From positions 1 to 64,000 of the forward strand of contig NZ_PEBU01000010.1 in NCBI RefSeq assembly GCF_002887595.1: 64,000 bases of DNA. The letters run 5' to 3'. Below the pieces are notes generated by a model, which saw nothing but the letters and a program-made list of their open reading frames with translations, made no database searches and had not been told where the DNA came from. Within the stretch, counting starts at the first letter, position 1; each line of letters opens with the position of its first letter. Below, one piece after another: positions 1 to 64,000 of this stretch. Source of the stretch: Bowmanella denitrificans (GTDB lineage Bacteria > Pseudomonadota > Gammaproteobacteria > Enterobacterales > Alteromonadaceae). Made by a program: the position numbers and the translations under genes.

Positions 1-374
1 TCACTCAAGTCCTGATTTAACTGCTCTTCATGCTTTAACATGGTAACTAGTGTGGCTGCTAACTCGGGTTGGTTGCGCATCTCATTGGTCAGTGCAAGCA
101 ACTCTTGTCTTTGTTCCAAATACCCCTGCCACAAGGATGGGTCTTTCAACACAAGAAATTGGCTGGCACCTCGCTCCATGTTTACCAACAATTGGCTAAC
201 CTGCCGGGTGGAATACACTAGCTTGGAGACTTGTTGAACAGCATTCGCCCCCTGATTAGAAAGCTTATCTATGCGCACCAGCGCCATTGCCAATGCCAGA
301 ATCAAAGGCAAACTAACCAGAGCGAAGCCCAGTAAAGTCAGAGATTTAAGTGATGAAGGCATGAATTTGGTCAA
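1..374 (-). CDS. sensor histidine kinase N-terminus, GlrK/QseE-like (partial)
   Basis: The reading frame enters from the left edge and covers only the first ~124 residues. It has a short basic N-terminus, one hydrophobic segment (about residues 10-32), then a helical, probably periplasmic stretch with the motif MERGASQFLVLKDPSLW. That resembles the sensor domain of GlrK/QseE-type kinases, which phosphorylate a sigma-54-dependent response regulator. The start is uncertain. A TTG at 374 lies 7 bases after an AGGA Shine-Dalgarno, while the first in-frame ATG is at 362 with a poor spacing. The kinase core lies outside the window, so the family call rests on the sensor region alone. Confidence 0.5.
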   Translation of the reverse strand, partial: MTKFMPSSLKSLTLLGFALVSLPLILALAMALVRIDKLSNQGANAVQQVSKLVYSTRQVSQLLVNMERGASQFLVLKDPSLWQGYLEQRQELLALTNEMRNQPELAATLVTMLKHEEQLNQDLS

Positions 375-1245
375 TGCACTTTCCTTACGCCACCAAATGA
401 TCCTACCTATTGTGCCCTAAAATCCCCCACGAAACTAAGGGCATCCAATATTTGAATATCATACCGTCAACATGTCTCCTTTTTGCGACACAAGACGCTC
501 AAACAAGATGACTCCATAAGCCATTATTTTATATAGACATTATCCAAACACCGAGAAGCCATGACTTATGATAATGAAAATCTAGTTACCTATGATGTCT
601 CTTATAGGGGACAAAAAGGCCACTCTTGCTACCCGAAATCACCTCCCAGACCATGTATTTTAGCCACACCCCCAACTGGCATGGAACTAGCATGGATCTG
701 GCAAAAACGCGGCTAGCATTGCTTCTTGTTGTTATGCCGCCTATTAAGTTTGACGGATATGTTTTCCAGTTTGCCTTCCCAATTTCACTCATCAAGATTG
801 GCATTGCAGGTTAAGACATTGACCTGCTTTGCTTTTGTTGTGCTTTCAGCAATTGATACTACTGCGGCAGACATTAGGGAAGATCCTGATACCAATTTAA
901 GACAAGCTGAAAAGGTATCTAAACCGGCCCCCCGAGTTATCGGATAATGGTCTGGGTGATAATGTTTTCAGCACGGAAGACTTGCAGGCATTTTTCCAGT
1001 AAGTAAGAATGGCTTGGTAAGATGCAAGGACAGCCACCAGTTGCTGTTGTTTAGCTACTGAAATTAAAAAATTCAGGAAAGTCGTTGTATTCCCCCGGCC
1101 GGAGGCCGATAACCCGGTTAAGAGTCGGCTCTTTTCGTCATGGCAGACGAGAAGAACCAAATGCAGTTGCTCCTAACTTTCGTCAATTACAACCTGAAAA
1201 ATAAACCACGGGTCAATCCCATATTTCTTTTCACAGGGGGAAAAG
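375..1245. other. 870-base region without a recognisable gene
   Basis: Both strands carry only short open frames of 60-90 codons with no family resemblance, and they are interrupted within a few hundred bases. A short frame starting at a TTG near 807 looks like a signal peptide (hydrophobic run ending in TTAADI) and stops at 945, so it may be a relic of a secreted protein. A GC-rich patch with partial inverted symmetry sits near 1094-1130. The region probably holds the promoters of the leftward kinase and the rightward gene at 1246, plus decayed DNA. Confidence 0.4.
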
Positions 1246-1578
1246 ATGGAAAATAGCGCAAATCGCTATGTTAAGGTTGGGAACTGGATTTTCGAAGTCA
1301 AAATGGTCAGGGCCATTCGTGTAGAGGAATACGGCAAACCCTATGATGCTGTTGCGCATATGACATTCAACGGTGATGAAGTTTATGTAGACAGTCAACT
1401 GAACAGTTCAGATAGGAGCCTAGATAAGAGCGATATGGCTGCTCTGGTCAATTTTGCTCAAATGATGGAGGTAGACAATTTCCGTTATGACAGATTCCAG
1501 AATGGTCAGCGTCGCTCCAGAAATATTAAGTTGCTTGAAAAGGAAGAAGTACAGCCCAATATAAGGCTGGTTAAGTAA
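1246..1578 (+). CDS. conserved hypothetical protein, 110 aa
   Basis: I do not recognise a named family. The protein is 110 residues, soluble in appearance, with no signal peptide or membrane segment. It has an N-terminal beta-rich part (KVGNWIFEVKMVRAIRVEEYG) and a basic C-terminus (RFQNGQRRSRNIKLLEK). The ATG follows a strong purine-rich Shine-Dalgarno (CAGGGGGAAAAG) directly upstream, which supports real translation. It precedes rpoH by about 115 bases in the same direction but is separated from it by a hairpin, so it is probably a separate unit. Confidence 0.6.
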   Translation: MENSANRYVKVGNWIFEVKMVRAIRVEEYGKPYDAVAHMTFNGDEVYVDSQLNSSDRSLDKSDMAALVNFAQMMEVDNFRYDRFQNGQRRSRNIKLLEKEEVQPNIRLVK

Positions 1579-1621
1579 CGGAACTCAAGGTCGAGTCAGT
1601 GGTCAATACTGTGTATTTTCC

Positions 1622-1658
1622 GCACCCAGACGGGCTGGTGATCGCTGCGACTGGGTGC
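1622..1658 (+). terminator. inverted repeat before rpoH
   Basis: GCACCCAG at 1622-1629 pairs with CTGGGTGC at 1651-1658 around a 21-base loop. There is no run of T after the stem, so it is a weak terminator candidate for the gene at 1246. It could instead be an operator or leader structure for rpoH. A TACACT hexamer just after the stem could be an rpoH -10 element. Confidence 0.3.
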
Positions 1659-1693
1659 TACACTGGCTCCACTCTTTTTATGTGAGGTAAACG

Positions 1694-2545
1694 ATGAGCA
1701 CAAACATGCAGTCTATGGCGTTAAGCGTACCTCAGACGGGCAGTCTGGAAGCCTACATGCAAGCGGTGAGTTCAATTGATATGCTCACTGCCGAGGAAGA
1801 AAAGGAATTAGCCGAGCGCCTTCACCATCAAGGGGATCTTGAAGCAGCCCGCAGGCTGATCATGTCGCACCTTCGTTTTGTTGTGCATATCGCCAAATCC
1901 TATTCAGGCTATGGCCTTCCTCAGGCCGACCTGATTCAGGAAGGCAATATTGGTTTGATGAAAGCGGTAAAACGCTTTGATCCAGGCGTGGGTGTACGTC
2001 TGGTATCTTTCGCTGTGCATTGGATCAAAGCGGAGATCCACGAATTCGTTTTACGCAATTGGCGAATCGTAAAAGTGGCCACCACCAAGGCACAACGCAA
2101 ATTGTTCTTCAACCTGCGCAAGGCCAAAAAGCGCCTTGGTTGGTTTACCCATGAAGAAGTTCAGAAAGTTGCTGATGAACTGGGGGTAAGCACCAAAGAA
2201 GTGCTGCAAATGGAAGCGCGCATGAGCAGCCAGGATCAGGCCTTCGACCTGGCCAATGACGATGATGACAGCAGTAATTTTGCACCAGTGCAATATCTTG
2301 AAGATAAAAGTGCCGATGTGGAATCTACTGTACTGGATGCAGACTGGGATGAATCCTCAACTCAGCGCTTGCACTCAGCCATCAAGACTTTGGATGAAAG
2401 AAGCCAGCATATTATTCAGTGCCGCTGGTTAACTGACGACAAAACCACATTGCAGGACTTGGCTGATAAATATCAGGTTTCTGCTGAGCGGGTGCGTCAG
2501 ATTGAGAAAAATGCCCTGAAAAAACTTCAGGCCGCCATGGTCTGA
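1694..2545 (+). CDS. rpoH: RNA polymerase sigma-32 factor (heat shock)
   Basis: Sigma-70 family factor of 283 residues, the usual length for RpoH. It directs core polymerase to heat-shock promoters and is normally controlled by DnaK/GroEL and FtsH. Visible signatures are region 1.2/2 ([13 protein letters not shown], then [39 protein letters not shown]), the RpoH box within region 2.4-3 ([17 protein letters not shown]) and region 4 with a helix-turn-helix ([20 protein letters not shown]). A GAGG Shine-Dalgarno precedes the ATG. The groESL operon further right in this window has a matching sigma-32 promoter. Confidence 0.97.
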
Positions 2546-2575
2546 AGCGAGGCTATTTAGCAAAGCACGTTTTGA

Positions 2576-2601
2576 TAAAGGCGCCATACGGCGCCTTTAT
2601 T
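2576..2601. terminator. bidirectional rho-independent terminator after rpoH
   Basis: A perfect GGCGCC-ATAC-GGCGCC stem is flanked by AAA on the left and TTTAT on the right. It lies between the convergent rpoH and the GNAT/hotdog gene, whose stop codon is only 2 bases away, so it can serve both. Confidence 0.85.
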
Positions 2602-2602
2602 G

Positions 2603-3508
2603 TTACTCTTCTGTCGGCGGTAAAACCCAGTAGACGCCCTTAAACTCGGCCACAGGATTATGGCCATCGTGAATATCCACCTGCAATTTGAATGGGCTCT
2701 TACGCCCCTTAGCCAGTTGCTCAAACTTTCCGCTGACAGATTCAATATTACAGATTGCCCTAGGCTGCAAACTGATAGGTTTATGATAATGTATATCAGC
2801 GTCGCCAAGCACAATCTCGCCGGACAGGTTTTTCTCTTTCATCTGTAAAAACAACATGCCCCAACCTGACAGGGTGGCCAGAGAAAAAATGCTCCCGGCA
2901 AACATGGTGCCATGTAAATTAATGTTTTTATTCAGCGATGCACGAACCTCCAAGGTCCGTCCTGTGTACTGATAAAGCTTGATACCCATTTGTTCGCTGA
3001 TGGGAATGGTCTCGTACCAGGTGTCCTGCAATTCTTTACACCACTTGGGGTGCAGCATGACGGCATTCAGCTCTGTCAGCTTCTTTACCATCTGCTCCCG
3101 TTTAAGCTGCCCCAACTCAGTTGTCGCTTCCCCTACAACTTCAAAACCACAACTTTTAAAGAAAGGGGTGGATATTTCCCGGCTGTTGGTGACAATCCTT
3201 TCAATCCCCTGATTTCTGGCCACGCCTTCCAGCGCAGATACAACCAGTTTGCCCAATCCTTTACCATGGTAGTCCGGATGCACAGCTATATGGCGGATTT
3301 GCGCCTCTTCGGGTGTGTTGAAATGCAAGCGACCTATGGCGATCACATCACCGTTAGCATTCACCACCATGCGATGAATACCCACCTGCTCGTATTCGTC
3401 TTTTTCCGACCCTAGCGGATAGTTCCAGGGCTTGCGCAGCATCAGCCAGCGAAATTGAAAATATTTGTCAAACTCTTCGTCCGTGGTAGGCGTATCAACT
3501 TTATACAT
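2603..3508 (-). CDS. fused GNAT acetyltransferase / hotdog thioesterase (FabY/YiiD type)
   Basis: Protein of 301 residues with two domains. Residues 1-140 are a GNAT domain with the acetyl-CoA motif (RHIAVHPDYHGKGLGKLV). Residues 150-300 are a hotdog fold of the YiiD/thioesterase type (NLHGTMFAGSIFSLATLSGWG and a C-terminal GVYWVLP). The same architecture occurs in E. coli YiiD, named FabY for a role in starting fatty acid synthesis. Cytoplasmic, with no signal peptide. It is convergent with rpoH and divergent from the spermidine-synthase-like gene. The domain assignment is firm; the physiological role is transferred from the family. Confidence 0.85.
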   Translation of the reverse strand: MYKVDTPTTDEEFDKYFQFRWLMLRKPWNYPLGSEKDEYEQVGIHRMVVNANGDVIAIGRLHFNTPEEAQIRHIAVHPDYHGKGLGKLVVSALEGVARNQGIERIVTNSREISTPFFKSCGFEVVGEATTELGQLKREQMVKKLTELNAVMLHPKWCKELQDTWYETIPISEQMGIKLYQYTGRTLEVRASLNKNINLHGTMFAGSIFSLATLSGWGMLFLQMKEKNLSGEIVLGDADIHYHKPISLQPRAICNIESVSGKFEQLAKGRKSPFKLQVDIHDGHNPVAEFKGVYWVLPPTEE

Positions 3509-3581
3509 TTATCTCACCTAAATTTAATCCTGCCAGCAGCTTAACAAAACGAAACACAGCACCTATAGTGAGCCACTTGTT

Positions 3582-4334
3582 ATTGCTACACATCTGGGTA
3601 TTCCACTGTTTGACCTTAATCATGCGTTAAGGCAAAGGGAGCTGCTCTATTGGCATGCACCGCAGCTCTTTGTTTACCAAAACGCAGCATATCGCTGGCT
3701 ATGTCTGGATGACACAGTACAGACTGTAATGGATTTGAGCAATCCCCCCACTTTGGTATTACCGCACTTACATGCCATGGCACTGGCGCTGTATTTTTGT
3801 CCTCAGGCCACACAGGCGCTGGAGCTTGGAGTAGGTGGCGGAGCACTCAAACGTTATCTGGGCTCTGTGCATCCAAACATCCATATGACAAGTATTGAAA
3901 GCAACAACGGCGTGATTCAGTCTTGTGTGGATTACTTTCATCTTGCCCCTGGTACTATCATACAAGGCGACGGGCAAATAGAGATAAAACACTATCATTG
4001 TCTGGATTTGCTGTTTATCGATATATTCGATGGTCACAAGCATCCCGACTTTCTCAAACAGGATGCGTTCCACCGTGATTGTCTGGATAGTTTGTCCCAG
4101 CTGGGTATTCTGGCTATCAACCTTTTACCCGAACACTCCGGTGAGATTGACGATTTCCAGCAGCTCTATCTGCGATTAAGCGGCTTTCGCCCGCTTTGCT
4201 TTAAAGTACCTGGTTATCAAAACCGCATTTTACTTTGTGCGAAACAACCACTCCTGTTGCCTGAATACGCAACGCTCGTAAAGTTCGCCCGCCGTCATCA
4301 CCTCAACTTAAATTATCTGGTTTCAGTGCTCTGA
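3582..4334 (+). CDS. spermidine synthase-like methyltransferase-fold protein
   Basis: The core has the spermidine synthase/SAM fold. MDLSNPPTLVLPHLHAMA is followed by the nucleotide-binding loop LELGVGGGALKRYLG, and further on by an acidic DLLFIDIFDGH where the family has catalytic Asp residues. The first in-frame ATG is at 3729, but the frame stays open and protein-like for about 50 codons upstream (FVYQNAAYRWLCLDDTVQ), and family members have such an N-terminal part. No in-frame ATG, GTG or TTG exists there. An ATT at 3582 with GTGAG upstream is the best guess; 3729 is the conservative start. A frameshift upstream is also possible. Whether it makes polyamines is unknown. Confidence 0.65.
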   Translation: MATHLGIPLFDLNHALRQRELLYWHAPQLFVYQNAAYRWLCLDDTVQTVMDLSNPPTLVLPHLHAMALALYFCPQATQALELGVGGGALKRYLGSVHPNIHMTSIESNNGVIQSCVDYFHLAPGTIIQGDGQIEIKHYHCLDLLFIDIFDGHKHPDFLKQDAFHRDCLDSLSQLGILAINLLPEHSGEIDDFQQLYLRLSGFRPLCFKVPGYQNRILLCAKQPLLLPEYATLVKFARRHHLNLNYLVSVL

Positions 4335-4352
4335 GGGGTAAATCGTTGCCCG

Positions 4353-4790
4353 CTACACTTTGAGTTGGAAAGTCACAGGCCCGTCATTGGTTAAGCTTAC
4401 CTGCATATCCGCGGCGAATCGCCCAGTTTGGCAGTGAACACCCGCTTTTCTCGCCTGACTGACAAAGTATTCATACAACACTTCGCTTTCCTGTGGGTTG
4501 CCGGCACGGGAAAAGCTGGGTCGGTTACCTTTATCCGTATCGGCCACCAGGGTAAATTGAGATACCACCAGCAATTGCCCACCTGTCTGCAGTAAATTCA
4601 GATTCATTTTTCCCTGTTCATCAGCGAAGATACGATAATTAAGCACCCGCTCACATAACCTGCGGGCTTTGGCTTCATCATCACTTTGCTCCACTCCCAG
4701 CAATAACAGAATGCCTTTATTAATCTGTCCTATGCATTCCCCTGCCACCACCACTTTGGCTTCTGACACTCTCTGTAACAATGCAATCAT
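4353..4790 (-). CDS. dtd: D-aminoacyl-tRNA deacylase
   Basis: DTD hydrolyses D-amino acids wrongly attached to tRNA. The protein is 145 residues, the family's usual size, and begins [13 protein letters not shown] as is typical. Both active-site motifs are present: SQFTL near residue 78 and NDGPVT near the C-terminus. The ATG at 4790 is preceded by AGGAAT at a good distance. The open frame extends further upstream, but that part has no family similarity. The gene is convergent with the spermidine-synthase-like gene and divergent from the small membrane protein at 4891. Confidence 0.96.
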
Positions 4791-4890
4791 CTGATATTCC
4801 TGAGTTAAAGCCATGCTATTGTGGCAAAGTTTGCCTAGCGCAAACAATTGCTTTAAGTTAATTGCATAAACAAATGTGATGGAGACTTCT

Positions 4891-5124
4891 ATGTCAGGAC
4901 AAGGTTCCGGCGGTAATGTCATTGCGGCAATTTGCAGCTTCTTTATTCCAGGTTTGGGACAGTTAGTCCAAGGCCGGATTCTGGCTGCCTTGCTGTTTTT
5001 TGTGGTGGTGTCTGTATGCTATGGCATGGCTGCCACTGTTATCCTGATCTTTATGTGGATCCCAGGCGCACTGATCCATCTGTGGGCAATTGTGGATGCC
5101 GCCAAGTTCAGGGCCAGGCTCTGA
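4891..5124 (+). CDS. small inner-membrane protein, TM2-like
   Basis: Protein of 77 residues with a Gly-rich N-terminus and two hydrophobic segments. The first carries the turn motif [13 protein letters not shown] seen in TM2-domain and related small membrane proteins. An ATG further upstream (4876) is in frame, but GGAGA lies 5 bases before the ATG at 4891, which favours that start. Its stop codon overlaps the ATG of the next lipoprotein gene by one base, so the two are translationally coupled. The function is not known. Confidence 0.75.
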
Positions 5125-5762
5125 TGTTTCGTCATGCCGGGCTGTTAGGCATCTGGCTGCTGCTCAGTGGCTGCCAGTCAGCCTACTACTCAGCGATGGA
5201 AAAGGTGGGCGTCGAGAAACGAGACATTCTGGTTGATCGGGTCGAAGACGCCAGAGATGCGCAGGAAGACGCCCAGCAACAATTCAGTTCAGCCCTGGAA
5301 CGTTTCAGCACTCTGCTGGAATTTGATGGTGGTGAGTTGCAGCGTGTGTACGAGGGTCTTAAGGACCAGTATGAAGCCAGTGAAGCCTCGGCAGAAAAAG
5401 TTTCAGCACGTATCAATAAGGTACAGGATGTTGCCGATGCCTTGTTTGATGAATGGCAGGACGAGCTGGACCAATACAGCAGTGAGAAGCTCAGACGAGA
5501 CAGCAGTGTAAAGCTAAAGGATACCCAACGCCGCTATACCCAATTACTAAATTCCATGCGCCGCGCCGAAAGTAAAATGGCGCCGGTGTTAAGTGCCTTA
5601 AAAGACAATGTGCTTTACTTAAAACACAACCTGAACGCCAGCGCAATTGGCTCCCTGCAAGGTGAATTCAGTGGTATAAAACGCGATATTGATCTATTAC
5701 TCAGAGAGATGAACCGGGCCATAGACCAGTCTAACGAGTTTATTCAGAGTATTCAGAATTAG
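5124..5762 (+). CDS. DUF2959 lipoprotein
   Basis: Predicted lipoprotein of 212 residues. The signal peptide ends in a lipobox (LLSGC, Cys at about residue 18). The mature part is almost entirely charged alpha-helix with coiled-coil character and matches the DUF2959 type of gammaproteobacterial envelope proteins. The start is fixed by the TGATG overlap with the preceding membrane protein gene. It ends one base before the stop of the convergent lipoprotein gene at 5763. The role is unknown; coiled-coil envelope scaffolding is a guess only. Confidence 0.8.
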   Translation: MFRHAGLLGIWLLLSGCQSAYYSAMEKVGVEKRDILVDRVEDARDAQEDAQQQFSSALERFSTLLEFDGGELQRVYEGLKDQYEASEASAEKVSARINKVQDVADALFDEWQDELDQYSSEKLRRDSSVKLKDTQRRYTQLLNSMRRAESKMAPVLSALKDNVLYLKHNLNASAIGSLQGEFSGIKRDIDLLLREMNRAIDQSNEFIQSIQN

Positions 5763-6422
5763 CTATTCTTCCACTATCACCTTGGCACCATCACTGTCGG
5801 CAACCAGCAGATAAGAGCGGCCATATTCCTGCTGACATAAATTAATGGCGCGGTTGGCTATGCTCAGCGTGCCATTGCACAGCTCAACACTGATATGTGT
5901 AGACACTTTACCGGATTTAACCCGGCTGATGTGTTTTCCGTCCACAGCAACATCCATATCAGCATTTGCCAGCACCCTGACACTGATAATATCGGCACGG
6001 TTGCGGGGGGATTTGTCAAAAACAGACAATTCATAGTTGCTGCCATTCATCCAGGCCACCACCCAGGTCCGACCGCCGTCAGCTAAATGCGCATCCAGCT
6101 TGCGGCTTTTGTTGTTGCTGTTTTTGTTGCGTACACCAAAAGTGGTTTTGGCGTAGTCTTTATTCCAGCCATAAAGATAACTGCCATAATCTTCACTGAG
6201 TAAATCTACTGCTTTGTATTTATCCCGGAATACATCGCCAAACATAGCATGCGGGTGAAGATAAAAGCCGGCATCGTCATTCAGGGCATTAACAAAGGTG
6301 ATGGTGGTATCCCGATTTTTCGGTCTGTCATCAATGGCCTTATCAACCTGATCGCTACTACAGGCCCCCAACCCTATTACTGCCAACCACAACAGCGTAC
6401 TTCGCTTAAGACTCATTCCCAT
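5763..6422 (-). CDS. uncharacterised lipoprotein, 219 aa
   Basis: The N-terminus MGMSLKRSTLLWLAVIG leads into a lipobox LGAC (Cys near residue 20), so the protein should be lipidated and exported. The mature part is beta-rich with two C-terminal cysteines (ELCNGTL, INLCQQEYG) that could form a disulfide. I recognise no named domain. Two in-frame ATG codons (6422 and 6416) both lie behind GGGAAGG, so the start is uncertain by two residues. It is convergent with the DUF2959 gene. Confidence 0.7.
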   Translation of the reverse strand: MGMSLKRSTLLWLAVIGLGACSSDQVDKAIDDRPKNRDTTITFVNALNDDAGFYLHPHAMFGDVFRDKYKAVDLLSEDYGSYLYGWNKDYAKTTFGVRNKNSNNKSRKLDAHLADGGRTWVVAWMNGSNYELSVFDKSPRNRADIISVRVLANADMDVAVDGKHISRVKSGKVSTHISVELCNGTLSIANRAINLCQQEYGRSYLLVADSDGAKVIVEE

Positions 6423-6532
6423 AACACCTTCCCTCTTTGCATGATGAAAATTGCCCGAGCAAGATACCAAGTCATCTTCTGCGAATCTGTTAGGAAGTGT
6501 TGAAAACTGTATAAGCCTTGTGGCGGGAAGTA

Positions 6533-7393
6533 TTAAATACTTTCTTGCGGCGGTGGTGGCTGGCTCAGGCTCTCTACTTGTACGGTAAACTCGGCACCAA
6601 GTAACACCACAATCCAGGACAGGTAAATCCATACAAATAAAATGGGTACCGCAGCCAATGCACCGTAGATCATTTGATAGGAGGGAAAGCTGGCAACATA
6701 CAAAGCAAATCCCTTTTTCGATAATTCGAATAAGCAGGTTGCTAAAAAAGCCCCGGAAAGAGCATGCCTGGCACGTACCGCTTTATTTGGCACCACCATA
6801 TACAAAATAAAAAATGCCCCCAATGACGTAACAAAGGGCACCAGATTCAGCAACGCAGTAGTAATACCTGGCGTATAGTCCTCGGCAAAAGCCGCCAGCC
6901 CCACTAAATAGGAACTGATCGCCAGCCCCGAACCTATTAATAAGGGGCCTAATGTCAGCACCATCCAATAAATAGCAAAGGTAAAGATGGGGCGTCTGTC
7001 ACTGTTGGTGCGAAAGATATGGTTAATGGTCTTGTCTACATTGGAGATCAGCATCAACGCCACTACCACCAGGAACAATATGCTCACAGCGCCCATTTTC
7101 GATGCATTGCCAACAAACTCACCAACATATTGCTGCACCACGCCACCGGCATGCGGCACAAAGTTACTAAATATAAAGGATTCCAAATCACCACGGGCCG
7201 AACCGAATGCAGGAAACGCCGATAATATGGTAAAAAACACCATGATAAATGGCACTAAAGACAACAAGGAGACATAGGCCAGATGGCCAGCAGTAACGGT
7301 AATTCTGTCCTGTTGGCAACGAGTCAGCATGGCTATGGCAAACACTTTCACCTGGCTTAACGTTAAGGTTTTAATTGCCCTGAATTTATCCAT
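6533..7393 (-). CDS. YihY/BrkB family inner-membrane protein
   Basis: Protein of 286 residues with six hydrophobic segments and the family pattern: an N-terminal amphipathic region (TVTAGHLAYVSLLSLVPFI), a central membrane domain, and the end PILFVWIYLSWIVVLLGAEFT. E. coli YihY was once called RNase BN, but that activity belongs elsewhere, so function remains open. The ATG at 7393 has AGGAGG six bases upstream; an upstream in-frame ATG at 7411 overlaps this signal and is less likely. The C-terminus is proline-rich. Confidence 0.9.
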   Translation of the reverse strand: MDKFRAIKTLTLSQVKVFAIAMLTRCQQDRITVTAGHLAYVSLLSLVPFIMVFFTILSAFPAFGSARGDLESFIFSNFVPHAGGVVQQYVGEFVGNASKMGAVSILFLVVVALMLISNVDKTINHIFRTNSDRRPIFTFAIYWMVLTLGPLLIGSGLAISSYLVGLAAFAEDYTPGITTALLNLVPFVTSLGAFFILYMVVPNKAVRARHALSGAFLATCLFELSKKGFALYVASFPSYQMIYGALAAVPILFVWIYLSWIVVLLGAEFTVQVESLSQPPPPQESI

Positions 7394-7440
7394 CCCATAC
7401 CTCCTGCCCAAAACTCAGATTCAAGTGTACCCTCGACGCA

Positions 7441-7468
7441 CAAAAAAAGGCATCCCCTGATGCCTTTC
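7441..7468 (-). terminator. rho-independent terminator of metF
   Basis: On the minus strand AAAGGCATC pairs with GATGCCTTT around a four-base loop, followed by a run of seven T. It lies about 27 bases after the metF stop codon. Confidence 0.9.
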
Positions 7469-7494
7469 TGTGTGTCTGTCAAACTAATGCTTAC

Positions 7495-8493
<999 letters not shown>

Positions 8494-8535
8494 TTAGAAT
8501 TTTGCCATCTAACTTAAAATAAAACAGGCAGAAAC

Positions 8536-8862
8536 ATGGCTAAATGGAATGGCGAGTATATTCATCCCTACGCCGAGCATGGAAAAAAGAGCGAGCAGGT
8601 AAAAAAAATTACCGTGTCCATTCCATTGAACGTACTCAAAGTACTAACCGATGAGCGGACGCGCAGACAGATCAACAATTTACGTCACGCCACGAATTCG
8701 GAGTTGCTGTGTGAAGCATTTCTGCATGCGTTTACCGGGCAACCCCTACCCAATGATGCCGATCTGCAGAAAGACAATCCTCATCGTATTCCGGCAGAAG
8801 CACGCAAAATTATGGAAAAAATGGGTATTGATGTTGACGCAGTGGAAGCCGAGGAAGACTGA
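8536..8862 (+). CDS. metJ: methionine regulon repressor MetJ
   Basis: Ribbon-helix-helix repressor of 108 residues that binds DNA with S-adenosylmethionine as co-repressor. The N-terminus [20 protein letters not shown] and the DNA-contacting strand [20 protein letters not shown] are nearly canonical, followed by [23 protein letters not shown]. Length matches the family. It is divergent from metF, and Met boxes upstream indicate autoregulation. Confidence 0.97.
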
Positions 8863-8870
8863 AAATAACG

Positions 8871-9347
8871 TTAAGCGAGCCTGACTTCCGGTTGGGCCGT
8901 TTGCAACGCCTTTGCCCCTGCCTGCAACAAATAAAAGTCCGGTTCTTCCGCACTTACGCAGAAGCCAGCATTTACATAAAATTGCAGAGCTTGCTGATTA
9001 CAACGAAACACCCTGAGTGTTAACTCTTGAGCCTGATAGACCTTAAGCAATTGCAATAGCAACCTACGTCCAATTCCCTTATTGCGCCATTGTGGTGCCA
9101 TAATCAGCATCGTAATATATAGGCCATGCTTTGGACGTTGGCAGAGCTGAATATAACCAAGATTGAGGTGGCCAGATACCACCAATAGATTTTGATTATC
9201 CTGCCAGCGCTTAGCAAAATCCTGACGCTGCCAGTTCTCATCCCATCCCCACTGACTTTCAATATGTCCACGCATGGCCTGCTGATAATGCCGCCAGAAG
9301 TAACTTTTATCCTCATTGCCCGCTTGGGCCAGACGAAGATTTATCAC
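8871..9347 (-). CDS. GNAT family N-acetyltransferase
   Basis: Protein of 158 residues with the GNAT core: the strand YITMLIMAPQWRNKGIGRRLLLQLL carries the acetyl-CoA pyrophosphate loop, followed by LRVFRCNQQALQFYVNAGF. The substrate cannot be inferred. It starts with GTG at 9347, and the GTGA overlap with the end of the nfeD-like gene indicates translational coupling with the NfeD-QmcA pair. It converges on metJ with an 8-base gap. Confidence 0.85.
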   Translation of the reverse strand: MINLRLAQAGNEDKSYFWRHYQQAMRGHIESQWGWDENWQRQDFAKRWQDNQNLLVVSGHLNLGYIQLCQRPKHGLYITMLIMAPQWRNKGIGRRLLLQLLKVYQAQELTLRVFRCNQQALQFYVNAGFCVSAEEPDFYLLQAGAKALQTAQPEVRLA

Positions 9348-9808
9348 GACACGTCCTGCACAGGTGCTACATCCAAACGCCCTACCGACACTTTAACCAC
9401 CTGCACCGTCTGCCCAGCTGTTAAATGTTGCTGACTGTGTACCTGCCAAGCAATACCTGAATAACGATACTCAAAACTCTTACCTGGCTGCAGTGCCTCG
9501 GTAACTGCAAACTGATGCCCGATCAGATCACTTTGTACCTGTACCGGTTTTCCTTTCGCCTGCATATTTTTTAGCGGCTTCCACAACAACAACGCAAACA
9601 AGGCACTCAACACGGCGAGGCTGGCCAGAGCGCTGAACATATCCTGCCCAAGCAAGCCAAGATACATCATCAGCCCGGTGGCCAGCGCTGCCAGGCCAAT
9701 AAAGAACAATACAAAGGTGGCAAAGCCCAGGATCAGTACTTCAACGGCCAGCAGTGCCAGGCCTAACACCATCAGACTCTCGGCCAGATGCTGATTCAGT
9801 AGGTCCAT
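9344..9808 (-). CDS. NfeD-like membrane protein
   Basis: Protein of 154 residues. Three or four hydrophobic segments fill roughly residues 8-75, then a C-terminal small beta-barrel of OB type (SDLIGHQFAVTEAL ... HLTAGQTVQVVKVSVGRLDV). NfeD proteins of this short class are encoded next to SPFH proteins and are thought to work with them in membrane microdomains or quality control. Here the gene follows the stomatin-like gene by three bases, with AAGGGG at the right distance before the ATG. Confidence 0.9.
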   Translation of the reverse strand: MDLLNQHLAESLMVLGLALLAVEVLILGFATFVLFFIGLAALATGLMMYLGLLGQDMFSALASLAVLSALFALLLWKPLKNMQAKGKPVQVQSDLIGHQFAVTEALQPGKSFEYRYSGIAWQVHSQQHLTAGQTVQVVKVSVGRLDVAPVQDVS

Positions 9809-9811
9809 CGG

Positions 9812-10747
9812 TTACCCCTTTTTTATATTCTCGATAATGGTCATGGCCTGCGCTACCATTGACGCGGCATCAGTCCCACTGTCTGGTAGCAACACCACTG
9901 AAGACTCTTTAGCAATGGCTTGTTTGGCTTCAATGGCCTTAGTGGCCAGATCCAGTTGAATCGCCTTCTGGCCTTGTTCTGTGTTGGCCGCTTCGCCCAC
10001 CAGTCGCAATGCTTCGGCCTGCGCCTCTGCCACCGCCAGAATAGCTTTGGCTTCACCCTCAGCGCGCAGCACCTGCTCTGCTTTGTCCGCTTCGGCGGCC
10101 AGTACCACTGAAGCTTTTTCACCCTCGGCACGGTTAATAGCCGCTTGCCTGTCACCTTCAGATTCCAGGATCTGTGCCCTTTTGACTCGTTCCGCCTTCA
10201 TTTGCGCTTCCATAGCTTCCATAACCGAATGCGGTGGCACAATGTCTTTAATTTCATAGCGCATCACCTGGATGCCCCAGGGGCCAGAGGCTTCGTTTAT
10301 GGCGGATACGATATTAGTGTTAAGTTGATCACGCTCTTCAAAGGTTTTATCCAGTTCCATTTTACCCAGCTCTGAACGCATAGTGGTTTGCGCCAACTGA
10401 GTCACGGCAAAGATATAATCATCCACCCCATAGGTGGCCTTGTATGGATCCAGCACCCGGAAATACAGCACCCCATCCACCTTAAGAGAGATGTTGTCAC
10501 GGGTAATAGCGCTTTGTTCCGGCACATCCACGGCCTGCTCTTTCAGCGAGCGGTCGGCGGCAATCCGGTCAATAAAAGGTACGATAAAATTCAGTCCGGC
10601 TTCGCGGGTGGTCTGGTATTTACCAAATCGCTCAATCAGATAAGCGCGATTCTGAGGGACAAAGATAATGGCGGATTTTAATACCACCACCACAAAAATC
10701 AGTAGAAAGGTCTCAATACGTAAAATGTAGTCAAACAGTATGTCCAT
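9812..10747 (-). CDS. qmcA: SPFH/stomatin-like membrane protein (QmcA)
   Basis: Protein of 311 residues with one N-terminal membrane segment (LLIFVVVVLKSAIIFVP), an SPFH domain (PQNRAYLIERFGKY ... SLKEQAVDVPEQSAITRDN) and a long Ala/Glu-rich coiled coil (about residues 185-270). It resembles E. coli QmcA (YbbK), which forms large oligomers linked to FtsH. The ATG at 10747 has GGAG six bases upstream and is preferred over the in-frame ATG at 10759. First gene of a probable qmcA-nfeD-GNAT operon. Confidence 0.93.
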   Translation of the reverse strand: MDILFDYILRIETFLLIFVVVVLKSAIIFVPQNRAYLIERFGKYQTTREAGLNFIVPFIDRIAADRSLKEQAVDVPEQSAITRDNISLKVDGVLYFRVLDPYKATYGVDDYIFAVTQLAQTTMRSELGKMELDKTFEERDQLNTNIVSAINEASGPWGIQVMRYEIKDIVPPHSVMEAMEAQMKAERVKRAQILESEGDRQAAINRAEGEKASVVLAAEADKAEQVLRAEGEAKAILAVAEAQAEALRLVGEAANTEQGQKAIQLDLATKAIEAKQAIAKESSVVLLPDSGTDAASMVAQAMTIIENIKKG

Positions 10748-10839
10748 ATTTTTCTCCAATGACGTTCCACTAAATTCCGCCTAACATAGTTCAGTGCCAG
10801 AGCACTGACAATGACTAATTTCAATCAGGAAGCATCATC

Positions 10840-11313
10840 ATGTCCCCTAGTAAGGAACAACTGATCAGCCAGTTTGCGCTTAAGCCTCACCCGGAAGGAG
10901 GCTATTACGCAGAAGTTTACCGCTCAGCCCAGAGTTTAAACTCACCGGTACATGGCCAACCACGCCCCAGCCTGACCCATATTTATTTTCTACTGGGACA
11001 GGGGGACGTCAGCCGCTTTCATCGCGTGGCCCATGATGAGGTATGGAATCATTATGCTGGTGCCCCACTACGGCTTATCGATCTGCATAATCAACAGATT
11101 CAGGAGTTACGTCTGGGACCAGACGAACCACATTTTGCCCAGGTGATAGAAGGGGGTCACTATCAGGCCGCTGAAAGTCTGGGCGAATACAGTTTAGTGG
11201 GTTGCAGTGTGGCGCCGGGCTTTGACTTTGCTGATTTTAATTTTATTCAGGCGGATTCGGCCCTTAGCAACTTTATCCATAACCAACACCCAGAGCTTTT
11301 GCGCTTTCTATAA
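10840..11313 (+). CDS. DUF985 cupin-fold protein
   Basis: Protein of 157 residues matching the DUF985 (COG3542) cupin family. It has the N-terminal KPHPEGGYYAEVYRS, the strand LTHIYFLLGQGDVSRFHRV with possible metal-binding His residues, DEVWNHYAGAPLRL, and the late GCSVAPGFDFADFNF. Cupins of this group are small cytosolic proteins, some with sugar-epimerase-like folds; the substrate is unknown. It is divergent from qmcA. An AGGAAG element lies upstream of the ATG. Confidence 0.9.
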   Translation: MSPSKEQLISQFALKPHPEGGYYAEVYRSAQSLNSPVHGQPRPSLTHIYFLLGQGDVSRFHRVAHDEVWNHYAGAPLRLIDLHNQQIQELRLGPDEPHFAQVIEGGHYQAAESLGEYSLVGCSVAPGFDFADFNFIQADSALSNFIHNQHPELLRFL

Positions 11314-11790
11314 CAGCGTTACCAAGAAATGACGAAAAGCGGTGATTGCTAACATTGAAAACGGAATTCTCTCTCGCAGAGCCGCCAAGAACGCGAATGT
11401 CATCATCACTTGAGTCCAGAACTCTGTACCCTCATTGCTTCAGAGGTAAAAAATATATCTGTCTAAAAAAATTAACCACAGAGGCACGAAGAGCACAGAG
11501 TATTTGAAGGTGTTATCACCGCGCGCTTTCCTCTGCACACTCGACGAGATGCCTCTTACCACCCACCACCGAGACAAATAAAGTGTTCATTTTTCAAACA
11601 TATACACCGTTAAATTTCCTGCTTTTCTCTGTAATCTCTGTGCCTCTGTGGTGAAATTGAACTGAACAAATTTTATAGATAATCACAGAGGCACGGAGCG
11701 AACAGAGTGGCGTCACCGCGAGCTTTACTCTGCACACTCTGCGTCTCGGCGGTAAAGAATTCGTTTATTGGCCGTCAGGCTGACTTGTTA
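11314..11790. repeat. gene-free region with degenerate direct and inverted repeats
   Basis: No coding frame. Two copies of a ~70-base unit lie at 11476-11551 and 11684-11752. Both begin CACAGAGGCACG, continue to CACCGCG and end CTCTGCACACTC. A reverse copy of the first part (CTCTGTGCCTCTGTGGT) lies at 11636-11652. The layout resembles the dispersed 'accacagaggcacagag' intergenic repeats found in environmental bacteria. A distant relative may occur near 42650-42810. The stretch also follows the last gene of the leftward heme operon, but no clear terminator is seen. Confidence 0.6.
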
Positions 11791-14700
11791 TCAGAGCGAA
11801 AGTCTCAGCTGTGGCCGGGGCGGTCGCCCTTGCCACAGCATGCCCGCCACCATTAATAACAACATCGCCAAGCAGGACCAGATCAGGGTCCAGTTCCAGT
11901 CGATTGGCTGCTCGCTGGCCTGCACTTTTTCCAGCTTCTGGCCTTGTACCGCTTCTGATAGTGAGGCTTCCAACGGCATCGGCGCCGCCAATTGCTTAAT
12001 CAGACCAAAGCCACTGGCTGACTGATTCACAAAGTCTCTGAGCTTGTCATTGTCCTGATACAGCTCATACTGGTTCACCAGGTCGATATAGCGCTCAACC
12101 AGGGTTTGCAGAGTGTGTGCATCCGCCTCCCAGTAATCTTTGCGATTCGCTTCCAGCATCCGTTCCAGCATACGAGCCAGGGCAGCAGGATTCGTTTGTT
12201 CGAACCACTTATCCAACTCCAGATCCAGCTTGTCGTTGACATAGACGTCGAAATACTCCTGCCATTGATCATCGCGAATAATATCCGGGTCCACTACCTG
12301 CCAGCCCCAGAAATTGTCCATACGCGAACTCATCCCCACTGCACCTGAGTAGCCTTCTTTTTGCATCTCCTGGATCCAGCGCTTGTGAAATACCCGGGTG
12401 CGCAGCTCCTTGGCCAGAAACTGATCGGCTTTCTCGGTTTTGGCGCTGCTGGCATTACGTAAGTTGCTGATGCGCATCTGTGGGCTTTTGCCGTCAATAT
12501 TGCGCACCGCCAGCGACAGTGAACCGAAATATTCAAAGGGATCATCGCTGGATAACATGCCAAACAGATTGGATGAGCGGGCAAACAGCGCCACGTCGGT
12601 ACCGGACAGTTGCTGTGCATACAGGTTAATGCCGTCCAGCTTTTCCCCCCAACGTTTGTCATCAGGGCCAAAGAAATAACCCATCTTATCCAGGTAAAGA
12701 TCGGCAATTTTACTGTCCTGCTCCCAGCTATCGCTGGCCCAGGCGGCGCCATCCACGCCCGAGCCGTAATCGCCGGAGGCATTGGAAAACAATCGCATGG
12801 TCGACAAGTACTCGGCTTCGTCCGGGGCCACACCTTGCTCCACCAGCTGTTTGGCAATACGTTGGCTGTTGGCCCAGATACTGTTGCCCTGTTCCTGCAG
12901 TTCAGCCACTTGCTGTACTGCCTTGGCCAGCAATTGCATCACATTAGGAAAAGCATCACGGTAAAGGCCGGTCGCAGACAGAACCACATCCACTCTGGGC
13001 CGTTTCAATTCGCTGTAGGGGATAACTTCGGTGCCGGTCACCCGCCCATCCGGCGTCCAGGTAGGTCGTACCCCCATGGCATACAAGGCCTGGCTTTCCA
13101 GCACACCGTAGTGGCGCATGGTTTCAATACTCCACAAAGAAAACGCCAGTTTATCCGGATATCGGCCATGCTCCTGAAAGTAATCGGCAATCAATTCCCC
13201 GGTCAGTGCCTTACCCTGCTCCCAGGCTGCCTGGGTGGGTACCCTGGCCGGATCAAAGCCCTGCAGATTGAATCCTGTGGGCACAGACTCGGGATGGCGT
13301 ATCGGGTCGCCGCCGGTTTTAACCGGCACATAACGGCCCTGTAAAAAACCGATCAGATTGTCCAGCTCGGCGATATCCTGCATGGCCTGATACTGTTCTC
13401 GGGCTTTTAGCAATTGGCTTTGTAGCGCATCGTCCAGCTTCTCAAAGGCGATCGGTAGGGGCACTGACTTACTGCCATCCTGGGCTACCACATAGTCATA
13501 CATCAGCTTAAACCCAGGGGTGTTCTCCAGCGCTACCTCATCGGTCATGGCCTGATTATCCCCATCATGCACATCCTGATGGGCCTGATAGTGCTTACGC
13601 TCAAAAGCCAATGCCTGTTGAATAAAGTCCTGCCCCTGCATCTGTACCAGGGTAGTGGTCAGCAGGGCTTGTTCAGGCAACATACCAAAGCTGTGTAAAC
13701 CAAGCGGCTGATTGGTGCCGGCGATTTCCTCCAAATGCTCATGCAAGGCCTGAATAAATCCATCAAAATCAGATTTGATCTGTGGGTCACTCCAGCCAAA
13801 GTCGGCACAGATATTTTCTTCAATACAACGCTGATGGATTTGCTCGCCGGTGCGCTGCTTCACTCCGCCTTCGTCCAGCGAGTCATACTGATGCATCAGT
13901 TCATGTATATCCGCCATCACCCCTTGCAAACCAGCAGTGGCAAAAGGCGCGGTCATATGCGAGATGACCGTGGCGCGGCCACGACGCTTGGTCTGCATCG
14001 CTTCGCCCACATCATCGACAATAAAGGGGTAGACTACCGGGGTATCCCAAACTGCCAGGTTGCCCTGGTCAAAGATGGACAAACCGCGTTCCTTGCCGCC
14101 TAAATATTCCTGCGAGCCATGGGTGCCCAAATGAATAATGGCGTCGCTATGCCAGTATTCCCGGGCATAGTAATAGGCCGCCAGATAGAAATGGTTAATT
14201 GGCACCGTGCCCACATGATAGATATCGCTTTCATTATCCTTTTTGTCCGAACGTGGCGGCTGACGCATAATCAACAAATTACCGTTACGAATGCGCGGCA
14301 GGACAAAATAATCCACCCCATCACGCTTGACCGCCATAAAGTTATCCTGAGGTTTTCCCCAGTGTGCATTAATAGGCTCGGTGACCGATTGGGGTAATTG
14401 ATTAAACCAGCTCAGATAATCTTGCACCGGCATCAACTCGGCCAGATCCTGCTGCAGAAGTTCATCCAGTTGGTAATCGCGATAAAAGGGGTCAAGGATA
14501 TGATTAACCCGCTGCGTGTAATAATCCCCACTATGTGGCGCTACCTGATAACCTTCCTGATGCAAACGTTTACCAATGTGATACAGGCTGTCAGGAATAT
14601 TCAAAAATGACGCCCCAACATCCTGGCTACCCCACATAAACAAGGTCAGTCGTTTGTCGGCGTTAGCTTTATGCCGCAGGTTCGCCAGCTTAATTGCTTT

Positions 14701-15786
14701 GCTGGTCAGGCGTTCAAGCTGATAGTCAATGGCTTCTACCCGGCCGGTTTGCTGGTTAAGTGCCGCCACTATCATGGGGTCCACAACTCCGGCGCCTTCC
14801 GGCAAAACCAGGGTAAAAGGTGTCATACCAATGCTGATCCCCTGCTTGTCCTGCTCCCAGGTCTGCTGGTCACCGTCGTAGTAGGTCAGTGCCTGCATCA
14901 CAGGTACGCCAAGCGCTTCAAATTCGGCTTTGCGTTTGGCGGCCCAATGAAAATTGCGGAAACTGACGATCAGGTCCACATAAGTTTGCCCATCTTTGCT
15001 GATAAGCGGACGATAGTCAGACACCACCGGACTTAGCTCAAAGAAAAACGGTACCGCCACCGCCCCTTGCTGTTCCAACTGACGAATGGCCCTATCCACC
15101 ACCTGGGTTTGCGCAGTTTCAATTAATGAGCGTTGCAGCAAGATACCCACTCTGGGGGCACCTTCAGAAGGTTTTCGCCAGCTCAGAAAACTGTCCAGAT
15201 CTGCGAAGATTCGCTTGCTGAAATCCGGGTGATACAGGCCAATCTCCGGGTAAATCAATGGCGCTTCAACGACTGTGTCAGTGGGGCTAAGCAACCGATG
15301 TTGCAGGTATTGGCCCATACGCTGAAGATTTTGTGTGCCGCCATTATCCCAATAGGCAAACAAATCCATAGCCTGCTGCGGATCAATACCTTTACGCAGG
15401 CTATCCACTTGCGGTTGCTGAATAGTGATAAAGCGGCTGTTGCTCTGCGTTATCAGTGCCTGATACTTGGCATACGTTGCCGCAGACTCCCTGGCTGAGA
15501 CCGCATCAAACAGCACCAGGTCAACTTCGTCAAATAACCCCTTAGCGGCAGACATGTCGTCTTTAATCGCCGACTCGGCTTTGTGCTCAATATCCAGCGT
15601 TTCTCCCGCCAGTTCTTTAAACAGACTGACCTTGGCTTTGTTGCTATGAGCAGCGCCCAGAATCAGTACCTTAGGTTTGGCTTGTGTGACTGATTGCTGG
15701 GCCAGAGAAGGCATGCTGAATGTACTCAGCAGCAGGCCCCATACTATTAACGTCTTCTTGCTGATATTTATGTGCCTACCTGACAT
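11791..15786 (-). CDS. hmuS: CobN-like chelatase-family protein, HmuS type, exported and membrane-anchored
   Basis: Very large protein of 1331 residues. The body matches the CobN/magnesium-chelatase H-subunit family, for example IIHLGTHGSQEYLGGKERGLS near residue 590 and DVVLSATGLYRDAFPNVMQLL. Unlike cobalamin CobN, it has a signal peptide (about residues 10-29, ending SLAQ) and one C-terminal membrane helix before a basic tail, so the catalytic part should face the periplasm. HmuS of Bacteroidetes, encoded with HmuYR, is a CobN homolog reported to remove iron from heme. The gene context here (HmuY-like lipoprotein, TonB receptor, ExbB-like and DUF2149 proteins) supports the same role. The ATG overlaps the DUF2149 stop (TAATG). 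No cobST or other B12 genes are nearby. Direction of metal chemistry is inferred. Confidence 0.85.
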   Translation of the reverse strand: MSGRHINISKKTLIVWGLLLSTFSMPSLAQQSVTQAKPKVLILGAAHSNKAKVSLFKELAGETLDIEHKAESAIKDDMSAAKGLFDEVDLVLFDAVSARESAATYAKYQALITQSNSRFITIQQPQVDSLRKGIDPQQAMDLFAYWDNGGTQNLQRMGQYLQHRLLSPTDTVVEAPLIYPEIGLYHPDFSKRIFADLDSFLSWRKPSEGAPRVGILLQRSLIETAQTQVVDRAIRQLEQQGAVAVPFFFELSPVVSDYRPLISKDGQTYVDLIVSFRNFHWAAKRKAEFEALGVPVMQALTYYDGDQQTWEQDKQGISIGMTPFTLVLPEGAGVVDPMIVAALNQQTGRVEAIDYQLERLTSKAIKLANLRHKANADKRLTLFMWGSQDVGASFLNIPDSLYHIGKRLHQEGYQVAPHSGDYYTQRVNHILDPFYRDYQLDELLQQDLAELMPVQDYLSWFNQLPQSVTEPINAHWGKPQDNFMAVKRDGVDYFVLPRIRNGNLLIMRQPPRSDKKDNESDIYHVGTVPINHFYLAAYYYAREYWHSDAIIHLGTHGSQEYLGGKERGLSIFDQGNLAVWDTPVVYPFIVDDVGEAMQTKRRGRATVISHMTAPFATAGLQGVMADIHELMHQYDSLDEGGVKQRTGEQIHQRCIEENICADFGWSDPQIKSDFDGFIQALHEHLEEIAGTNQPLGLHSFGMLPEQALLTTTLVQMQGQDFIQQALAFERKHYQAHQDVHDGDNQAMTDEVALENTPGFKLMYDYVVAQDGSKSVPLPIAFEKLDDALQSQLLKAREQYQAMQDIAELDNLIGFLQGRYVPVKTGGDPIRHPESVPTGFNLQGFDPARVPTQAAWEQGKALTGELIADYFQEHGRYPDKLAFSLWSIETMRHYGVLESQALYAMGVRPTWTPDGRVTGTEVIPYSELKRPRVDVVLSATGLYRDAFPNVMQLLAKAVQQVAELQEQGNSIWANSQRIAKQLVEQGVAPDEAEYLSTMRLFSNASGDYGSGVDGAAWASDSWEQDSKIADLYLDKMGYFFGPDDKRWGEKLDGINLYAQQLSGTDVALFARSSNLFGMLSSDDPFEYFGSLSLAVRNIDGKSPQMRISNLRNASSAKTEKADQFLAKELRTRVFHKRWIQEMQKEGYSGAVGMSSRMDNFWGWQVVDPDIIRDDQWQEYFDVYVNDKLDLELDKWFEQTNPAALARMLERMLEANRKDYWEADAHTLQTLVERYIDLVNQYELYQDNDKLRDFVNQSASGFGLIKQLAAPMPLEASLSEAVQGQKLEKVQASEQPIDWNWTLIWSCLAMLLLMVAGMLWQGRPPRPQLRLSL

Positions 15787-16106
15787 TATGGCTGCCCCTG
15801 AGTTTCTGGCACATAAACAATACTGCCATCGGCCATGCGATAGGCCACCCCGGCCTTCACCCCATCACCGGCACCAATTTCGCCAGAGCTTTGATAGGTT
15901 TCTATGCTTTCGCCGTTTTTTATGATCATCTGCATATCCGGCTGCCCGGCATTTTTAATCACCGTGACGTTTTCATCCAAAAAGGGATTAAGTGGATTTT
16001 GGGCGATGGCAATCAGCAATGCGGCAATCAGGATCAGAAATACATCCACCAGATTGACCACCGACAGCACCGGATTACCGGCTTCATCTTCATCAAGCAG
16101 CCGCAT
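15786..16106 (-). CDS. hmuV: DUF2149 protein, ExbD-like accessory of hmu operon
   Basis: Protein of 106 residues with a single N-terminal membrane helix bearing the DUF2149 signature (NPVLSVVNLVDVFLILIAA, then IAQNPLNPF) and a small soluble C-terminal domain probably in the periplasm. The topology is like ExbD/TolR, the partners of ExbB/TolQ proton channels. In Bacteroidetes hmu loci a DUF2149 protein is encoded beside the CobN-like gene. A perfect AAGGAGGT precedes the ATG, inside the end of the ExbB-like gene (14-base overlap). The gene symbol is by analogy of context. Confidence 0.82.
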   Translation of the reverse strand: MRLLDEDEAGNPVLSVVNLVDVFLILIAALLIAIAQNPLNPFLDENVTVIKNAGQPDMQMIIKNGESIETYQSSGEIGAGDGVKAGVAYRMADGSIVYVPETQGQP

Positions 16107-16677
16107 CGTGCTCTACCTCCTTGCGAATGGCAGTATCATAAACGGACTGTTCCCGGATAAAGGGGGCCAGGGCTACCAACTCAGAAGCCAGCCAGCGTTT
16201 TCTGACGCTGGCAATCCAGAAGGTAATGGATGCCGTCACCAGGCCAAAAATCACCGCTGAAAAGGCCACAATCAGATTTTCGCTGATACCCTGAATATTG
16301 CCGTTGGCCAGACTTTTCAGCGCCGGCCCCATAGGAACCATGGTCGCAACCAGGCCCAGCATCGGTGCCAGGCGGCTGACCATTCTGGCATTTTCCAACA
16401 GGTTAAAGGCCGCCACATCCAGTTCATCGCGGCTGACTTGCGGCTGTGCCAGTCGCAAACATAAAAGCGGATAGCCAGGCAATGGGCCGGATGTGTTCAG
16501 GTTGTTTTGCAACGCATTGATATAGCCCATGCGCTGACGCCGACGCTGTTGCCATTGCATCAGCAATGCCCCCAGGGCAAACAGGCTGTAAGCAAATAAT
16601 AAAATCAGTAATACCAGTACCGGCGCCATAAACAGATCGGACAGCTGGTACATCAGTTCTTCTAATTGTTTGATCAA
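16093..16677 (-). CDS. hmuU: MotA/TolQ/ExbB-type proton channel protein of hmu operon
   Basis: Protein of 194 residues with three membrane helices: about residues 17-40, then the pair around MLGLVATMVPMGPALKSLANG and LIVAFSAVIFGLVTASITFWI, which carries the family's Gly/Thr-rich signature. It should form a channel with the DUF2149 protein and energise TonB-like work for heme transfer or the CobN-like enzyme. It starts with TTG at 16677, eight bases after GGAG. A hairpin lies between it and the upstream HmuY-like gene. The symbol follows Bacteroidetes hmu nomenclature and is tentative. Confidence 0.82.
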   Translation of the reverse strand: MIKQLEELMYQLSDLFMAPVLVLLILLFAYSLFALGALLMQWQQRRRQRMGYINALQNNLNTSGPLPGYPLLCLRLAQPQVSRDELDVAAFNLLENARMVSRLAPMLGLVATMVPMGPALKSLANGNIQGISENLIVAFSAVIFGLVTASITFWIASVRKRWLASELVALAPFIREQSVYDTAIRKEVEHDAAA

Positions 16678-16703
16678 GGTGTTATCTCCGGGTCAATCAA
16701 TAG

Positions 16704-16731
16704 CAAAAGGGAGTGACAATTCACTCCCCTT
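16704..16731 (-). terminator. intra-operon hairpin between hmuY and hmuU
   Basis: On the minus strand GGGAGTG, loop AATTGT, CACTCCC is followed by TTTT. It lies in the 85-base gap after the HmuY-like gene. It could terminate part of the transcripts or protect the upstream mRNA, giving more receptor and lipoprotein than downstream enzyme. Confidence 0.65.
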
Positions 16732-16762
16732 GATGACAATCGGGCTTCCTGCCCCGTCGCGA

Positions 16763-17893
16763 TTATTCGTTCAGGCTGTCGGCGCGGAAACTATAGTGGC
16801 CCGAAGCACCGGCCTCGTCGTAATAGCTGGTGACCTGAAACTTATAAGTGGCCGTGCCGGTGCGAATCAGATACACCCCATATTGCGACCACAGCTTATG
16901 GCCGCCTTGCAGGTTGTATTGATACCAACTGTTGTCGTCGAAGAAGCGCAGCATGGTTTGGTTAGACTGAAAGCCCATATAAGGCACAGCTTCTTCGTCA
17001 ATGCCCGGGTAACCTTCGGCGCTGTCTTCAATAGCACTGGCGTCGTCGGCAATATGCAGTTCAAAAGCACCACCCGTGGTGCCTGACACAGTGTTGCAGG
17101 GTATGCGCAAATCCCAGTTGTCGGTTTCAGACATCACCTGAGCCAGGTCAAAGTCGATATAGACATCGTCCGTGCAGGCACTGGTATCCACTTCAAGATC
17201 CACTTCAGGGCGGAATGCCGTATCACCATCGGCGGGGCTTTGGTGGGCGATTCCCAGTGTCAGGGTAGCCATAGTGCGACCAGCGGTGGTGATGTGCTTG
17301 GCGCGGATTTTGCTGAAGGCTTGGTCTGACTGGACAATAAAAAACTTATCGTCCGCAGCGGTAACGGTGTGGGTGGCCATATCGTAATGGTAGAACTTGC
17401 CGCCAATCACTAACTCTTCACTGTCACTGACAAAGGCGTCATCAGCGGGAATGTCAGTAGTGGCAATCGCCTTGTATTTGTCCAGCTCAGTTTCAGGCGT
17501 GGCATTGATAAATTTATCTGTTACGGCGTTGCCTTGAGCATCAAAGAAGTCGCTGTTGATGTCGGTTTTAAACACACTGACCGGTGTCTCGGCCTGATGA
17601 TTGGTCCACATTTTGGTGCGTTTAAAGGCAATATCCCAATCCTGATTGGTCAGCGCTTGCTCCTCTGTCAGTGGCAGTACTTCACCACTGTCCAAATCAA
17701 AGAACACCGCAACAGGCGCGGCCGTCGTGCCGGTGCTGAATGGACCTTTGATCAGGCCCTGTTCTGGGGTTGGTTCCGGGGTTGGCTCAGGGGTTGGATT
17801 CGGGGTCGGCGTGGGCGCGCTTGAGTCAGAACCGCCACAACCGGCCAGCGCCAGGCACAGCGCCATGGCAGTAACAGACAGAGAAAACTTCAT
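16763..17893 (-). CDS. hmuY: HmuY-like heme-binding lipoprotein
   Basis: Lipoprotein of 376 residues with lipobox LAGC (Cys19), then a Pro-Thr-Glu repeat linker (NPTPEPTPEPTPE) and a beta-rich body with the HmuY family look, e.g. NQDWDIAFKRTKMWTNHQ and TATYKFQVTSYYDEAG. HmuY proteins capture heme at the cell surface and pass it to the TonB receptor HmuR. It is longer than the Porphyromonas protein, and the middle seems to hold a duplicated or inserted segment. The heme-ligand residues cannot be assigned by eye. AGGAG precedes the ATG. It follows the receptor gene by 24 bases. Confidence 0.82.
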   Translation of the reverse strand: MKFSLSVTAMALCLALAGCGGSDSSAPTPTPNPTPEPTPEPTPEQGLIKGPFSTGTTAAPVAVFFDLDSGEVLPLTEEQALTNQDWDIAFKRTKMWTNHQAETPVSVFKTDINSDFFDAQGNAVTDKFINATPETELDKYKAIATTDIPADDAFVSDSEELVIGGKFYHYDMATHTVTAADDKFFIVQSDQAFSKIRAKHITTAGRTMATLTLGIAHQSPADGDTAFRPEVDLEVDTSACTDDVYIDFDLAQVMSETDNWDLRIPCNTVSGTTGGAFELHIADDASAIEDSAEGYPGIDEEAVPYMGFQSNQTMLRFFDDNSWYQYNLQGGHKLWSQYGVYLIRTGTATYKFQVTSYYDEAGASGHYSFRADSLNE

Positions 17894-17917
17894 CGGGTGC
17901 TCCTTGAATTGTTATCT

Positions 17918-19867
17918 TTACAGGAATTGGTAATTAACGCCCAGTGTCAGGCGACGGCTGCTGATTGGACGCACATCAAATAAGCCTGCCGCATCGGCGC
18001 TGGCATCTCTGTGCTCATCAAGCAGATTGTCAACAGCCAGTCGCCAGCTCAGGCTTTGGCTAAGGTGTTGGGATAAACTCAGGTTAAGGCTCAGCCAGTC
18101 ATCCTTAAGAATGCCCTGATAGTCCTGACCTGCTTGTTCGCCAGCCTCGTAGACTGCATAAAACAGGCTATCCAGTTGCCATGCCGGGTAAGACCAGCCA
18201 AGGTTGAATTTAAGCTGGTGTTTGGGGCGGCCCGTCAGTGGCTCGCCTTGTTCGTTTTCGGTGTGCAGGTAAGCGTAACTGAGCTGATAGCGCCAGTTAT
18301 CCAGAGTCAGTTCGGCCGACAGATCCAGCCCGGCGATTGTGGATTCCGCCACATTGGCATAGCGGGACACATCCAGGCCCAGCTCCGCTGACGCCGCCGC
18401 ATCTCTGATAGTGTTAATAAAATCGTCGGTGCGGGTGTAATGGCCGGCTATCTCAAATTGCAGATCATGGCTGTCATCCATAACCGGAATGGTCAGGGTT
18501 AAGCCAGCGTTTGCCGACAGGGCCGTCTCGGGGTTAAGGTTTTCATTACCCAGCACCATGTAGCCAAGGTTACTGTGGTCAAACACATAGAACCTTTCCT
18601 TTAGCGTAGGCACACGATAGCTTTGCCCCAAACCAGCCCGCCATTGCCAGGTGTTCTGTGCAGTATCGATATACTTGTACATGCCACTGGCACGCAGTGC
18701 CGAATGCCAGCCGAAATCCGTATCATGCTGAACCCGCAAGCCGGCCAGCCAGTCCACTTTATCCAGCATCCAGTTAATTTGGCTATAAGCTTCCAGTGAT
18801 TGGCGGTCTTTATCCGCTACCTCCACCAGTCCATCGGTGAGTTTGCTCTGATCCAGGGTATCGCTATGCCAGATAACCCCGCCAACCACCTCCATGCCAT
18901 CCAGCATCCAGACTTTCTGAGCATCCAGCTCGGCCAGGGATATATCGGTTTCGCGCAAGCCATTGGAATCGCCACTGGTTTCATTGTGCTTGATGTAGCG
19001 GCCTTTCAGTTGCCAGTCATGCTGCTGGCTGACCAGTACATCCTGTTGCCACTGCTCCACATCGGACAGATAGTAGACAACCGAGTCCTGGCCGGGGACT
19101 TTAAATCTGTCCTTGAGTTTTTCTTCCTCAAAATAATGAAGCTTGTATCCCAGCCTGAGGCCATCCAGATTACGGGCCAGCTCAAAACGCGCAAAGTGTT
19201 TATCCAGGGAAGCAGATGTCTGTGCAATGCTGGCAGGCTCATAATCAAAGCCAGGATCGTCAATTTTCTGCAGGCTGAGCTTAGCCTGCCACTGTGCCAC
19301 TTTGGCGGAGCCACGCAGTTTGTAGAGATGGCCCAGCGTATCGCCGTCCACCTCATTGCCCAGATAGCGGGACACTTGATACTCACTGCTCAGGCTATTG
19401 CCCTTATCCTGACGGCTAATGATATTGATTACCCCGCCCATGGCGGAACTGCCATACAATACCGAGCCAGCACCTTTGACGATTTCAATCTGTTCAATCT
19501 CGTCGGCACTGATCTGATCCAAATCCACCGAGGAACCAGAGGGTGAGATTAACGGCTGACCGTCCAACAGGATCAACACGTGATCTGAGTCAAAGCCCTG
19601 CATCATGACGTTATAGCCGTCTTTAACGCTGCGTTTTACTACCACCCCAGGCAAAAAGTTCAGGGCCTGGGCTAATGTGCCACGGCTGACTTGCTGCAGT
19701 AGCTCACCACTGACCACATCCACCGCCACTGGTGAATTGTTCAACAATTTAGGGGTGCGGGTACCAGACACAACCAGCCTCTCCACTTGTTGAATCTCGT
19801 TGGCCAACGCATTGGGCACTAAAGTAACGGCAAGTAATGCCAAGATTGGGATTTCGCGATACATCAT
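17918..19867 (-). CDS. hmuR: TonB-dependent heme receptor, HmuR-like
   Basis: Outer-membrane receptor of about 649 residues: signal peptide (ends NALANE), TonB box region, plug domain (NNSPVAVDVVSGELLQQVSR ... VLYGSSAMGGVINII) and a 22-strand barrel ending YQF-L. A heme-receptor signature is recognisable: SYRVPTLKERF, His in VFDHSN, then NENLNPE, corresponding to the FRAP-His-NPNL pattern. An in-frame ATG at 19891 lies inside the Fur box and lacks a Shine-Dalgarno; 19867 puts the start directly at the signal peptide. Neither start has a strong ribosome site. First gene of the five-gene hmu-type operon. Confidence 0.9.
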   Translation of the reverse strand: MMYREIPILALLAVTLVPNALANEIQQVERLVVSGTRTPKLLNNSPVAVDVVSGELLQQVSRGTLAQALNFLPGVVVKRSVKDGYNVMMQGFDSDHVLILLDGQPLISPSGSSVDLDQISADEIEQIEIVKGAGSVLYGSSAMGGVINIISRQDKGNSLSSEYQVSRYLGNEVDGDTLGHLYKLRGSAKVAQWQAKLSLQKIDDPGFDYEPASIAQTSASLDKHFARFELARNLDGLRLGYKLHYFEEEKLKDRFKVPGQDSVVYYLSDVEQWQQDVLVSQQHDWQLKGRYIKHNETSGDSNGLRETDISLAELDAQKVWMLDGMEVVGGVIWHSDTLDQSKLTDGLVEVADKDRQSLEAYSQINWMLDKVDWLAGLRVQHDTDFGWHSALRASGMYKYIDTAQNTWQWRAGLGQSYRVPTLKERFYVFDHSNLGYMVLGNENLNPETALSANAGLTLTIPVMDDSHDLQFEIAGHYTRTDDFINTIRDAAASAELGLDVSRYANVAESTIAGLDLSAELTLDNWRYQLSYAYLHTENEQGEPLTGRPKHQLKFNLGWSYPAWQLDSLFYAVYEAGEQAGQDYQGILKDDWLSLNLSLSQHLSQSLSWRLAVDNLLDEHRDASADAAGLFDVRPISSRRLTLGVNYQFL

Positions 19868-19875
19868 AACACTAC

Positions 19876-19930
19876 TGATAACCGTTATCATTTGTGTTTA
19901 TGATTGTAATCATTTAAATGCTGGGATCAA
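19876..19930 (-). promoter_or_regulatory. Fur-controlled promoter of the hmu operon
   Basis: On the minus strand TTGATC (19930-19925) and TACAAT (19908-19903) form -35 and -10 boxes with a 16-base spacer. Two Fur-like palindromes overlap or follow the -10: ATGATTACAATCAT around 19901-19914, and ATGATAACGGTTATCA at 19876-19891. Both fit the GATAATGATAATC consensus, so repression by Fur with iron is expected. Confidence 0.75.
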
Positions 19931-19983
19931 GGAGTTTCTTGTTCTCTGATCGATGCAGCGTTGATTCAGAATGAATACCTGCA

Positions 19984-20053
19984 GGTGTTAGGTGTTAGGT
20001 GTTAGGTGTTAGGTGTTAGGTGTTAGGTGTTAGGTGTTAGGTGTTAGGTGTTA
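19984..20053. repeat. ten perfect copies of a 7-base tandem repeat
   Basis: GGTGTTA is repeated ten times without a mismatch, ending just before GAAAATG. It lies in the 370-base gap between prmA and the hmu promoter, about 55 bases upstream of the -35 box. Perfect copies imply recent slippage, so copy number probably varies between isolates. It could be neutral or tune the promoter. Confidence 0.95.
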
Positions 20054-20180
20054 GAAAATGATGATATTCAGGCCAGCAGCAGGAAGCGTAGTTTTTATCT
20101 CAGAACACAGGGCGGGAATAAACGATAGGCTTTTAACGACGGCCAACCATGGCGGGCTGGTATAAATGTCGGTTTAGCTA

Positions 20181-20202
20181 CCTGCGACTGTTATGTCGCA
20201 GG
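20181..20202 (-). terminator. hairpin downstream of prmA
   Basis: CCTGCGAC pairs with GTCGCAGG around a six-base loop, about 37 bases after the prmA stop. There is no T run on the minus strand, so termination here is uncertain. Confidence 0.4.
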
Positions 20203-20238
20203 GCGATATCAGAAACGCTAGCCAGATACCTGACGAGA

Positions 20239-21111
20239 TCAGCGGCGGGTACCGCTAACTCTGGCCCAGTCACCATCAATGGCTACCGGGTCCATTTCAA
20301 AGTCCTGGCTGTACAGCGCACTGATTTCCTCAGCCTGCTCCTTTAAAATGCCTGACAAAGCCAGTTTACCGCCAGCACGACAGTAGCTGGTAATCACCTG
20401 GCGCAGTTCTCTTAGCGGCCCGGCCAGAATATTGGCCACCACCACATCGGCCTGCAGTTGTGGCTGATCTTTGGGTAAATAAAGTTCGATAAGATCGCCA
20501 ACCTGATTGCGATTGGCATTGTCCTGGCTGGCCTGAATGGCCTGCGGGTCAATGTCGACGCCAACCACACGTTTGGCACCAAGTTTAAGCGCGGCAATGC
20601 CCAAAATGCCCGAGCCACAACCAAAATCCACCACCAGACTGTTACCCAACTCCAGACCATCCAGCCAGCGCAAACACAGTGCCGTGGTAGGGTGAGTACC
20701 AGTACCAAAGGCCAGCCCGGGGTCGAGCATGACATTAACGGCGTCAGGATCTGGCACCTCGCGCCAGCTTGGGCAAATCCACAGGCGCTGACCAAATTGC
20801 ATTGGGTGGAAATTATCCATCCACTCCCGCTCCCAATCCTTGTCCTCCAGCGGGTCCAATTTAATCAGGGTGCCTGCTGGCAGCTGGCTTTTCAATTGCA
20901 ACAGCAGTGCGGTTAAGTCTTCTTCAGCATCAAACAAACCCACCACCTGAGTATCAGGCCACAGTTGTACCTCGCCGGGCTTAGGCTCGTACCAGGGGGT
21001 ATCCTTGGCATCCACAAACGTAACGGCCTGGGCGCCCCAATCCGATAACAGTTCACCAATGGGTTCGGCGGATTGGGCATTGCTGTTGATACGTAATTGA
21101 ATCCAGGCCAT
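20239..21111 (-). CDS. prmA: ribosomal protein L11 methyltransferase
   Basis: PrmA trimethylates ribosomal protein L11 using S-adenosylmethionine. The protein is 290 residues, normal length. It has the N-terminal recognition domain ([20 protein letters not shown]), the linker [15 protein letters not shown] and the SAM motif [20 protein letters not shown], followed by [11 protein letters not shown]. In many relatives prmA sits directly after accC; here about 2 kb with two other genes separates them. Confidence 0.97.
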
Positions 21112-21243
21112 AGGGTTCTCAGCGGTCAGGGCGAAATAAAAGTCGCCAATTCTTGTTGGGAACGAGAGTATAAGTATACAGAGCTGGATTACCAGAGGAA
21201 CCTGTCTTAACCTGTTTCTATGGATAAGAGAATCGATGTCTGC

Positions 21244-21978
21244 ATGAACAGGATCATCTTGCTGACCAGCCTGCTGCTAATGAGTACAGTCGCGCAGGCT
21301 AGTTCTCTTGTGATGGCTGTTGGCTGGACCAAACCTCCTTATGTGATTGCAGACCAGGATAAAGGCTTCGAACTGGATCTGGTTCGCGCTATTTTGCAAA
21401 ATCTGGGGCATCAGGTGGATCCCGTCTATGTGCCTTTTGGCCGCTCGGCCGGTATGCTCAACCATGGTCAGGTGGATATGGCCCTGAATATGACCGAGCG
21501 CATGCCCGTACCGCATGAACAGCTCAGCCAGGTGTATGTCACCTATCGCAATGTAGTCATCAGCCTCAAGGTTAGCCGGGTGAAACTGGATAGCCTGGCG
21601 GATATGAAAGGCTTCAGCATAGTCGCCTTTCAGAATGCATCCATTGTACTTGGGCAGGAATTCGCCAAGGAAGTATCAGACAGTCGACTCTACACAGAAC
21701 TACCGGATCAAAGTAAACAGGTTAAGATGCTGTTGGAAGGGCGAATTGATTTGGCAGTGATGGATATTAATATTTTCCGCCATATTTCGACCAAATTCCG
21801 TGATGACGCTTTGGATCTGGTCGATATCCACTGGCTTTTCCCACCGACGGGCTATCGGGTTGGCTTTAAGGACAAAGCGCTTTTGCAGGAATTTGATAAA
21901 GCCCTGCAAGCCTATAGAAGTTCAGACCAGTACCCGGCTTTAATTGCCACCTACGATATCTGGCAGCCCGGATTCTGA
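21244..21978 (+). CDS. periplasmic family-3 solute-binding protein
   Basis: Protein of 244 residues with signal peptide ([19 protein letters not shown]) and a family-3 binding-protein fold ([37 protein letters not shown]). No permease or ATPase gene is adjacent, so it is an orphan; such proteins are common in Alteromonadales and their ligands are rarely known. The upstream ATG at 21220 would put charged residues before the signal peptide, so 21244 is preferred although its ribosome site is weak. It is divergent from prmA. Confidence 0.8.
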
Positions 21979-22002
21979 AGCCATAGCAAACCGGAACGCC
22001 GT

Positions 22003-23181
22003 TTAGGTTTGCGCCACAATCACCAGATTGCGGGGGGTAATTTGTCGAGTACAAAACTCCAGTATCTGAACATGATAAGCATGCTCCTCAAGATACAGAC
22101 TTCTGTCCAACACCAACCACAATTCCAGGGCACGACGAAACAGGTGCCGTACTAACTCCATACGTTCAAGCAACCTAAGTCGCTGCCTGGCTGTCATTTC
22201 CAGACCAGACAAGTCGACAGCAGGCGCGAATACCAGCCCTTTTTGCTGCGCCGCCCATTGCAAAAAGGCCTGGGGAGGTTGGCGAAACAAGTAATCCGGT
22301 GCAGAAGGGACCGGCAGATAATTGTCTTGCCCCAGATGCTGGCGCTGCCAAATATCAAACATCTGCCGGTACAGCCTTTCCTGTAAACGCTTGTGTTGGT
22401 CCCGATGCGGTGCGGTAACCGTTTCCTGCACCGCCAATCGCAGATCTGCCCGGCTCAGTTGCAACTGGCTGCATTGCCCGGCCTGGCTCAGGGGTTGATA
22501 GGTTTCCTGTGTAATAAGCTGGTAGCAACAAGGGCAAAGATAGACAGCCTGAACCCGGTTCTTAACCGCTTCCTGCAGCATTTTTATATGCAGCTGTCCA
22601 CAGGCGTGCAAGGCGACAAGTTGCTGGTCGGCTTGCACATACTTATCCAACTTATCCTTAAGTACATCTGCACAAACAAAGCGTTGATTAACATGCTGCT
22701 GCCTGGCCACTTGCTGGCCTTGCTGACAAAGTTCAGCCTGCCATTCCACTGAGATAACAGGCTGGGCAAATTGCCAGGCCAGCAATCTACCCAAGTGCCC
22801 TTTACCGGCACACCATTCCAAAATAGGGCCTGGCCTGCAATTAAACAGGGCGGCGAAAGCACTGATTTGCTGCCATTTTCGACCTTTTATACCGGATTGT
22901 AGCCAAAATGGCGCTGGCAAAGACTGTTGGTGTTTTTGTAATGGATACAGCGCATCGGCCGCCATGAGCTCTGGCAAAAAACGCGAGCAGGCTAGTAATG
23001 CCTGCTCGGCATGAATCTGCCAACTTGCCAGTTGTTCATCGGGCAATTCATCCAACCACTGTGCCAGGGCCGGATTCTGCTGCCGCCAGGGATAGTCATT
23101 CACAGCAAAAGGCGAAAACTGCCAATACAGACAATGGTCCGTCAGATAGCGGTCAAGGCGCCGAAGGGATGCAGCCAGCAT
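22003..23181 (-). CDS. SAM-dependent methyltransferase-like protein
   Basis: Protein of 392 residues with a methyltransferase motif in the middle (GPILEWCAGKGHLGRLLAWQ), then LVALHACGQLHIKML and a cysteine cluster VYLCPCCYQLI. This combination resembles the METTL25/RRNAD-like group of methyltransferases, where the CPCC motif is conserved. The substrate is not known. No signal peptide. It lies between accC and the orphan binding-protein gene, convergent with the latter, and ends 25 bases from it. Confidence 0.75.
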   Translation of the reverse strand: MLAASLRRLDRYLTDHCLYWQFSPFAVNDYPWRQQNPALAQWLDELPDEQLASWQIHAEQALLACSRFLPELMAADALYPLQKHQQSLPAPFWLQSGIKGRKWQQISAFAALFNCRPGPILEWCAGKGHLGRLLAWQFAQPVISVEWQAELCQQGQQVARQQHVNQRFVCADVLKDKLDKYVQADQQLVALHACGQLHIKMLQEAVKNRVQAVYLCPCCYQLITQETYQPLSQAGQCSQLQLSRADLRLAVQETVTAPHRDQHKRLQERLYRQMFDIWQRQHLGQDNYLPVPSAPDYLFRQPPQAFLQWAAQQKGLVFAPAVDLSGLEMTARQRLRLLERMELVRHLFRRALELWLVLDRSLYLEEHAYHVQILEFCTRQITPRNLVIVAQT

Positions 23182-23238
23182 AATCGAGTGCGAAGAGAAA
23201 GGTGCTGAATTCTATCCGCAGTGCAGCTTGCAGCCAAT

Positions 23239-23264
23239 AAAAAAGGTGCTTGCGCACCTTTTTT
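23239..23264. terminator. bidirectional terminator between accC and methyltransferase gene
   Basis: AAAAAAGGTGC-TTGC-GCACCTTTTTT is a perfect stem with A and T tracts. It lies 15 bases after the accC stop on the minus strand, so it terminates the aroQ-accB-accC transcript. Confidence 0.92.
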
Positions 23265-23278
23265 AGATTAAAGCCTGG

Positions 23279-24628
23279 TTAGCCTTTTTGCATGCCCAGT
23301 TTCTTTTCCAGATAGTGGATATTCGTTCCACCATTTCTGAAGTTTTCATCTGCCATGATTTTTTGCTGCAACGGCACATTGGTTTTTATGCCTTCAATCA
23401 CCAGCTCATTCAGAGCATGGCGCATACGGGCAATCGCCACGTCACGGTTCTCACCATAAGTGATTAGCTTACCGATCATGGAGTCATAGTTAGGCGGCAC
23501 GCTGTAACCGGCATAAATATGTGAATCCCAGCGCACACCCAGACCACCAGGCGGATGGAACATATCGATTTTGCCTGGTGAAGGAATAAAGCGTTCTGGA
23601 TCTTCGGCGTTGATACGGCATTCGATGGCATGACCACGAATTTGAATCTGCGACTGCTCAATGGCCAGAGGCTGTCCGGCAGCAATACGCAATTGCTCCT
23701 TAATCAAATCCACCCCGGTGATCATCTCGGACACCGGATGCTCCACCTGAATACGGGTATTCATCTCAATAAAGTAGAATTCACCGTTTTCGTACAGGAA
23801 CTCAAAGGTGCCCGCACCACGATAGCCTATTTCAATACAGGCACGGCGACAGCGATCACCAATTTTTTCACGCATTTCGGCGGTAATACCAGGTGCAGGC
23901 GCTTCTTCCACCACTTTCTGGTGGCGGCGCTGCATGGAACAGTCCCGCTCACCCAGGTGAATCGCATTGCCCTGACCATCTGCCAGTACCTGAATTTCCA
24001 CGTGACGTGGGTTTTCCAGGAACTTTTCCATATACACCATATCATTACCAAAGGCGGCACCGGCCTCGCTCTTGGTCATGGCGATAGCAGATTGCAGTTC
24101 CGCTTCGCTACGCACCACGCGCATACCACGGCCACCGCCGCCGCCAGCAGCTTTAACAATAATGGGGTAACCAATACGCTTGGCTATGGCTTTGTTTTTG
24201 GCTTCATCGTCACCCACCGGACCATCAGAGCCAGGTACACAAGGAACCCCCGCCTTCTTCATGGCGGAAATGGCAGACACTTTGTCGCCCATCAGGCGAA
24301 TGGTGTCGGCTTTAGGGCCAATAAACACAAAACCACTCTTTTCCACCTGCTCAGCAAAATCGGCATTCTCGGACAAAAAGCCGTAGCCAGGGTGAATGGC
24401 AATAGAGTTGGTTACTTCCGCAGCGGCGATAATGGCCGGAATATTCAGGTAGCTTTGGGTGGCTGCCGGGCTGCCGATACAAATGGACTCATCGGCCAGC
24501 AGCACATGTTTAAGGTTACGGTCGGCGGTGGAATGCACCGCTACGGTTTTAATCCCGAGTTCCTTGCAGGCACGCAGCACGCGCAATGCAATTTCACCCC
24601 GGTTGGCTATCAGTACTTTATCCAGCAT
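23279..24628 (-). CDS. accC: acetyl-CoA carboxylase, biotin carboxylase subunit
   Basis: AccC carboxylates biotin on AccB with ATP and bicarbonate in the first step of fatty acid synthesis. The protein is 449 residues. Signatures: [20 protein letters not shown], the ATP-grasp loop [13 protein letters not shown], the [15 protein letters not shown] segment and [20 protein letters not shown]. It follows accB by 14 bases in the usual order. A strong terminator follows. Confidence 0.98.
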
Positions 24629-24642
24629 CAGCTTCAGCCCGC

Positions 24643-25098
24643 TTATTCAATCACGAACAGAGGCTGGTCAAACTCCACAGGTTCCTGGTTGTCCACCAGC
24701 ACCTGCTTAACCACACCTGCTTTGTCCGCTTCAATCTGGTTCATCATCTTCATGGCTTCAACGATACACAAGGTATCGCCGACTTTGACCTGAGAACCGA
24801 CCTCAACGAAGTTCTTGGCGCCCGGTGAAGATGCGCGGTAGAAAGTACCAACCATGGGTGAGCGCACAATATGTCCGGCCGGCTCAGCGGCAGCAGCAGG
24901 TGCGGCAGCTGGGGCAGGTGCTGCTGGCGCGGCCACTGGAGCAGGCATATGAACAGGCGCACTGTAGTGCACAGGTTGCGCCATGGCAGAGCTGCCACGG
25001 TGGATACGTACCGATTCTTCACCTTCGGTAATTTCCAGCTCAGCAATGCCGGATTCTTCAACCAGCTCAATCAGTTTCTTTATTTTCCGAATATCCAT
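24643..25098 (-). CDS. accB: acetyl-CoA carboxylase, biotin carboxyl carrier protein
   Basis: AccB, 151 residues, carries the biotin swinging arm. The N-terminal [20 protein letters not shown], a Pro/Ala-rich flexible linker (about residues 45-75) and the C-terminal biotinyl domain with EAMKMMN (biotinylated Lys117) are all present. It lies between aroQ (29 bases upstream) and accC. Confidence 0.98.
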
Positions 25099-25127
25099 CG
25101 TCAGGTCTCTCTTATATTTGTAGGCTG

Positions 25128-25571
25128 TTATACAGAATGTTCCTGGCAGTACTTAATGCCTGCCTGTAAAGCAAATTCATATCCCTGGGCACCTAAGCCA
25201 CAGATGACGCCTTTGGCCACATCCGACAGGTAAGAATGGCGTCTGAAGGCTTCCCGGGCGTGGACATTAGAAAGGTGCACTTCAATAAAGGGAATATTCA
25301 CACCCAATAAGGCGTCCCGTAGCGCCACACTGGTGTGAGTAAACGCACCCGGATTAATCACAATAAAGTCCACCTTCCCCATGGCTTGGTGAATGGCATC
25401 AATCAGTACATGCTCGGCATTGGATTGCACATGTTCAAGCTTAACGCCTGCATCAATCGCCTGTTCCTGTAGCACCAGCACAATGTCGGCCAGACTTTGA
25501 TGACCATAAATATGTGGTTCACGCTTACCCAGCAAGTTCAGGTTAGGACCATTAATCAGCAAAAAGTTCAC
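25128..25571 (-). CDS. aroQ: type II 3-dehydroquinate dehydratase
   Basis: Third step of the shikimate pathway, 3-dehydroquinate to 3-dehydroshikimate. The protein is 147 residues, typical for the dodecameric type II enzyme. Motifs: [20 protein letters not shown] (catalytic Tyr), [16 protein letters not shown], and [13 protein letters not shown] with [18 protein letters not shown] (catalytic His). First gene of aroQ-accB-accC, an arrangement common in gammaproteobacteria. Confidence 0.97.
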
Positions 25572-25993
25572 GAATGTGCGCCCATTTGTAGCTAAAACTC
25601 TATGTTTAACTATTTTTCAGAAAATTTCGAGTCTCACCGTCAAGCACTGACCAAATATTAGCCAAGCCAACTTCAATTGCAGTCCATTATAGAGACAGAT
25701 TCATAAATCTCAGCAAAATACTGGTCTTATCAGCGACGTTTACTGCTATTTGTTTGTTACCTTATCAGACAAGACTGCCACTTGTGAGTTAAATTCAGAC
25801 CTTTAGTGATGAAAATTTATCCCATCCCGCTTTGTTACAAAGTATGTAACAGTCAAAACGGCTAAAAATAAGTATAAATAAAGGTGGAAATACCTGCAGC
25901 GAGCTGGCTATCTTCAGCCAACCGGTGGGGAAAGCATGGCTATTTTCGTTGAATCTGCAGATAAAAGCCGCCTGGACAGGCGGCTAGAATTGT
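25572..25993. terminator. gap between chitinase and aroQ, with chitinase terminator at 25967-25990
   Basis: The right-hand edge of the chitinase gene is followed on the minus strand by AGCCGCCTG-TC-CAGGCGGCT and TTTTAT, a clear terminator. The remaining ~390 bases to aroQ are AT-rich, contain no open frame, and should hold the aroQ-accBC promoter. Confidence 0.8.
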
Positions 25994-28597
25994 TTAGGGT
26001 TGTAACTGCCAGACTGCGGCAACACCGGGTTCTTCCCCTTGTGTCCACCATCTGGCCTGATAGACACTGCCCTGATAACTGACCCGGGCGCCACCATTGT
26101 AGGCTTGATTGGCGTTCCAGGCTTGCGGCTGACCATTGTCAGGAATCCTGACTTCCCAGGGCCCGCCCAGATCCGGTCTGTCGCCTTGTGTCCACCATTT
26201 GGCTCTGTATTCCACACCTTCATACAGCACAATATCGCCTGCGGTATACACCGTACCGGCCTGCCAGGTGGTTTGTCCGCCATCCAGATTACGCACAGTG
26301 ACAGTGAATTGCACCGTCGTCAGGGCCTGACCGTCGGAAACACTTACGGACACCGGATATTGCGTGTCTGCATCAACATTGCCGGCTTGCAACTGCACAT
26401 TCGCGCCGCTGCCGCTTAACGTTAGCCCCTGGGGAACCTGCCAGTCATAGGACAAGCTATCACCATCAGGGTCAGAAGATTGCAGGTTAATGGCCAACAC
26501 CGCATTTTCGTCCACCTCTTGATCAGCAACCGGCGCCACAATTGGTGGCTGGTTGCCTTGTTCGCCGATAACTCTGAGTGTCGTGGCCCGGCTAACCTGA
26601 TGCTGACCATCAGAAACCTGCAGCGTCACGGCATAGTCCGTTGTTTGAGCCAGCACTGGGGCATTTACCCTGAGCGTTGCGCTATTTTGCCCGGAGGCAT
26701 CCAGACTGCTGTCCAGTTGCCACTGAAACGTCAGGGGATCCTGATCCGGGTCGCTGGCCGCTGCTGCCAAATCAATGCTTTGCCCACCAGTGACCTGATA
26801 AAGCGCCTCTAATTGTATAACCGGCGGACGATTAGGCAGCCCGCCACCGGCCAGTCCCTGATGCATAGCATTGAGTATATCGCCGTTGTCTGCATCGATT
26901 TCCCAGGCAAACATCCCAGCCAGATTCAGGCTGCGGGTGTACTGTCCTTTATATAAAACCGAGCGGGGGCTGTCGTAGGTCACCAGTTTGCCATTCTGGC
27001 TGTTCCACACATAGGCGGCTTCGGCCTGCTCGTCATAGCCCGCCTCAAAGCCGTTAACACCAGTATTATTGCTACCCAGCATATAAGTCTTAATGCCTTT
27101 ATAATCAATCACACCAGGCTCCCACACCCCTTGTGCATTGGTACCGGTGAGTTTGCCGCTGGCGGTGGCGGTCATGGGATTGCCATTGGCCGCGTCGGCA
27201 GCAAACACCCCTTCCCATCCCCGACCATACATGGCTGCTCCCAGCACGATCTTTTCAGGTGGTACACCTTGTTGCAGTAAAAGTTGTATGCCGTTGTCCA
27301 GTGTATAAGCTGGGCCCTGACGGGGTTGTCCGTCATCGTCCGTACCCGTGCCATTGCACTCATCCTGGCTCATATGGCTGCCGCAATACACGGCCGTGTG
27401 GTGGCCGGTGACATTGTTCCAACCACCGTAAAAGTCGTAGGTCATGGCAAACAGATAATCCATGTATTGCTGCGCCTGCAGATAGTCCACATCTTCCAGC
27501 TTGTCATAACCCACACCTATGGCTGATGTCAGTTGGTACTGGCGACCGGTTTCGGCTTCCAGCTCATCCAGCATGGCCCGCAGTTCCGCCATCAGGGCCA
27601 CATAGGCAGGGCCGTCATTCACCCTGTCGCCCAGGTTCGGGTTAGCTCCGCTTCCACCCGGATATTCCCAGTCAATGTCCACACCGTCATAGAACTTCCA
27701 GGTTTGTAAAAACTCTTTCACCGACGCGATAAACACATCGCGATTTTGTTTTTGGGTAAAGCCATGAAAAGGGTCAGATAACGTCCAGCCGCCGATAGAC
27801 GGCAATATCTTCAGGGCCGGATTGTGTTTCTTCAGAGCCATTAACTGGGCATAAGTACCGCGAATAGGATCGTTAGTATCGGTGCCAGGTAAGGCTTTTT
27901 GTATTGCCGCCCAGGGGTCGTGAATTACCACTTCATAATCCTGGGAACGGCCACAGGCAGTTTGCAGCGCCCGCAAGCTATTACCGTTTTCAATTTCCCG
28001 TAACGATTCATTAGGGCCACAAATGGGAATAAAACCGTACAGAATATGGGTAAGGTTGTTGACCGGAATGCGACTGACATCAAATGCCCGGCCATAAATA
28101 CCCCATTCAACAAAATAGGCTCCCACTACTGTATCAGGCGGTGGTGGATAGTTGCCGTTGTTAGGGTCTACGTTGAGTGGTAGCGGGTCCAGATGTCCAC
28201 CGTCGGAATCGGCTATCACCAGGGGCTTAACCGCACTGGTTGCGCAGTCTTCTGCCTGACACAAAGCAATGGTCAGATCATGGCGACCCGACTGTGACCA
28301 GGAAAACTGAATAGTGCCGCTGCGTGTTCCCGCCGCCACTGATTCCTGATGCACTTGCTGGCCATCAAAATACACCCTGATGTTATCACCACCTTCCCCC
28401 GACCAGGCGTTCCAGCCGATGCTGATATTCACCTGCGACAGCCGTTGCACAAGATCTTTATACGCGCCATTACCATCAAGATTGACCTGTATCAGGGAGT
28501 AGGCCTGAGGCTCCCAGCCAATGCTGGGGGTAGATGGTGCGCTTTGAACTACTGTGCTGGCAAACAGCGCCAGCATACCTATTGATGCTGGTTTCAT
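25994..28597 (-). CDS. secreted multimodular GH18 chitinase
   Basis: Protein of 867 residues for extracellular chitin hydrolysis. Domains in order: signal peptide (1-19), ChiA-type N-terminal immunoglobulin-like domain (about 22-130), GH18 catalytic domain (about 155-600) with FYDGVDIDWEYPGG (catalytic Glu311) and AMTYDFYGGW, two bacterial Ig/PKD-like repeats (about 605-765), and two C-terminal CBM5/12 chitin-binding modules (AKWWTQGDRPD and ARWWTQGEEPG). The catalytic dyad is intact. It lies immediately downstream of the AA10 monooxygenase gene in the same direction, separated by a terminator-like hairpin. Confidence 0.95.
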   Translation of the reverse strand: MKPASIGMLALFASTVVQSAPSTPSIGWEPQAYSLIQVNLDGNGAYKDLVQRLSQVNISIGWNAWSGEGGDNIRVYFDGQQVHQESVAAGTRSGTIQFSWSQSGRHDLTIALCQAEDCATSAVKPLVIADSDGGHLDPLPLNVDPNNGNYPPPPDTVVGAYFVEWGIYGRAFDVSRIPVNNLTHILYGFIPICGPNESLREIENGNSLRALQTACGRSQDYEVVIHDPWAAIQKALPGTDTNDPIRGTYAQLMALKKHNPALKILPSIGGWTLSDPFHGFTQKQNRDVFIASVKEFLQTWKFYDGVDIDWEYPGGSGANPNLGDRVNDGPAYVALMAELRAMLDELEAETGRQYQLTSAIGVGYDKLEDVDYLQAQQYMDYLFAMTYDFYGGWNNVTGHHTAVYCGSHMSQDECNGTGTDDDGQPRQGPAYTLDNGIQLLLQQGVPPEKIVLGAAMYGRGWEGVFAADAANGNPMTATASGKLTGTNAQGVWEPGVIDYKGIKTYMLGSNNTGVNGFEAGYDEQAEAAYVWNSQNGKLVTYDSPRSVLYKGQYTRSLNLAGMFAWEIDADNGDILNAMHQGLAGGGLPNRPPVIQLEALYQVTGGQSIDLAAAASDPDQDPLTFQWQLDSSLDASGQNSATLRVNAPVLAQTTDYAVTLQVSDGQHQVSRATTLRVIGEQGNQPPIVAPVADQEVDENAVLAINLQSSDPDGDSLSYDWQVPQGLTLSGSGANVQLQAGNVDADTQYPVSVSVSDGQALTTVQFTVTVRNLDGGQTTWQAGTVYTAGDIVLYEGVEYRAKWWTQGDRPDLGGPWEVRIPDNGQPQAWNANQAYNGGARVSYQGSVYQARWWTQGEEPGVAAVWQLQP

Positions 28598-28612
28598 AAA
28601 AATTCCCTCTCA

Positions 28613-28640
28613 GAAAAGAAGGCCGGCTGAATGGCCGGCC
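28613..28640 (-). terminator. terminator between AA10 monooxygenase and chitinase genes
   Basis: GGCCGGC-CATTCA-GCCGGCC on the minus strand is followed by TTCTTTT. It lies 9 bases after the monooxygenase stop and 16 bases before the chitinase start, so chitinase expression depends on read-through or on a promoter within the upstream gene. Confidence 0.8.
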
Positions 28641-28648
28641 AGATTGAT

Positions 28649-30076
28649 TTACTGCGCTTCCCAAACGTCGGCTTGGTCTGGCAGTTCGCCCAATGTCCAC
28701 CACTTGGCCCGGTAAATAAGCCCCTGATAGCTGACCAGATCGTCTCTGACATACACAGTATTGGCGTCCCAGGCAGGGACATTGCCACTGTCGTTCTGTA
28801 TTTCCACGTCAAAACTGGCGCTGGTACTCAGTTGACCGTCTGACACTGACAGACTGACGGTCACTGTGGTGTTCTGACTCACCTGCCCGGCACTTAGGGT
28901 GATATTTGCGCCTGAGCCCGTGTAGCTTAACGGTGCGGGCACTTGCCAGGTGAAGGTAAGGGGATCCTGCTGATCATCATAAGCATGCACATTCACAGCC
29001 GTGCTTTGCCCTTCGGGCAACTGCAAGTCGCCGGGCGTGTGCACGATAGGCGCCGTGTTACCCTGTGGCGGCTGAATGCTTAAATTAAAACTATGGGAAG
29101 ACTGAGCGGCAAAAACCTGATTGCTGAGCAGATTTTGACTGTCAAATTGCACATTGCCGTTTTGGTCTTGCACCCCGACCTGAATGTCCAACGCATAGTC
29201 CATATTCAGTTTGGCAGCTAAATCTGCCTGCCAGCTTTGGCTATTCTGCGCGGTGATGGGCAGCAACTCACTGATGATTTCCTGGCCGCTACCATCAAAT
29301 AGTCTGGCCCAGACGGTATCGCCCGGGCTGGCATCCTGGCCCTGACGAACAAAGTAACTCACCGGATGCCACTGATCTGGTGGGTTGGTGTCGCGCACAA
29401 TAGTGATATCACTGCAGTTATAGAAACCTTCACCCGCCACATCCTGCCGTTGCCATCTGGTATACAGAATGGCATCGCCACTGCGGTTGGCCGGAATGGA
29501 GATGGTCATATCGTAATAACGCTTACCATCGGGTGCGAGGATCACGCCGACATTACCCACATCCTGGATATGGTCCAGATCAGACCAATTCAGGGCCTGT
29601 GTGCTGCCGTCAAACCCTGGCTTGCTCAGGTAAAACTTCCAGAAGCTGGGGTTGTGCGGGGTGCTGGCATAAAAACGCACATTCAGTTCATTATTGGCAT
29701 TGGGTACCACCTGACTGCGTTGCCAGTGGGGAGAAGGGACGTTAATACCCTGCTTTTGCGGATCGCCGGCACTGCACAAGCTGCCATTTGGCACCGCGGC
29801 TTCAACAGCGGCCTGGTTGTAGTAATCAGCCACATTGACAGAGAACTCAATAGATTGCACAAACTGGAAGGTGCCGGTTTGCAAAAATGCCGCGCGGCAG
29901 GCTGCATTGGGAATGGCAGAACCATCCTGCGGCCACCAATAGCCCCCCTGCTCTTCACAAAATACCTGCCGGGCCTTCGGCACTTGCATGTAACCGTGGG
30001 CAGATGCCAATTGACTGTATCCCATGGCACCCAACAGGGTGACCAGAGGAAGCCAGGCTTTGCACTGTTGTTTCAT
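28649..30076 (-). CDS. chitin-active lytic polysaccharide monooxygenase (AA10)
   Basis: Protein of 475 residues. The signal peptide ends ASA, leaving His27 as the mature N-terminus (HGYMQVPKAR), as required for the copper histidine brace. The second copper His is probably His141 (STPHNPSFWKFYLS). After the AA10 domain (27-~210) come a GbpA-type second domain (about 215-330), a PKD/Ig-like repeat (about 335-425) and a C-terminal CBM5/12 module (AKWWTLGELPD). It oxidatively cleaves crystalline chitin and boosts chitinases. It shares its last two module types with the adjacent chitinase. Confidence 0.94.
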   Translation of the reverse strand: MKQQCKAWLPLVTLLGAMGYSQLASAHGYMQVPKARQVFCEEQGGYWWPQDGSAIPNAACRAAFLQTGTFQFVQSIEFSVNVADYYNQAAVEAAVPNGSLCSAGDPQKQGINVPSPHWQRSQVVPNANNELNVRFYASTPHNPSFWKFYLSKPGFDGSTQALNWSDLDHIQDVGNVGVILAPDGKRYYDMTISIPANRSGDAILYTRWQRQDVAGEGFYNCSDITIVRDTNPPDQWHPVSYFVRQGQDASPGDTVWARLFDGSGQEIISELLPITAQNSQSWQADLAAKLNMDYALDIQVGVQDQNGNVQFDSQNLLSNQVFAAQSSHSFNLSIQPPQGNTAPIVHTPGDLQLPEGQSTAVNVHAYDDQQDPLTFTWQVPAPLSYTGSGANITLSAGQVSQNTTVTVSLSVSDGQLSTSASFDVEIQNDSGNVPAWDANTVYVRDDLVSYQGLIYRAKWWTLGELPDQADVWEAQ

Positions 30077-30301
30077 TTTTATCTCCTGCTGTTATGCGGC
30101 TATATACCGCTGGTTTTTCAACGAAGAACCAACCAGGAGCAACAAAGGGCTTATTGCCTTACCTGGCAGTTGTAAACAACAAGTAAAGCATTTGTATAAT
30201 ATTTTGACTAATTATATCGATATAATTTATTAGCGAATGTTCTTAACTATTGATTCAGGGCCAATATGCAGATTGGCCCCATTTCTGAAGCAGAGGACTT
30301 T

Positions 30302-32071
30302 TTACAGAGGCAGCTTAGCCAGGTGGGCAGCAAACGCCTTAGCTTGCATAAACCCGGTTACCCGGCCTTTGCCAATCTCTTGTCCCTGGGTATCGAAAAA
30401 CAAAATGGTAGGCAGGCCCAGAACAAAGAAATGCTCCTGAAATGCCAGGCTCTGTGGGGTATTGTCGGTAAGGTCGATTTGCATCAATACCGTATTGGCC
30501 AGAGCTTTTTGCACCTCAGGATCTGGAAAGGTATATTTCTCAAACTCTTTACAAGCTACGCACCAGTCAGCATAGAGATCGATCATCACCGACTTACCCT
30601 CGGCATTAGCAGCAGCTAACTTAGCCTGGAAGTCTTCCAGATCTTTTACCCGCACAAATTCAGTGTGCGCAGAAGTTGTTACGCTACCGACCTGGACTGG
30701 CCCGGTCTTAAACTCCAGATGCTGGTAGCCATACAGTGCAGAAGCCAGCAGGCCAAGAAAAATCACCAGGCTTCTGACGCCTTTAAAGAAACTTACCGGC
30801 GTGTTCTGGTTCATAACCTGCCAGTAGCTGAAGGTCGCCAGTCCCAACACCGCCCAGGCCAGATTCGTCCATAGGTTCTCGACCATCCGCTCAACGAATA
30901 GCAGCGCCACCGCCAGCATCATAAAGCCGAAAGTCACCTTCACTACATTCATCCAGTTGCCAGCCTTAGGCAACAACTTGCCTCCGGTAATACCAAATAA
31001 CACCAGCGGAATGCCCATGCCAATACTCAGGGCATACAGGGCGCTGAATCCCAGCAGCAAATCGCCACTTTGCGCCACGAACAGCAAAATGCCGGTTAAA
31101 GGCGCGGTGGTACAAGGTGAAGCCACCAGGCCGGATATGGCCCCCATCAAAAAGACACCAAAATAACTGCCGCCCTTTTGCTGATTACTCAGACTGTTCA
31201 GCTTTTCCTGCCAGCCGGAAGGCAACTGCAACTCCCACACCCCGAACATCACCAACGCCAGCAGTGCAAATAACAGGATCAGGGTAATTAATATGGCGGG
31301 ATGCTGCAGAGCCGCCTGAAACTGCACACCGGCAGAGGCCACAATCAGACCAAGAATCGAGTATGTGATGGCCATACCCTGCACATACACAAAGCTCAGG
31401 CTAAAGGCTTTAGAGGTACTCACCTGCTTGCCCTGCCCAAGAATAATGCCGGACAAAATCGGATACATGGGAAACACGCAGGGCGTCAGTGCCAAACCCG
31501 CGCCCAGCAACACAAACAGCGCCAGGGTCCAGAGCAGACTTTGCTCGCTGGACAGCAAATCAGCCAATTCAAATTGCTGGGACTGATTTGCCAGCGGTGC
31601 ATCATCCGCTGGTGTCACTTCACCGCTGACTTGCTCCAGGTAAACAACTTTAACAGTGGCCGGATAACATAAACCCGCTTCGGCGCAGCCCTGGAAACTG
31701 ACTTTAACCACGGCATCCTGCTCAGCCGCCTGGATGGGAAAGCGGATATCCACCTGATTAAAAAACACATCAGACACGCCAAAATAGTCATCTTCAATCT
31801 GTCTGGCTGGCGGAAAAGCAGGCTCCCCCAGGGTGGCGTCTTTTACTACGGTTTTAAACTGCTTTTTGTAGAGATAGTAACCCTCGGCTATTTCCCAGCT
31901 CAGTACCAGTTCATTACCCTGCTGGCGAAAATCAAACTTAAATGCTTCGTCCACCGGTAAAAAGGTCGGCTGGTCAGCGAACAGATCACCCAGTGGGTCC
32001 TGCGCGCGACTAAGGGGGGAGAGGCCCAGCAATAGGAGCATCCAGGTGACATGCAATAATGTTTTCATCAT
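30302..32071 (-). CDS. dsbD: thiol:disulfide interchange protein DsbD
   Basis: DsbD moves electrons from cytoplasmic thioredoxin across the inner membrane to periplasmic isomerases. The protein is 589 residues: signal peptide, N-terminal periplasmic domain with a Cys pair (SFQGCAEAGLCYPATVK), eight-helix membrane domain (ALTPCVFPMYPILSG; ASPCTTAPLTG) and C-terminal thioredoxin domain (YADWCVACKEFE). All three cysteine pairs are present. The ATG at 32071 overlaps the cutA stop (ATGA), so dsbD follows cutA in an operon, as in E. coli. Confidence 0.97.
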   Translation of the reverse strand: MMKTLLHVTWMLLLLGLSPLSRAQDPLGDLFADQPTFLPVDEAFKFDFRQQGNELVLSWEIAEGYYLYKKQFKTVVKDATLGEPAFPPARQIEDDYFGVSDVFFNQVDIRFPIQAAEQDAVVKVSFQGCAEAGLCYPATVKVVYLEQVSGEVTPADDAPLANQSQQFELADLLSSEQSLLWTLALFVLLGAGLALTPCVFPMYPILSGIILGQGKQVSTSKAFSLSFVYVQGMAITYSILGLIVASAGVQFQAALQHPAILITLILLFALLALVMFGVWELQLPSGWQEKLNSLSNQQKGGSYFGVFLMGAISGLVASPCTTAPLTGILLFVAQSGDLLLGFSALYALSIGMGIPLVLFGITGGKLLPKAGNWMNVVKVTFGFMMLAVALLFVERMVENLWTNLAWAVLGLATFSYWQVMNQNTPVSFFKGVRSLVIFLGLLASALYGYQHLEFKTGPVQVGSVTTSAHTEFVRVKDLEDFQAKLAAANAEGKSVMIDLYADWCVACKEFEKYTFPDPEVQKALANTVLMQIDLTDNTPQSLAFQEHFFVLGLPTILFFDTQGQEIGKGRVTGFMQAKAFAAHLAKLPL

Positions 32072-32385
32072 TTTGTACAACTTTTAATCCATTCCAGATA
32101 GGTAGGGCTGCCATCGGCAATCTCTATGATTAACCATTCCGGCTCGTCATAGGGGTGCAATCCGACCACCAGCTTATACAAGGCGTCGAGCTTCGGCTTG
32201 TAGGTTTTCGACACCAACTGTATTTCACTGTCGGTCTGTAATTCACCCTGCCACTGATAAACGGATTCCAGGCCAGGAATAATATTGACACAGGCTGCCA
32301 ATCCTTGCTCAACCGACTGTCGGGCAATATTTCTGGCACTTTCCATATCAGGGCAGGTGCACAGCACCAGGCAAAATTCAGACAT
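32068..32385 (-). CDS. cutA: CutA1 divalent-ion tolerance protein
   Basis: Small trimeric ferredoxin-like protein of 105 residues. It has LVLCTCPDMESARNIARQSV, ACVNIIPGLESVYQWQGELQ, and the LHPYDEPEWLIIEIADGSPTYLEWI end typical of CutA1. The exact function is still debated; the name comes from copper tolerance. It is encoded directly before dsbD with a four-base overlap and is divergent from fxsA. Confidence 0.95.
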   Translation of the reverse strand: MSEFCLVLCTCPDMESARNIARQSVEQGLAACVNIIPGLESVYQWQGELQTDSEIQLVSKTYKPKLDALYKLVVGLHPYDEPEWLIIEIADGSPTYLEWIKSCTK

Positions 32386-32501
32386 AAGGACCTTGGAACA
32401 GGTTAAACACTTTCATTGCCACACTTTGTAACAGTGACAGCCTTGGATTTGGGCGAACGCGCCCAAACTATACCTCTAATTCACAGCTTTTTGGATGTCT
32501 C

Positions 32502-32987
32502 ATGGGAAAACTCCTGTTCTTGTTATTTGTACTGATGCCCATCGTGGAGATTGCCCTGTTGATAGAAGTTGGTGAGCAAATTGGTGGTTGGCCCACCATA
32601 GGACTGGTGATCCTCACGGCTGCCATTGGCGCGGCATTGGTTCGCCAGCAGGGTGTTGCCACGTTGATGCAGGCCAGACGCAAAATGGATAATGGTCAAC
32701 TGCCAGGCCAGGAAATGCTCGAAGGCCTGATGTTGGCAGTGTCTGGGGTATTGCTGCTCACGCCGGGTTTTGTCACCGATGCATTGGGGCTATTTTTAGT
32801 GCTGCCTTTCAGTCGCCCGGTCATTGCCCGTTGGCTGATGAAACGTGCGGTGGTGACAGGCTCCGCCACTCAGACATCCGGCTTTTACCAGTATCAGCAA
32901 AGAGGTGATCAAGGCAGCACCTTTGAAGGGGAATATGAGGTTAAGCGGGATGGCCGTGATCCTAAATTACCCCCTGATAATCGCTGA
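32502..32987 (+). CDS. fxsA: FxsA family membrane protein
   Basis: Protein of 161 residues. The N-terminal MGKLLFLLFVLMPIVEIALL and WPTIGLVILTAAIGAALVRQQG are characteristic of FxsA (suppressor of phage exclusion by F), with further hydrophobic segments to about residue 110 and a charged tail. In E. coli and many relatives fxsA is near groES. Here groES lies more than 10 kb away, past an accessory region. Confidence 0.95.
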   Translation: MGKLLFLLFVLMPIVEIALLIEVGEQIGGWPTIGLVILTAAIGAALVRQQGVATLMQARRKMDNGQLPGQEMLEGLMLAVSGVLLLTPGFVTDALGLFLVLPFSRPVIARWLMKRAVVTGSATQTSGFYQYQQRGDQGSTFEGEYEVKRDGRDPKLPPDNR

Positions 32988-33049
32988 TACATGGACTTCC
33001 CCCACTGGCCCCGATAAGGTGTTAAGCAAATAACTGCTAAGGAGTCGCC

Positions 33050-34696
33050 ATGCGCAGGCTGTTTTCCTTCATCCTGATTTTTCTGTCCTTCACCACTCAG
33101 GCTGCCGAACAAGCGGCAGTCGCCATGCCGGATAGCTACAGTGCCGATGCGGCAGTTGCGGTACTTAAAGATGGCGGTAACGCCGTGGATGCAGCCGTAA
33201 CGGCAGGTTTTGTGCTGGCCGTGACCCTGCCCGAAGCCGGTAATATTGGTGGCGGTGGCTTTATGCTGATTCATCAAGACGGCAAGGCCGATTTTCTCGA
33301 CTATCGCGAAAAAGCGCCGTTAAACGCCCACCGCGATATGTATCTGGATGACCAGGGGCAGGTGCTCCGTAACAAGCCCCTTTACGGTATTCTGGCCTCC
33401 GGCGTACCCGGCTCGGTGATGGGTATGTGGCAAGCACACCAGAAATATGGCAGTAAACCCTGGAAAGACTTGCTGCAACCCGCCATCCAACTGGCCGAAC
33501 AAGGCTTTATTCCCCATGAAAAACTGCTCAGTCATGTAAATGGCTATATTGAGCGGGTTCAAAAAGATCGCCATGGTCGTAACTTTGATCAGTATTTTTC
33601 AGCCATGCAAAGCGATATGCCGTTTAAGCAACCGGAACTGGCCGCCACCCTTAAACGCATCGCCGAGCATGGTCCCAAGGATTTCTATCAGGGCAAAACC
33701 GCAGATTTGCTGGTGAGCTTTATGCAAAAGCACGGCGGCCTGATCAATAAGCAGGATATGGCCAATTACCAGGCTATCTGGCGCACACCTATTAATGCTG
33801 ACTGGCAGGGCTATCAGGTCCTGTCCGCACCACCACCCAGTTCAGGCGGCATAGTATTAGTACAGATGCTGAAAATGCAGGCGTTGCTCAGCAAGGAATT
33901 CCAGGGCCTGGCCCACAACTCTGCCCAGTATATTCACTTACTGGCCGAACTGGCCAAGCTGGGTTTTGCTGACCGCGCGGAGTATATGGGCGATCCGGAT
34001 TTTTATCAGGTGCCGGTTAAAGACTTGCTGGCGGATAACTATCTGGCCGAACGTGCAAAGTTGGTTAACAGCAAAGCCATCTCCAGCACCGAAAAGGTTA
34101 AACCCGGTCTTAAGGAAAGCGAAGACACCACTCACTACTCAGTGGTGGATAAATGGGGGAATGCGGTCTCCACTACCACCACCATCAACCTCAGCTTTGG
34201 CAGCGGCATGGTGGTGGACGGCGCGGGCTTTCTGCTGAATGACGAAATGGACGATTTTAGCGCTAAGCCGGGGGTACCGAATTTCTTCGGTGCGGTCGGC
34301 AAAGAAGCCAACGAAATCGCCCCACAGAAACGCATGTTATCGTCTATGACCCCCAGTATCCTGCTGAAAGGCCACAAAGTTGAGATGGTGACAGGTTCCC
34401 CTGGTGGTACCACTATTATCAGCTCGGTATTTCAGTCGATGCTGAATCGCGTACTCTTTGGTATGCATGCGCAACAACTGGTGGATGCGCCAAGAATTCA
34501 CCATCAGTTGTTACCAAAAGATGAGATCCGCCATCACAATGGCCTGGCAGCAGACGTGCAGTCCCGCTTGCAAGATATGGGGTATCATCTGAAAAACCGC
34601 GGCTTTGGTGATTTACAGGTGATCAGCCGTAATAACCAGGGCGAACTGGAAGCGGCTTCACAGACTAGCGGGCGCGGTAAATCTGTGGTGTTTTGA
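33050..34696 (+). CDS. ggt: gamma-glutamyltransferase
   Basis: Periplasmic Ntn-hydrolase of 548 residues that cleaves glutathione and transfers gamma-glutamyl groups. Signal peptide (ends TQAAE). The precursor should self-process before Thr360 in EDTTHYSVVDKWGNAVS. Other signatures: GGNAVDAAV, DYREKAP, NDEMDDFSAKPG, KRMLSSMTPS and GSPGGTTIIS (oxyanion region). AAGGAG lies before the ATG. It sits at the left end of the DNA that separates fxsA from groES, and it may or may not belong to the acquired part. Confidence 0.95.
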   Translation: MRRLFSFILIFLSFTTQAAEQAAVAMPDSYSADAAVAVLKDGGNAVDAAVTAGFVLAVTLPEAGNIGGGGFMLIHQDGKADFLDYREKAPLNAHRDMYLDDQGQVLRNKPLYGILASGVPGSVMGMWQAHQKYGSKPWKDLLQPAIQLAEQGFIPHEKLLSHVNGYIERVQKDRHGRNFDQYFSAMQSDMPFKQPELAATLKRIAEHGPKDFYQGKTADLLVSFMQKHGGLINKQDMANYQAIWRTPINADWQGYQVLSAPPPSSGGIVLVQMLKMQALLSKEFQGLAHNSAQYIHLLAELAKLGFADRAEYMGDPDFYQVPVKDLLADNYLAERAKLVNSKAISSTEKVKPGLKESEDTTHYSVVDKWGNAVSTTTTINLSFGSGMVVDGAGFLLNDEMDDFSAKPGVPNFFGAVGKEANEIAPQKRMLSSMTPSILLKGHKVEMVTGSPGGTTIISSVFQSMLNRVLFGMHAQQLVDAPRIHHQLLPKDEIRHHNGLAADVQSRLQDMGYHLKNRGFGDLQVISRNNQGELEAASQTSGRGKSVVF

Positions 34697-34830
34697 TGTT
34701 GGAATGAGAAGTCCTATTGGCCCCGGCAGCAATATGATCAAGCATAGTGTTAATACGGTTAGAACAAGCCCTCGTCTTATGATTTCCATCTTTGAGCTAA
34801 TATCGGCTTTTTGTTTAGATTCCCAAGAAT

Positions 34831-34962
34831 GGTTTATGTGTGAATCATTTCATTGAGAAATGAGCCATACATAAATCAACCATGGTTGACAGCACTGGCA
34901 AGGAAAATCTAACATGAGTCATATATAAACCATTTCATGGTTATATGGGTTATACATAGGTC
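34831..34962. promoter_or_regulatory. four operator-like repeats upstream of hipB
   Basis: An 18-base motif of the form ATGAGYCATAYATAAAYC occurs three times on the plus strand (34860-34877, 34914-34931, and a weaker copy at 34945-34962) and once inverted (34831-34848). The last copy ends 7 bases before the hipB ATG. Multiple spaced operators are expected for a HipB-type repressor that autoregulates its operon. Confidence 0.7.
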
Positions 34963-34968
34963 GAAATC

Positions 34969-35313
34969 ATGCGAAAGTCAGTAAAACGTGCATATTCAAG
35001 GTATACCGAAGAAGCAATTTGCTTGCTCGCAAACCTCATTCGCAGCGCACGAATAGAGCAAAAACTCACAACGCAGGAAGTTGCCGATCGTGCTGGTATA
35101 TCCAGAAGCATGCTTCAGCGTATTGAAAAAGCGGATTTGAGATGTCAAGTAGGCGCAGTATTTGAAGTAGCTACCATCGTTGGTGTAAGCCTCTTTGATG
35201 CGTCACAGTCGCTGACCACGATTAGAAAAGAAATTAATCGCAGTAAGGAAAAACTCTCACTTCTCCCCAAAACTGCACATAAAGCACATAAAGTTGTAGA
35301 TGATGACTTCTAA
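34969..35313 (+). CDS. hipB: HipB-like antitoxin, XRE-type repressor
   Basis: Protein of 114 residues with a Cro/CI-type helix-turn-helix (TTQEVADRAGISRSMLQRIEKADLRCQVGAVFEVATIVGVSLFD; recognition helix near residue 50). It should bind and neutralise the downstream HipA kinase and repress the operon through the four upstream repeats. It overlaps hipA by 14 bases. There is a basic N-terminal extension of about 20 residues before the HTH. Confidence 0.85.
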   Translation: MRKSVKRAYSRYTEEAICLLANLIRSARIEQKLTTQEVADRAGISRSMLQRIEKADLRCQVGAVFEVATIVGVSLFDASQSLTTIRKEINRSKEKLSLLPKTAHKAHKVVDDDF

Positions 35314-36562
35314 GCGAGAATATAACGAAGCGTTTGTCTGGATCTGGTTACCTGGTGAAACCGAGCCGGTTGTTGCAGGTAAGCTTGAGGCTGACAGGGA
35401 TCGATTGTTTTTCAACTACGGTAAGAGCTATCTTGCCCGCGTAAAGGACACTCCGCGCGCAATTCCGCTCTATGCGCCAGAGTTACCGCTCAAATCTGGA
35501 TTTATACCAAATCTGGAGGGACTAACAATGCCAGGATGCATTCGCGACTCCGCGCCTGATGCTTGGGGGAGGCGCGTTATCATCAATAAAAAACACGGAA
35601 CCAAAGGGCAAGATATTGATACCGCTTCACTCGATGAACTGACTTATCTTCTTGAGTCGGGCTCTGATCGAATAGGGGCTTTAGACTTCCAGCTCTCCCC
35701 CACTGAATATGCTCCGCGATTTGCGAAAAATGTCAGCATAGAAGAGCTTCTAGAATCCGCAGAGCGAGTTGAAAAAGGGGTTCCGTTGACACCAGAGCTC
35801 GACCAAGCGCTCTATCATGGTAGTTCAATCGGGGGCGCTCGCCCGAAGGCTTTGATTGAGGAGGGTGATAAGAAATATATCGCCAAGTTCTCTGCATCCA
35901 ATGATCTATACAGCGTAGTAAAGGCCGAGTTTATCGCGATGCGTTTAGCTAAGCTGGCCGGGCTAAATGTTGCGCCTATCCTGATAAACAAAGCGGCTGG
36001 AAAAGATGTTATCTTAATTGAGCGGTTTGACCGGATTAAAAAAGGTCCTATTTGGGCGAGAAAAGCTATGGTCTCTGCCCTTACCTTGTTTGAGCTAGAT
36101 GACATGATGGCCAGATATGCCAGTTATGAGTTGCTAGCTGAAATTATTCGTCACCGCTTTGTTGATCCAAAAGAAACACTGAAGGAACTGTTTTCACGTT
36201 TGTTGTTTAATATCCTATGCGGGAATACGGACGATCACGCAAGAAACCATGCGGCTTTTTGGGATGGCCAACAATTAGAACTCACGCCCGCCTATGATAT
36301 TTGCCCCCAAGGCAGAACGGGCAATGAGCAGGGGCAAGCCATGCTCATTCATGGCAATCAAAATGCAAGTACCTTTAGTACTTGTCTAGCCACAGCGCCA
36401 AACTTCCTGTTAAGCCAAGAAGAGGCGATAGAGATTTTTGAACACCAAAAAACGACCATTGAAAAACACTGGGCATCAGTTTGTGATGAAGCAGAGTTAA
36501 GCGAAGTTGAGCGTAATTTATTCTGGCACAGGCAGTTTTTAAATCCGTATTCTGTTCGTTAG
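35300..36562 (+). CDS. hipA: HipA-like serine/threonine kinase toxin
   Basis: Protein of 420 residues. Visible HipA signatures are the P-loop-like GSSIGGARPKALIE (about residues 174-187), the segment KYIAKFSAS, and the catalytic and metal-binding NTDDHARNHAAFWDG (about 310-324) followed by LTPAYDICP. HipA of E. coli phosphorylates glutamyl-tRNA synthetase and causes persistence; the target here is unknown. The key motifs look intact, so the toxin is probably active. Its start lies within the end of hipB, ensuring coupled synthesis. Confidence 0.88.
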   Translation: MMTSKREYNEAFVWIWLPGETEPVVAGKLEADRDRLFFNYGKSYLARVKDTPRAIPLYAPELPLKSGFIPNLEGLTMPGCIRDSAPDAWGRRVIINKKHGTKGQDIDTASLDELTYLLESGSDRIGALDFQLSPTEYAPRFAKNVSIEELLESAERVEKGVPLTPELDQALYHGSSIGGARPKALIEEGDKKYIAKFSASNDLYSVVKAEFIAMRLAKLAGLNVAPILINKAAGKDVILIERFDRIKKGPIWARKAMVSALTLFELDDMMARYASYELLAEIIRHRFVDPKETLKELFSRLLFNILCGNTDDHARNHAAFWDGQQLELTPAYDICPQGRTGNEQGQAMLIHGNQNASTFSTCLATAPNFLLSQEEAIEIFEHQKTTIEKHWASVCDEAELSEVERNLFWHRQFLNPYSVR

Positions 36563-36926
36563 TTATGTGGCGTTCACTCCTACTAACTCGAAAATACCAA
36601 ATGTCATAAATAAAGCCCAAGGCCTTATACAAAATGATAAAAATCCAGAATAGGGCACGAAACGCACGAGGAACAATAGACTTCTGATTAAGAGCCAGGG
36701 CGTGAGCATGTTCCATGCATATTCCGGCCCAATTCGATCACCGATTTCGGTTCAATCCGATCACTGATTTCGGTCTAATCCGAGCGCTCATTTCGGACTT
36801 ATCCGATCAAAATTGACGTTTTTCCGAAATCACTGATCGGAATACCGAAATCCTCTCACGCTTTAAATCAAGCGGACTATCGTGGCCGCTAGCGGATGAT
36901 TTCAGCGATAAAGGATACGAAGCGTA
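36563..36926. mobile_element. remnant with IS21-type terminal repeats, no transposase
   Basis: After a short AT-rich stretch, 36734-36802 holds three tandem imperfect 23-base units, each with CCGATCAC-GATTTCGG or a close variant, then a partial fourth unit. At 36824-36840 the same motif appears inverted (CCGAAATCACTGATCGG), with a partial second inverted copy to 36855. Repeated motifs of this kind lie at both ends of IS21-family elements. Here the two opposed ends are only about 20 bases apart with no istA or istB between them. Confidence 0.55.
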
Positions 36927-37127
36927 TCAATGCTTGAGATCCTTGTGTGACTGAGCGCAGTCACGCAAGTAGAGATTGATAAGGCTCTGATACGGAATGT
37001 CCTTTTTCTCGGCCAGATTCTTGAAATACGCGACAGTATCCTCATCCAGCCGGACCGTAACCTGCTTCTTGAGCTTCTTGGCATATGGATTCAGAACTGA
37101 CTCGGAAAAGTCGTAGTTATCACGCAT
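36927..37127 (-). CDS. BrnA-like antitoxin, orphan
   Basis: Protein of 66 residues, very similar to the BrnA encoded at 37380: both have NPYAKKLKK or NPYASKLKK, then VTVRLDEDTVAYFK (ribbon-helix-helix strand and helix) and IPYQSLINLYLRDCA. The ATG at 37127 follows AAGGG at a proper distance. No toxin gene precedes it; instead there is a transposase fragment. The frame is open upstream into that fragment, which could give a fused longer protein from a start at 37262. Confidence 0.7.
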   Translation of the reverse strand: MRDNYDFSESVLNPYAKKLKKQVTVRLDEDTVAYFKNLAEKKDIPYQSLINLYLRDCAQSHKDLKH

Positions 37128-37262
37128 GTCTGTACCCTTCATAAGTTTTTCTTTCTCGCCTGTTCGCCTTGCGGGCAAATCTAGCTTCTCATCAATCAAA
37201 TTATGAATAGCGTGTTCGAACGTACCGGCTTGTAACTGGTCGAGATAGTTAATCACCACCAT
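37128..37262 (-). pseudogene. N-terminal fragment of an IS1182-type transposase
   Basis: The 45 codons in frame with the orphan BrnA gene encode VINYLDQLQAGTFEHAIHNL and then IDEKLDL. This matches the N-terminal PGTFEY/H...LIDNELDL pattern of IS1182-family DDE transposases. The rest of the transposase is absent; the frame runs directly into the antitoxin gene. It is best explained by an insertion followed by deletion that also removed the cognate brnT. Confidence 0.5.
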
Positions 37263-37307
37263 CGAGTGCTGATGATTTATTGAGCTATTTTAGGGTTTTT
37301 CTACAAG

Positions 37308-37385
37308 CCTCAACGCCCGCCATAAACGGCGTGAGGAACGAGCGCCCGGCGACCGCAGGGAGCGAATTTAATGGCTCTGTTATGG
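37308..37385 (-). other. attC site 1 (after brnTA cassette)
   Basis: On the minus strand the site runs from CCATAAC (R'' side, containing the brnA stop codon) to GGGCGTTGAGG (R' side). GCCATTAAA near the left pairs with TTTATGGC near the right, and GC-rich inner arms can fold. The GGCGGGCGTT end is like Vibrio chromosomal cassette repeats. Confidence 0.75.
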
Positions 37386-37604
37386 CTTGGCATGCCAGGC
37401 AATATCAATCTTTTTATGATGCGCCGCACAATCTCTAAGATACAGATTGATAAGGCTTTGATAAGGCACGCCTGTTTCCTCTGACATTTTTTTGAAATAG
37501 TCAATGACATCCTCGCCAAGCCTGATAGTGACAGGTTTCTTTAATTTTGAGGCGTATGGATTTTTACGCGATTTCATTTTTGAAAAATCATATTCATCTT
37601 TCAT
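37380..37604 (-). CDS. brnA: BrnA antitoxin
   Basis: Protein of 74 residues with a ribbon-helix-helix core (KKPVTIRLGEDVIDYFKKMS) and the BrnA C-terminal IPYQSLINLYLRDCA-like segment (here VPYQSLINLYLRDCA). It overlaps brnT by four bases and follows it, as usual for this type II pair. It neutralises BrnT and represses the operon. Its stop codon lies in the attC R'' box, as is typical of a compact integron cassette. Confidence 0.88.
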   Translation of the reverse strand: MKDEYDFSKMKSRKNPYASKLKKPVTIRLGEDVIDYFKKMSEETGVPYQSLINLYLRDCAAHHKKIDIAWHAKP

Positions 37605-37891
37605 GACAGTCCCCCTTCATAGAACTTGCGTTCCTTGCTGGTTGCTTTGCGCGCAGAAATGATTCGGATAGTTCTCCCCTGATCGCGCTCACAGTGGCAC
37701 ACGACCAAGACCCTGGACTCATTACTCATTCCCAACATAAGGAAGCGATCTTCTGATGGGAGTGAGTTTTCATCATCAAAGTACTGAATGGCGAACTCAT
37801 CGTAAAAGACTGATTTCGCCTCATAAAAAGAAACCCCATGTTTCTTGAGGTTTGAGTCAGCCTTCTTCTGATCCCACGCAAATTCAATCAT
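37601..37891 (-). CDS. brnT: BrnT ribonuclease toxin
   Basis: Protein of 96 residues of the BrnT family, a RelE-like mRNA-cleaving toxin. Signatures: EFAWDQKKADSNLKKHGVSF, the central EDRFLMLGMSNESRVLVVCH and the C-terminal RIISARKATSKERKFYE containing the conserved Arg and Glu/Tyr residues. It looks intact. Together with brnA it forms one integron cassette. Confidence 0.9.
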   Translation of the reverse strand: MIEFAWDQKKADSNLKKHGVSFYEAKSVFYDEFAIQYFDDENSLPSEDRFLMLGMSNESRVLVVCHCERDQGRTIRIISARKATSKERKFYEGGLS

Positions 37892-37937
37892 AAATACAAT
37901 GTATGTACATCCCGGCAGACTGTCAAGCTTGGAGGGC

Positions 37938-38000
37938 CATAACGCCCAAAACAGCGGGGAACCAGTTTGCTGGTGATCCGCTGCTTTTGATTGTTATAGC
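37938..38000 (-). other. attC site 2 (after yoeB-type cassette)
   Basis: About 63 bases. On the minus strand it runs from CTATAAC (R'') to GGGCGTTATGG (R'). AAAAGCAGCGG pairs with CCGCTGTTTT, giving a strong cruciform stem. It starts 3 bases after the toxin stop codon and ends about 45 bases before brnT. Confidence 0.85.
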
Positions 38001-38002
38001 TT

Positions 38003-38269
38003 TCATTCATAGTGGGTCCACAACCGAAGTACCTTAATGGATTTTTCTTTTTCTAATACTTGGTATACCAACCGGTGCTGTATATTGATTCTGCGTGAGC
38101 AGGCACCTGCCAAATCACCAACTAATTTTTCATAGGGCGGCGGATTCTGATAGGGGTTTTCTTCAATAATTTGGAGCAACTCCTTGGCCTTATCTTTTAA
38201 TCCGGAAGAAGCTAGTTTGCGCGCGTCTTTTTGTGCCTGCTTTGTGTAATAAACTTTCCACGTCACCAA
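38003..38269 (-). CDS. YoeB/Txe-family mRNA interferase toxin
   Basis: Protein of 88 residues with the RelE-superfamily fold: YYTKQAQKDARKLASSGL, NPPPYEKLVGDLAGACSRRINIQHRLVYQV and a C-terminal LRLWTHYE. The Arg-rich SRRIN and final His-Tyr resemble YoeB/Txe, which cut mRNA at the ribosome. It overlaps its antitoxin gene by seven bases and forms a cassette with it. Confidence 0.9.
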   Translation of the reverse strand: MVTWKVYYTKQAQKDARKLASSGLKDKAKELLQIIEENPYQNPPPYEKLVGDLAGACSRRINIQHRLVYQVLEKEKSIKVLRLWTHYE

Positions 38270-38505
38270 TCAAGCTCCTGGTCACACTCCCCCAAGTCGG
38301 CCTCCATACCTTCGCGGATTGATTCACGCATACCAGGGATCGATACCAGGTGTAATGTCTCGTTTATAGCATTCCAGTCCTCTTCAGACAGGAGCACGGC
38401 ATTACCTCTTTTTCCTGTAATAACAATAGGTTGGTGACTGGTGGACGCCTCGTCTATCAGTGCATATAGCTTAGAACGGGCTTCTGTAGCATTTAATGTG
38501 GTCAT
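38263..38505 (-). CDS. YefM/Phd-family antitoxin
   Basis: Protein of 80 residues: N-terminal DNA-binding part MTTLNATEARSKLYALIDEA, then HQPIVITGKRGNAVLLSEEDW, classic for Phd/YefM antitoxins, and an acidic C-terminus that should wrap the toxin. First gene of the pair. A perfect palindrome lies about 20 bases upstream. Confidence 0.92.
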   Translation of the reverse strand: MTTLNATEARSKLYALIDEASTSHQPIVITGKRGNAVLLSEEDWNAINETLHLVSIPGMRESIREGMEADLGECDQELDW

Positions 38506-38525
38506 GATTCACCTCCAGACCGAAA

Positions 38526-38547
38526 AGCGTACGCCATATCGTACGCT
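38526..38547. promoter_or_regulatory. palindromic operator of the YefM/YoeB-type pair
   Basis: AGCGTACG and CGTACGCT form a perfect inverted repeat around six bases. GTAC-centred palindromes are the known operator type for YefM proteins, so autoregulation by the antitoxin is likely. Confidence 0.75.
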
Positions 38548-38564
38548 CGGTCAAGGTGCTAGTA

Positions 38565-38667
38565 GCTATAACGCTTGCCTAACCGGCGTAAAATAGCAGG
38601 CTAAAATTAGCGACGAAGGAGCGCAAGCCTGCTGTTTTGCGTCCTTTGGTTTAGGCACTTGTTATAT
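38565..38667 (-). other. attC site 3
   Basis: About 103 bases and the clearest attC of the array. On the minus strand it runs from ATATAAC to GCGTTATAG. GTGCCTAAACC pairs with GGTTAGGC, and an inner arm GCAAAACAGCAGGC pairs with GCCTGCTATTTTACGC with one unpaired base. It lies directly after the gene ending at 38669. Confidence 0.9.
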
Positions 38668-38668
38668 T

Positions 38669-39100
38669 TCAGTTGCTGAGATCCAAGTAGCTCGTAACTG
38701 ATTGCCTATTTTTACACTCACTAAAATATGGCAGTTGCTTATCTACACAAATAATATACTCGTCTTTTAATTCAACCACAGGCTTGATGTCTTTTACCAA
38801 ATAATGATCATTTACCTTTTTCAAGTGCACTAAAGCGAAGTTGAACGAAGTGAATTTAGGTAAACCACTTGAATGAGTGAACCCTATAAACTCAATAATT
38901 TCTGGTTCAGAATTTTCGTTGTACCATTCGTAGACGTTATATTTCAATTCAAAAGCAACATCCATACAAATACCGCTTTCTACATATTTATCACATGACT
39001 TTTCGCTTTCGACTACTGAAAAAGGTGACCCAAGAAATACAATATCATTTGCTTGCAGTAAGGAACTAAAGAAAAGAATAAAGAAAGTAAAAAGTTTCAC
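38669..39100 (-). CDS. cassette-encoded exported protein of unknown function
   Basis: Protein of 143 residues with an N-terminal signal peptide (hydrophobic FTFFILFFSSLLQAND) and four cysteines in the mature part (SCDKYVESGIC, YIICVDK, FSECKN) that could form two disulfides. No family recognised. The GTG at 39100 follows GGGAGAG and lies just after the upstream attC, so it is preferred over upstream TTG codons. AT-rich compared with the flanking core genes. Confidence 0.6.
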   Translation of the reverse strand: MKLFTFFILFFSSLLQANDIVFLGSPFSVVESEKSCDKYVESGICMDVAFELKYNVYEWYNENSEPEIIEFIGFTHSSGLPKFTSFNFALVHLKKVNDHYLVKDIKPVVELKDEYIICVDKQLPYFSECKNRQSVTSYLDLSN

Positions 39101-39115
39101 CAATCTCTCCCTGAA

Positions 39116-39188
39116 ATATAACGCCGCAAGCAAAGGCGCGCGTTAGCGCGTCCAGCCCGCAGGGCGATTTTGCCTTGCCTTGTTAAAT
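39116..39188 (-). other. attC site 4
   Basis: About 73 bases. On the minus strand it runs from ATTTAAC (a perfect RYYYAAC R'' box) to GCGTTATAT. AGGCAAGGCAAA pairs with CCTTTGCTTGC, and a GCGCGC-rich centre folds. It separates the cassettes ending at 39191 and starting at 39100. Confidence 0.85.
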
Positions 39189-39190
39189 GC

Positions 39191-39445
39191 TTACGCACGA
39201 GTGCCACCTGAATAGAGATGGTTAACACAGAAAGCACTGCCTTTTACTTGCTTGATGTCACAGCCTGACCACATGCATGATTCGTTGGTAAGACCGCCGC
39301 GATTTTGAACTATTCTCTCTTTTATGAGTGACTCACTATCAAATGCTTCCCAGTTTTCAGATGAGGGAATTTTTACTGCATAGCAGGTTTGATATTTATC
39401 CCACTCATCAACTTTATAGAGTTGCTTGCAATCGGGACATTGCAT
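39191..39445 (-). CDS. small Cys-rich cassette protein, possible zinc binder
   Basis: Protein of 84 residues starting MQCPDCKQLYKVDEWDKY. One CxxC lies near the N-terminus, and later C-x4-C and C-x2-H pairs appear (CMWSGCDI, FCVNHLYSGG). The spacing suggests one or two zinc sites. No family recognised. A TTG at 39451 is an alternative start; no good Shine-Dalgarno is visible for either. It ends just before attC site 4. Confidence 0.55.
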   Translation of the reverse strand: MQCPDCKQLYKVDEWDKYQTCYAVKIPSSENWEAFDSESLIKERIVQNRGGLTNESCMWSGCDIKQVKGSAFCVNHLYSGGTRA

Positions 39446-39472
39446 TAACAAAACCCAATTACCAACATCCAG

Positions 39473-39550
39473 TTAGTTTAGCTTTGATTTGAAATCAGAG
39501 TGATTGTTGCTGATATCAATTAAAGCGGGTTGTTCTTTGCAATTACACAT
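39473..39550 (-). CDS. 25-residue peptide in the same cassette
   Basis: An ATG at 39550 has AAGGGAAG four bases upstream and opens a 25-codon frame (MCNCKEQPALIDISNNHSDF...) ending at 39473, just 27 bases before the Cys-rich gene. It has a CxC motif. It lies directly after the upstream attC end, the normal place for a cassette's first gene. It could be a leader or a real small protein; the evidence is only position and ribosome site. Confidence 0.35.
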   Translation of the reverse strand: MCNCKEQPALIDISNNHSDFKSKLN

Positions 39551-39563
39551 AGCTTCCCTTGGC

Positions 39564-39834
39564 ATTTAACGATGCTGTAAAAAACTCAGCCCCTATTTAA
39601 GATTGCGATCCTACTTAAAATCCAGGAGAGTTTTTGATATTGATAACTCCAGATTTTAAAATAGGCGTCATTATTAACTTATTTATTGAACATTTTTTTG
39701 TTCAGAAAAATCTTCTGACCTTTTTCTACTACCTCAAGTTCTAAATATGACACACAGGCAGGCGATAATAGCGGAGCCACCTACGTGTTTGTGTCTCAGT
39801 CCGCACCCCGCGGCTAAATAATTTTCTGTTAGAA
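39564..39834 (-). other. attC site 5, apparently interrupted by ~190 bases of foreign DNA
   Basis: ATTTAAC at 39564-39570 is a perfect complement of the R' core GTTAAAT, and GTTAGAA at 39828 is an R''-like box holding the stop codon of the next gene. They are 264 bases apart, much more than other sites here. Between them lies AT-rich DNA with its own inverted symmetry (CCTATTTAA with TTAAAATAGG; AAAATCCAGGAG with CTCCAGATTTT). This suggests a small mobile element inside an attC. No gene is seen in it. Confidence 0.45.
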
Positions 39835-40284
39835 GCCTGCACGCCTTTGTTCCATTAGAGGATCGTGTGGTTTTACATTACCGCCAAATATTTGTCTGTA
39901 CACTTTACCTAAATCTGAAGTGATTTCCAAAACTATAAGATATGGTGAACCAAGTGCAGAGCGCCAATAGTGGTATTGCTTCTGATATTGTTCATTAAAT
40001 CTAAAAGTCACATGGGCTGACTTAAGCCAGAATATAGGGATTCTATGAGAATTCAGCATACTGTGAAGCAATTCATGCATACTATTGGCGAGTGGCTCGA
40101 TGCTTTTGTAGATGCAGCTATTTTCTAATTCTAAAAGATTAATTGAGATAGAAGATACTCTCTCTTGCTCTGCGATTAAGCAAAGTTGACCTATTGCCCA
40201 GTAACCAAGATGATCATTGTTACGACCATTTAGCATGTGAGCAAAATTTCTTACTATTCCCTTAAATTCCCTACGACGAGCCAT
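39829..40284 (-). CDS. cassette-encoded hypothetical protein, 151 aa
   Basis: Protein of 151 residues beginning MARRREFKGIVRNFAHMLNG and GRNNDHLGYWAIGQLCLIAE; a C-terminal segment reads KVYRQIFGGNVKPHDPLMEQ. Soluble and without a signal peptide. I have the impression that similar proteins occur in Vibrio and Shewanella cassettes but cannot name a family. AAGGGGAA precedes the ATG right after the attC end. The function is unknown. Confidence 0.65.
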   Translation of the reverse strand: MARRREFKGIVRNFAHMLNGRNNDHLGYWAIGQLCLIAEQERVSSISINLLELENSCIYKSIEPLANSMHELLHSMLNSHRIPIFWLKSAHVTFRFNEQYQKQYHYWRSALGSPYLIVLEITSDLGKVYRQIFGGNVKPHDPLMEQRRAGF

Positions 40285-40299
40285 GATTCCCCTTGGCTT

Positions 40300-40366
40300 T
40301 TAATGCTTAAATTTGAGGCAGATACGAGCGCCAGCGAGTAGCCATCCAAGGACAACTTTGTTAACC
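40300..40366 (-). other. attC site 6 (degenerate)
   Basis: About 67 bases. On the minus strand GGTTAACAAAGTTG on one side pairs with CAAATTTAAGCATTAA on the other. The R' core reads ATT instead of GTT, so the site may be inactive. The position between two cassette genes fits. Confidence 0.55.
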
Positions 40367-40390
40367 GAATAACATTTGCTTGCTATACGC

Positions 40391-40876
40391 TTATTCACTG
40401 AAACCCGATAACCGAAATGCCTGATGTCCAAGTTCCACCAATTTAGAAAGACCTCTCTCTTCAGCTTTGACTTCAGGTGTCCAAAGACAAGTCTCTGAAA
40501 AAGAGAAACCATCTTTTGGTCTAAAGCACCATATCGAGCCATCCATACCTCTATAATCATCAGTCCTTATGCCTGCTTGAACTGAGAGATATAATTTTTT
40601 TAAATTAATGGCCTGTTTTGACGTTAGTTCAGCCCTCGAAGTATGCGTCAACGTTCTTGTAGGTACACCACTAACAGGGGCTGGATCGATAAACTCTGAT
40701 ATGAGATAGCTTTGTTCACCGTAGCAGAAATGAAATATATATTTCCCCCGAAATGATGTTGTCACTTCCAGCTCAAATAATTGCCCTTTAAACGCTTCAT
40801 ATTTTGCACAATTGACTTCAGCTTGTGCTAATGCAGCCAAGCTAAAAAATAAGAGAAAGAATATTGGTATTTTCAC
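40391..40876 (-). CDS. cassette-encoded exported protein of unknown function
   Basis: Protein of 161 residues. The GTG at 40876 has CGAGGA six bases upstream and starts a signal peptide (KIPIFFLLFFSLAALAQA). The mature part has cysteines at NCAKYE, FCYGEQ, IWCFRP and ETCLW, so probably two disulfides in the periplasm. No domain recognised. A longer frame to 40894 would use a TTG inside the putative attC and is unlikely. Confidence 0.6.
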   Translation of the reverse strand: MKIPIFFLLFFSLAALAQAEVNCAKYEAFKGQLFELEVTTSFRGKYIFHFCYGEQSYLISEFIDPAPVSGVPTRTLTHTSRAELTSKQAINLKKLYLSVQAGIRTDDYRGMDGSIWCFRPKDGFSFSETCLWTPEVKAEERGLSKLVELGHQAFRLSGFSE

Positions 40877-40889
40877 TGTATCCTCGGCG

Positions 40890-40927
40890 TACAACGCAGC
40901 AAATCCGAAACATTTCCTTGTTAGTCA
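40890..40927 (-). other. possible short attC remnant
   Basis: On the minus strand GACTAAC (overlapping the stop of the DUF4062 gene) and GCGTTGTAC bracket about 25 bases with weak pairing (GGAAAT with ATTTGC). It sits where a cassette boundary is expected but is shorter than a normal attC. Confidence 0.3.
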
Positions 40928-42093
40928 TGTTGACTTACATTCCCTAGGCTCATTAGGCTTTCAACAAATTTGTGGAACTCCGAATTTGTGCTCATTGCAA
41001 CATCAAATGAGAATTTATGGACCAGAAGATTCCTGATATGGTTAATCGAAGAACGTCCAATTTTTTTATTGAAGATATGCTTATCAACCTGACCGCTGTA
41101 TTCATTATAAATTTTTTGATCCAAACCGGCTGCAATCCATGCTTCTATTGAAGGATTAGCAAAGAACCCTGAAATGTTCTCACACTGACTAGATTCAATT
41201 ATACGGTTAAGCTGCAAAACATTTTGGTGATACTCTTCTTCGGTATGAGCGTCACTATCAAGAAGAACTATTACATGTTCAAATATCTTTGAGTACGGAG
41301 CAACAACCTCATTAAAAGTATTGAGCACTTGATATTTTCCATATGTAGGAATTATTACAAAATGCTGAGCCAAATTAAGATGCTGGACTATATGTGAGAC
41401 GACTAACCGATCTACTTCCCCTTCAACTACAATACAGATACGTGTTCTACCTCTAGTATCAGTATGATCTTCAGTTGAAGTATTAACTGGTTTAGGAATT
41501 GATTTATTAAGCTCACTCATCCAAGTAATAAGCTTTTTCTCGAAATCAACTATGGATATAAATGGAGCAATCCAGTTGTTAGTCTTTCGTTGCGTAATCC
41601 AATCTAGAAAATCGAATATCTCATTTTTTTCTGAATATGCTGGAGAAAATGAAGTTAAATACTGATTTCTTCTCCTTGTCTCTTTCTCATCCAAAGTCCG
41701 TTGTCTTGCGAAAGTTACAACTGGTATTCCTTCTTTGTGTGCGACAAACACCTCACACCATGTTATGGATAACTTATTAAGTTCGTATACTAGTTCGAAC
41801 CTCTTCTTTTTGCCTGATTTTTGTGTACCAAGAACACTGAATTTCAGTGGCAAAAAGGGCTCCAATGTTGCCCCACCATATCTACCACCATATCTTCTGT
41901 CTACCAAACATATAACCAAATCAGACTCTTTGATAGCCTCTAGGCATTGGTCGTGAGAATGAAGTCCAATTCTAGCGGGGAACGTAGGGCTTTCGTGAAA
42001 TAAAACCTCATGACCATCAGCCTCAAGACGATCAACGACCAACGCCCTGAAATCCGAAAGATCATACGCAGTGGAGCTAAGAAATATCTTCAT
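40921..42093 (-). CDS. DUF4062-TOPRIM fusion protein, putative defence effector
   Basis: Protein of 390 residues. Residues 1-~85 match DUF4062 (MKIFLSSTAYDLSDFRALVV ... SHDQCLEAIKESDLVICLVD, RRYGG), a nucleotide-binding-like domain often found at the N-terminus of antiphage STAND proteins. A middle helical part follows. Residues ~217-330 look like a TOPRIM domain: ICIVVEGEVD with Glu224 or Glu226, then VIVLLDSDAHTEEE with Asp279 and Asp281, and FFANPSIEAWIAAG as in RloB/DUF4276-type proteins. These acidic residues would bind metal for nuclease or ligase chemistry. It is the outermost cassette of the array and AT-rich. Defence is inferred from domains and location, not shown. Confidence 0.7.
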   Translation of the reverse strand: MKIFLSSTAYDLSDFRALVVDRLEADGHEVLFHESPTFPARIGLHSHDQCLEAIKESDLVICLVDRRYGGRYGGATLEPFLPLKFSVLGTQKSGKKKRFELVYELNKLSITWCEVFVAHKEGIPVVTFARQRTLDEKETRRRNQYLTSFSPAYSEKNEIFDFLDWITQRKTNNWIAPFISIVDFEKKLITWMSELNKSIPKPVNTSTEDHTDTRGRTRICIVVEGEVDRLVVSHIVQHLNLAQHFVIIPTYGKYQVLNTFNEVVAPYSKIFEHVIVLLDSDAHTEEEYHQNVLQLNRIIESSQCENISGFFANPSIEAWIAAGLDQKIYNEYSGQVDKHIFNKKIGRSSINHIRNLLVHKFSFDVAMSTNSEFHKFVESLMSLGNVSQHD

Positions 42094-42988
42094 TTGTACT
42101 CAATGCTTCCATATCTGGCTAACGCATTCTTTACGACACCGGTCCGGTTAAGGCTGATAGGTAGCGGGTGTCCGTATAACAGATATACGGTAGGAAAAAG
42201 GACAGGTGCCGCCTAATATGCCTTTGGCTGAGGCCTTAAACTTCGTGTCAATTGATTGATTTATCAACTCTATTTCAGCATTACCAAGTTTGCCAGAAAA
42301 ATCAGCAGCTAAAGGCCATTAGCCATGTTCTGTATATCAACGGCTGTATCCCCTAAGCGGCCCAAGCCGCTTTGCTCCCCGCTAAAAAATTCCCAGTCGG
42401 TTCAGGGTGCTGCTAAAAGGGGGGCAATTTGCTGGGAGCAAATTGAGTGGAAGACGCGTCGGGAACGTCGTTTTCACGACCGCCTTTTAGTAGTGCCCTG
42501 GACTGACGTAGTTGGGAATCCAGCGGGCGCCTTTTCTTTGCGTCTCGTTTCTTTGAGGCGTATCAAAGAAATGGGACTGGCGCGCCAAGGACGGCGCGTC
42601 ATATAAGACAAGGACGTCATGTATCAAGCCTTGTACAGGTAATTATTTCTCTACCACGAAAATCAAAAGAACACGGACCGTGCCTTTGGCCGATATTGGA
42701 ATACCTCTCGCGGTGACGCAAGAAGCGCAAAGAAAAGCTCGCAGAGGTATTTACTGCTTTTAGCTCCTCTGGGTTCTCAGCGACTTTGCGAGAAGGGCTT
42801 TTTCGTGGTGAAACATATTCTATTTTCAGAAATGAGGCGTTCAGGCGCCAGATTAAGCAGCGTTAGCTGGCCCGCAGGGCAACAGGCTGGCCATCTGCTG
42901 TTCGATAATAAACTGTGTTGATATCTATCACGCATTGCCTGTGAGTGCCTTATATATCAAGTACAGATTGGCTTTTTAGTTACAACTT
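42094..42988. other. gene-free region with truncated attC and degenerate repeats
   Basis: Just upstream of the DUF4062 gene GGCTAAC (42117-42123) is the complement of a cassette core GCGTTAGCC, but no matching R'' box is found, so the site seems truncated. GTGTCCGTATAAC-AG-ATATACGG near 42168 forms a hairpin. A frame at 42325-42606 has no family resemblance. The 42640-42830 stretch has repeat-like text (GGTGACGCAAGAAGCGCAAAG) reminiscent of 11314-11790. An integron integrase would be expected around here but none is present. Confidence 0.5.
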
Positions 42989-43534
42989 TCACGATGAGCC
43001 AGGCCATTCATCCGCCAAAACCGCCATCAGCAAATCATCACACCACTGTCCTTTAAACCAGAGCGACTGTTTCAGCAGACCTTCATGGCGAAAACCCAGA
43101 CGTTCAAATAACAGTACCGAAGGCTGATTGCGTGGATCGATAGAGACATGAATGCGATGCAATCCATAGTGCTGGAACAAATGCGAAATCAGTGCCCGTA
43201 GCGCCTCAGTGGCATAGCCCTGTCCCTGATAATGCGGCGCAAGGGCCACGCCAAGCTCGGCCTGCTGGCCTTCAGCATCCACACAAAAGGCCAGATCCCC
43301 CAGCAGTGTTTGCTTGGATTGATTGACTATTACCCATTGCCACCATTGCTCTTTGCTGTCCGCAGGTAAATCTGCCATTTTGTTGGCATACACAGCCACT
43401 TCCTCTGTACTGGCTGGCACCCAACCTTGATACAGGGCCACTTCAGGTAAACTGCGATAACTGAATACCGCCTGTGCATCTTCTGCCCTTATTGGTCGCA
43501 GCTGCAACCGTTCGGTGTTGAGATAGGCAGGCAT
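42989..43534 (-). CDS. RimJ/RimL-type GNAT acetyltransferase
   Basis: Protein of 181 residues. The start TERLQLRPIRAEDAQAVFSYR and the motifs LGVALAPHYQGQGYATEALR and IHVSIDPRNQPSVLLFERLG(F) are typical of the RimJ/RimL group, which acetylates protein or small-molecule amines. The substrate is unknown. It is divergent from groES and forms the right boundary of the accessory region. Confidence 0.9.
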   Translation of the reverse strand: MPAYLNTERLQLRPIRAEDAQAVFSYRSLPEVALYQGWVPASTEEVAVYANKMADLPADSKEQWWQWVIVNQSKQTLLGDLAFCVDAEGQQAELGVALAPHYQGQGYATEALRALISHLFQHYGLHRIHVSIDPRNQPSVLLFERLGFRHEGLLKQSLWFKGQWCDDLLMAVLADEWPGSS

Positions 43535-43617
43535 AACTTCACTCCTTGTTCAAAATACTGATTGCAGTGCCACTTTGGTTGAAAGCAAAAAAAATCACAA
43601 ATTTTTTGCTTGTGGCT

Positions 43618-43645
43618 CTTGAGATCGATTCGACGACCCCCAAAT
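43618..43645 (+). promoter_or_regulatory. sigma-32 heat-shock promoter of groESL
   Basis: CTTGAG (43618-43623) and CCCCCAAAT (43637-43645) with 13 bases between match the RpoH consensus CTTGAAA-N13-CCCCATNT. It lies about 105 bases upstream of groES. No CIRCE inverted repeat is seen. Confidence 0.85.
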
Positions 43646-43751
43646 AGGCTGGCAGACAAGTTTCAGGCGAGTCGAGCTATCGGCTTGCCACACTTTCCCC
43701 GAGACTTCGGGATATATCATCCTATATTGGAATTTTTCAGGAGATTTGAGC

Positions 43752-44045
43752 ATGAAAATCCGTCCTTTACACGACCGCGTTATCGTCAAGCGCCAAGAGC
43801 AGGAAAGCAAATCTGCTGGTGGTATCGTCCTGACTGGTTCAGCCGCAGAGAAATCTACCCGTGGTGAAGTTATCGCAGTCGGCAATGGCCGTATTCTGGA
43901 TAACGGTGACGTGAAAGCGCTGGACGTAAAAGTTGGCGATATCGTGATTTTCAACGATGGTTACGGCGTCAAGACCCAGAAAGTCGACGGCGAGGAAGTG
44001 CTGATCATGAGTGAAAGCGACATCCTGGCCGTAGTTGAAGCCTGA
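43752..44045 (+). CDS. groES: co-chaperonin GroES
   Basis: GroES, 97 residues, forms the heptameric lid of GroEL. It starts [20 protein letters not shown], has the mobile loop [20 protein letters not shown] and the end [22 protein letters not shown] lies eight bases before the ATG at 43752; a TTG two codons earlier is in frame but too close to it. It is cotranscribed with groEL. Confidence 0.98.
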
Positions 44046-44071
44046 TAAACCCACCGATTAACTGAATTTAG

Positions 44072-45721
<1,650 letters not shown>

Positions 45722-45749
45722 TCAAGCCCGCCAAGGCTATCTAAGCTTT

Positions 45750-45780
45750 AAAAACCCGGCTTTTCTGCCGGGTTTTTTAT
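45750..45780 (+). terminator. rho-independent terminator of groESL
   Basis: AAAACCCGGC-TTTTCT-GCCGGGTTTTTT, about 30 bases after the groEL stop. Further right, TTGATAAGGG and CCCTTTATCAA near 45788-45833 form a second, longer imperfect inverted repeat. The remaining bases to 46048 are AT-rich and hold the promoter of the next gene. Confidence 0.93.
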
Positions 45781-46048
45781 TGCTGCATTGATAAGGGTTA
45801 TATGGTTCAAAAACAAATTCATCCCTTTATCAATATCGCAAATATTTTTCGACTTATCTTCGGTACTTTTCTACCTGCACAGAACATTTTTCTTTTATTA
45901 GCGGTTAAAATTCTCTACAGTGCCGCTTAATTGCTGCTAATAACCCATTCTAAAAAGCAATAGAAATAGGGAGATTCTCGCTCGTAGCCTGATAATCAGA
46001 ATCTAATCCCCTGTATTGTCTGAATAATTTTCGGATTGAAAATCTGAC

Positions 46049-48079
46049 ATGAAAGCCATTGTATTTTTCCTGGCTGTGGCAAGTTTTTCTTTTAACAGTT
46101 TTGCCACAGCCACTTCGCAACAAGAATTTGAAAGCCGTCTGTCTGGTATTGAAAAACTGGTTTATGCCATCCCCAGTAAAGCTCAGGCCGAATTGGCACA
46201 AATGGAAGAAGAGTTGCTGATAGACAATCAGGCAGATGATTTGCTGATACGCTATTATCTGACTAAATCCACTATTTATTACCTGCTGCAGGATTACAAC
46301 TTAAGTCTGCAGGCAGCCAGGCAAGGGCTGAAACTGGCGCAGCCGGATAGCTCAGAGGGCCTGCAACTCAACCTCAAAGTTATTCAGGCCATGCTCAACT
46401 TAGGCCAGCCACAAGAAGCCGTAGCGCAATTAGATACGCTTTTGCAGATCGCTCAGTCACGCGGCGACAAGCTGGTTGAGGCTGAAGCGCTACTGACCAA
46501 GGGCATGCATCTGGATTCGCAGGGGGCGTTGAAACGTTCCTATGCGGCGATATTGTCTTCAATCAACAGTGCTGAAGCTAGCGGTAATAGTGAATTGGCC
46601 GGCCGGGCAGCATTTGCCTTGGGCAGAGTGCTGTTGAAGCTAAATGGTTTTGAACGTTCCCAGGTCATGTTGCAGGAAGCGCAAAGCTTTTTTGAAAGTC
46701 GAAAAATGTCTTTCAGCCAAATGCTGGCATTACTGGATATCGCCGCCTTACATGAAAAACAACAACAGTTGGACCTGGCGTTAGCGTCCTATCAGTCGGC
46801 ATTGGTGCTGGCCGACATTCTGGGTGACGGGCGTTATCGTTTCCGCATTCACCTGCATCTGGCCGACCTTTACCGGGACACCGAGCAAAAGCAACAGATG
46901 CAACAACATTTGCAAGCAGCCGATGAGTTGCAAAACCGTGAAATCCTGCCCTACTACATGGCTAAATTCCAACTGCTCAAGGCACAAAACCTGTTGGATA
47001 GAAATGACCTGGACAACCTGGTGAGCTTTCTGGCCGGGGTGATACCCGCTCTGCAATCCAGCGCACCGCTTTACCGCTCGCAAGTGGAACTGCTAAAAGT
47101 GGCTGCACAAGGATATGCCGGAAAAGGGGACTATCAGCAGGCCTACCAGCTTTTCAGTGAATACCACCGCAAATATTCAAGCTTTAACAACCAACAGCAT
47201 TTGCAGGATCTGGCCCGCCAACAGGTATTGTTTGAACTGGAGCGACTGGAATACGAAAACCATAACCTGAACTGGAAAAACGTGTTGCAGAAGCTGGAAA
47301 TTGAAGAGTCACAAAGTACCGTGTCAAATCTTGCTTCAACCCTGACCTGGCTGTTGCTTTTTGCCGTTTCACTTCTGCTGGTGATATTGTGGATAAATCG
47401 TTCAAGGGTAAAGTGGGGAAAGCTGGCCAGAACCGACACCCTGACGGGGCTCTACAACAGGCGCTACTTAACCGAGTGGTACAGCAGACAGTTTTATCAG
47501 GGAGAAGGACTACCCTTTACCCAGCGCTTGATCTTCCGACTAACCGGACTTGCTTCACAGTTTAAGCAGGACTCAACGAAACAGATGGCATCTGAGGACT
47601 TGGGGGCCAAACTGGCCAAGCACATGCGCCGCTTAAAGCGAGCAGCCATTCAGGAGCAACAAAGTGGTCCCTTTACCCTGATTCTGACCGACATAGATTA
47701 TTTTAAGAATATTAATGACAACCACGGCCATGACAGTGGTGACAGGGTGTTAGCCAAAGTAGCGGCGGTGTTTAAAGACAATGTCAGAAGCACTGATGTG
47801 GTGGCCCGGGTAGGTGGCGAAGAATTTATGATTATGCTGCCTAATACCGACTATCAAGCTGGATTGCGCATTGCCGAGACATTAAGAGAACGTGTGGCCG
47901 AACAGCCTGTGGCCCTGGACAGTGGCCAATTTGTACAAGTAACGGCAAGTTTTGGCGTGTTAACCACCAGCCCGGCCAAGGGTACAGACTTTACTGAGTT
48001 ATGTAGCAAAGTGGACGAGTTACTCTATGCAGCCAAGGCGCAGGGCAGAAACTGTGTCGTCAGCCTGCAAACGAGCTGA
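46049..48079 (+). CDS. TPR-containing diguanylate cyclase
   Basis: Protein of 676 residues: signal peptide (ends NSFATA), a periplasmic TPR-like helical repeat domain (about 30-400), a coiled coil, one membrane helix (LTWLLLFAVSLLLVILWI, about 430-447) and a cytoplasmic GGDEF domain. The active-site GGEEF lies at about 589-593, and an RSTD inhibitory I-site precedes it by five residues, so it should make cyclic di-GMP with product feedback. The GGDEF domain has about 60 extra residues between DTLTGLYNRRYLTEW and TDIDYFKNINDNHGH. The ribosome site is weak. Confidence 0.9.
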   Translation: MKAIVFFLAVASFSFNSFATATSQQEFESRLSGIEKLVYAIPSKAQAELAQMEEELLIDNQADDLLIRYYLTKSTIYYLLQDYNLSLQAARQGLKLAQPDSSEGLQLNLKVIQAMLNLGQPQEAVAQLDTLLQIAQSRGDKLVEAEALLTKGMHLDSQGALKRSYAAILSSINSAEASGNSELAGRAAFALGRVLLKLNGFERSQVMLQEAQSFFESRKMSFSQMLALLDIAALHEKQQQLDLALASYQSALVLADILGDGRYRFRIHLHLADLYRDTEQKQQMQQHLQAADELQNREILPYYMAKFQLLKAQNLLDRNDLDNLVSFLAGVIPALQSSAPLYRSQVELLKVAAQGYAGKGDYQQAYQLFSEYHRKYSSFNNQQHLQDLARQQVLFELERLEYENHNLNWKNVLQKLEIEESQSTVSNLASTLTWLLLFAVSLLLVILWINRSRVKWGKLARTDTLTGLYNRRYLTEWYSRQFYQGEGLPFTQRLIFRLTGLASQFKQDSTKQMASEDLGAKLAKHMRRLKRAAIQEQQSGPFTLILTDIDYFKNINDNHGHDSGDRVLAKVAAVFKDNVRSTDVVARVGGEEFMIMLPNTDYQAGLRIAETLRERVAEQPVALDSGQFVQVTASFGVLTTSPAKGTDFTELCSKVDELLYAAKAQGRNCVVSLQTS

Positions 48080-48090
48080 CAGACAGAACA

Positions 48091-48882
48091 CTAAAAATCG
48101 GCATCCGACAGCGATTCAATCCCATAGCGGGACAGAATAGCCTGCAGGCTGCCATCGGCCTGCAGTTTTCTTAAAGCCTGATAGAACTCGGGCATTTTTT
48201 CGTTAAATGGCGATTCCTTGGACAATACCATATAGCTGCGAACAGGCAGCCACTCCTGGTAAGCCACTTTACGAATTTGATCTGCCCCACCTAATGACAC
48301 CAGCATATACTCGAAGGTGGAATCCACACTGATCACCAGGTCCACCCGCCCTTTTAACAACAACTGAATTTGCATCTCTTCAGTGGCCAAAGGCACCTTG
48401 CGCAGGGTCTGATCCTGATTAAAACGGGGAAAATATACCGCACCACGGGTTAAACCGATGCTGTAGTTTTTAAGGTCATCGTAATGCTCAACTCGTATAT
48501 TGCGGTCGGCTCTGGTGTAGAAGGAGTAGGATGAACGTAATTGATAGTAAGGAGGTTCAATATAATTGAGAAATGTCTGACGCTCAGATGTTTTCAACAA
48601 CCCCATCATCAGATCCAGTTGGCTTTGTTCCATCATTAACAGACAACGGCTCAGGGGGCAGTTTACGGTGCGAATCTCAATATCCATTTGTGCGGCTACC
48701 AATTGCAGGATTTCCAGATCCATACCCGATGCACCACCATCGGCATGCACTACGCTATAGGGAGGGGAATGATGATACGCCACCAGAATAGCCGGCCGGG
48801 CCCATGCCCAGCCGCAGATAAAATACACCAGAAAAAGCACTTTCATTGCACGATTAGCCGCAGCAACCAGCAGGCACTGCAT
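48091..48882 (-). CDS. periplasmic family-3 solute-binding protein
   Basis: Protein of 263 residues with a signal peptide (MKVLFLVYFICGWAWA after a 12-residue lead) and a family-3 binding fold: VAYHHSPPYSVVHADGGASG, MDLEILQLVAAQM, LLLKGRVDLVISVDSTFEYM. GAGG lies four bases before the ATG at 48882. No transporter gene is adjacent. It is convergent with the diguanylate cyclase gene, 11 bases apart. Possibly a sensory or orphan binding protein; ligand unknown. Confidence 0.82.
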   Translation of the reverse strand: MQCLLVAAANRAMKVLFLVYFICGWAWARPAILVAYHHSPPYSVVHADGGASGMDLEILQLVAAQMDIEIRTVNCPLSRCLLMMEQSQLDLMMGLLKTSERQTFLNYIEPPYYQLRSSYSFYTRADRNIRVEHYDDLKNYSIGLTRGAVYFPRFNQDQTLRKVPLATEEMQIQLLLKGRVDLVISVDSTFEYMLVSLGGADQIRKVAYQEWLPVRSYMVLSKESPFNEKMPEFYQALRKLQADGSLQAILSRYGIESLSDADF

Positions 48883-48934
48883 CAATCCTCAAGCTTCAGC
48901 CATCTATCAGCTATAGCTGACCTGCCTGGCTTTG

Positions 48935-49795
48935 TCACTGCTGCTTCTGGAATAACTCCAATTCGTCAATTTCGATAAAGGTACGATCACCATGGTTGTT
49001 GATCACCTTAAGTCTGAAATAACGGGCCGACACCGGCGACGCCAGACTACCGGTTTGATCAGCCACTCGGGAAAGCCTGAAGGATTCATGATCGGCATAG
49101 CTTTCACCGTCATTGGAGACCTGCAAGGTCACATCCCGCGGTCCACGGCCAAGATCTGTGGATTTTTGATTCAATACCACGCGCATACCAGCAATTTTAA
49201 CCTTGCGGCCAAAATCTATCTGCAACCAGTTGGGGGTGTCTTTATCTAATTTGATCAGCCACAAGCCCCGATGAATGGATTCACCGGCATCGTCATTAAT
49301 TTGCTGGTCAAAGGTATGGCCGTCGAAAGCGGCAGCAGCAACATCGCTGCCATAATGGCCACTGGCGCTGTAACTTTCTTCGGTAAGACCGTTGGAATTG
49401 ATCAAGGCCACATTGCCTAAGGCACCCGTTTCCACCAGCAGGTCATCTTCGTCGCCGATATCGCCGAAACCATCGCCTTGCATGGCTGCCACATACTCAA
49501 GCTCACACAGCCCGCTGCTGTCAGGTAGATAACCAAGACGAATAGTTTGATTGCTGCTTCTGGCCAGCATTAAAAAATCCAGCCAATTCTGGGCATAGGC
49601 CTGATCCAGATGAAAACCTATAGGCCAGTCTCCTTCCCGGCAGACCAGCGGATTTTCTTCATCCTGTTTAACCCCTAGCAGGATGCTACCGGTTTTGCCA
49701 ATACGCAGGTTGTTGAGTTTGCCGACAAACTCTTTGCTTTCTGCCCCCTGAGACACAGCAGGTAAGAGCGCCAAAGCGACAACTAAAGCTTTCAT
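48935..49795 (-). CDS. secreted discoidin (F5/8 type C) domain protein
   Basis: Protein of 286 residues. Signal peptide (ends SQGAES), an N-terminal beta-rich domain of unknown type (about 20-125) with two cysteines, then a discoidin-like domain (about 140-285): DKDTPNWLQIDFGRKVKIAG, VTLQVSNDGESYADHESF, and ARYFRLKVINNHGDRTFIEI. Such domains bind carbohydrate or surfaces. It is followed by the solute-binding protein gene 52 bases away. The function is unknown. Confidence 0.78.
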   Translation of the reverse strand: MKALVVALALLPAVSQGAESKEFVGKLNNLRIGKTGSILLGVKQDEENPLVCREGDWPIGFHLDQAYAQNWLDFLMLARSSNQTIRLGYLPDSSGLCELEYVAAMQGDGFGDIGDEDDLLVETGALGNVALINSNGLTEESYSASGHYGSDVAAAAFDGHTFDQQINDDAGESIHRGLWLIKLDKDTPNWLQIDFGRKVKIAGMRVVLNQKSTDLGRGPRDVTLQVSNDGESYADHESFRLSRVADQTGSLASPVSARYFRLKVINNHGDRTFIEIDELELFQKQQ

Positions 49796-49879
49796 TACGA
49801 CTCCTTATTGGGTTCTCACTCCCTGTATGCCCTACAGCAAGTTTTATACCCAAAAGCAATCGACAGAAAATTGGCGACC

Positions 49880-51088
49880 TTAAGCCGCCTGAATTTGCTG
49901 GCTGCGACGGCCACGCAGCGTACTTAATGTTTGTACCAAGCCAGCGGCCATCACCGCACCTAACATCAGAACCGCAAATGGCAACGCCGTACCATCATGG
50001 AATACCGCCAGTAACGGCCCCGTCAGCGCACCGCTACCAAATCGCAGTGTACCTATTACGGCGGTGGCCGTACCGGTATGATGCGGAAAGGCAATAAGGA
50101 TCAGGGCATCGGAATTGACCGCGGTCAGACTCAAACCAGCCATCAAAGGCAAGATGCAGGCTACCGTTGCATACAGTCCTAACCCGAGCATATTAACGGT
50201 GACCAGGCTCAGAGCAGAAACCAACGCCAGACTCAGGGCCGAAATCAACATAGTTTTGGTGCCCAATCGGCCAACCAGACGACTATTAACAAAGTTACCG
50301 CCAATCAGGGCGATGACATTGGCAGCGAACAGGATGCCAAACATTTCTTTGGATACACCAAATACATCCATATACACCACAGGTACCGCGGTAAGATAGG
50401 CAAAGAACGCAAACGAGGCAAACATGGACGTGGCGATATAGGGCTGTGCCTTTCTGTTGCCCAGCACTTCCACATAGCTGGCAAAGAACAATCGTCCCCA
50501 GGAGCCGCTGCGTTGCCGCGTGGCCACTTCGGGCAACCATTTAAATGAAGGCAGTAACAACAGCACGGCATACACCGCCAAAGCAGCAAAGATTGCCCGC
50601 CAATCGAACCAGTGCATAATCAAACTACCAATACTGGGCGCCACCAATGGCGCGATCATCATAATCATCGACACATAGGACATGCCCTTGGCGGTATTTT
50701 CACCGTATATATGCCTTACGATGCCAGGCACCACCACGGCAGCTGCACCACCAGCCATAGCTTGCAGGGTACGCAACACCCAGAACATTTCCATACTGGA
50801 GGTAAAGCACAGTGCGATACTGGCCGCGCAAAAGCCTCCCAGTCCAATCAACGCCAGGGGGCGACGGCCGACAATATCGGCAATTGGGCCGCAAACCAAC
50901 ATAGACAAGGCAAACCCGGCCAGATAGGTACTAAGTGAAACCTGTACCAGGGCGATATCGCTGTTAAGACTTTGCGCTATCACGCCAAAAGCAGGCAGAT
51001 ACATATCAATGGCTAAGGGGGTGACCGCGGTAATAGATGCCAGCAGTAAAATAATCCAACCAGCCGTTTTTGTGGTGTTTGTATGCAT
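49880..51088 (-). CDS. Bcr/CflA family multidrug efflux transporter
   Basis: Major facilitator of 402 residues with 12 membrane helices. The N-terminal AVTPLAIDMYLPAFGVIAQS, the motif-A loop GPIADIVGRRPLALIGLGGF and LQAMAGGAAAVVVPGIVRH are typical of the Bcr/CflA drug-proton antiporters (bicyclomycin, chloramphenicol and others). The substrate is not predictable. It is divergent from a LysR regulator gene with a LysR-type palindrome between them, so it is probably regulated by it. Confidence 0.92.
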   Translation of the reverse strand: MHTNTTKTAGWIILLLASITAVTPLAIDMYLPAFGVIAQSLNSDIALVQVSLSTYLAGFALSMLVCGPIADIVGRRPLALIGLGGFCAASIALCFTSSMEMFWVLRTLQAMAGGAAAVVVPGIVRHIYGENTAKGMSYVSMIMMIAPLVAPSIGSLIMHWFDWRAIFAALAVYAVLLLLPSFKWLPEVATRQRSGSWGRLFFASYVEVLGNRKAQPYIATSMFASFAFFAYLTAVPVVYMDVFGVSKEMFGILFAANVIALIGGNFVNSRLVGRLGTKTMLISALSLALVSALSLVTVNMLGLGLYATVACILPLMAGLSLTAVNSDALILIAFPHHTGTATAVIGTLRFGSGALTGPLLAVFHDGTALPFAVLMLGAVMAAGLVQTLSTLRGRRSQQIQAA

Positions 51089-51136
51089 GAATTCCTCCGT
51101 CTGCGTATTTTAGGGCAGACAAGCTCATGCCTCCAA

Positions 51137-51162
51137 TGCATAATCCGTATAGGTGGTATGCA
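51137..51162. promoter_or_regulatory. LysR-type operator between efflux and regulator genes
   Basis: TGCATA and TATGCA form an inverted repeat with a 14-base spacer in the 94-base gap between divergent genes. This fits the T-N11-A type of LysR operators. Confidence 0.55.
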
Positions 51163-51182
51163 ATTTATTAATATATTAAGCG

Positions 51183-52073
51183 ATGATCGACCTCAACCTG
51201 TTACCCGCTTTGCATAGTCTGCTACGCGAAAGACATGTCAGCCGGGCCGCGCAAAAATGTCACCTGAGCCAGTCGGCTATGAGCCGGATCCTGGCTAAAC
51301 TGCGCCAGCAATTTGGCGATGAATTATTGGTCAGGGCCGGTAACGATTATCAGCTCACCCCCAAGGCCATTGAAATTGAGCAGCAGCTTAACGAATTGCT
51401 GCCAGCCATCCAGCAGTTGGGGCGGGCCAGGGGTTTTTCGCCCTCCACTGCCTCACAGACGATACGCATTGCCAGCACCGATATGGATGTACTGTTACTG
51501 GCTGACCGTATTCAGCACATTCAGATTCAGGCACCCAATCTGGTGCTGTCATTTAATCCGCAAAGCCCTGACTTCTTTGATCAGCTGATTTCCGGAGATC
51601 TGGATTTTGCTATGACGCCCATGGACACCAGTCGCAGTGGTTTGCACCGAAAGTTGCTCAGAACCGATACCTTTGTGGCCGTGGTAGAAGAAAACAGTCA
51701 ATTAACCGGGGCTAATCTGGATTTAGCCACCTATCTTGCCCACCGGCATGGCGTATTCAACGTTGCAGAGAGTTTGGTAGGAAGAGTAGATTCGGCCCTG
51801 GCCAGTATCGGAAAGGCCAGAAATGTGACGTTGCGGCTGCCCACGTTCAGCCAGATCCCCCCTTTATTAAAAGGTTCACCACTGATCTTTACCTTACCCG
51901 AAAGCTTCGCCCGCTATCTGGCTTCACGCTACCCCATCAAGATCTTGCCCTTGCCCTTTTACATCGAACAGATGAAAGTCTATCTCTACTGGCACCACAG
52001 ACTGCATCAAAGTTCTCTGCATCAATGGCTCAGAGACAGATTATTGGCAAGGGAAACTCATCAGCCAGCCTAA
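51183..52073 (+). CDS. LysR-family transcriptional regulator
   Basis: Protein of 296 residues: N-terminal winged helix-turn-helix (LLPALHSLLRERHVSRAAQK, LSQSAMSRILAKLRQQFGDEL) and a C-terminal effector-binding domain of NodD/PnbR type. It is divergent from the Bcr/CflA pump, which it probably controls together with itself. Its stop codon overlaps the end of the convergent hemY by four bases. Confidence 0.92.
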   Translation: MIDLNLLPALHSLLRERHVSRAAQKCHLSQSAMSRILAKLRQQFGDELLVRAGNDYQLTPKAIEIEQQLNELLPAIQQLGRARGFSPSTASQTIRIASTDMDVLLLADRIQHIQIQAPNLVLSFNPQSPDFFDQLISGDLDFAMTPMDTSRSGLHRKLLRTDTFVAVVEENSQLTGANLDLATYLAHRHGVFNVAESLVGRVDSALASIGKARNVTLRLPTFSQIPPLLKGSPLIFTLPESFARYLASRYPIKILPLPFYIEQMKVYLYWHHRLHQSSLHQWLRDRLLARETHQPA

Positions 52074-53236
52074 GGATTCAACTGCAGGCTTTGCTTATAA
52101 AGTGCCAGAGCCTGTTTATTATCCTGCTGAGCTTCTTTGATTTCTGCCAGGGCCAGCAGGTCATCCTGACTGCTGCGGATGCTAAGCGCTTTCGTCAGGG
52201 CTTTTTCTGCCAAGCTGAAGTCCCTGGTGTGTTTGGCCAAATGGCCCAGGGCCGACAGCAATTCGGCATTCTGTTCGTCCTTTTTCAGCCATTCTTCCAG
52301 CTTGCGCATGGCCGCGACCGGATTGCTACTGCGTAGCTTTTTAAACAACGGCAGCAATAACGGGTGTGGACCTTGTTTTTGCCCTTCCACCAGCACCTGT
52401 TCGGCGTCTTGGTGCATACCTTGTTCCATCAGTTGCTCAGCATAGGCAGCCTGATGCGCCGGATCCTGCCGCTTGGCTCTGGGCAACCCCTGCCAGTTAA
52501 GCTTAAGCTGATTAGCCCCTTCCTTGCTGGCAATCTCGGCGAAGACCCCCTGTGCGGCCTGACGCATCCAGAAGTCGTATTTCTCCAGGCCCAGGGTTTT
52601 CTTCCAGCCTTTCAACCTGTCCTGCAGTTCATGCCAACGACCAGCATGCGCCAGTGCCTTGGCCCACAGCAGCGCCACTCTGGGGTGTTGCTGGTGTTTT
52701 TCCGACAAGGCTTCCAGTAATTGCAGGGCCTCAGCGGCTTGCTGCTGCTGAATTTCCAGTTTGACCAGATGCAAGGTGGCGGCCAGTTCACTGGCTGGAA
52801 ACGCTCGCGCCTGCATCCATAGCTCGCGGGCTTTATCCCATTGCTTACGCTTGGCAGCGGCCTGGGCAGAAGCCAGTAAATCCAGGCCGTTAAATGCGGC
52901 GCTATCCACTCTGCTAAGTTGCTTTTCTGCTTCCTGATAATTCGCTTCCTCCAGCGCCACTAACCCCCGGGTAAAGGCCTTCTGCCGCTTACGCTCGCTC
53001 CAGCCCCCCAACCAGCGTCTGGAACCGGTGAGCAGGGTCAGCAAACGTTTGACCAGCCATTCGAGCAGCAGAAATGCCACTATGCCAAAAAGCAAGGTGA
53101 GACCGAGTGAAATTACACTCATCTCTATGGTCCAGTGGTCAAGGGCAATCAATACATAACCTTTCTGACCAGCCAGCATAGGACCGGCCACCAAGCCAGT
53201 TAACAGAATGACAATCAGCAGAGCAAAGCGGATCAT
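52070..53236 (-). CDS. hemY: heme biosynthesis-associated protein HemY
   Basis: Inner-membrane protein of 388 residues: two N-terminal membrane helices ([37 protein letters not shown]) and a TPR-rich cytoplasmic body (QEAEKQLSRVDSAAFNGLDL, ELLSALGHLAKHTRDFSLAE). It belongs to the proteobacterial HemY family, distinct from the protoporphyrinogen oxidase of the same name. The ATG overlaps the hemDX stop by four bases. Last gene of hemC-hemDX-hemY. Confidence 0.93.
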   Translation of the reverse strand: MIRFALLIVILLTGLVAGPMLAGQKGYVLIALDHWTIEMSVISLGLTLLFGIVAFLLLEWLVKRLLTLLTGSRRWLGGWSERKRQKAFTRGLVALEEANYQEAEKQLSRVDSAAFNGLDLLASAQAAAKRKQWDKARELWMQARAFPASELAATLHLVKLEIQQQQAAEALQLLEALSEKHQQHPRVALLWAKALAHAGRWHELQDRLKGWKKTLGLEKYDFWMRQAAQGVFAEIASKEGANQLKLNWQGLPRAKRQDPAHQAAYAEQLMEQGMHQDAEQVLVEGQKQGPHPLLLPLFKKLRSSNPVAAMRKLEEWLKKDEQNAELLSALGHLAKHTRDFSLAEKALTKALSIRSSQDDLLALAEIKEAQQDNKQALALYKQSLQLNP

Positions 53237-55107
53237 GATTGCGTACCTGAAAATGCGCCAGCAACTCTGTCTTCCAGCAATTGCTCCAGGGGCTTAGCAG
53301 CTTGCAGTCGTTCAGGCAGTGCCAGCTCAATATCGGTTTGATGCAGCTGTTGCAACGCTTGCGCGAATGCGGCTACGCGGTTGTCCTGCTGGGCAAAATA
53401 TAATGCTAACAGTGTCTGCGCCTGCTCAATGGCCTGACGATATTGCTGACTTTGTTCCCGGGTAACAGCTTGCTGTGCCAGCATCAGGTAATGACGCAAT
53501 TGTTCTTTGACGAGCCACTGCTGTTTATCGCTCAATAGTGGCCGGGTTTCTGCGTCACGCCTGCGTATTGTAATAAAATCATCCACCAGAGCCCGCCAAC
53601 TACGTTGCAGGTTTGCCTGCCAGTCCGCCACATCGTCTGACAAAGCTTGATTTGCCGGATTATCGCCATCCACTTCAGGCAGAACCACCATATCCAGAGG
53701 TAAAGCATCGACACCCGCCATCAATGCGCCAAGCTCAAGGCTGATTTTGATGGGTGTTTCAGTGTCCAGTTGCTTAACACTTTGCATATCATTGGCCAGT
53801 AACTGGCGCACCGGCAATAAGCTGGGATCGGCTAAATCGGCCAGCCTGGCATCAGCATTCTGCAACAGCAATAGTGCGGTTTTTGCATCTTTTTCCAACC
53901 ATAACTTACGCCCCGCCATACGCACCAGATAATCGGCTTCGGCCAGTAACCAGTCGCTGGGGCGACGCCCGGTCATATCCTGCAGACTTTGATGATTAGC
54001 CAGAATCTGTTGTTCCAGTAAGCGTTGTTTTTCCTGGATAGGCTGCAGACTCTGCTGACGTTGCTGACTGATATTCTGCAAACCTGCGTCCAGCTTCTGC
54101 TGCAGCGCGCTTTCCTGGCGGCTGACCATTTGGTTGGCTTCCTGTAACAGGCGCTGTTCATTCTGCTGTTGCCCCTGTTGTTGCTGCCACAACCAATAGC
54201 CACCGGCTGCCACTACCAGTACCAACAGCAGATTCAACAAGGTCATCAACCACAATGCCGCGGTGGCCGGGCGACTGTTTGCAGGCGTTTTCTTGTCCGG
54301 CGCCTTGGGCACGGATGGCGAAGAGGTTGGCTTTACAGGCACTTCTGTTGATTTTTGCTGGGCGTCAGCCATAGCACGTTGCTCCATAAACTGTCTGGCG
54401 GCTTGGATCAGCGCCTCATCCGAGGCATTGCGGCTTAAAGACACTTGCCGTATACCTTTGTCCCTGGCCTTATCCTGTAAGCGGGGGCTGACCAGGATCC
54501 AGGGAACAGCACGAAGCCAATCCGGCTCCAATTGCGCAAAGGCGGCCTCTAATAGCTCGCCACTTGTGGCCATAATGCATTGTATTTCATGTTTTTGCCA
54601 TGCCTGGGTAGGCACCGGGTCCTTTACCTTTACGCGCTGGTAAAGTGCCACGCTTTGCACCTCTGCGCCCCGTTCGATCAGGGTATCGGCGATTAACTCA
54701 CGCCCCCCCTGGCCTTTCACCAGGAGCGCCTGAAGACTGTTGACAACCTTCAGTTCGGCAAGGGCAAGTAAACCTTCTGAATCTTCCTGTTCGGGAAACT
54801 GCACCTGTAACCCACCGGCCAACAGTTTTGCCGCCGTACTTTGCCCAACAGCAAAGTAACTGACATGCTGCGGCCATGCTTTGCCCTGCATGGCTTGCAG
54901 GGCAAGTTCTGCCGCTGAGGTACTGACAAACAGCACTTTGCTCTGTGCAGCCAGTGCGCTGAGGCATTCGGCAAAGGCCGATATCTGCGCGCGGTCTGGG
55001 GCAATATCAATCAGCGGCAACCCCACGGTGGCAACACCGGCATCATTCAGCGCCTTGCTACTGGCCTGACATTTGCCCTCAGGGCGCAGTAACAGAAATT
55101 TAGCCAT
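53233..55107 (-). CDS. hemDX: fused uroporphyrinogen-III synthase HemD and membrane protein HemX
   Basis: One frame of 624 residues joins two proteins usually separate in E. coli. Residues 1-~250 are HemD ([60 protein letters not shown]). A Pro/Lys linker follows, then HemX: one membrane helix (about 285-308), a Gln-rich coiled coil and the HemX domain ([20 protein letters not shown]). HemD closes hydroxymethylbilane to uroporphyrinogen III. The ATG at 55107 is preferred because the sequence [11 protein letters not shown] is the family start; it overlaps hemC by eight bases. Confidence 0.92.
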
Positions 55108-56035
55108 GGGGGTGATACAGCGCCTGAAGAATCTCACGCGCGCCTTTGCTCAGTAGTTCCTCAGCCAGCGCCTTGCCCATAGCTTGCGCTTCGTCACGAT
55201 GGCCCCGCATTTCCCCCTGAATGATTTGCGAGCCGTCCAGCGCACCAACCAAACCACGTAACCACAGCTGCTTACCCTGCAATTCGGCAAAACTGCCAAT
55301 GGGTACCTGGCAGCCCCCCTGTAAAGTTGCATTCAAGGCCCTTTCTGCCGCGACTCTGGTGGCGGTATCGGCATGATTTAATGGCGCCAGCAAAGCAATC
55401 AGCTCGGCATCATCATTGCGACATTCAATCCCCACGGCCCCTTGTCCCACCGCAGGTAAGGACTGGCCGGCATCGATACGGTGGCGAATACGCGGTTGCA
55501 TACCCAGGCGGATTAAGCCGGCGGCAGCCAGAATAATGGCATCGTAGTCACCGTTATCCAGCTTGGCCAGACGGGTATTAACGTTGCCGCGAAGGTCACG
55601 TATCTGCAAATCCGGGCGCCTGGCTTTTAGTTGACACTGACGCCGCAAACTGGATGTGCCCACCACGGCCCCCTGAGGCAATTCATCCAGGTGACTGAAT
55701 TGATTGGATACAAAGGCATCAAGTGGATCTTCACGCTGACAAATAGCATGCAGGCCAAAACCCTCAGGAAATTCTACCGGCACATCTTTCATAGAGTGCA
55801 CGGCAATATCTGCACGGCCTTCCTGCATCGCCACTTCCAGTTCCTTGATAAACAAGCCCTTACCACCAATTTTGGCCAAGGGTGTATCCAGGATCCTGTC
55901 GCCCTGGGTGGTCATAGGCACCAGTTCCACCTGCAAACCGGGATGCGCTTTGATCAGTGCATCTTGGACGAATTCAGCCTGCCATAGGGCCAGGGCACTT
56001 TTACGGGTAGCGATACGAATCACTCTGGATGTCAT
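55100..56035 (-). CDS. hemC: hydroxymethylbilane synthase (porphobilinogen deaminase)
   Basis: Polymerises four porphobilinogen molecules into hydroxymethylbilane. The protein is 311 residues: [55 protein letters not shown], and the cofactor-binding Cys in [17 protein letters not shown]. First gene of the heme-precursor operon with hemDX and hemY. Confidence 0.98.
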
Positions 56036-56234
56036 AGCTTGCCTTTACTGCATGGCGCCACTGCGCCGCCGGATAGATGGCAGAATAATACCATTGACCC
56101 GGCATGTTTGGCACTGATGTGGGTCAACCGGAACCGACTAATAATTGGCTATCGCCAGGTTGAAAACAAAATCCTGGCTGGCAATCAGTGTAGGACAGCG
56201 CTTGCCAGCCAACCAGTTGTTACTGGCGCACAGA

Positions 56235-56903
56235 CTAGCCGAAGCGTTTAACCAGCCACTGGGAAACTTCCTGGATTTCTTCCAGGCACACATTGTGTTG
56301 CATCGGGTAATCACGCCACTTAGCTTGATACCCCAGACTTTCGAGCAAAGAAAAAGCTGACTTGCCCAGCGCACAGGGTACCACTTCGTCGTACAACCCA
56401 TGAGCCACCAGGATCGGCGTATCCTGATTAGCGGGATGGCGCTGTTCGGCCAGTTTTTCCGGCTGGCACATGTAAGTGGACAGCGCCAGAATGCCAGCCA
56501 GTTTATGCTCAAAACGTAGCCCAAGGTGATAGGCGATCACCCCACCCTGAGAAAATCCGGCCAGCAAAATACGTTCTGATGGGATGCCCCTGGCCATTTC
56601 CGCTTCCACCAGTTCTCTGACCAGGGCCATGGATTCCGTTACCCCTTCCACATCGGCACGGTTTTCAAAATCCAGTGACTTAATGTCATACCAGGCGCGC
56701 ATTTCCATGCCATTGTTGATAGTGACAGGCCGCACCGGCGCATGGGGGAAAACAAAGCGAATATTCAGACTCTGAGGCAACTTAAGTTCCGGCACGATAG
56801 GGGCAAAACCATTGCCTGAATCACCAAGGCCATGTAACCAGATCACCACGGCATCAGCCTTGCCCGTGGGATTAACCTCAACAAACGGAAGAGTCGAACT
56901 CAT
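56235..56903 (-). CDS. phospholipase/carboxylesterase family alpha/beta hydrolase
   Basis: Protein of 222 residues, cytoplasmic. It has VIWLHGLGDSGNGFAPIVPE, the nucleophile elbow LLAGFSQGGVIA (Ser), an Asp in ILVAHGLYDEVVP and a His in YPMQHNVCLEE, so the full triad of a carboxylesterase (PF02230 type) is present. Substrates are short-chain esters or lysophospholipids in relatives. The ~200 bases between it and hemC hold no gene. It is divergent from gmk. Confidence 0.92.
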   Translation of the reverse strand: MSSTLPFVEVNPTGKADAVVIWLHGLGDSGNGFAPIVPELKLPQSLNIRFVFPHAPVRPVTINNGMEMRAWYDIKSLDFENRADVEGVTESMALVRELVEAEMARGIPSERILLAGFSQGGVIAYHLGLRFEHKLAGILALSTYMCQPEKLAEQRHPANQDTPILVAHGLYDEVVPCALGKSAFSLLESLGYQAKWRDYPMQHNVCLEEIQEVSQWLVKRFG

Positions 56904-57011
56904 TTTGTGCTCCTTGTCACCGGTTTGCCGTCACTACGGCTATTGGTTTGATATGCATGTAAAAACTTATGCTAACATTGCTTTTTTACCGCCTCACGAG
57001 TTTTTATCAGC

Positions 57012-57638
57012 ATGGCCTCTGGAAACCTGTTTATTCTTGCCGCCCCCTCGGGTGCGGGCAAATCCAGTTTGATCAAAGCCTTGCTGGAGCGTCACCAGGA
57101 CGGCTCCATGCAGGTCTCGGTGTCCCATACCACCCGCCAGCCCAGGCCGGGCGAGCAAAATGGCGTGCATTATCACTTTGTCAGCAAGGCAGAATTCGAG
57201 CAGCTTATTGCCCAGAATGCTTTTTTTGAATGGGCGGAAGTGTTCGGCAATTATTACGGCACATCCAAACAGGCCATTGCAGACACCCTGCAACAGGGTA
57301 TAGATGTCTTTTTGGATATTGACTGGCAGGGTGCCCGTCAGGTGAAAAAACTGATGCCGCAGACAGCCACCGTTTTTATTGCGCCGCCTTCCCGTGATGA
57401 GTTGCTGCGCCGTTTGCAAGGTCGTGGCCAGGATAGCGCCGACGTTATTGCCGATCGCATGGACAAAGCGCGGGCGGAGATTTCCCACTACCATGAATTT
57501 GACTATATTGTGGTCAATGATGATTTCGCTACTGCGCTGGCCGAAGTGGAAGCATTGGTTATCAGCCATCGTCTGCAGCAAACCAAGCAGGCCAGCCGCC
57601 ATAGCAGACTCTTTGCCGAGCTGTTGAAACAAGACTGA
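57012..57638 (+). CDS. gmk: guanylate kinase
   Basis: Phosphorylates GMP to GDP. The protein is 208 residues with the P-loop [37 protein letters not shown] (GMP binding), [12 protein letters not shown] and [15 protein letters not shown]. It opens the gmk-rpoZ-spoT-trmH-recG neighbourhood known from E. coli. About 100 bases, including a likely promoter, separate it from rpoZ. Confidence 0.98.
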
Positions 57639-57735
57639 ATTTAAGCGAGCATTGTTTAAGCTTTGACCTTTCCATTGGTCGCAAATCCCGGTAAACTACG
57701 CGACCTTTTTCGAATCATGCCTGACGGAGTGTTAA

Positions 57736-58011
57736 ATGGCCCGTGTAACCGTAGAAGATGCAGTAGAACAGATTGGCAATCGTTTTGACCTGGTACTGGT
57801 CGCCGCTCGTCGGGCGCGCCAACTGGCCACTGAAGGCAAAGACGCCAGAGTTGAGTGGGAAAACGACAAACCCACAGTAGTCGCCCTGCGCGAAATTGAA
57901 AAAGGCCTGGTCACTGCCGACAGCATGGACGCCGATGAAATGCGTTCACAGGAAGAGCAGGAGCGCGCCGAGTTTGCTTCTGTGGCCAATATCCTGGCCG
58001 GTCATCAGTAA
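57736..58011 (+). CDS. rpoZ: RNA polymerase omega subunit
   Basis: Omega, 91 residues: [34 protein letters not shown], and [16 protein letters not shown] are canonical. It helps assemble the polymerase and, with beta-prime, forms a ppGpp site. The position before spoT is conserved. GGAG lies in front of the ATG. Confidence 0.98.
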
Positions 58012-58130
58012 AACCTGCACGGAACGTTAATCGTCAGCACAGATTAGTCCGATTAGCGTTCCGCCGTTGGCTTCCAGTCAAAATCTCCGTATTCTATTTC
58101 TAACATTCACCAAATCGAATTAACGCCAAC

Positions 58131-60251
58131 GTGTATCTGTTTGAAGGCCTGAAGCAAAAAGTCTCAGAATACCTGCCCGCCGAGCAGGTGTCAGATATAC
58201 AGCGTGCCTATGTGGTGGCTCGTGATGCCCACGACGGCCAGATGCGTTCCAGCGGCGACCCTTATATCACCCACCCGGTGGCCGTGGCTGGTATTCTGGC
58301 CGATATGCGTCTGGATCATGAAACACTGATGTCTGCGTTGCTGCATGACACCATCGAAGACACCCATGTCTCCAAACAGGATCTGATCGACCACTTCGGT
58401 GAATCGGTGGCGGATTTGGTGGAAGGGGTCAGCAAACTGGACAAGATTCAGTTTCGCAGTAAGAAAGAAGCGCAGGCCGAAAACTTCCGTAAAATGATCA
58501 TGGCCATGACCCAGGATATCCGGGTCATACTAATAAAATTGGCGGACCGCACTCATAATATGCGCACGCTGGGCTCGTTGCGGCCCGACAAGCGCCGTCG
58601 CATCGCGCTGGAAACGTTGGAAATCTATGCCCCAATTGCCCATCGCCTGGGTATTCACGATATTAAAAACGAGCTGGAAGACCTTGGCTTTCAGGCCATG
58701 TATCCAATGCGCTACCGGGCGCTGAAATCGGCGGTGAAGCTGGCACGTGGCAACCGCAAGGAAATTATCGAGAATACTCAGGGTGAAATTGAATCCCGCC
58801 TGCAGGAAAGCGGCATTCAGTCGGAAGTGAAGGGGCGGGAAAAACATCTGTACTCCATCTACCGTAAAATGAAGAACAAGGAATTGTTGTTCAATGAAGT
58901 GATGGACATCTACGCCTTTCGGCTGATTGTTGACAATATTGACAACTGTTACCGGGCACTGGGTTCGATGCATGGTCTGTACAAACCCATCGAAGGACGT
59001 TTCAAAGATTATATTGCCATCCCCCGCACAAACGGCTATCAGTCTTTACACACCTCGCTGGTGGGGCCCCATGGTATTCCGGTAGAAATCCAGATCCGCA
59101 CCCCTGAAATGGACCATATGGCCGATAAAGGGGTGGCAGCCCACTGGCTGTACAAAGAACCCGGGGATGCCAAAGGCACAACCGCCCAGGTCAGAGCCCG
59201 GAAATGGATGCATTCCCTGCTGGAGTTACAGCACAGTGCCAGCTCCTCCGTTGAATTTATCGAAAACGTTAAAACCGATTTGTTTCCGGAAGAGATCTAC
59301 GTATTTACCCCGGATGGCCGCATTATTGAATTACCAATGGGCGCGACTGCGGTGGATTTTGCCTATGCCGTGCATTCAGATATCGGTAATTCCTGTGTCG
59401 GTGTGCGGGTCGACAGACGCAATTATTCCCTTAACCGACCACTGGAAAACGGCCAGTCAGTGGAAATTATCACGTCCCCCCGGGCCAAGCCCAATGCCAG
59501 CTGGCTGAATTTTGTGGTGAGTGCCAAAGCACGCTCCTATATACGCCAGTATCTGAAAAAACAGCGCTCGGAAGAAGCTATCAATATGGGTAGCAGGCTA
59601 CTGCGCCATGCCCTGGGCAGTGTCAAACTGGACGATATTCCACAACAGGATATCGACAGGGTGGTGAAAGAAACCAAACACGACAACTTTTATTCGCTGT
59701 TGGCAGATATTGGCCTGGGTAATGAGTTGTCGGCCATAGTCGCCCGCCGCTTATTAGGGGATAACGATCCTGATACTGCCGACAAGAGTCGTAAAGTGGC
59801 AATCAAAGGCACAGAAGGATTGCTGGTCAGCTATGGTCGCTGTTGTCATCCCATCCCTGGGGACGATATTATCGCCATGCTCAGCCCTGGCCGCGGCATG
59901 GTGATCCACCAAAGTGGCTGTCGTAATATACGCAAGCTGACGCGTGAAGAACCGCATCGGGTATTGCCAATGAACTGGGAAGCCGATGCACAGGGTGAAT
60001 TCAAGGCGTCCGTAAGGGTTGAACTGGTGAACCGCCAGGGTACACTGGCCAAGCTGACTAACGCTATTGCCGCAGCAGACGCGGATGTCATCAGTCTGCA
60101 AACAGAAGAAAAAGAAAGTAACATTTACTATATTGATTTGGAGCTTACGACCAGCAACCGTATACATCTGGCAAATATCATGCGCAAAATCCGCACCATG
60201 CCGGAAGTACAAAAAGTCTCTCGTCATAGCCAATCGAAGCAAAATTCCTAA
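58131..60251 (+). CDS. spoT: bifunctional (p)ppGpp synthetase/hydrolase SpoT
   Basis: Protein of 706 residues starting at GTG ([20 protein letters not shown]), as in other SpoT proteins with non-ATG starts. Domains: HD hydrolase ([37 protein letters not shown]), synthetase ([39 protein letters not shown]), TGS ([20 protein letters not shown]), helical and C-terminal ACT domains. The intact HD motif implies hydrolase activity. There is no clear Shine-Dalgarno before the start. It is followed by ridA 11 bases on. Confidence 0.98.
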
Positions 60252-60262
60252 GGAAACCTTTT

Positions 60263-60649
60263 ATGTCTAAGTCCGTTATTCACACTGACAGGGCCCCCAA
60301 AGCTATTGGTACTTACAGCCAGGCCGTTAAGTCAGGTACCACTGTTTACCTGTCCGGCCAAATCCCGTTGGTACCGGAAACCATGGAGATGGTCTCAGAC
60401 GATTTTGAGGCCCAGGCCCGTCAGGTATTTGAAAATGTTAAAGCCGTCTGTGAAGCTGCCGGTGGCAGTACTAACGATTTGACCAAGGTGAATATTTTCC
60501 TCACTGACCTGTCCAACTTTGCCAAGGTCAACGAGATTATGAGTCAGTACTTCAAACAGCCCTACCCGGCGCGCGCAGCCATCGGCGTAAAAGAACTGCC
60601 CAAAGGTTCACAGATTGAGATCGACGGAATAATGGAGTTGCCGGAATAA
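60263..60649 (+). CDS. ridA: RidA enamine/imine deaminase
   Basis: Protein of 128 residues of the YjgF/RidA family, which hydrolyses reactive 2-aminoacrylate formed by PLP enzymes. It has [39 protein letters not shown], the Arg in [20 protein letters not shown] and a C-terminal [16 protein letters not shown] precedes the ATG. It sits between spoT and trmH. Confidence 0.97.
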
Positions 60650-60653
60650 TCCG

Positions 60654-61397
60654 GTGACACCGAATCGTTATCGGCGCATCCGCCATATGCTGGGGCTGCG
60701 CCAACCGGATCTGGCAGTCTGCCTGGAGAAGGTTCACAAGCCGCACAATCTGGCGGCCATGATGCGCAACTGCGATGCCACCGGTGTACACCACCTGCAT
60801 GCCATCTGGGCTACCAAACACCAGATTCGGCGCGGCACGGCAGTAGGCAGTCAGAACTGGCTGAAACTGCACTCCCACAAAACCAGCGCCGATGCTATTG
60901 CTCAGTTTAAAGCACAAGGCATGCAGCTTCTGGTTACGCATTTATCTGACAAAGCAGTGGACTTTCGTCAGGTGGATTACACCAGGCCCACCGCCATTCT
61001 GTTTGGCCAGGAACGCACCGGCGCCAGTGAAGAAGCCATTGCTGCGGCGGATCAGGAAATCATTATCCCAATGCTGGGTATGGTGCAGTCGCTGAATGTA
61101 TCGGTAGCAGGCTCGCTGATTCTGTATGAGGCGCAGCGGCAACGTCAGCAGGCCGGGTTGTTTGCCACTCCGAGACTGGATGAAGCCGAGTGCCAGCGTA
61201 TTTTATTTGAAGGGGGCTATCCCAAGCTTGCCTATCTGTGCCGGATTAAAGGCCTGGATTACCCGCATATTGACGATGAGGGGCAAATACAGGCAGATGC
61301 TGACTGGTGGCAGATCATGCAACAGGATGGCCGTGTGGCGTTACAGGAAGCTCCGCAAATTCTGAGTGGCTGGCAACGGAAAATGCTTAGCAGTTGA
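60654..61397 (+). CDS. trmH: tRNA (guanosine-18-2'-O)-methyltransferase TrmH
   Basis: SpoU-family methyltransferase of 247 residues that modifies G18 of tRNA. It starts with GTG four bases after ridA (MTPNRYRRIRHMLGLRQPDL), has the VHKPHNLAAMMRNCDATGVH signature, then ILFGQERTGASEEAI and IPMLGMVQSLNVSVAGSLIL, the trefoil-knot SAM site. The order spoT-trmH-recG is conserved with E. coli apart from the inserted ridA and peroxiredoxin genes. Confidence 0.96.
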   Translation: MTPNRYRRIRHMLGLRQPDLAVCLEKVHKPHNLAAMMRNCDATGVHHLHAIWATKHQIRRGTAVGSQNWLKLHSHKTSADAIAQFKAQGMQLLVTHLSDKAVDFRQVDYTRPTAILFGQERTGASEEAIAAADQEIIIPMLGMVQSLNVSVAGSLILYEAQRQRQQAGLFATPRLDEAECQRILFEGGYPKLAYLCRIKGLDYPHIDDEGQIQADADWWQIMQQDGRVALQEAPQILSGWQRKMLSS

Positions 61398-61453
61398 AAT
61401 TAATCCCTTTACAGGCAGGTCCAATGGGGCGCGAATTTTAATATGGAGCCCCT

Positions 61454-62086
61454 ATGCGATTACGACAGCTATTTGTTCTGCTACTGATTGTGAGCAGCCC
61501 GCTTTATGCCCTGGACAGAACCCAGGTGGCAGACAGCCCGGAAAACGTTACCCCGCTACTAAACGGCCAGCCAATCCCCGATGTCAGCCTGCAGACCCCA
61601 CAAGGCAAAAACGTCAGACTACGCGATCTGGTAGCAGCTAAACCCACCGTAATGCTGTTTTACCGCGGCGGCTGGTGTCCTTACTGTAACGCACAGTTAG
61701 CGGGTTTTCAGGATGTGGAGATGCAGCTCAGCGCACTAGGCTATCAGGTACTGGCGGTATCACCTGACTCACCTGAGCGCTTAAATGAACAGAAGTTTGA
61801 CACCGACTACCAGGTGAAACTGCTGGCGGATCCGGGGCTGGACGCGGTCAGAGCCTTCGGCCTGGCGTATTATCTGCCCGATGATGTCACCGCCAAATAC
61901 CGGGACTGGAAAGGCAATATCTTCCCAACCCTGCCCGGCGATAACCGCATTGTACTGCCGGTGCCTGCCGCTTATGTGCTGGATCAGCAGGGTATTATTC
62001 AGTTCCAGTATGTGAATCCCAACTACAAGGTACGAGTCGACCCACAGTTGATGTATCATGCCGCCAAACAGGCGATAAAAAAATAA
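61454..62086 (+). CDS. exported peroxiredoxin-like protein
   Basis: Protein of 210 residues: signal peptide (MRLRQLFVLLLIVSSPLYAL) and an AhpC/TSA thioredoxin-fold domain with the motif VMLFYRGGWCPYCNAQLAG. The CPYC pair is like thioredoxin-type redox centres and the peroxidatic Cys of AhpC/TSA-like DUF proteins. It probably acts on peroxides or disulfides in the periplasm. It ends four bases before recG begins, so it is cotranscribed. Confidence 0.85.
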   Translation: MRLRQLFVLLLIVSSPLYALDRTQVADSPENVTPLLNGQPIPDVSLQTPQGKNVRLRDLVAAKPTVMLFYRGGWCPYCNAQLAGFQDVEMQLSALGYQVLAVSPDSPERLNEQKFDTDYQVKLLADPGLDAVRAFGLAYYLPDDVTAKYRDWKGNIFPTLPGDNRIVLPVPAAYVLDQQGIIQFQYVNPNYKVRVDPQLMYHAAKQAIKK

Positions 62087-62089
62087 TGG

Positions 62090-64000
62090 ATGCAGTCACT
62101 GGCATATCGGAAAGTTACCGAGCTTAAAGGGGTAGGAAGCAAGGTTGCGGAAAAGTTGCAGAAGCTTGGTCTGGTCACAGTACAGGACCTGCTGTTTCAT
62201 CTGCCGCTGCGCTACGAGGACCGTACCCGTATATACCCGATAGCGGACTTGATGCCACTGATCCATGCCAGCATCGAGGCTGAAATAATCTCCAGTGACA
62301 TTCAGTTTGGTAAAAAACGAATGCTCACCGTCAGGGTTAAGGATGCCACCGGCAGCCTGACCCTGAGATTTTTTCATTTCAATGCCGCCCAGCGCGAGTC
62401 ACTAAAGCCAGGCCTGAGTATTCGTTGTTTTGGTGAGATTCGCCGTGGCAAATACGGCCTGGAAATGATGCACCCAGAGTACAGGATACACAAACAAGAC
62501 AGCCCAGAGCAGGCTGTGGAAGAAGCCTATACACCTATTTACCCCACCACTGAAGGGTTGAAGCAGTTAAGTCTGCGTAACCTCACAGAACAGGCCCTGG
62601 CTCTGCTGCACAAAGGTGGCCTGGCAGAATTACTGCCCGATGGTATGTACCAAAACCAGATTAGCCTGGAACAGGCCCTGCAACTGGTGCACAGGCCAGG
62701 TCCTGAGGTCAGTCTGGCCTTGCTGGAAAACGGTGAACATCCGGCCCAGCAACGTCTGATCCTGGAAGAGCTGCTGGCTCATCATTTGAGCGTATTAAAA
62801 GTGCGGCAAAACAGCGATTTACAGCCTGCGCTGGCGCTGCAACCCGACTTTGCCATGTTGCAACGTTTTCTCGGCTCGCTGCCATTTTCCCCCACCGGCG
62901 CACAGCGCAGAGTGGTGGAAGAGATTCAACAGGACATGCTAAAGCCCCGGCCGATGATGCGACTGGTGCAAGGCGATGTGGGCTCGGGGAAAACCCTGGT
63001 GGCAGCGCTTGCCGCCCTGACAGCCATTGGCAGCGGCTATCAGGTGGCGATGATGGCACCCACCGAACTGCTGGCCGAACAGCATGCCAATAACTTCCGT
63101 CACTGGCTTGCACCACTGGGCATTGAGGTGGGTTGGCTGGCAGGCAAGCTGAAAGGCAAGGCCCGTGAAGCCCTGCTTACCCAGTTGCAGGGCGGGGACA
63201 TTAAAATGTTGGTGGGCACCCATGCCATTTTCCAGCAAACCGTGACCTTCCACCATCTGGCGCTGGTGATCATCGACGAGCAACACAGATTTGGTGTGCA
63301 TCAGCGCCTGGCGCTGCGCGAGAAAGGTCAGCAACAGGGCATGGCACCGCATCAGTTGATTATGACGGCTACGCCGATTCCCCGCACACTGGCCATGACG
63401 GCCTATGCAGATTTAGATACCTCAGTGATTGACGAGCTGCCGCCAGGACGGACACCAGTGAAAACAGTAGTGATTCCTGACAGTCGCCGCGACGAGGTGG
63501 TCTACCGGGTTCGGGAAGCTTGCCAGAGCGAAGGCCGCCAGGTGTACTGGGTGTGCACCCTGATTGAAGAATCCGAAGTGCTGCAATGCCAGGCCGCCGA
63601 AGATACCGCCCAGGCGCTCGCCATGGCACTACCTGAACTGAAAGTCGGCCTGGTCCACGGTCGCCTGAAAGCCAAAGAAAAACAGCAGGTTATGCAAGCT
63701 TTCAAAGACGGCGAACTGGATTTACTGGTAGCCACCACGGTCATTGAGGTGGGGGTAGATGTGCCTAACGCCAGCCTGATGATCATTGAAAATCCCGAGC
63801 GTTTGGGTTTGGCACAGCTTCACCAATTGCGCGGTCGGGTAGGACGCGGTTCGGTGGAAAGTCATTGCGTGCTGATGTACCAGTCGCCCTTATCTAAAAC
63901 CGCGAGTAAACGCCTGGCGGTCTTGCGCGAAAGTAATGACGGCTTTCTTATCGCCCAGCGCGATCTGGAGATCCGCGGCCCCGGCGAGCTGCTGGGAACC
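62090..64000 (+). CDS. recG: ATP-dependent DNA helicase RecG (3' end outside window)
   Basis: The first 637 codons of RecG, which remodels stalled replication forks and Holliday junctions. Wedge/OB domain at about 55-150 (LTVRVKDATGSLTLRFFHFN), Walker A LVQGDVGSGKTLVAAL near 300, DEQH box IIDEQHRFGVHQR, MTATPIPRTLAMT, and motif VI QLRGRVGRGSVESHC near 580. The ATG at 62090 is 3 bases after the peroxiredoxin stop codon. E. coli RecG has 693 residues, so about 50-60 are missing beyond the right edge. Confidence 0.97.
   Translation, partial: MQSLAYRKVTELKGVGSKVAEKLQKLGLVTVQDLLFHLPLRYEDRTRIYPIADLMPLIHASIEAEIISSDIQFGKKRMLTVRVKDATGSLTLRFFHFNAAQRESLKPGLSIRCFGEIRRGKYGLEMMHPEYRIHKQDSPEQAVEEAYTPIYPTTEGLKQLSLRNLTEQALALLHKGGLAELLPDGMYQNQISLEQALQLVHRPGPEVSLALLENGEHPAQQRLILEELLAHHLSVLKVRQNSDLQPALALQPDFAMLQRFLGSLPFSPTGAQRRVVEEIQQDMLKPRPMMRLVQGDVGSGKTLVAALAALTAIGSGYQVAMMAPTELLAEQHANNFRHWLAPLGIEVGWLAGKLKGKAREALLTQLQGGDIKMLVGTHAIFQQTVTFHHLALVIIDEQHRFGVHQRLALREKGQQQGMAPHQLIMTATPIPRTLAMTAYADLDTSVIDELPPGRTPVKTVVIPDSRRDEVVYRVREACQSEGRQVYWVCTLIEESEVLQCQAAEDTAQALAMALPELKVGLVHGRLKAKEKQQVMQAFKDGELDLLVATTVIEVGVDVPNASLMIIENPERLGLAQLHQLRGRVGRGSVESHCVLMYQSPLSKTASKRLAVLRESNDGFLIAQRDLEIRGPGELLGT

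Follow-up and report, generated by a model that had tools for sequence, protein, structure and literature searches.

In this work, we describe a five-gene operon of Bowmanella denitrificans on the minus strand of the window (the whole analysed stretch of 64,000 nucleotides), which we read, with a probability of roughly 0.57, as a Fur-repressed heme-iron acquisition system that would import heme and remove its iron in the periplasm with a separately assembled analogue of HmuS. Gene content, gene order, a Fur-like operator, conserved residues and phylogeny are observed directly, and the steps of the mechanism are what we infer. The HmuS family converts heme to protoporphyrin IX (PPIX) and Fe(II) in an NADH-dependent reaction, and its description from gut Bacteroidota in 2025 was, according to the authors, the first direct demonstration that an enzyme can de-chelate heme and keep the porphyrin intact (PMC12583661); complete hmu operons are reported in an account of these systems from Bacteroidota only (PMC10100974). 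The operon occupies positions 19891-11791, and its five open reading frames lie in the order previously claimed for them:

17918..19891, minus strand: TonB-dependent receptor, 657 aa counted from the first ATG (Pfam plug and barrel)
16763..17893, minus strand: HmuY-like lipoprotein, 376 aa (PF14064)
16093..16677, minus strand: MotA/TolQ/ExbB-family channel, 194 aa (PF01618, E 4.1e-7)
15786..16106, minus strand: DUF2149 protein, 106 aa (PF09919, E 1.9e-28)
11791..15786, minus strand: exported CobN-family (class I chelatase) protein, 1331 aa (PF02514, E 3.6e-295)

Two junctions have gaps of 24 and 85 bp, the other two overlap, and all five proteins exceed their family cut-offs in Pfam (hmmscan), which bears out the gene content given by the sequence-only reading (receptor, HmuY-like, ExbB/TolQ-like, DUF2149 and 1331-aa CobN-family proteins on the minus strand). 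That reading had also called the set a complete hmu operon matching Bacteroidetes hmuYRSTUV, whose HmuS is a CobN homologue. Five of the six genes do have counterparts in the Bacteroidota operons compared (Bacteroides finegoldii, Prevotella and Aureibacter), but these contain an extra gene, hmuT, with no counterpart among the five, and the CobN-like protein is not an HmuS orthologue. Gene order is R-Y-U-V-S in the window versus Y-R-S-T-U-V in Bacteroidota (R-Y-S-T-U-V in Aureibacter).

The upstream end of the operon carries two palindromes:

19876..19890, no strand assigned: Fur-like 7-1-7 palindrome TGATAACCGTTATCA, 12/14 consensus positions, overlapping the first receptor ATG
19900..19913, no strand assigned: second, weaker palindrome ATGATTACAATCAT, 10/14 Fur positions in its best register

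The first supports the Fur control proposed earlier, its score of 12/14 being reached by 13/821 control upstream regions (of mechanically picked ORFs of at least 220 aa from other families, not all true genes); the second may be part of the operator. Because the first overlaps the ATG at 19891, the receptor more likely starts at 19867 or 19864, where there are in-frame ATG codons. Fur-like boxes of at least 12/14 lie upstream of 12/23 HmuY-bearing operons versus the same 13/821 controls, in a tally where the operon walker skipped DUF2149 in many loci, L039 and L062 are the same locus and both counted, and L067, reduced to CobN alone, was left out. They are as frequent (17/41 ExbB-first operons) in a second group of Fur-linked gammaproteobacterial operons, here type 2, which share ExbB and DUF2149 with the window and are laid out as a divergent receptor and ExbB-DUF2149-CobN, but have no HmuY and a different receptor. 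Zur control was rejected, a Zur score of 13 being reached by 0/23 HmuY-bearing operons and 0/78 operons across the three tallied groups. Cobalamin control was likewise ruled out: Rfam gives no match within the window, and the cobalamin riboswitch is absent from 8/8 scanned HmuY-linked loci and present in 4/4 scanned cobalamin-linked loci.

The HmuY-like protein and the receptor each contain conserved histidines:

17369-17371, minus strand: HmuY-like His175, first half, conserved 18/18
16898-16900, minus strand: HmuY-like His332, second half, conserved 17/18
18575-18577, minus strand: receptor His439 (first-ATG numbering), flanked by YRVP and NENLNPE

The earlier assignment of an HmuY-like lipoprotein stands, with PF14064 over cut-off (E 2.6e-9, 37.8 bits vs 27; hmmscan) and a lipobox at Cys19 read from the sequence, and needs one correction: the protein is a tandemly duplicated HmuY, whose halves align with each other (hhalign probability 78.3, E 1.8e-5) and hold one conserved His each at equivalent places. 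In the six-frame genome search the gene scored 22.6 bits, under the cut-off of 27, and its profile matches Bacteroidota HmuY (probability 96.6) in the 82 N-terminal columns, which include the signal region. HmuY of Aureibacter seems duplicated too, with two matched stretches. The two histidines suggest heme binding. The receptor matches the Pfam plug (E 1.2e-24) and barrel (E 3.1e-34) models (hmmscan), and the column of His439 holds His in 21/22 HmuY-linked receptors versus 3/50 others, a contrast that leaves room for type 2 receptors as heme receptors since they have a His slightly earlier within the same loop. Heme and B12 receptor models score 160 and 144 bits, both under cut-off.

In the CobN-like protein, the following features were located:

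15700..15786, minus strand: signal peptide MSGRHINISKKTLIVWGLLLSTFSMPSLA, from sequence and hydropathy
15646..15648, minus strand: His47, head domain, candidate heme ligand
14947..14949, minus strand: His280 in an RNFH motif, neck domain, candidate heme ligand
14119..14121, minus strand: His556 in HLGTHG, aligned with essential His538 of B. thetaiotaomicron HmuS
13807..13827, minus strand: Cys654 and Cys660
12541..12543, minus strand: Asp1082, aligned with HmuS His1209
11932..11949, minus strand: conserved VQGQKL juxtamembrane motif ahead of the C-terminal helix
11833..11895 (ends approximate), minus strand: C-terminal transmembrane helix, hydropathy maximum 2.08

The protein belongs to the class I chelatase superfamily (CobN/ChlH/HmuS), covering positions 2-1089 of 1090 in PF02514 (a full-length CobN-Mg_chel domain), and its best PDB matches are HmuS (9d26, 425 bits), ChlH (370) and CobN (335). 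Sequence and hydropathy confirm the signal peptide and C-terminal helix ascribed to it. Like B. thetaiotaomicron HmuS (PDB 9D26), it is an exported chelatase, has a membrane helix at its C-terminus and shares an iron-regulated operon with HmuY, a TonB receptor, an ExbB-like protein and DUF2149; unlike the N-terminally anchored HmuS, it looks to have a cleaved signal peptide. Trees with CobN and HmuS group it with exported class I chelatases of Pseudomonadota and separate it from cytosolic CobN; the refutation named by the sequence-only reading, a position inside cobaltochelatase CobN with linked cobST, was thus not observed, CobS being the partner looked for in the genome and not found. An AU test (33 rows, three of them HmuS, the group being named after a quick tree had been seen) rejects a clade of this protein and Bacteroidota HmuS (p 3.3e-40). 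HmuS orthology is thus not supported, and four HmuS-defining features are missing. Val96 and Ala283 stand at the places of Met79 (Arg in Aureibacter HmuS) and His254, and at the HmuS motif LSLDHxxEFMGG the window's LSSDDPFEYFGS keeps Glu (Glu1085 = Glu1212) with Asp1082 replacing His1209. The Met-rich insertion (HmuS domain IV) is also lacking: the window segment has 109 aa, 5 Met and at most 3 Met per 60 aa, versus 151-340 aa and at most 5, 6 and 18 Met per 60 aa in three Bacteroidota HmuS, length being the clearer contrast and Met density a modest one for two of the three. A His-rich insertion in its place was considered and dropped, as 25/30 clade members have at least 5 His per 40 aa and the window protein only 3.

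Residues were tallied in the window's own clade (type 1, 30 rows), its sister clade (type 2, 34 rows) and 43 other rows. His556 and Glu595, the equivalents of HmuS His538 (in HFG(T/A)HG) and Glu577, are invariant in 30/30 type 1 members and conserved across the whole superfamily sample, so that they do not single out HmuS. Unlike HmuS, the window protein has His47 (His in 29/30 type 1, 31/34 type 2 and 3/43 others, two of the three being BchH, 2/2 of those sampled) and His280 (30/30, 34/34 and 1/43), which are a candidate replacement heme site. Type 2, without HmuY, shares these residues and the Fur-like boxes, and neither therefore sets the HmuY system apart. The Cys pair, also missing from HmuS, is found in 30/30 type 1 members and none of the other six groups compared, type 2 included, and could possibly form a disulfide. 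VQGQKL recurs in the last 140 residues of 24/30 type 1 and 33/34 type 2 proteins, its positions invariant in 7 rows. We propose that the window chelatase would work like Bacteroidota HmuS; it represents a separate lineage, however, and falls outside the family defined by the HmuS authors.

Cytosolic class I chelatases need an AAA+ ATPase. The earlier suggestion that ExbB and DUF2149 power the chelatase gains indirect support from gene linkage: among 369 genomes of the window's class, 20/21 DUF2149 genes have a CobN gene within 4 kb; where the pair is missing in cis (three operons), DUF2149 is encoded elsewhere in the genome (3/3); and the CobN/ExbB/DUF2149 operon of T. lovleyi has a separate ExbB-ExbD-TonB set next to it. 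Together with relatives in cobalamin-riboswitch or nickel-hydrogenase settings, the linkage indicates that the pair is probably there for the chelatase and not for heme uptake. DUF2149 has a single hydrophobic helix containing Asp21 (16044-16046), invariant in 42 aligned rows; this Asp aligns in register with that of ExbD, in a comparison that is not significant (hhalign probability 1.1, E 0.048, 18 columns), and DUF2149 as a demonstrable ExbD homologue was dropped. For this one step, and compatibly with de-chelation, the pair could instead be dedicated to energising TonB and the receptor, the role that the Bacteroides model gives to HmuU/HmuV (PMC12583661). ExbB-family membership and the nearby receptor would fit that role, which we consider unlikely, though the least so of the alternatives, given the CobN linkage, the five ordinary ExbD genes elsewhere in the window genome, the presence of both the CobN and DUF2149 families in the control genome of Methanosarcina acetivorans (an archaeon without an outer membrane), and loci L043, L044 and L046, where an exported CobN and an ExbB-like gene occur without an adjacent receptor. 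These three and T. lovleyi are cobalamin-riboswitch-linked and resemble the window in exported CobN, ExbB-like gene and DUF2149 (annotated in T. lovleyi, a weak match by search in L046 at E 8.9e-4, a similar short ORF only in L043 and L044), but differ in cobalamin control, lack of HmuY and distant CobN branches. In L137, of the same cobalamin-linked branch, there is no clear C-terminal helix and no annotated ExbB or DUF2149 neighbour; export of its CobN is accordingly doubtful, and it may not be exported.

The same import route could also deliver another metallo-tetrapyrrole to the chelatase (a corrinoid, a Co-, Zn- or Ni-porphyrin, or a chlorophyll breakdown product), which we regard as improbable. 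The residue at the HmuS 1209 place leans that way, being Asp in cytosolic CobN (10/10) and the cobalamin-linked branch (4/4) and His in the porphyrin enzymes BchH (2/2) and HmuS (3/3), as do the close heme and B12 receptor scores and relatives found behind cobalamin riboswitches, in a NiFe-hydrogenase maturation cluster (Runella) or under Zur control (P. aeruginosa PA1922-PA1925; PMC4542158, PMC8531726). The P. aeruginosa operon, likened here by description and not by sequence, co-transcribes a TonB receptor, a CobN-like gene, a hypothetical gene and one annotated as ExbD; the description drawn on here mentions no HmuY (PMC4542158). Against such substrates stand the HmuY-like protein, the receptor His and the Fur-like operator of the HmuY-linked group, with cobalamin riboswitches absent from both the window and the eight HmuY-linked loci, and no Zur box at threshold.

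Slightly less probable still, the CobN-like protein would hold heme in the periplasm or act as a regulator, lacking de-chelatase activity, and heme would pass intact to another system. The second axial His of HmuS is missing, and a B. fragilis double mutant of the CobN-like genes btuS1 and btuS2 is reported still to make and release PPIX (PMC6460266); on the other side, the equivalents of His538 and Glu577 never vary within type 1, the window genome has no HemS-family match, and purified B. thetaiotaomicron HmuS is active as a heme de-chelatase, an activity that the H538A variant lacks (PMC12583661). It is very improbable that the neighbours have misled the reading and that this is an ordinary cobaltochelatase subunit for making cobalamin: NCBIfam names the protein CobN (NF004644, 1256.3 bits, cut-off 1248), but it has export signals and lies outside the cytosolic CobN clade, the genome search found one CobN and no CobS, and no cobalamin gene is among the flanking genes examined.

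The heme reading is supported by the Fur-like boxes, the receptor His, the duplicated HmuY with equivalent His residues, HmuS as closest solved structure by sequence, the His538/Glu577 equivalents, export features, absence of a riboswitch, a single CobN without CobS, DUF2149 near CobN and in trans, the T. lovleyi set and HmuS biochemistry (PMC12583661). It is weakened by the missing HmuS features, an Asp1082 as in cytosolic CobN, close receptor scores, the lack of any FeoB over cut-off in the window genome (unlike Bacteroides), the B. fragilis double mutant (PMC6460266), the non-significant DUF2149-ExbD comparison, and the Fur boxes and His47/His280 of type 2. The sequence-only reading is supported in placing an exported CobN-family protein in an iron-regulated heme-type operon. 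Periplasmic removal of heme iron by this protein, which that reading raised, is plausible because Bacteroidota HmuS does so (PMC12583661); the route would be distinct from heme oxygenases and HemS, as claimed, though HmuS provides a published precedent for de-chelation.

Under iron starvation, the HmuY-like lipoprotein, a single-chain double HmuY, would collect surface heme through one His per half and hand it to the TonB receptor, which would carry it into the periplasm powered by the cell's ordinary TonB-ExbB-ExbD. The exported, membrane-anchored chelatase may then hold heme between head and neck (candidate ligands His47 and His280) before heme moves to the central cleft (His556, Asp1082), where iron would be removed and protoporphyrin IX left. 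By way of the C-terminal helix of the chelatase, the dedicated ExbB-like/DUF2149 pair probably links the enzyme to the proton gradient, replacing the AAA+ ATPase.

More tentatively, exported CobN, ExbB-like protein and DUF2149 might form a general proton-driven, rather than AAA+-driven, periplasmic machine for removing metals from tetrapyrroles or similar chelates after import, with the receptor, binding protein and regulator attached to it determining which metal (iron with Fur and HmuY, cobalt with cobalamin riboswitches, nickel with the hydrogenase cluster, zinc with Zur), and its heme version might have been assembled separately in Bacteroidota and Pseudomonadota with differing heme-site residues. 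The DUF2149-CobN linkage raises the question of whether a proton-driven motor can replace the class I chelatase ATPase. If the heme reading is true, marine Gammaproteobacteria would hold a second, separately assembled version of heme de-chelation that supplies an independent set of residues, and this chemistry would reach past anaerobic guts.

The operon consists of five minus-strand ORFs, with two junctions overlapping and the other two spaced by 24 and 85 bp:

19891 to 11791, minus strand: TonB receptor, HmuY-like lipoprotein, ExbB-like channel, DUF2149 protein and 1331-aa CobN-family protein, in this order

All five ORFs score over the Pfam cut-offs (hmmscan). In searches of the whole genome (G000; 5.48 Mb, 39 contigs), CobN, DUF2149 and HmuY each gave a single match, in every case within the operon; the HmuY match reached 22.6 bits in the six-frame search (under the cut-off of 27). 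The first ATG of the receptor ORF is overlapped by a perfect 7-1-7 palindrome (TGATAACCGTTATCA), which makes 19867 or 19864 the probable translation start. Fur consensus scores of at least 12/14 are found upstream of 12 of 23 HmuY-bearing operons, 17 of 41 operons that begin with ExbB and 4 of 14 that begin with the receptor and lack HmuY; among the other ORFs of these loci, 13 of 821 upstream regions score as high. Owing to shared ancestry among the rows and to one locus that enters the tally twice, these counts are not independent events. None of the 78 operons tallied (23 + 41 + 14) reached a Zur score of 13, and no Rfam family was matched within the window. The sequence-only reading of an exported CobN-family protein in an iron-regulated, heme-type setting is borne out, and we consider this operon, with its exported chelatase, to be real. 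Between prmA and the operon promoter lies a perfect 7-bp tandem repeat, AGGTGTT (19983-20054; 10.3 copies, 100% matches), possibly a phase-variable or spacer element.

Passages of a 2023 survey place ~99% of hmu operons, and all complete six-gene operons, in Bacteroidetes, and note HmuS and HmuV relatives in Proteobacteria (PMC10100974). No description of a gammaproteobacterial hmu-like operon was found in titles and abstract beginnings of the open-access papers listed by literature searches. Scanning genome contigs gave at least 551 relatives among 595 candidate stretches, and 96 loci were compared (the best 80 of these by similarity, 15 further relatives' regions and the window). HmuY adjoins CobN in 24 of the 96, where L039 and L062 represent a single locus (277,247-base contig of Colwellia sp. 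DT_20, genome G028, same family group as the window) and L078 has HmuY only in part. The HmuY-linked loci include Colwellia, Psychrosphaera, Pseudoalteromonas, Teredinibacter, Catenovulum, Marinagarivorans and a Thalassolituus MAG, and one (L123) is from a Campylobacterota MAG. Three loci (L056, L057, L066) have receptor, HmuY and CobN without ExbB/DUF2149 in the operon, and all three genomes carry DUF2149 elsewhere.

In a quick-method tree of 107 CobN-family proteins, the window protein falls in a 30-row clade (type 1; SH-aLRT 100), with a 34-row clade (type 2; SH-aLRT 100) nearby. Ten cytosolic CobN and two BchH proteins lie outside a 95-row group (support 99) that is otherwise of exported type, with the exception of one protein (L137) that is maybe not exported. 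When 8 rows with cut neighborhoods are left out, 99 rows remain, of which 26 have HmuY; HmuY presence then requires at least nine changes across this tree, so HmuY was repeatedly gained or lost by this chelatase lineage. A careful tree of 33 rows recovers type 1 (100/100) and sets Trichlorobacter lovleyi plus 18 Pseudomonadota-type rows (one from Campylobacterota) apart from Bacteroidota HmuS (97/94), with a weak deepest split (68/30). The window protein does not qualify as a member of the HmuS family, as the AU test rejects type 1 and HmuS as a single clade (p 3.3e-40; a grouping picked after the quick tree, with three HmuS included) and HmuS residues and the Met-rich insertion are missing. 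The SPFH, NfeD-like and GNAT genes beside the window operon (8871-10759) also flank a type 2 CobN operon in two congeners (L032, 9215-11096; L033, 3351-5232; SPFH 95-96% identical), so one chromosomal site holds differing CobN operon types within one genus. In Catenovulum maritimum (L096, 5666-14233), receptor, HmuY, ExbB and DUF2149 genes are followed by two tandem CobN genes, one type 2 in the tree and the other apparently type 1, being ~55% identical to the window protein.

HmuS of Bacteroides thetaiotaomicron (PDB 9D26) is reported as a proven NADH-dependent heme de-chelatase with an inactive H538A variant (PMC12583661). With a B. finegoldii HmuS orthologue (2688 bits to 9D26) as the numbering ruler, the window protein retains HmuS His538 (His556), Glu577 (Glu595), Asp1208 (Asp1081) and Glu1212 (Glu1085), but has Val at Met79, Ala at His254 and Asp at His1209, and the Met-rich insertion of HmuS is absent. 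The residue at the HmuS-1209 place differs among groups:

Residue at the HmuS-1209 place
Asp: type 1, 30/30; type 2, 34/34; other exported, 20/24; cobalamin-linked branch, 4/4; cytosolic CobN, 10/10
His: HmuS, 3/3; BchH, 2/2; other exported, 4/24

Asp at this place points to another second ligand or to another substrate. Outside Bacteroidota, His is found here in exported CobN of Azospirillum brasilense (L135) and of Methylococcales (L111, L112, L116), which are candidate porphyrin-acting enzymes. Twelve alignment columns are diagnostic of types 1 and 2 versus 43 other rows, three of them in the head/neck: His47 (29/30 type 1, 31/34 type 2), Arg277 and His280 (64/64). We propose that His47 and His280 may be the counterpart of the HmuS Met79/His254 heme site. 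At the place of the HmuS Met-rich insertion, domain IV of 25 of the 30 type 1 members (e.g. L121, L064, L069, L070), the window protein not among them, has a His-rich stretch with at least 5 and up to 13 His per 40 aa. By analogy, an HmuS-like function of the window protein is likely; to the contrary, B. fragilis mutated in two CobN-like genes is reported to have still released PPIX (PMC6460266).

The receptor scores 160 bits against the heme receptor model and 144 against the B12 receptor model, both far under cut-off. Its His439 lies in a YRVP...NENLNPE loop, with His in this column in 21 of 22 HmuY-linked receptors versus 3 of 50 others; in ShuA, HemR and other heme receptors, the ligand His is located in this loop. 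The HmuY-like protein is composed of two similar halves (hhalign probability 78, E 1.8e-5), with conserved His at equivalent places (His175, 18/18; His332, 17/18 sequences).

Related operons occur in other metal settings. Cobalamin riboswitches were detected in all four cobalamin-linked loci scanned (L043, L044, L046, L130) and in none of eight HmuY-linked loci scanned. On a T. lovleyi plasmid (L130, 4146-12558), two tandem cobalamin riboswitches lie directly upstream of a receptor-DUF2162-ExbB-DUF2149-CobN operon, where DUF2162, a predicted transporter, may stand in the place of HmuT; Bacteroidota HmuT matched no Pfam family. The 2023 survey (PMC10100974) also mentions an hmu-like operon of B. 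fragilis that has a cobalamin riboswitch. On a Runella slithyformis plasmid (L141, 3119-11153), receptor, permease-like, ExbB, DUF2149 and exported CobN genes in a hyp NiFe-hydrogenase maturation cluster, where a neighboring gene matches nickel permeases weakly and below the cut-off, suggest a nickel version. We take PA1924 and PA1925 of Pseudomonas aeruginosa to be ExbB-like and DUF2149 proteins. They are reported as ExbD and hypothetical, respectively, within Zur-controlled PA1922-PA1925, which also encodes a receptor and a CobN-like protein (PMC4542158, PMC8531726, PMC10393844).

According to a P. gingivalis paper (PMC13227078), HmuV, of the counterpart pair HmuU/HmuV, has no homology to known families. 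Among 369 genomes of the window's class, DUF2149 is matched in 21 and CobN in 41, with 18 DUF2149 genes within 1.7 kb of CobN and two more within 4.0 kb by coordinates; the sole DUF2149 without CobN is the single match below cut-off, and DUF2149 is not matched in the 21 remaining genomes with CobN. Three loci near cobalamin genes (L043, L044, L046) have exported CobN and an ExbB-like gene with no adjacent receptor; DUF2149 is weakly matched in L046, and L043 and L044 have a comparable short ORF instead. Among 14 control genomes, Methanosarcina acetivorans has both families, and archaea lack an outer membrane. The T. lovleyi CobN operon is adjoined by an ordinary ExbB-ExbD-TonB set, and five ordinary ExbD genes are present in the window genome outside the operon. 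Together, these observations favor a pair that partners the chelatase over one that energizes TonB. The DUF2149 transmembrane motif NLVDVFL resembles the ExbD stator motif, with Asp in register; comparison of DUF2149 and ExbD profiles gave no significant similarity. The ExbB-like and DUF2149 proteins are possibly a proton-driven partner pair of the chelatase, which, if true, would be the most interesting point of this operon.
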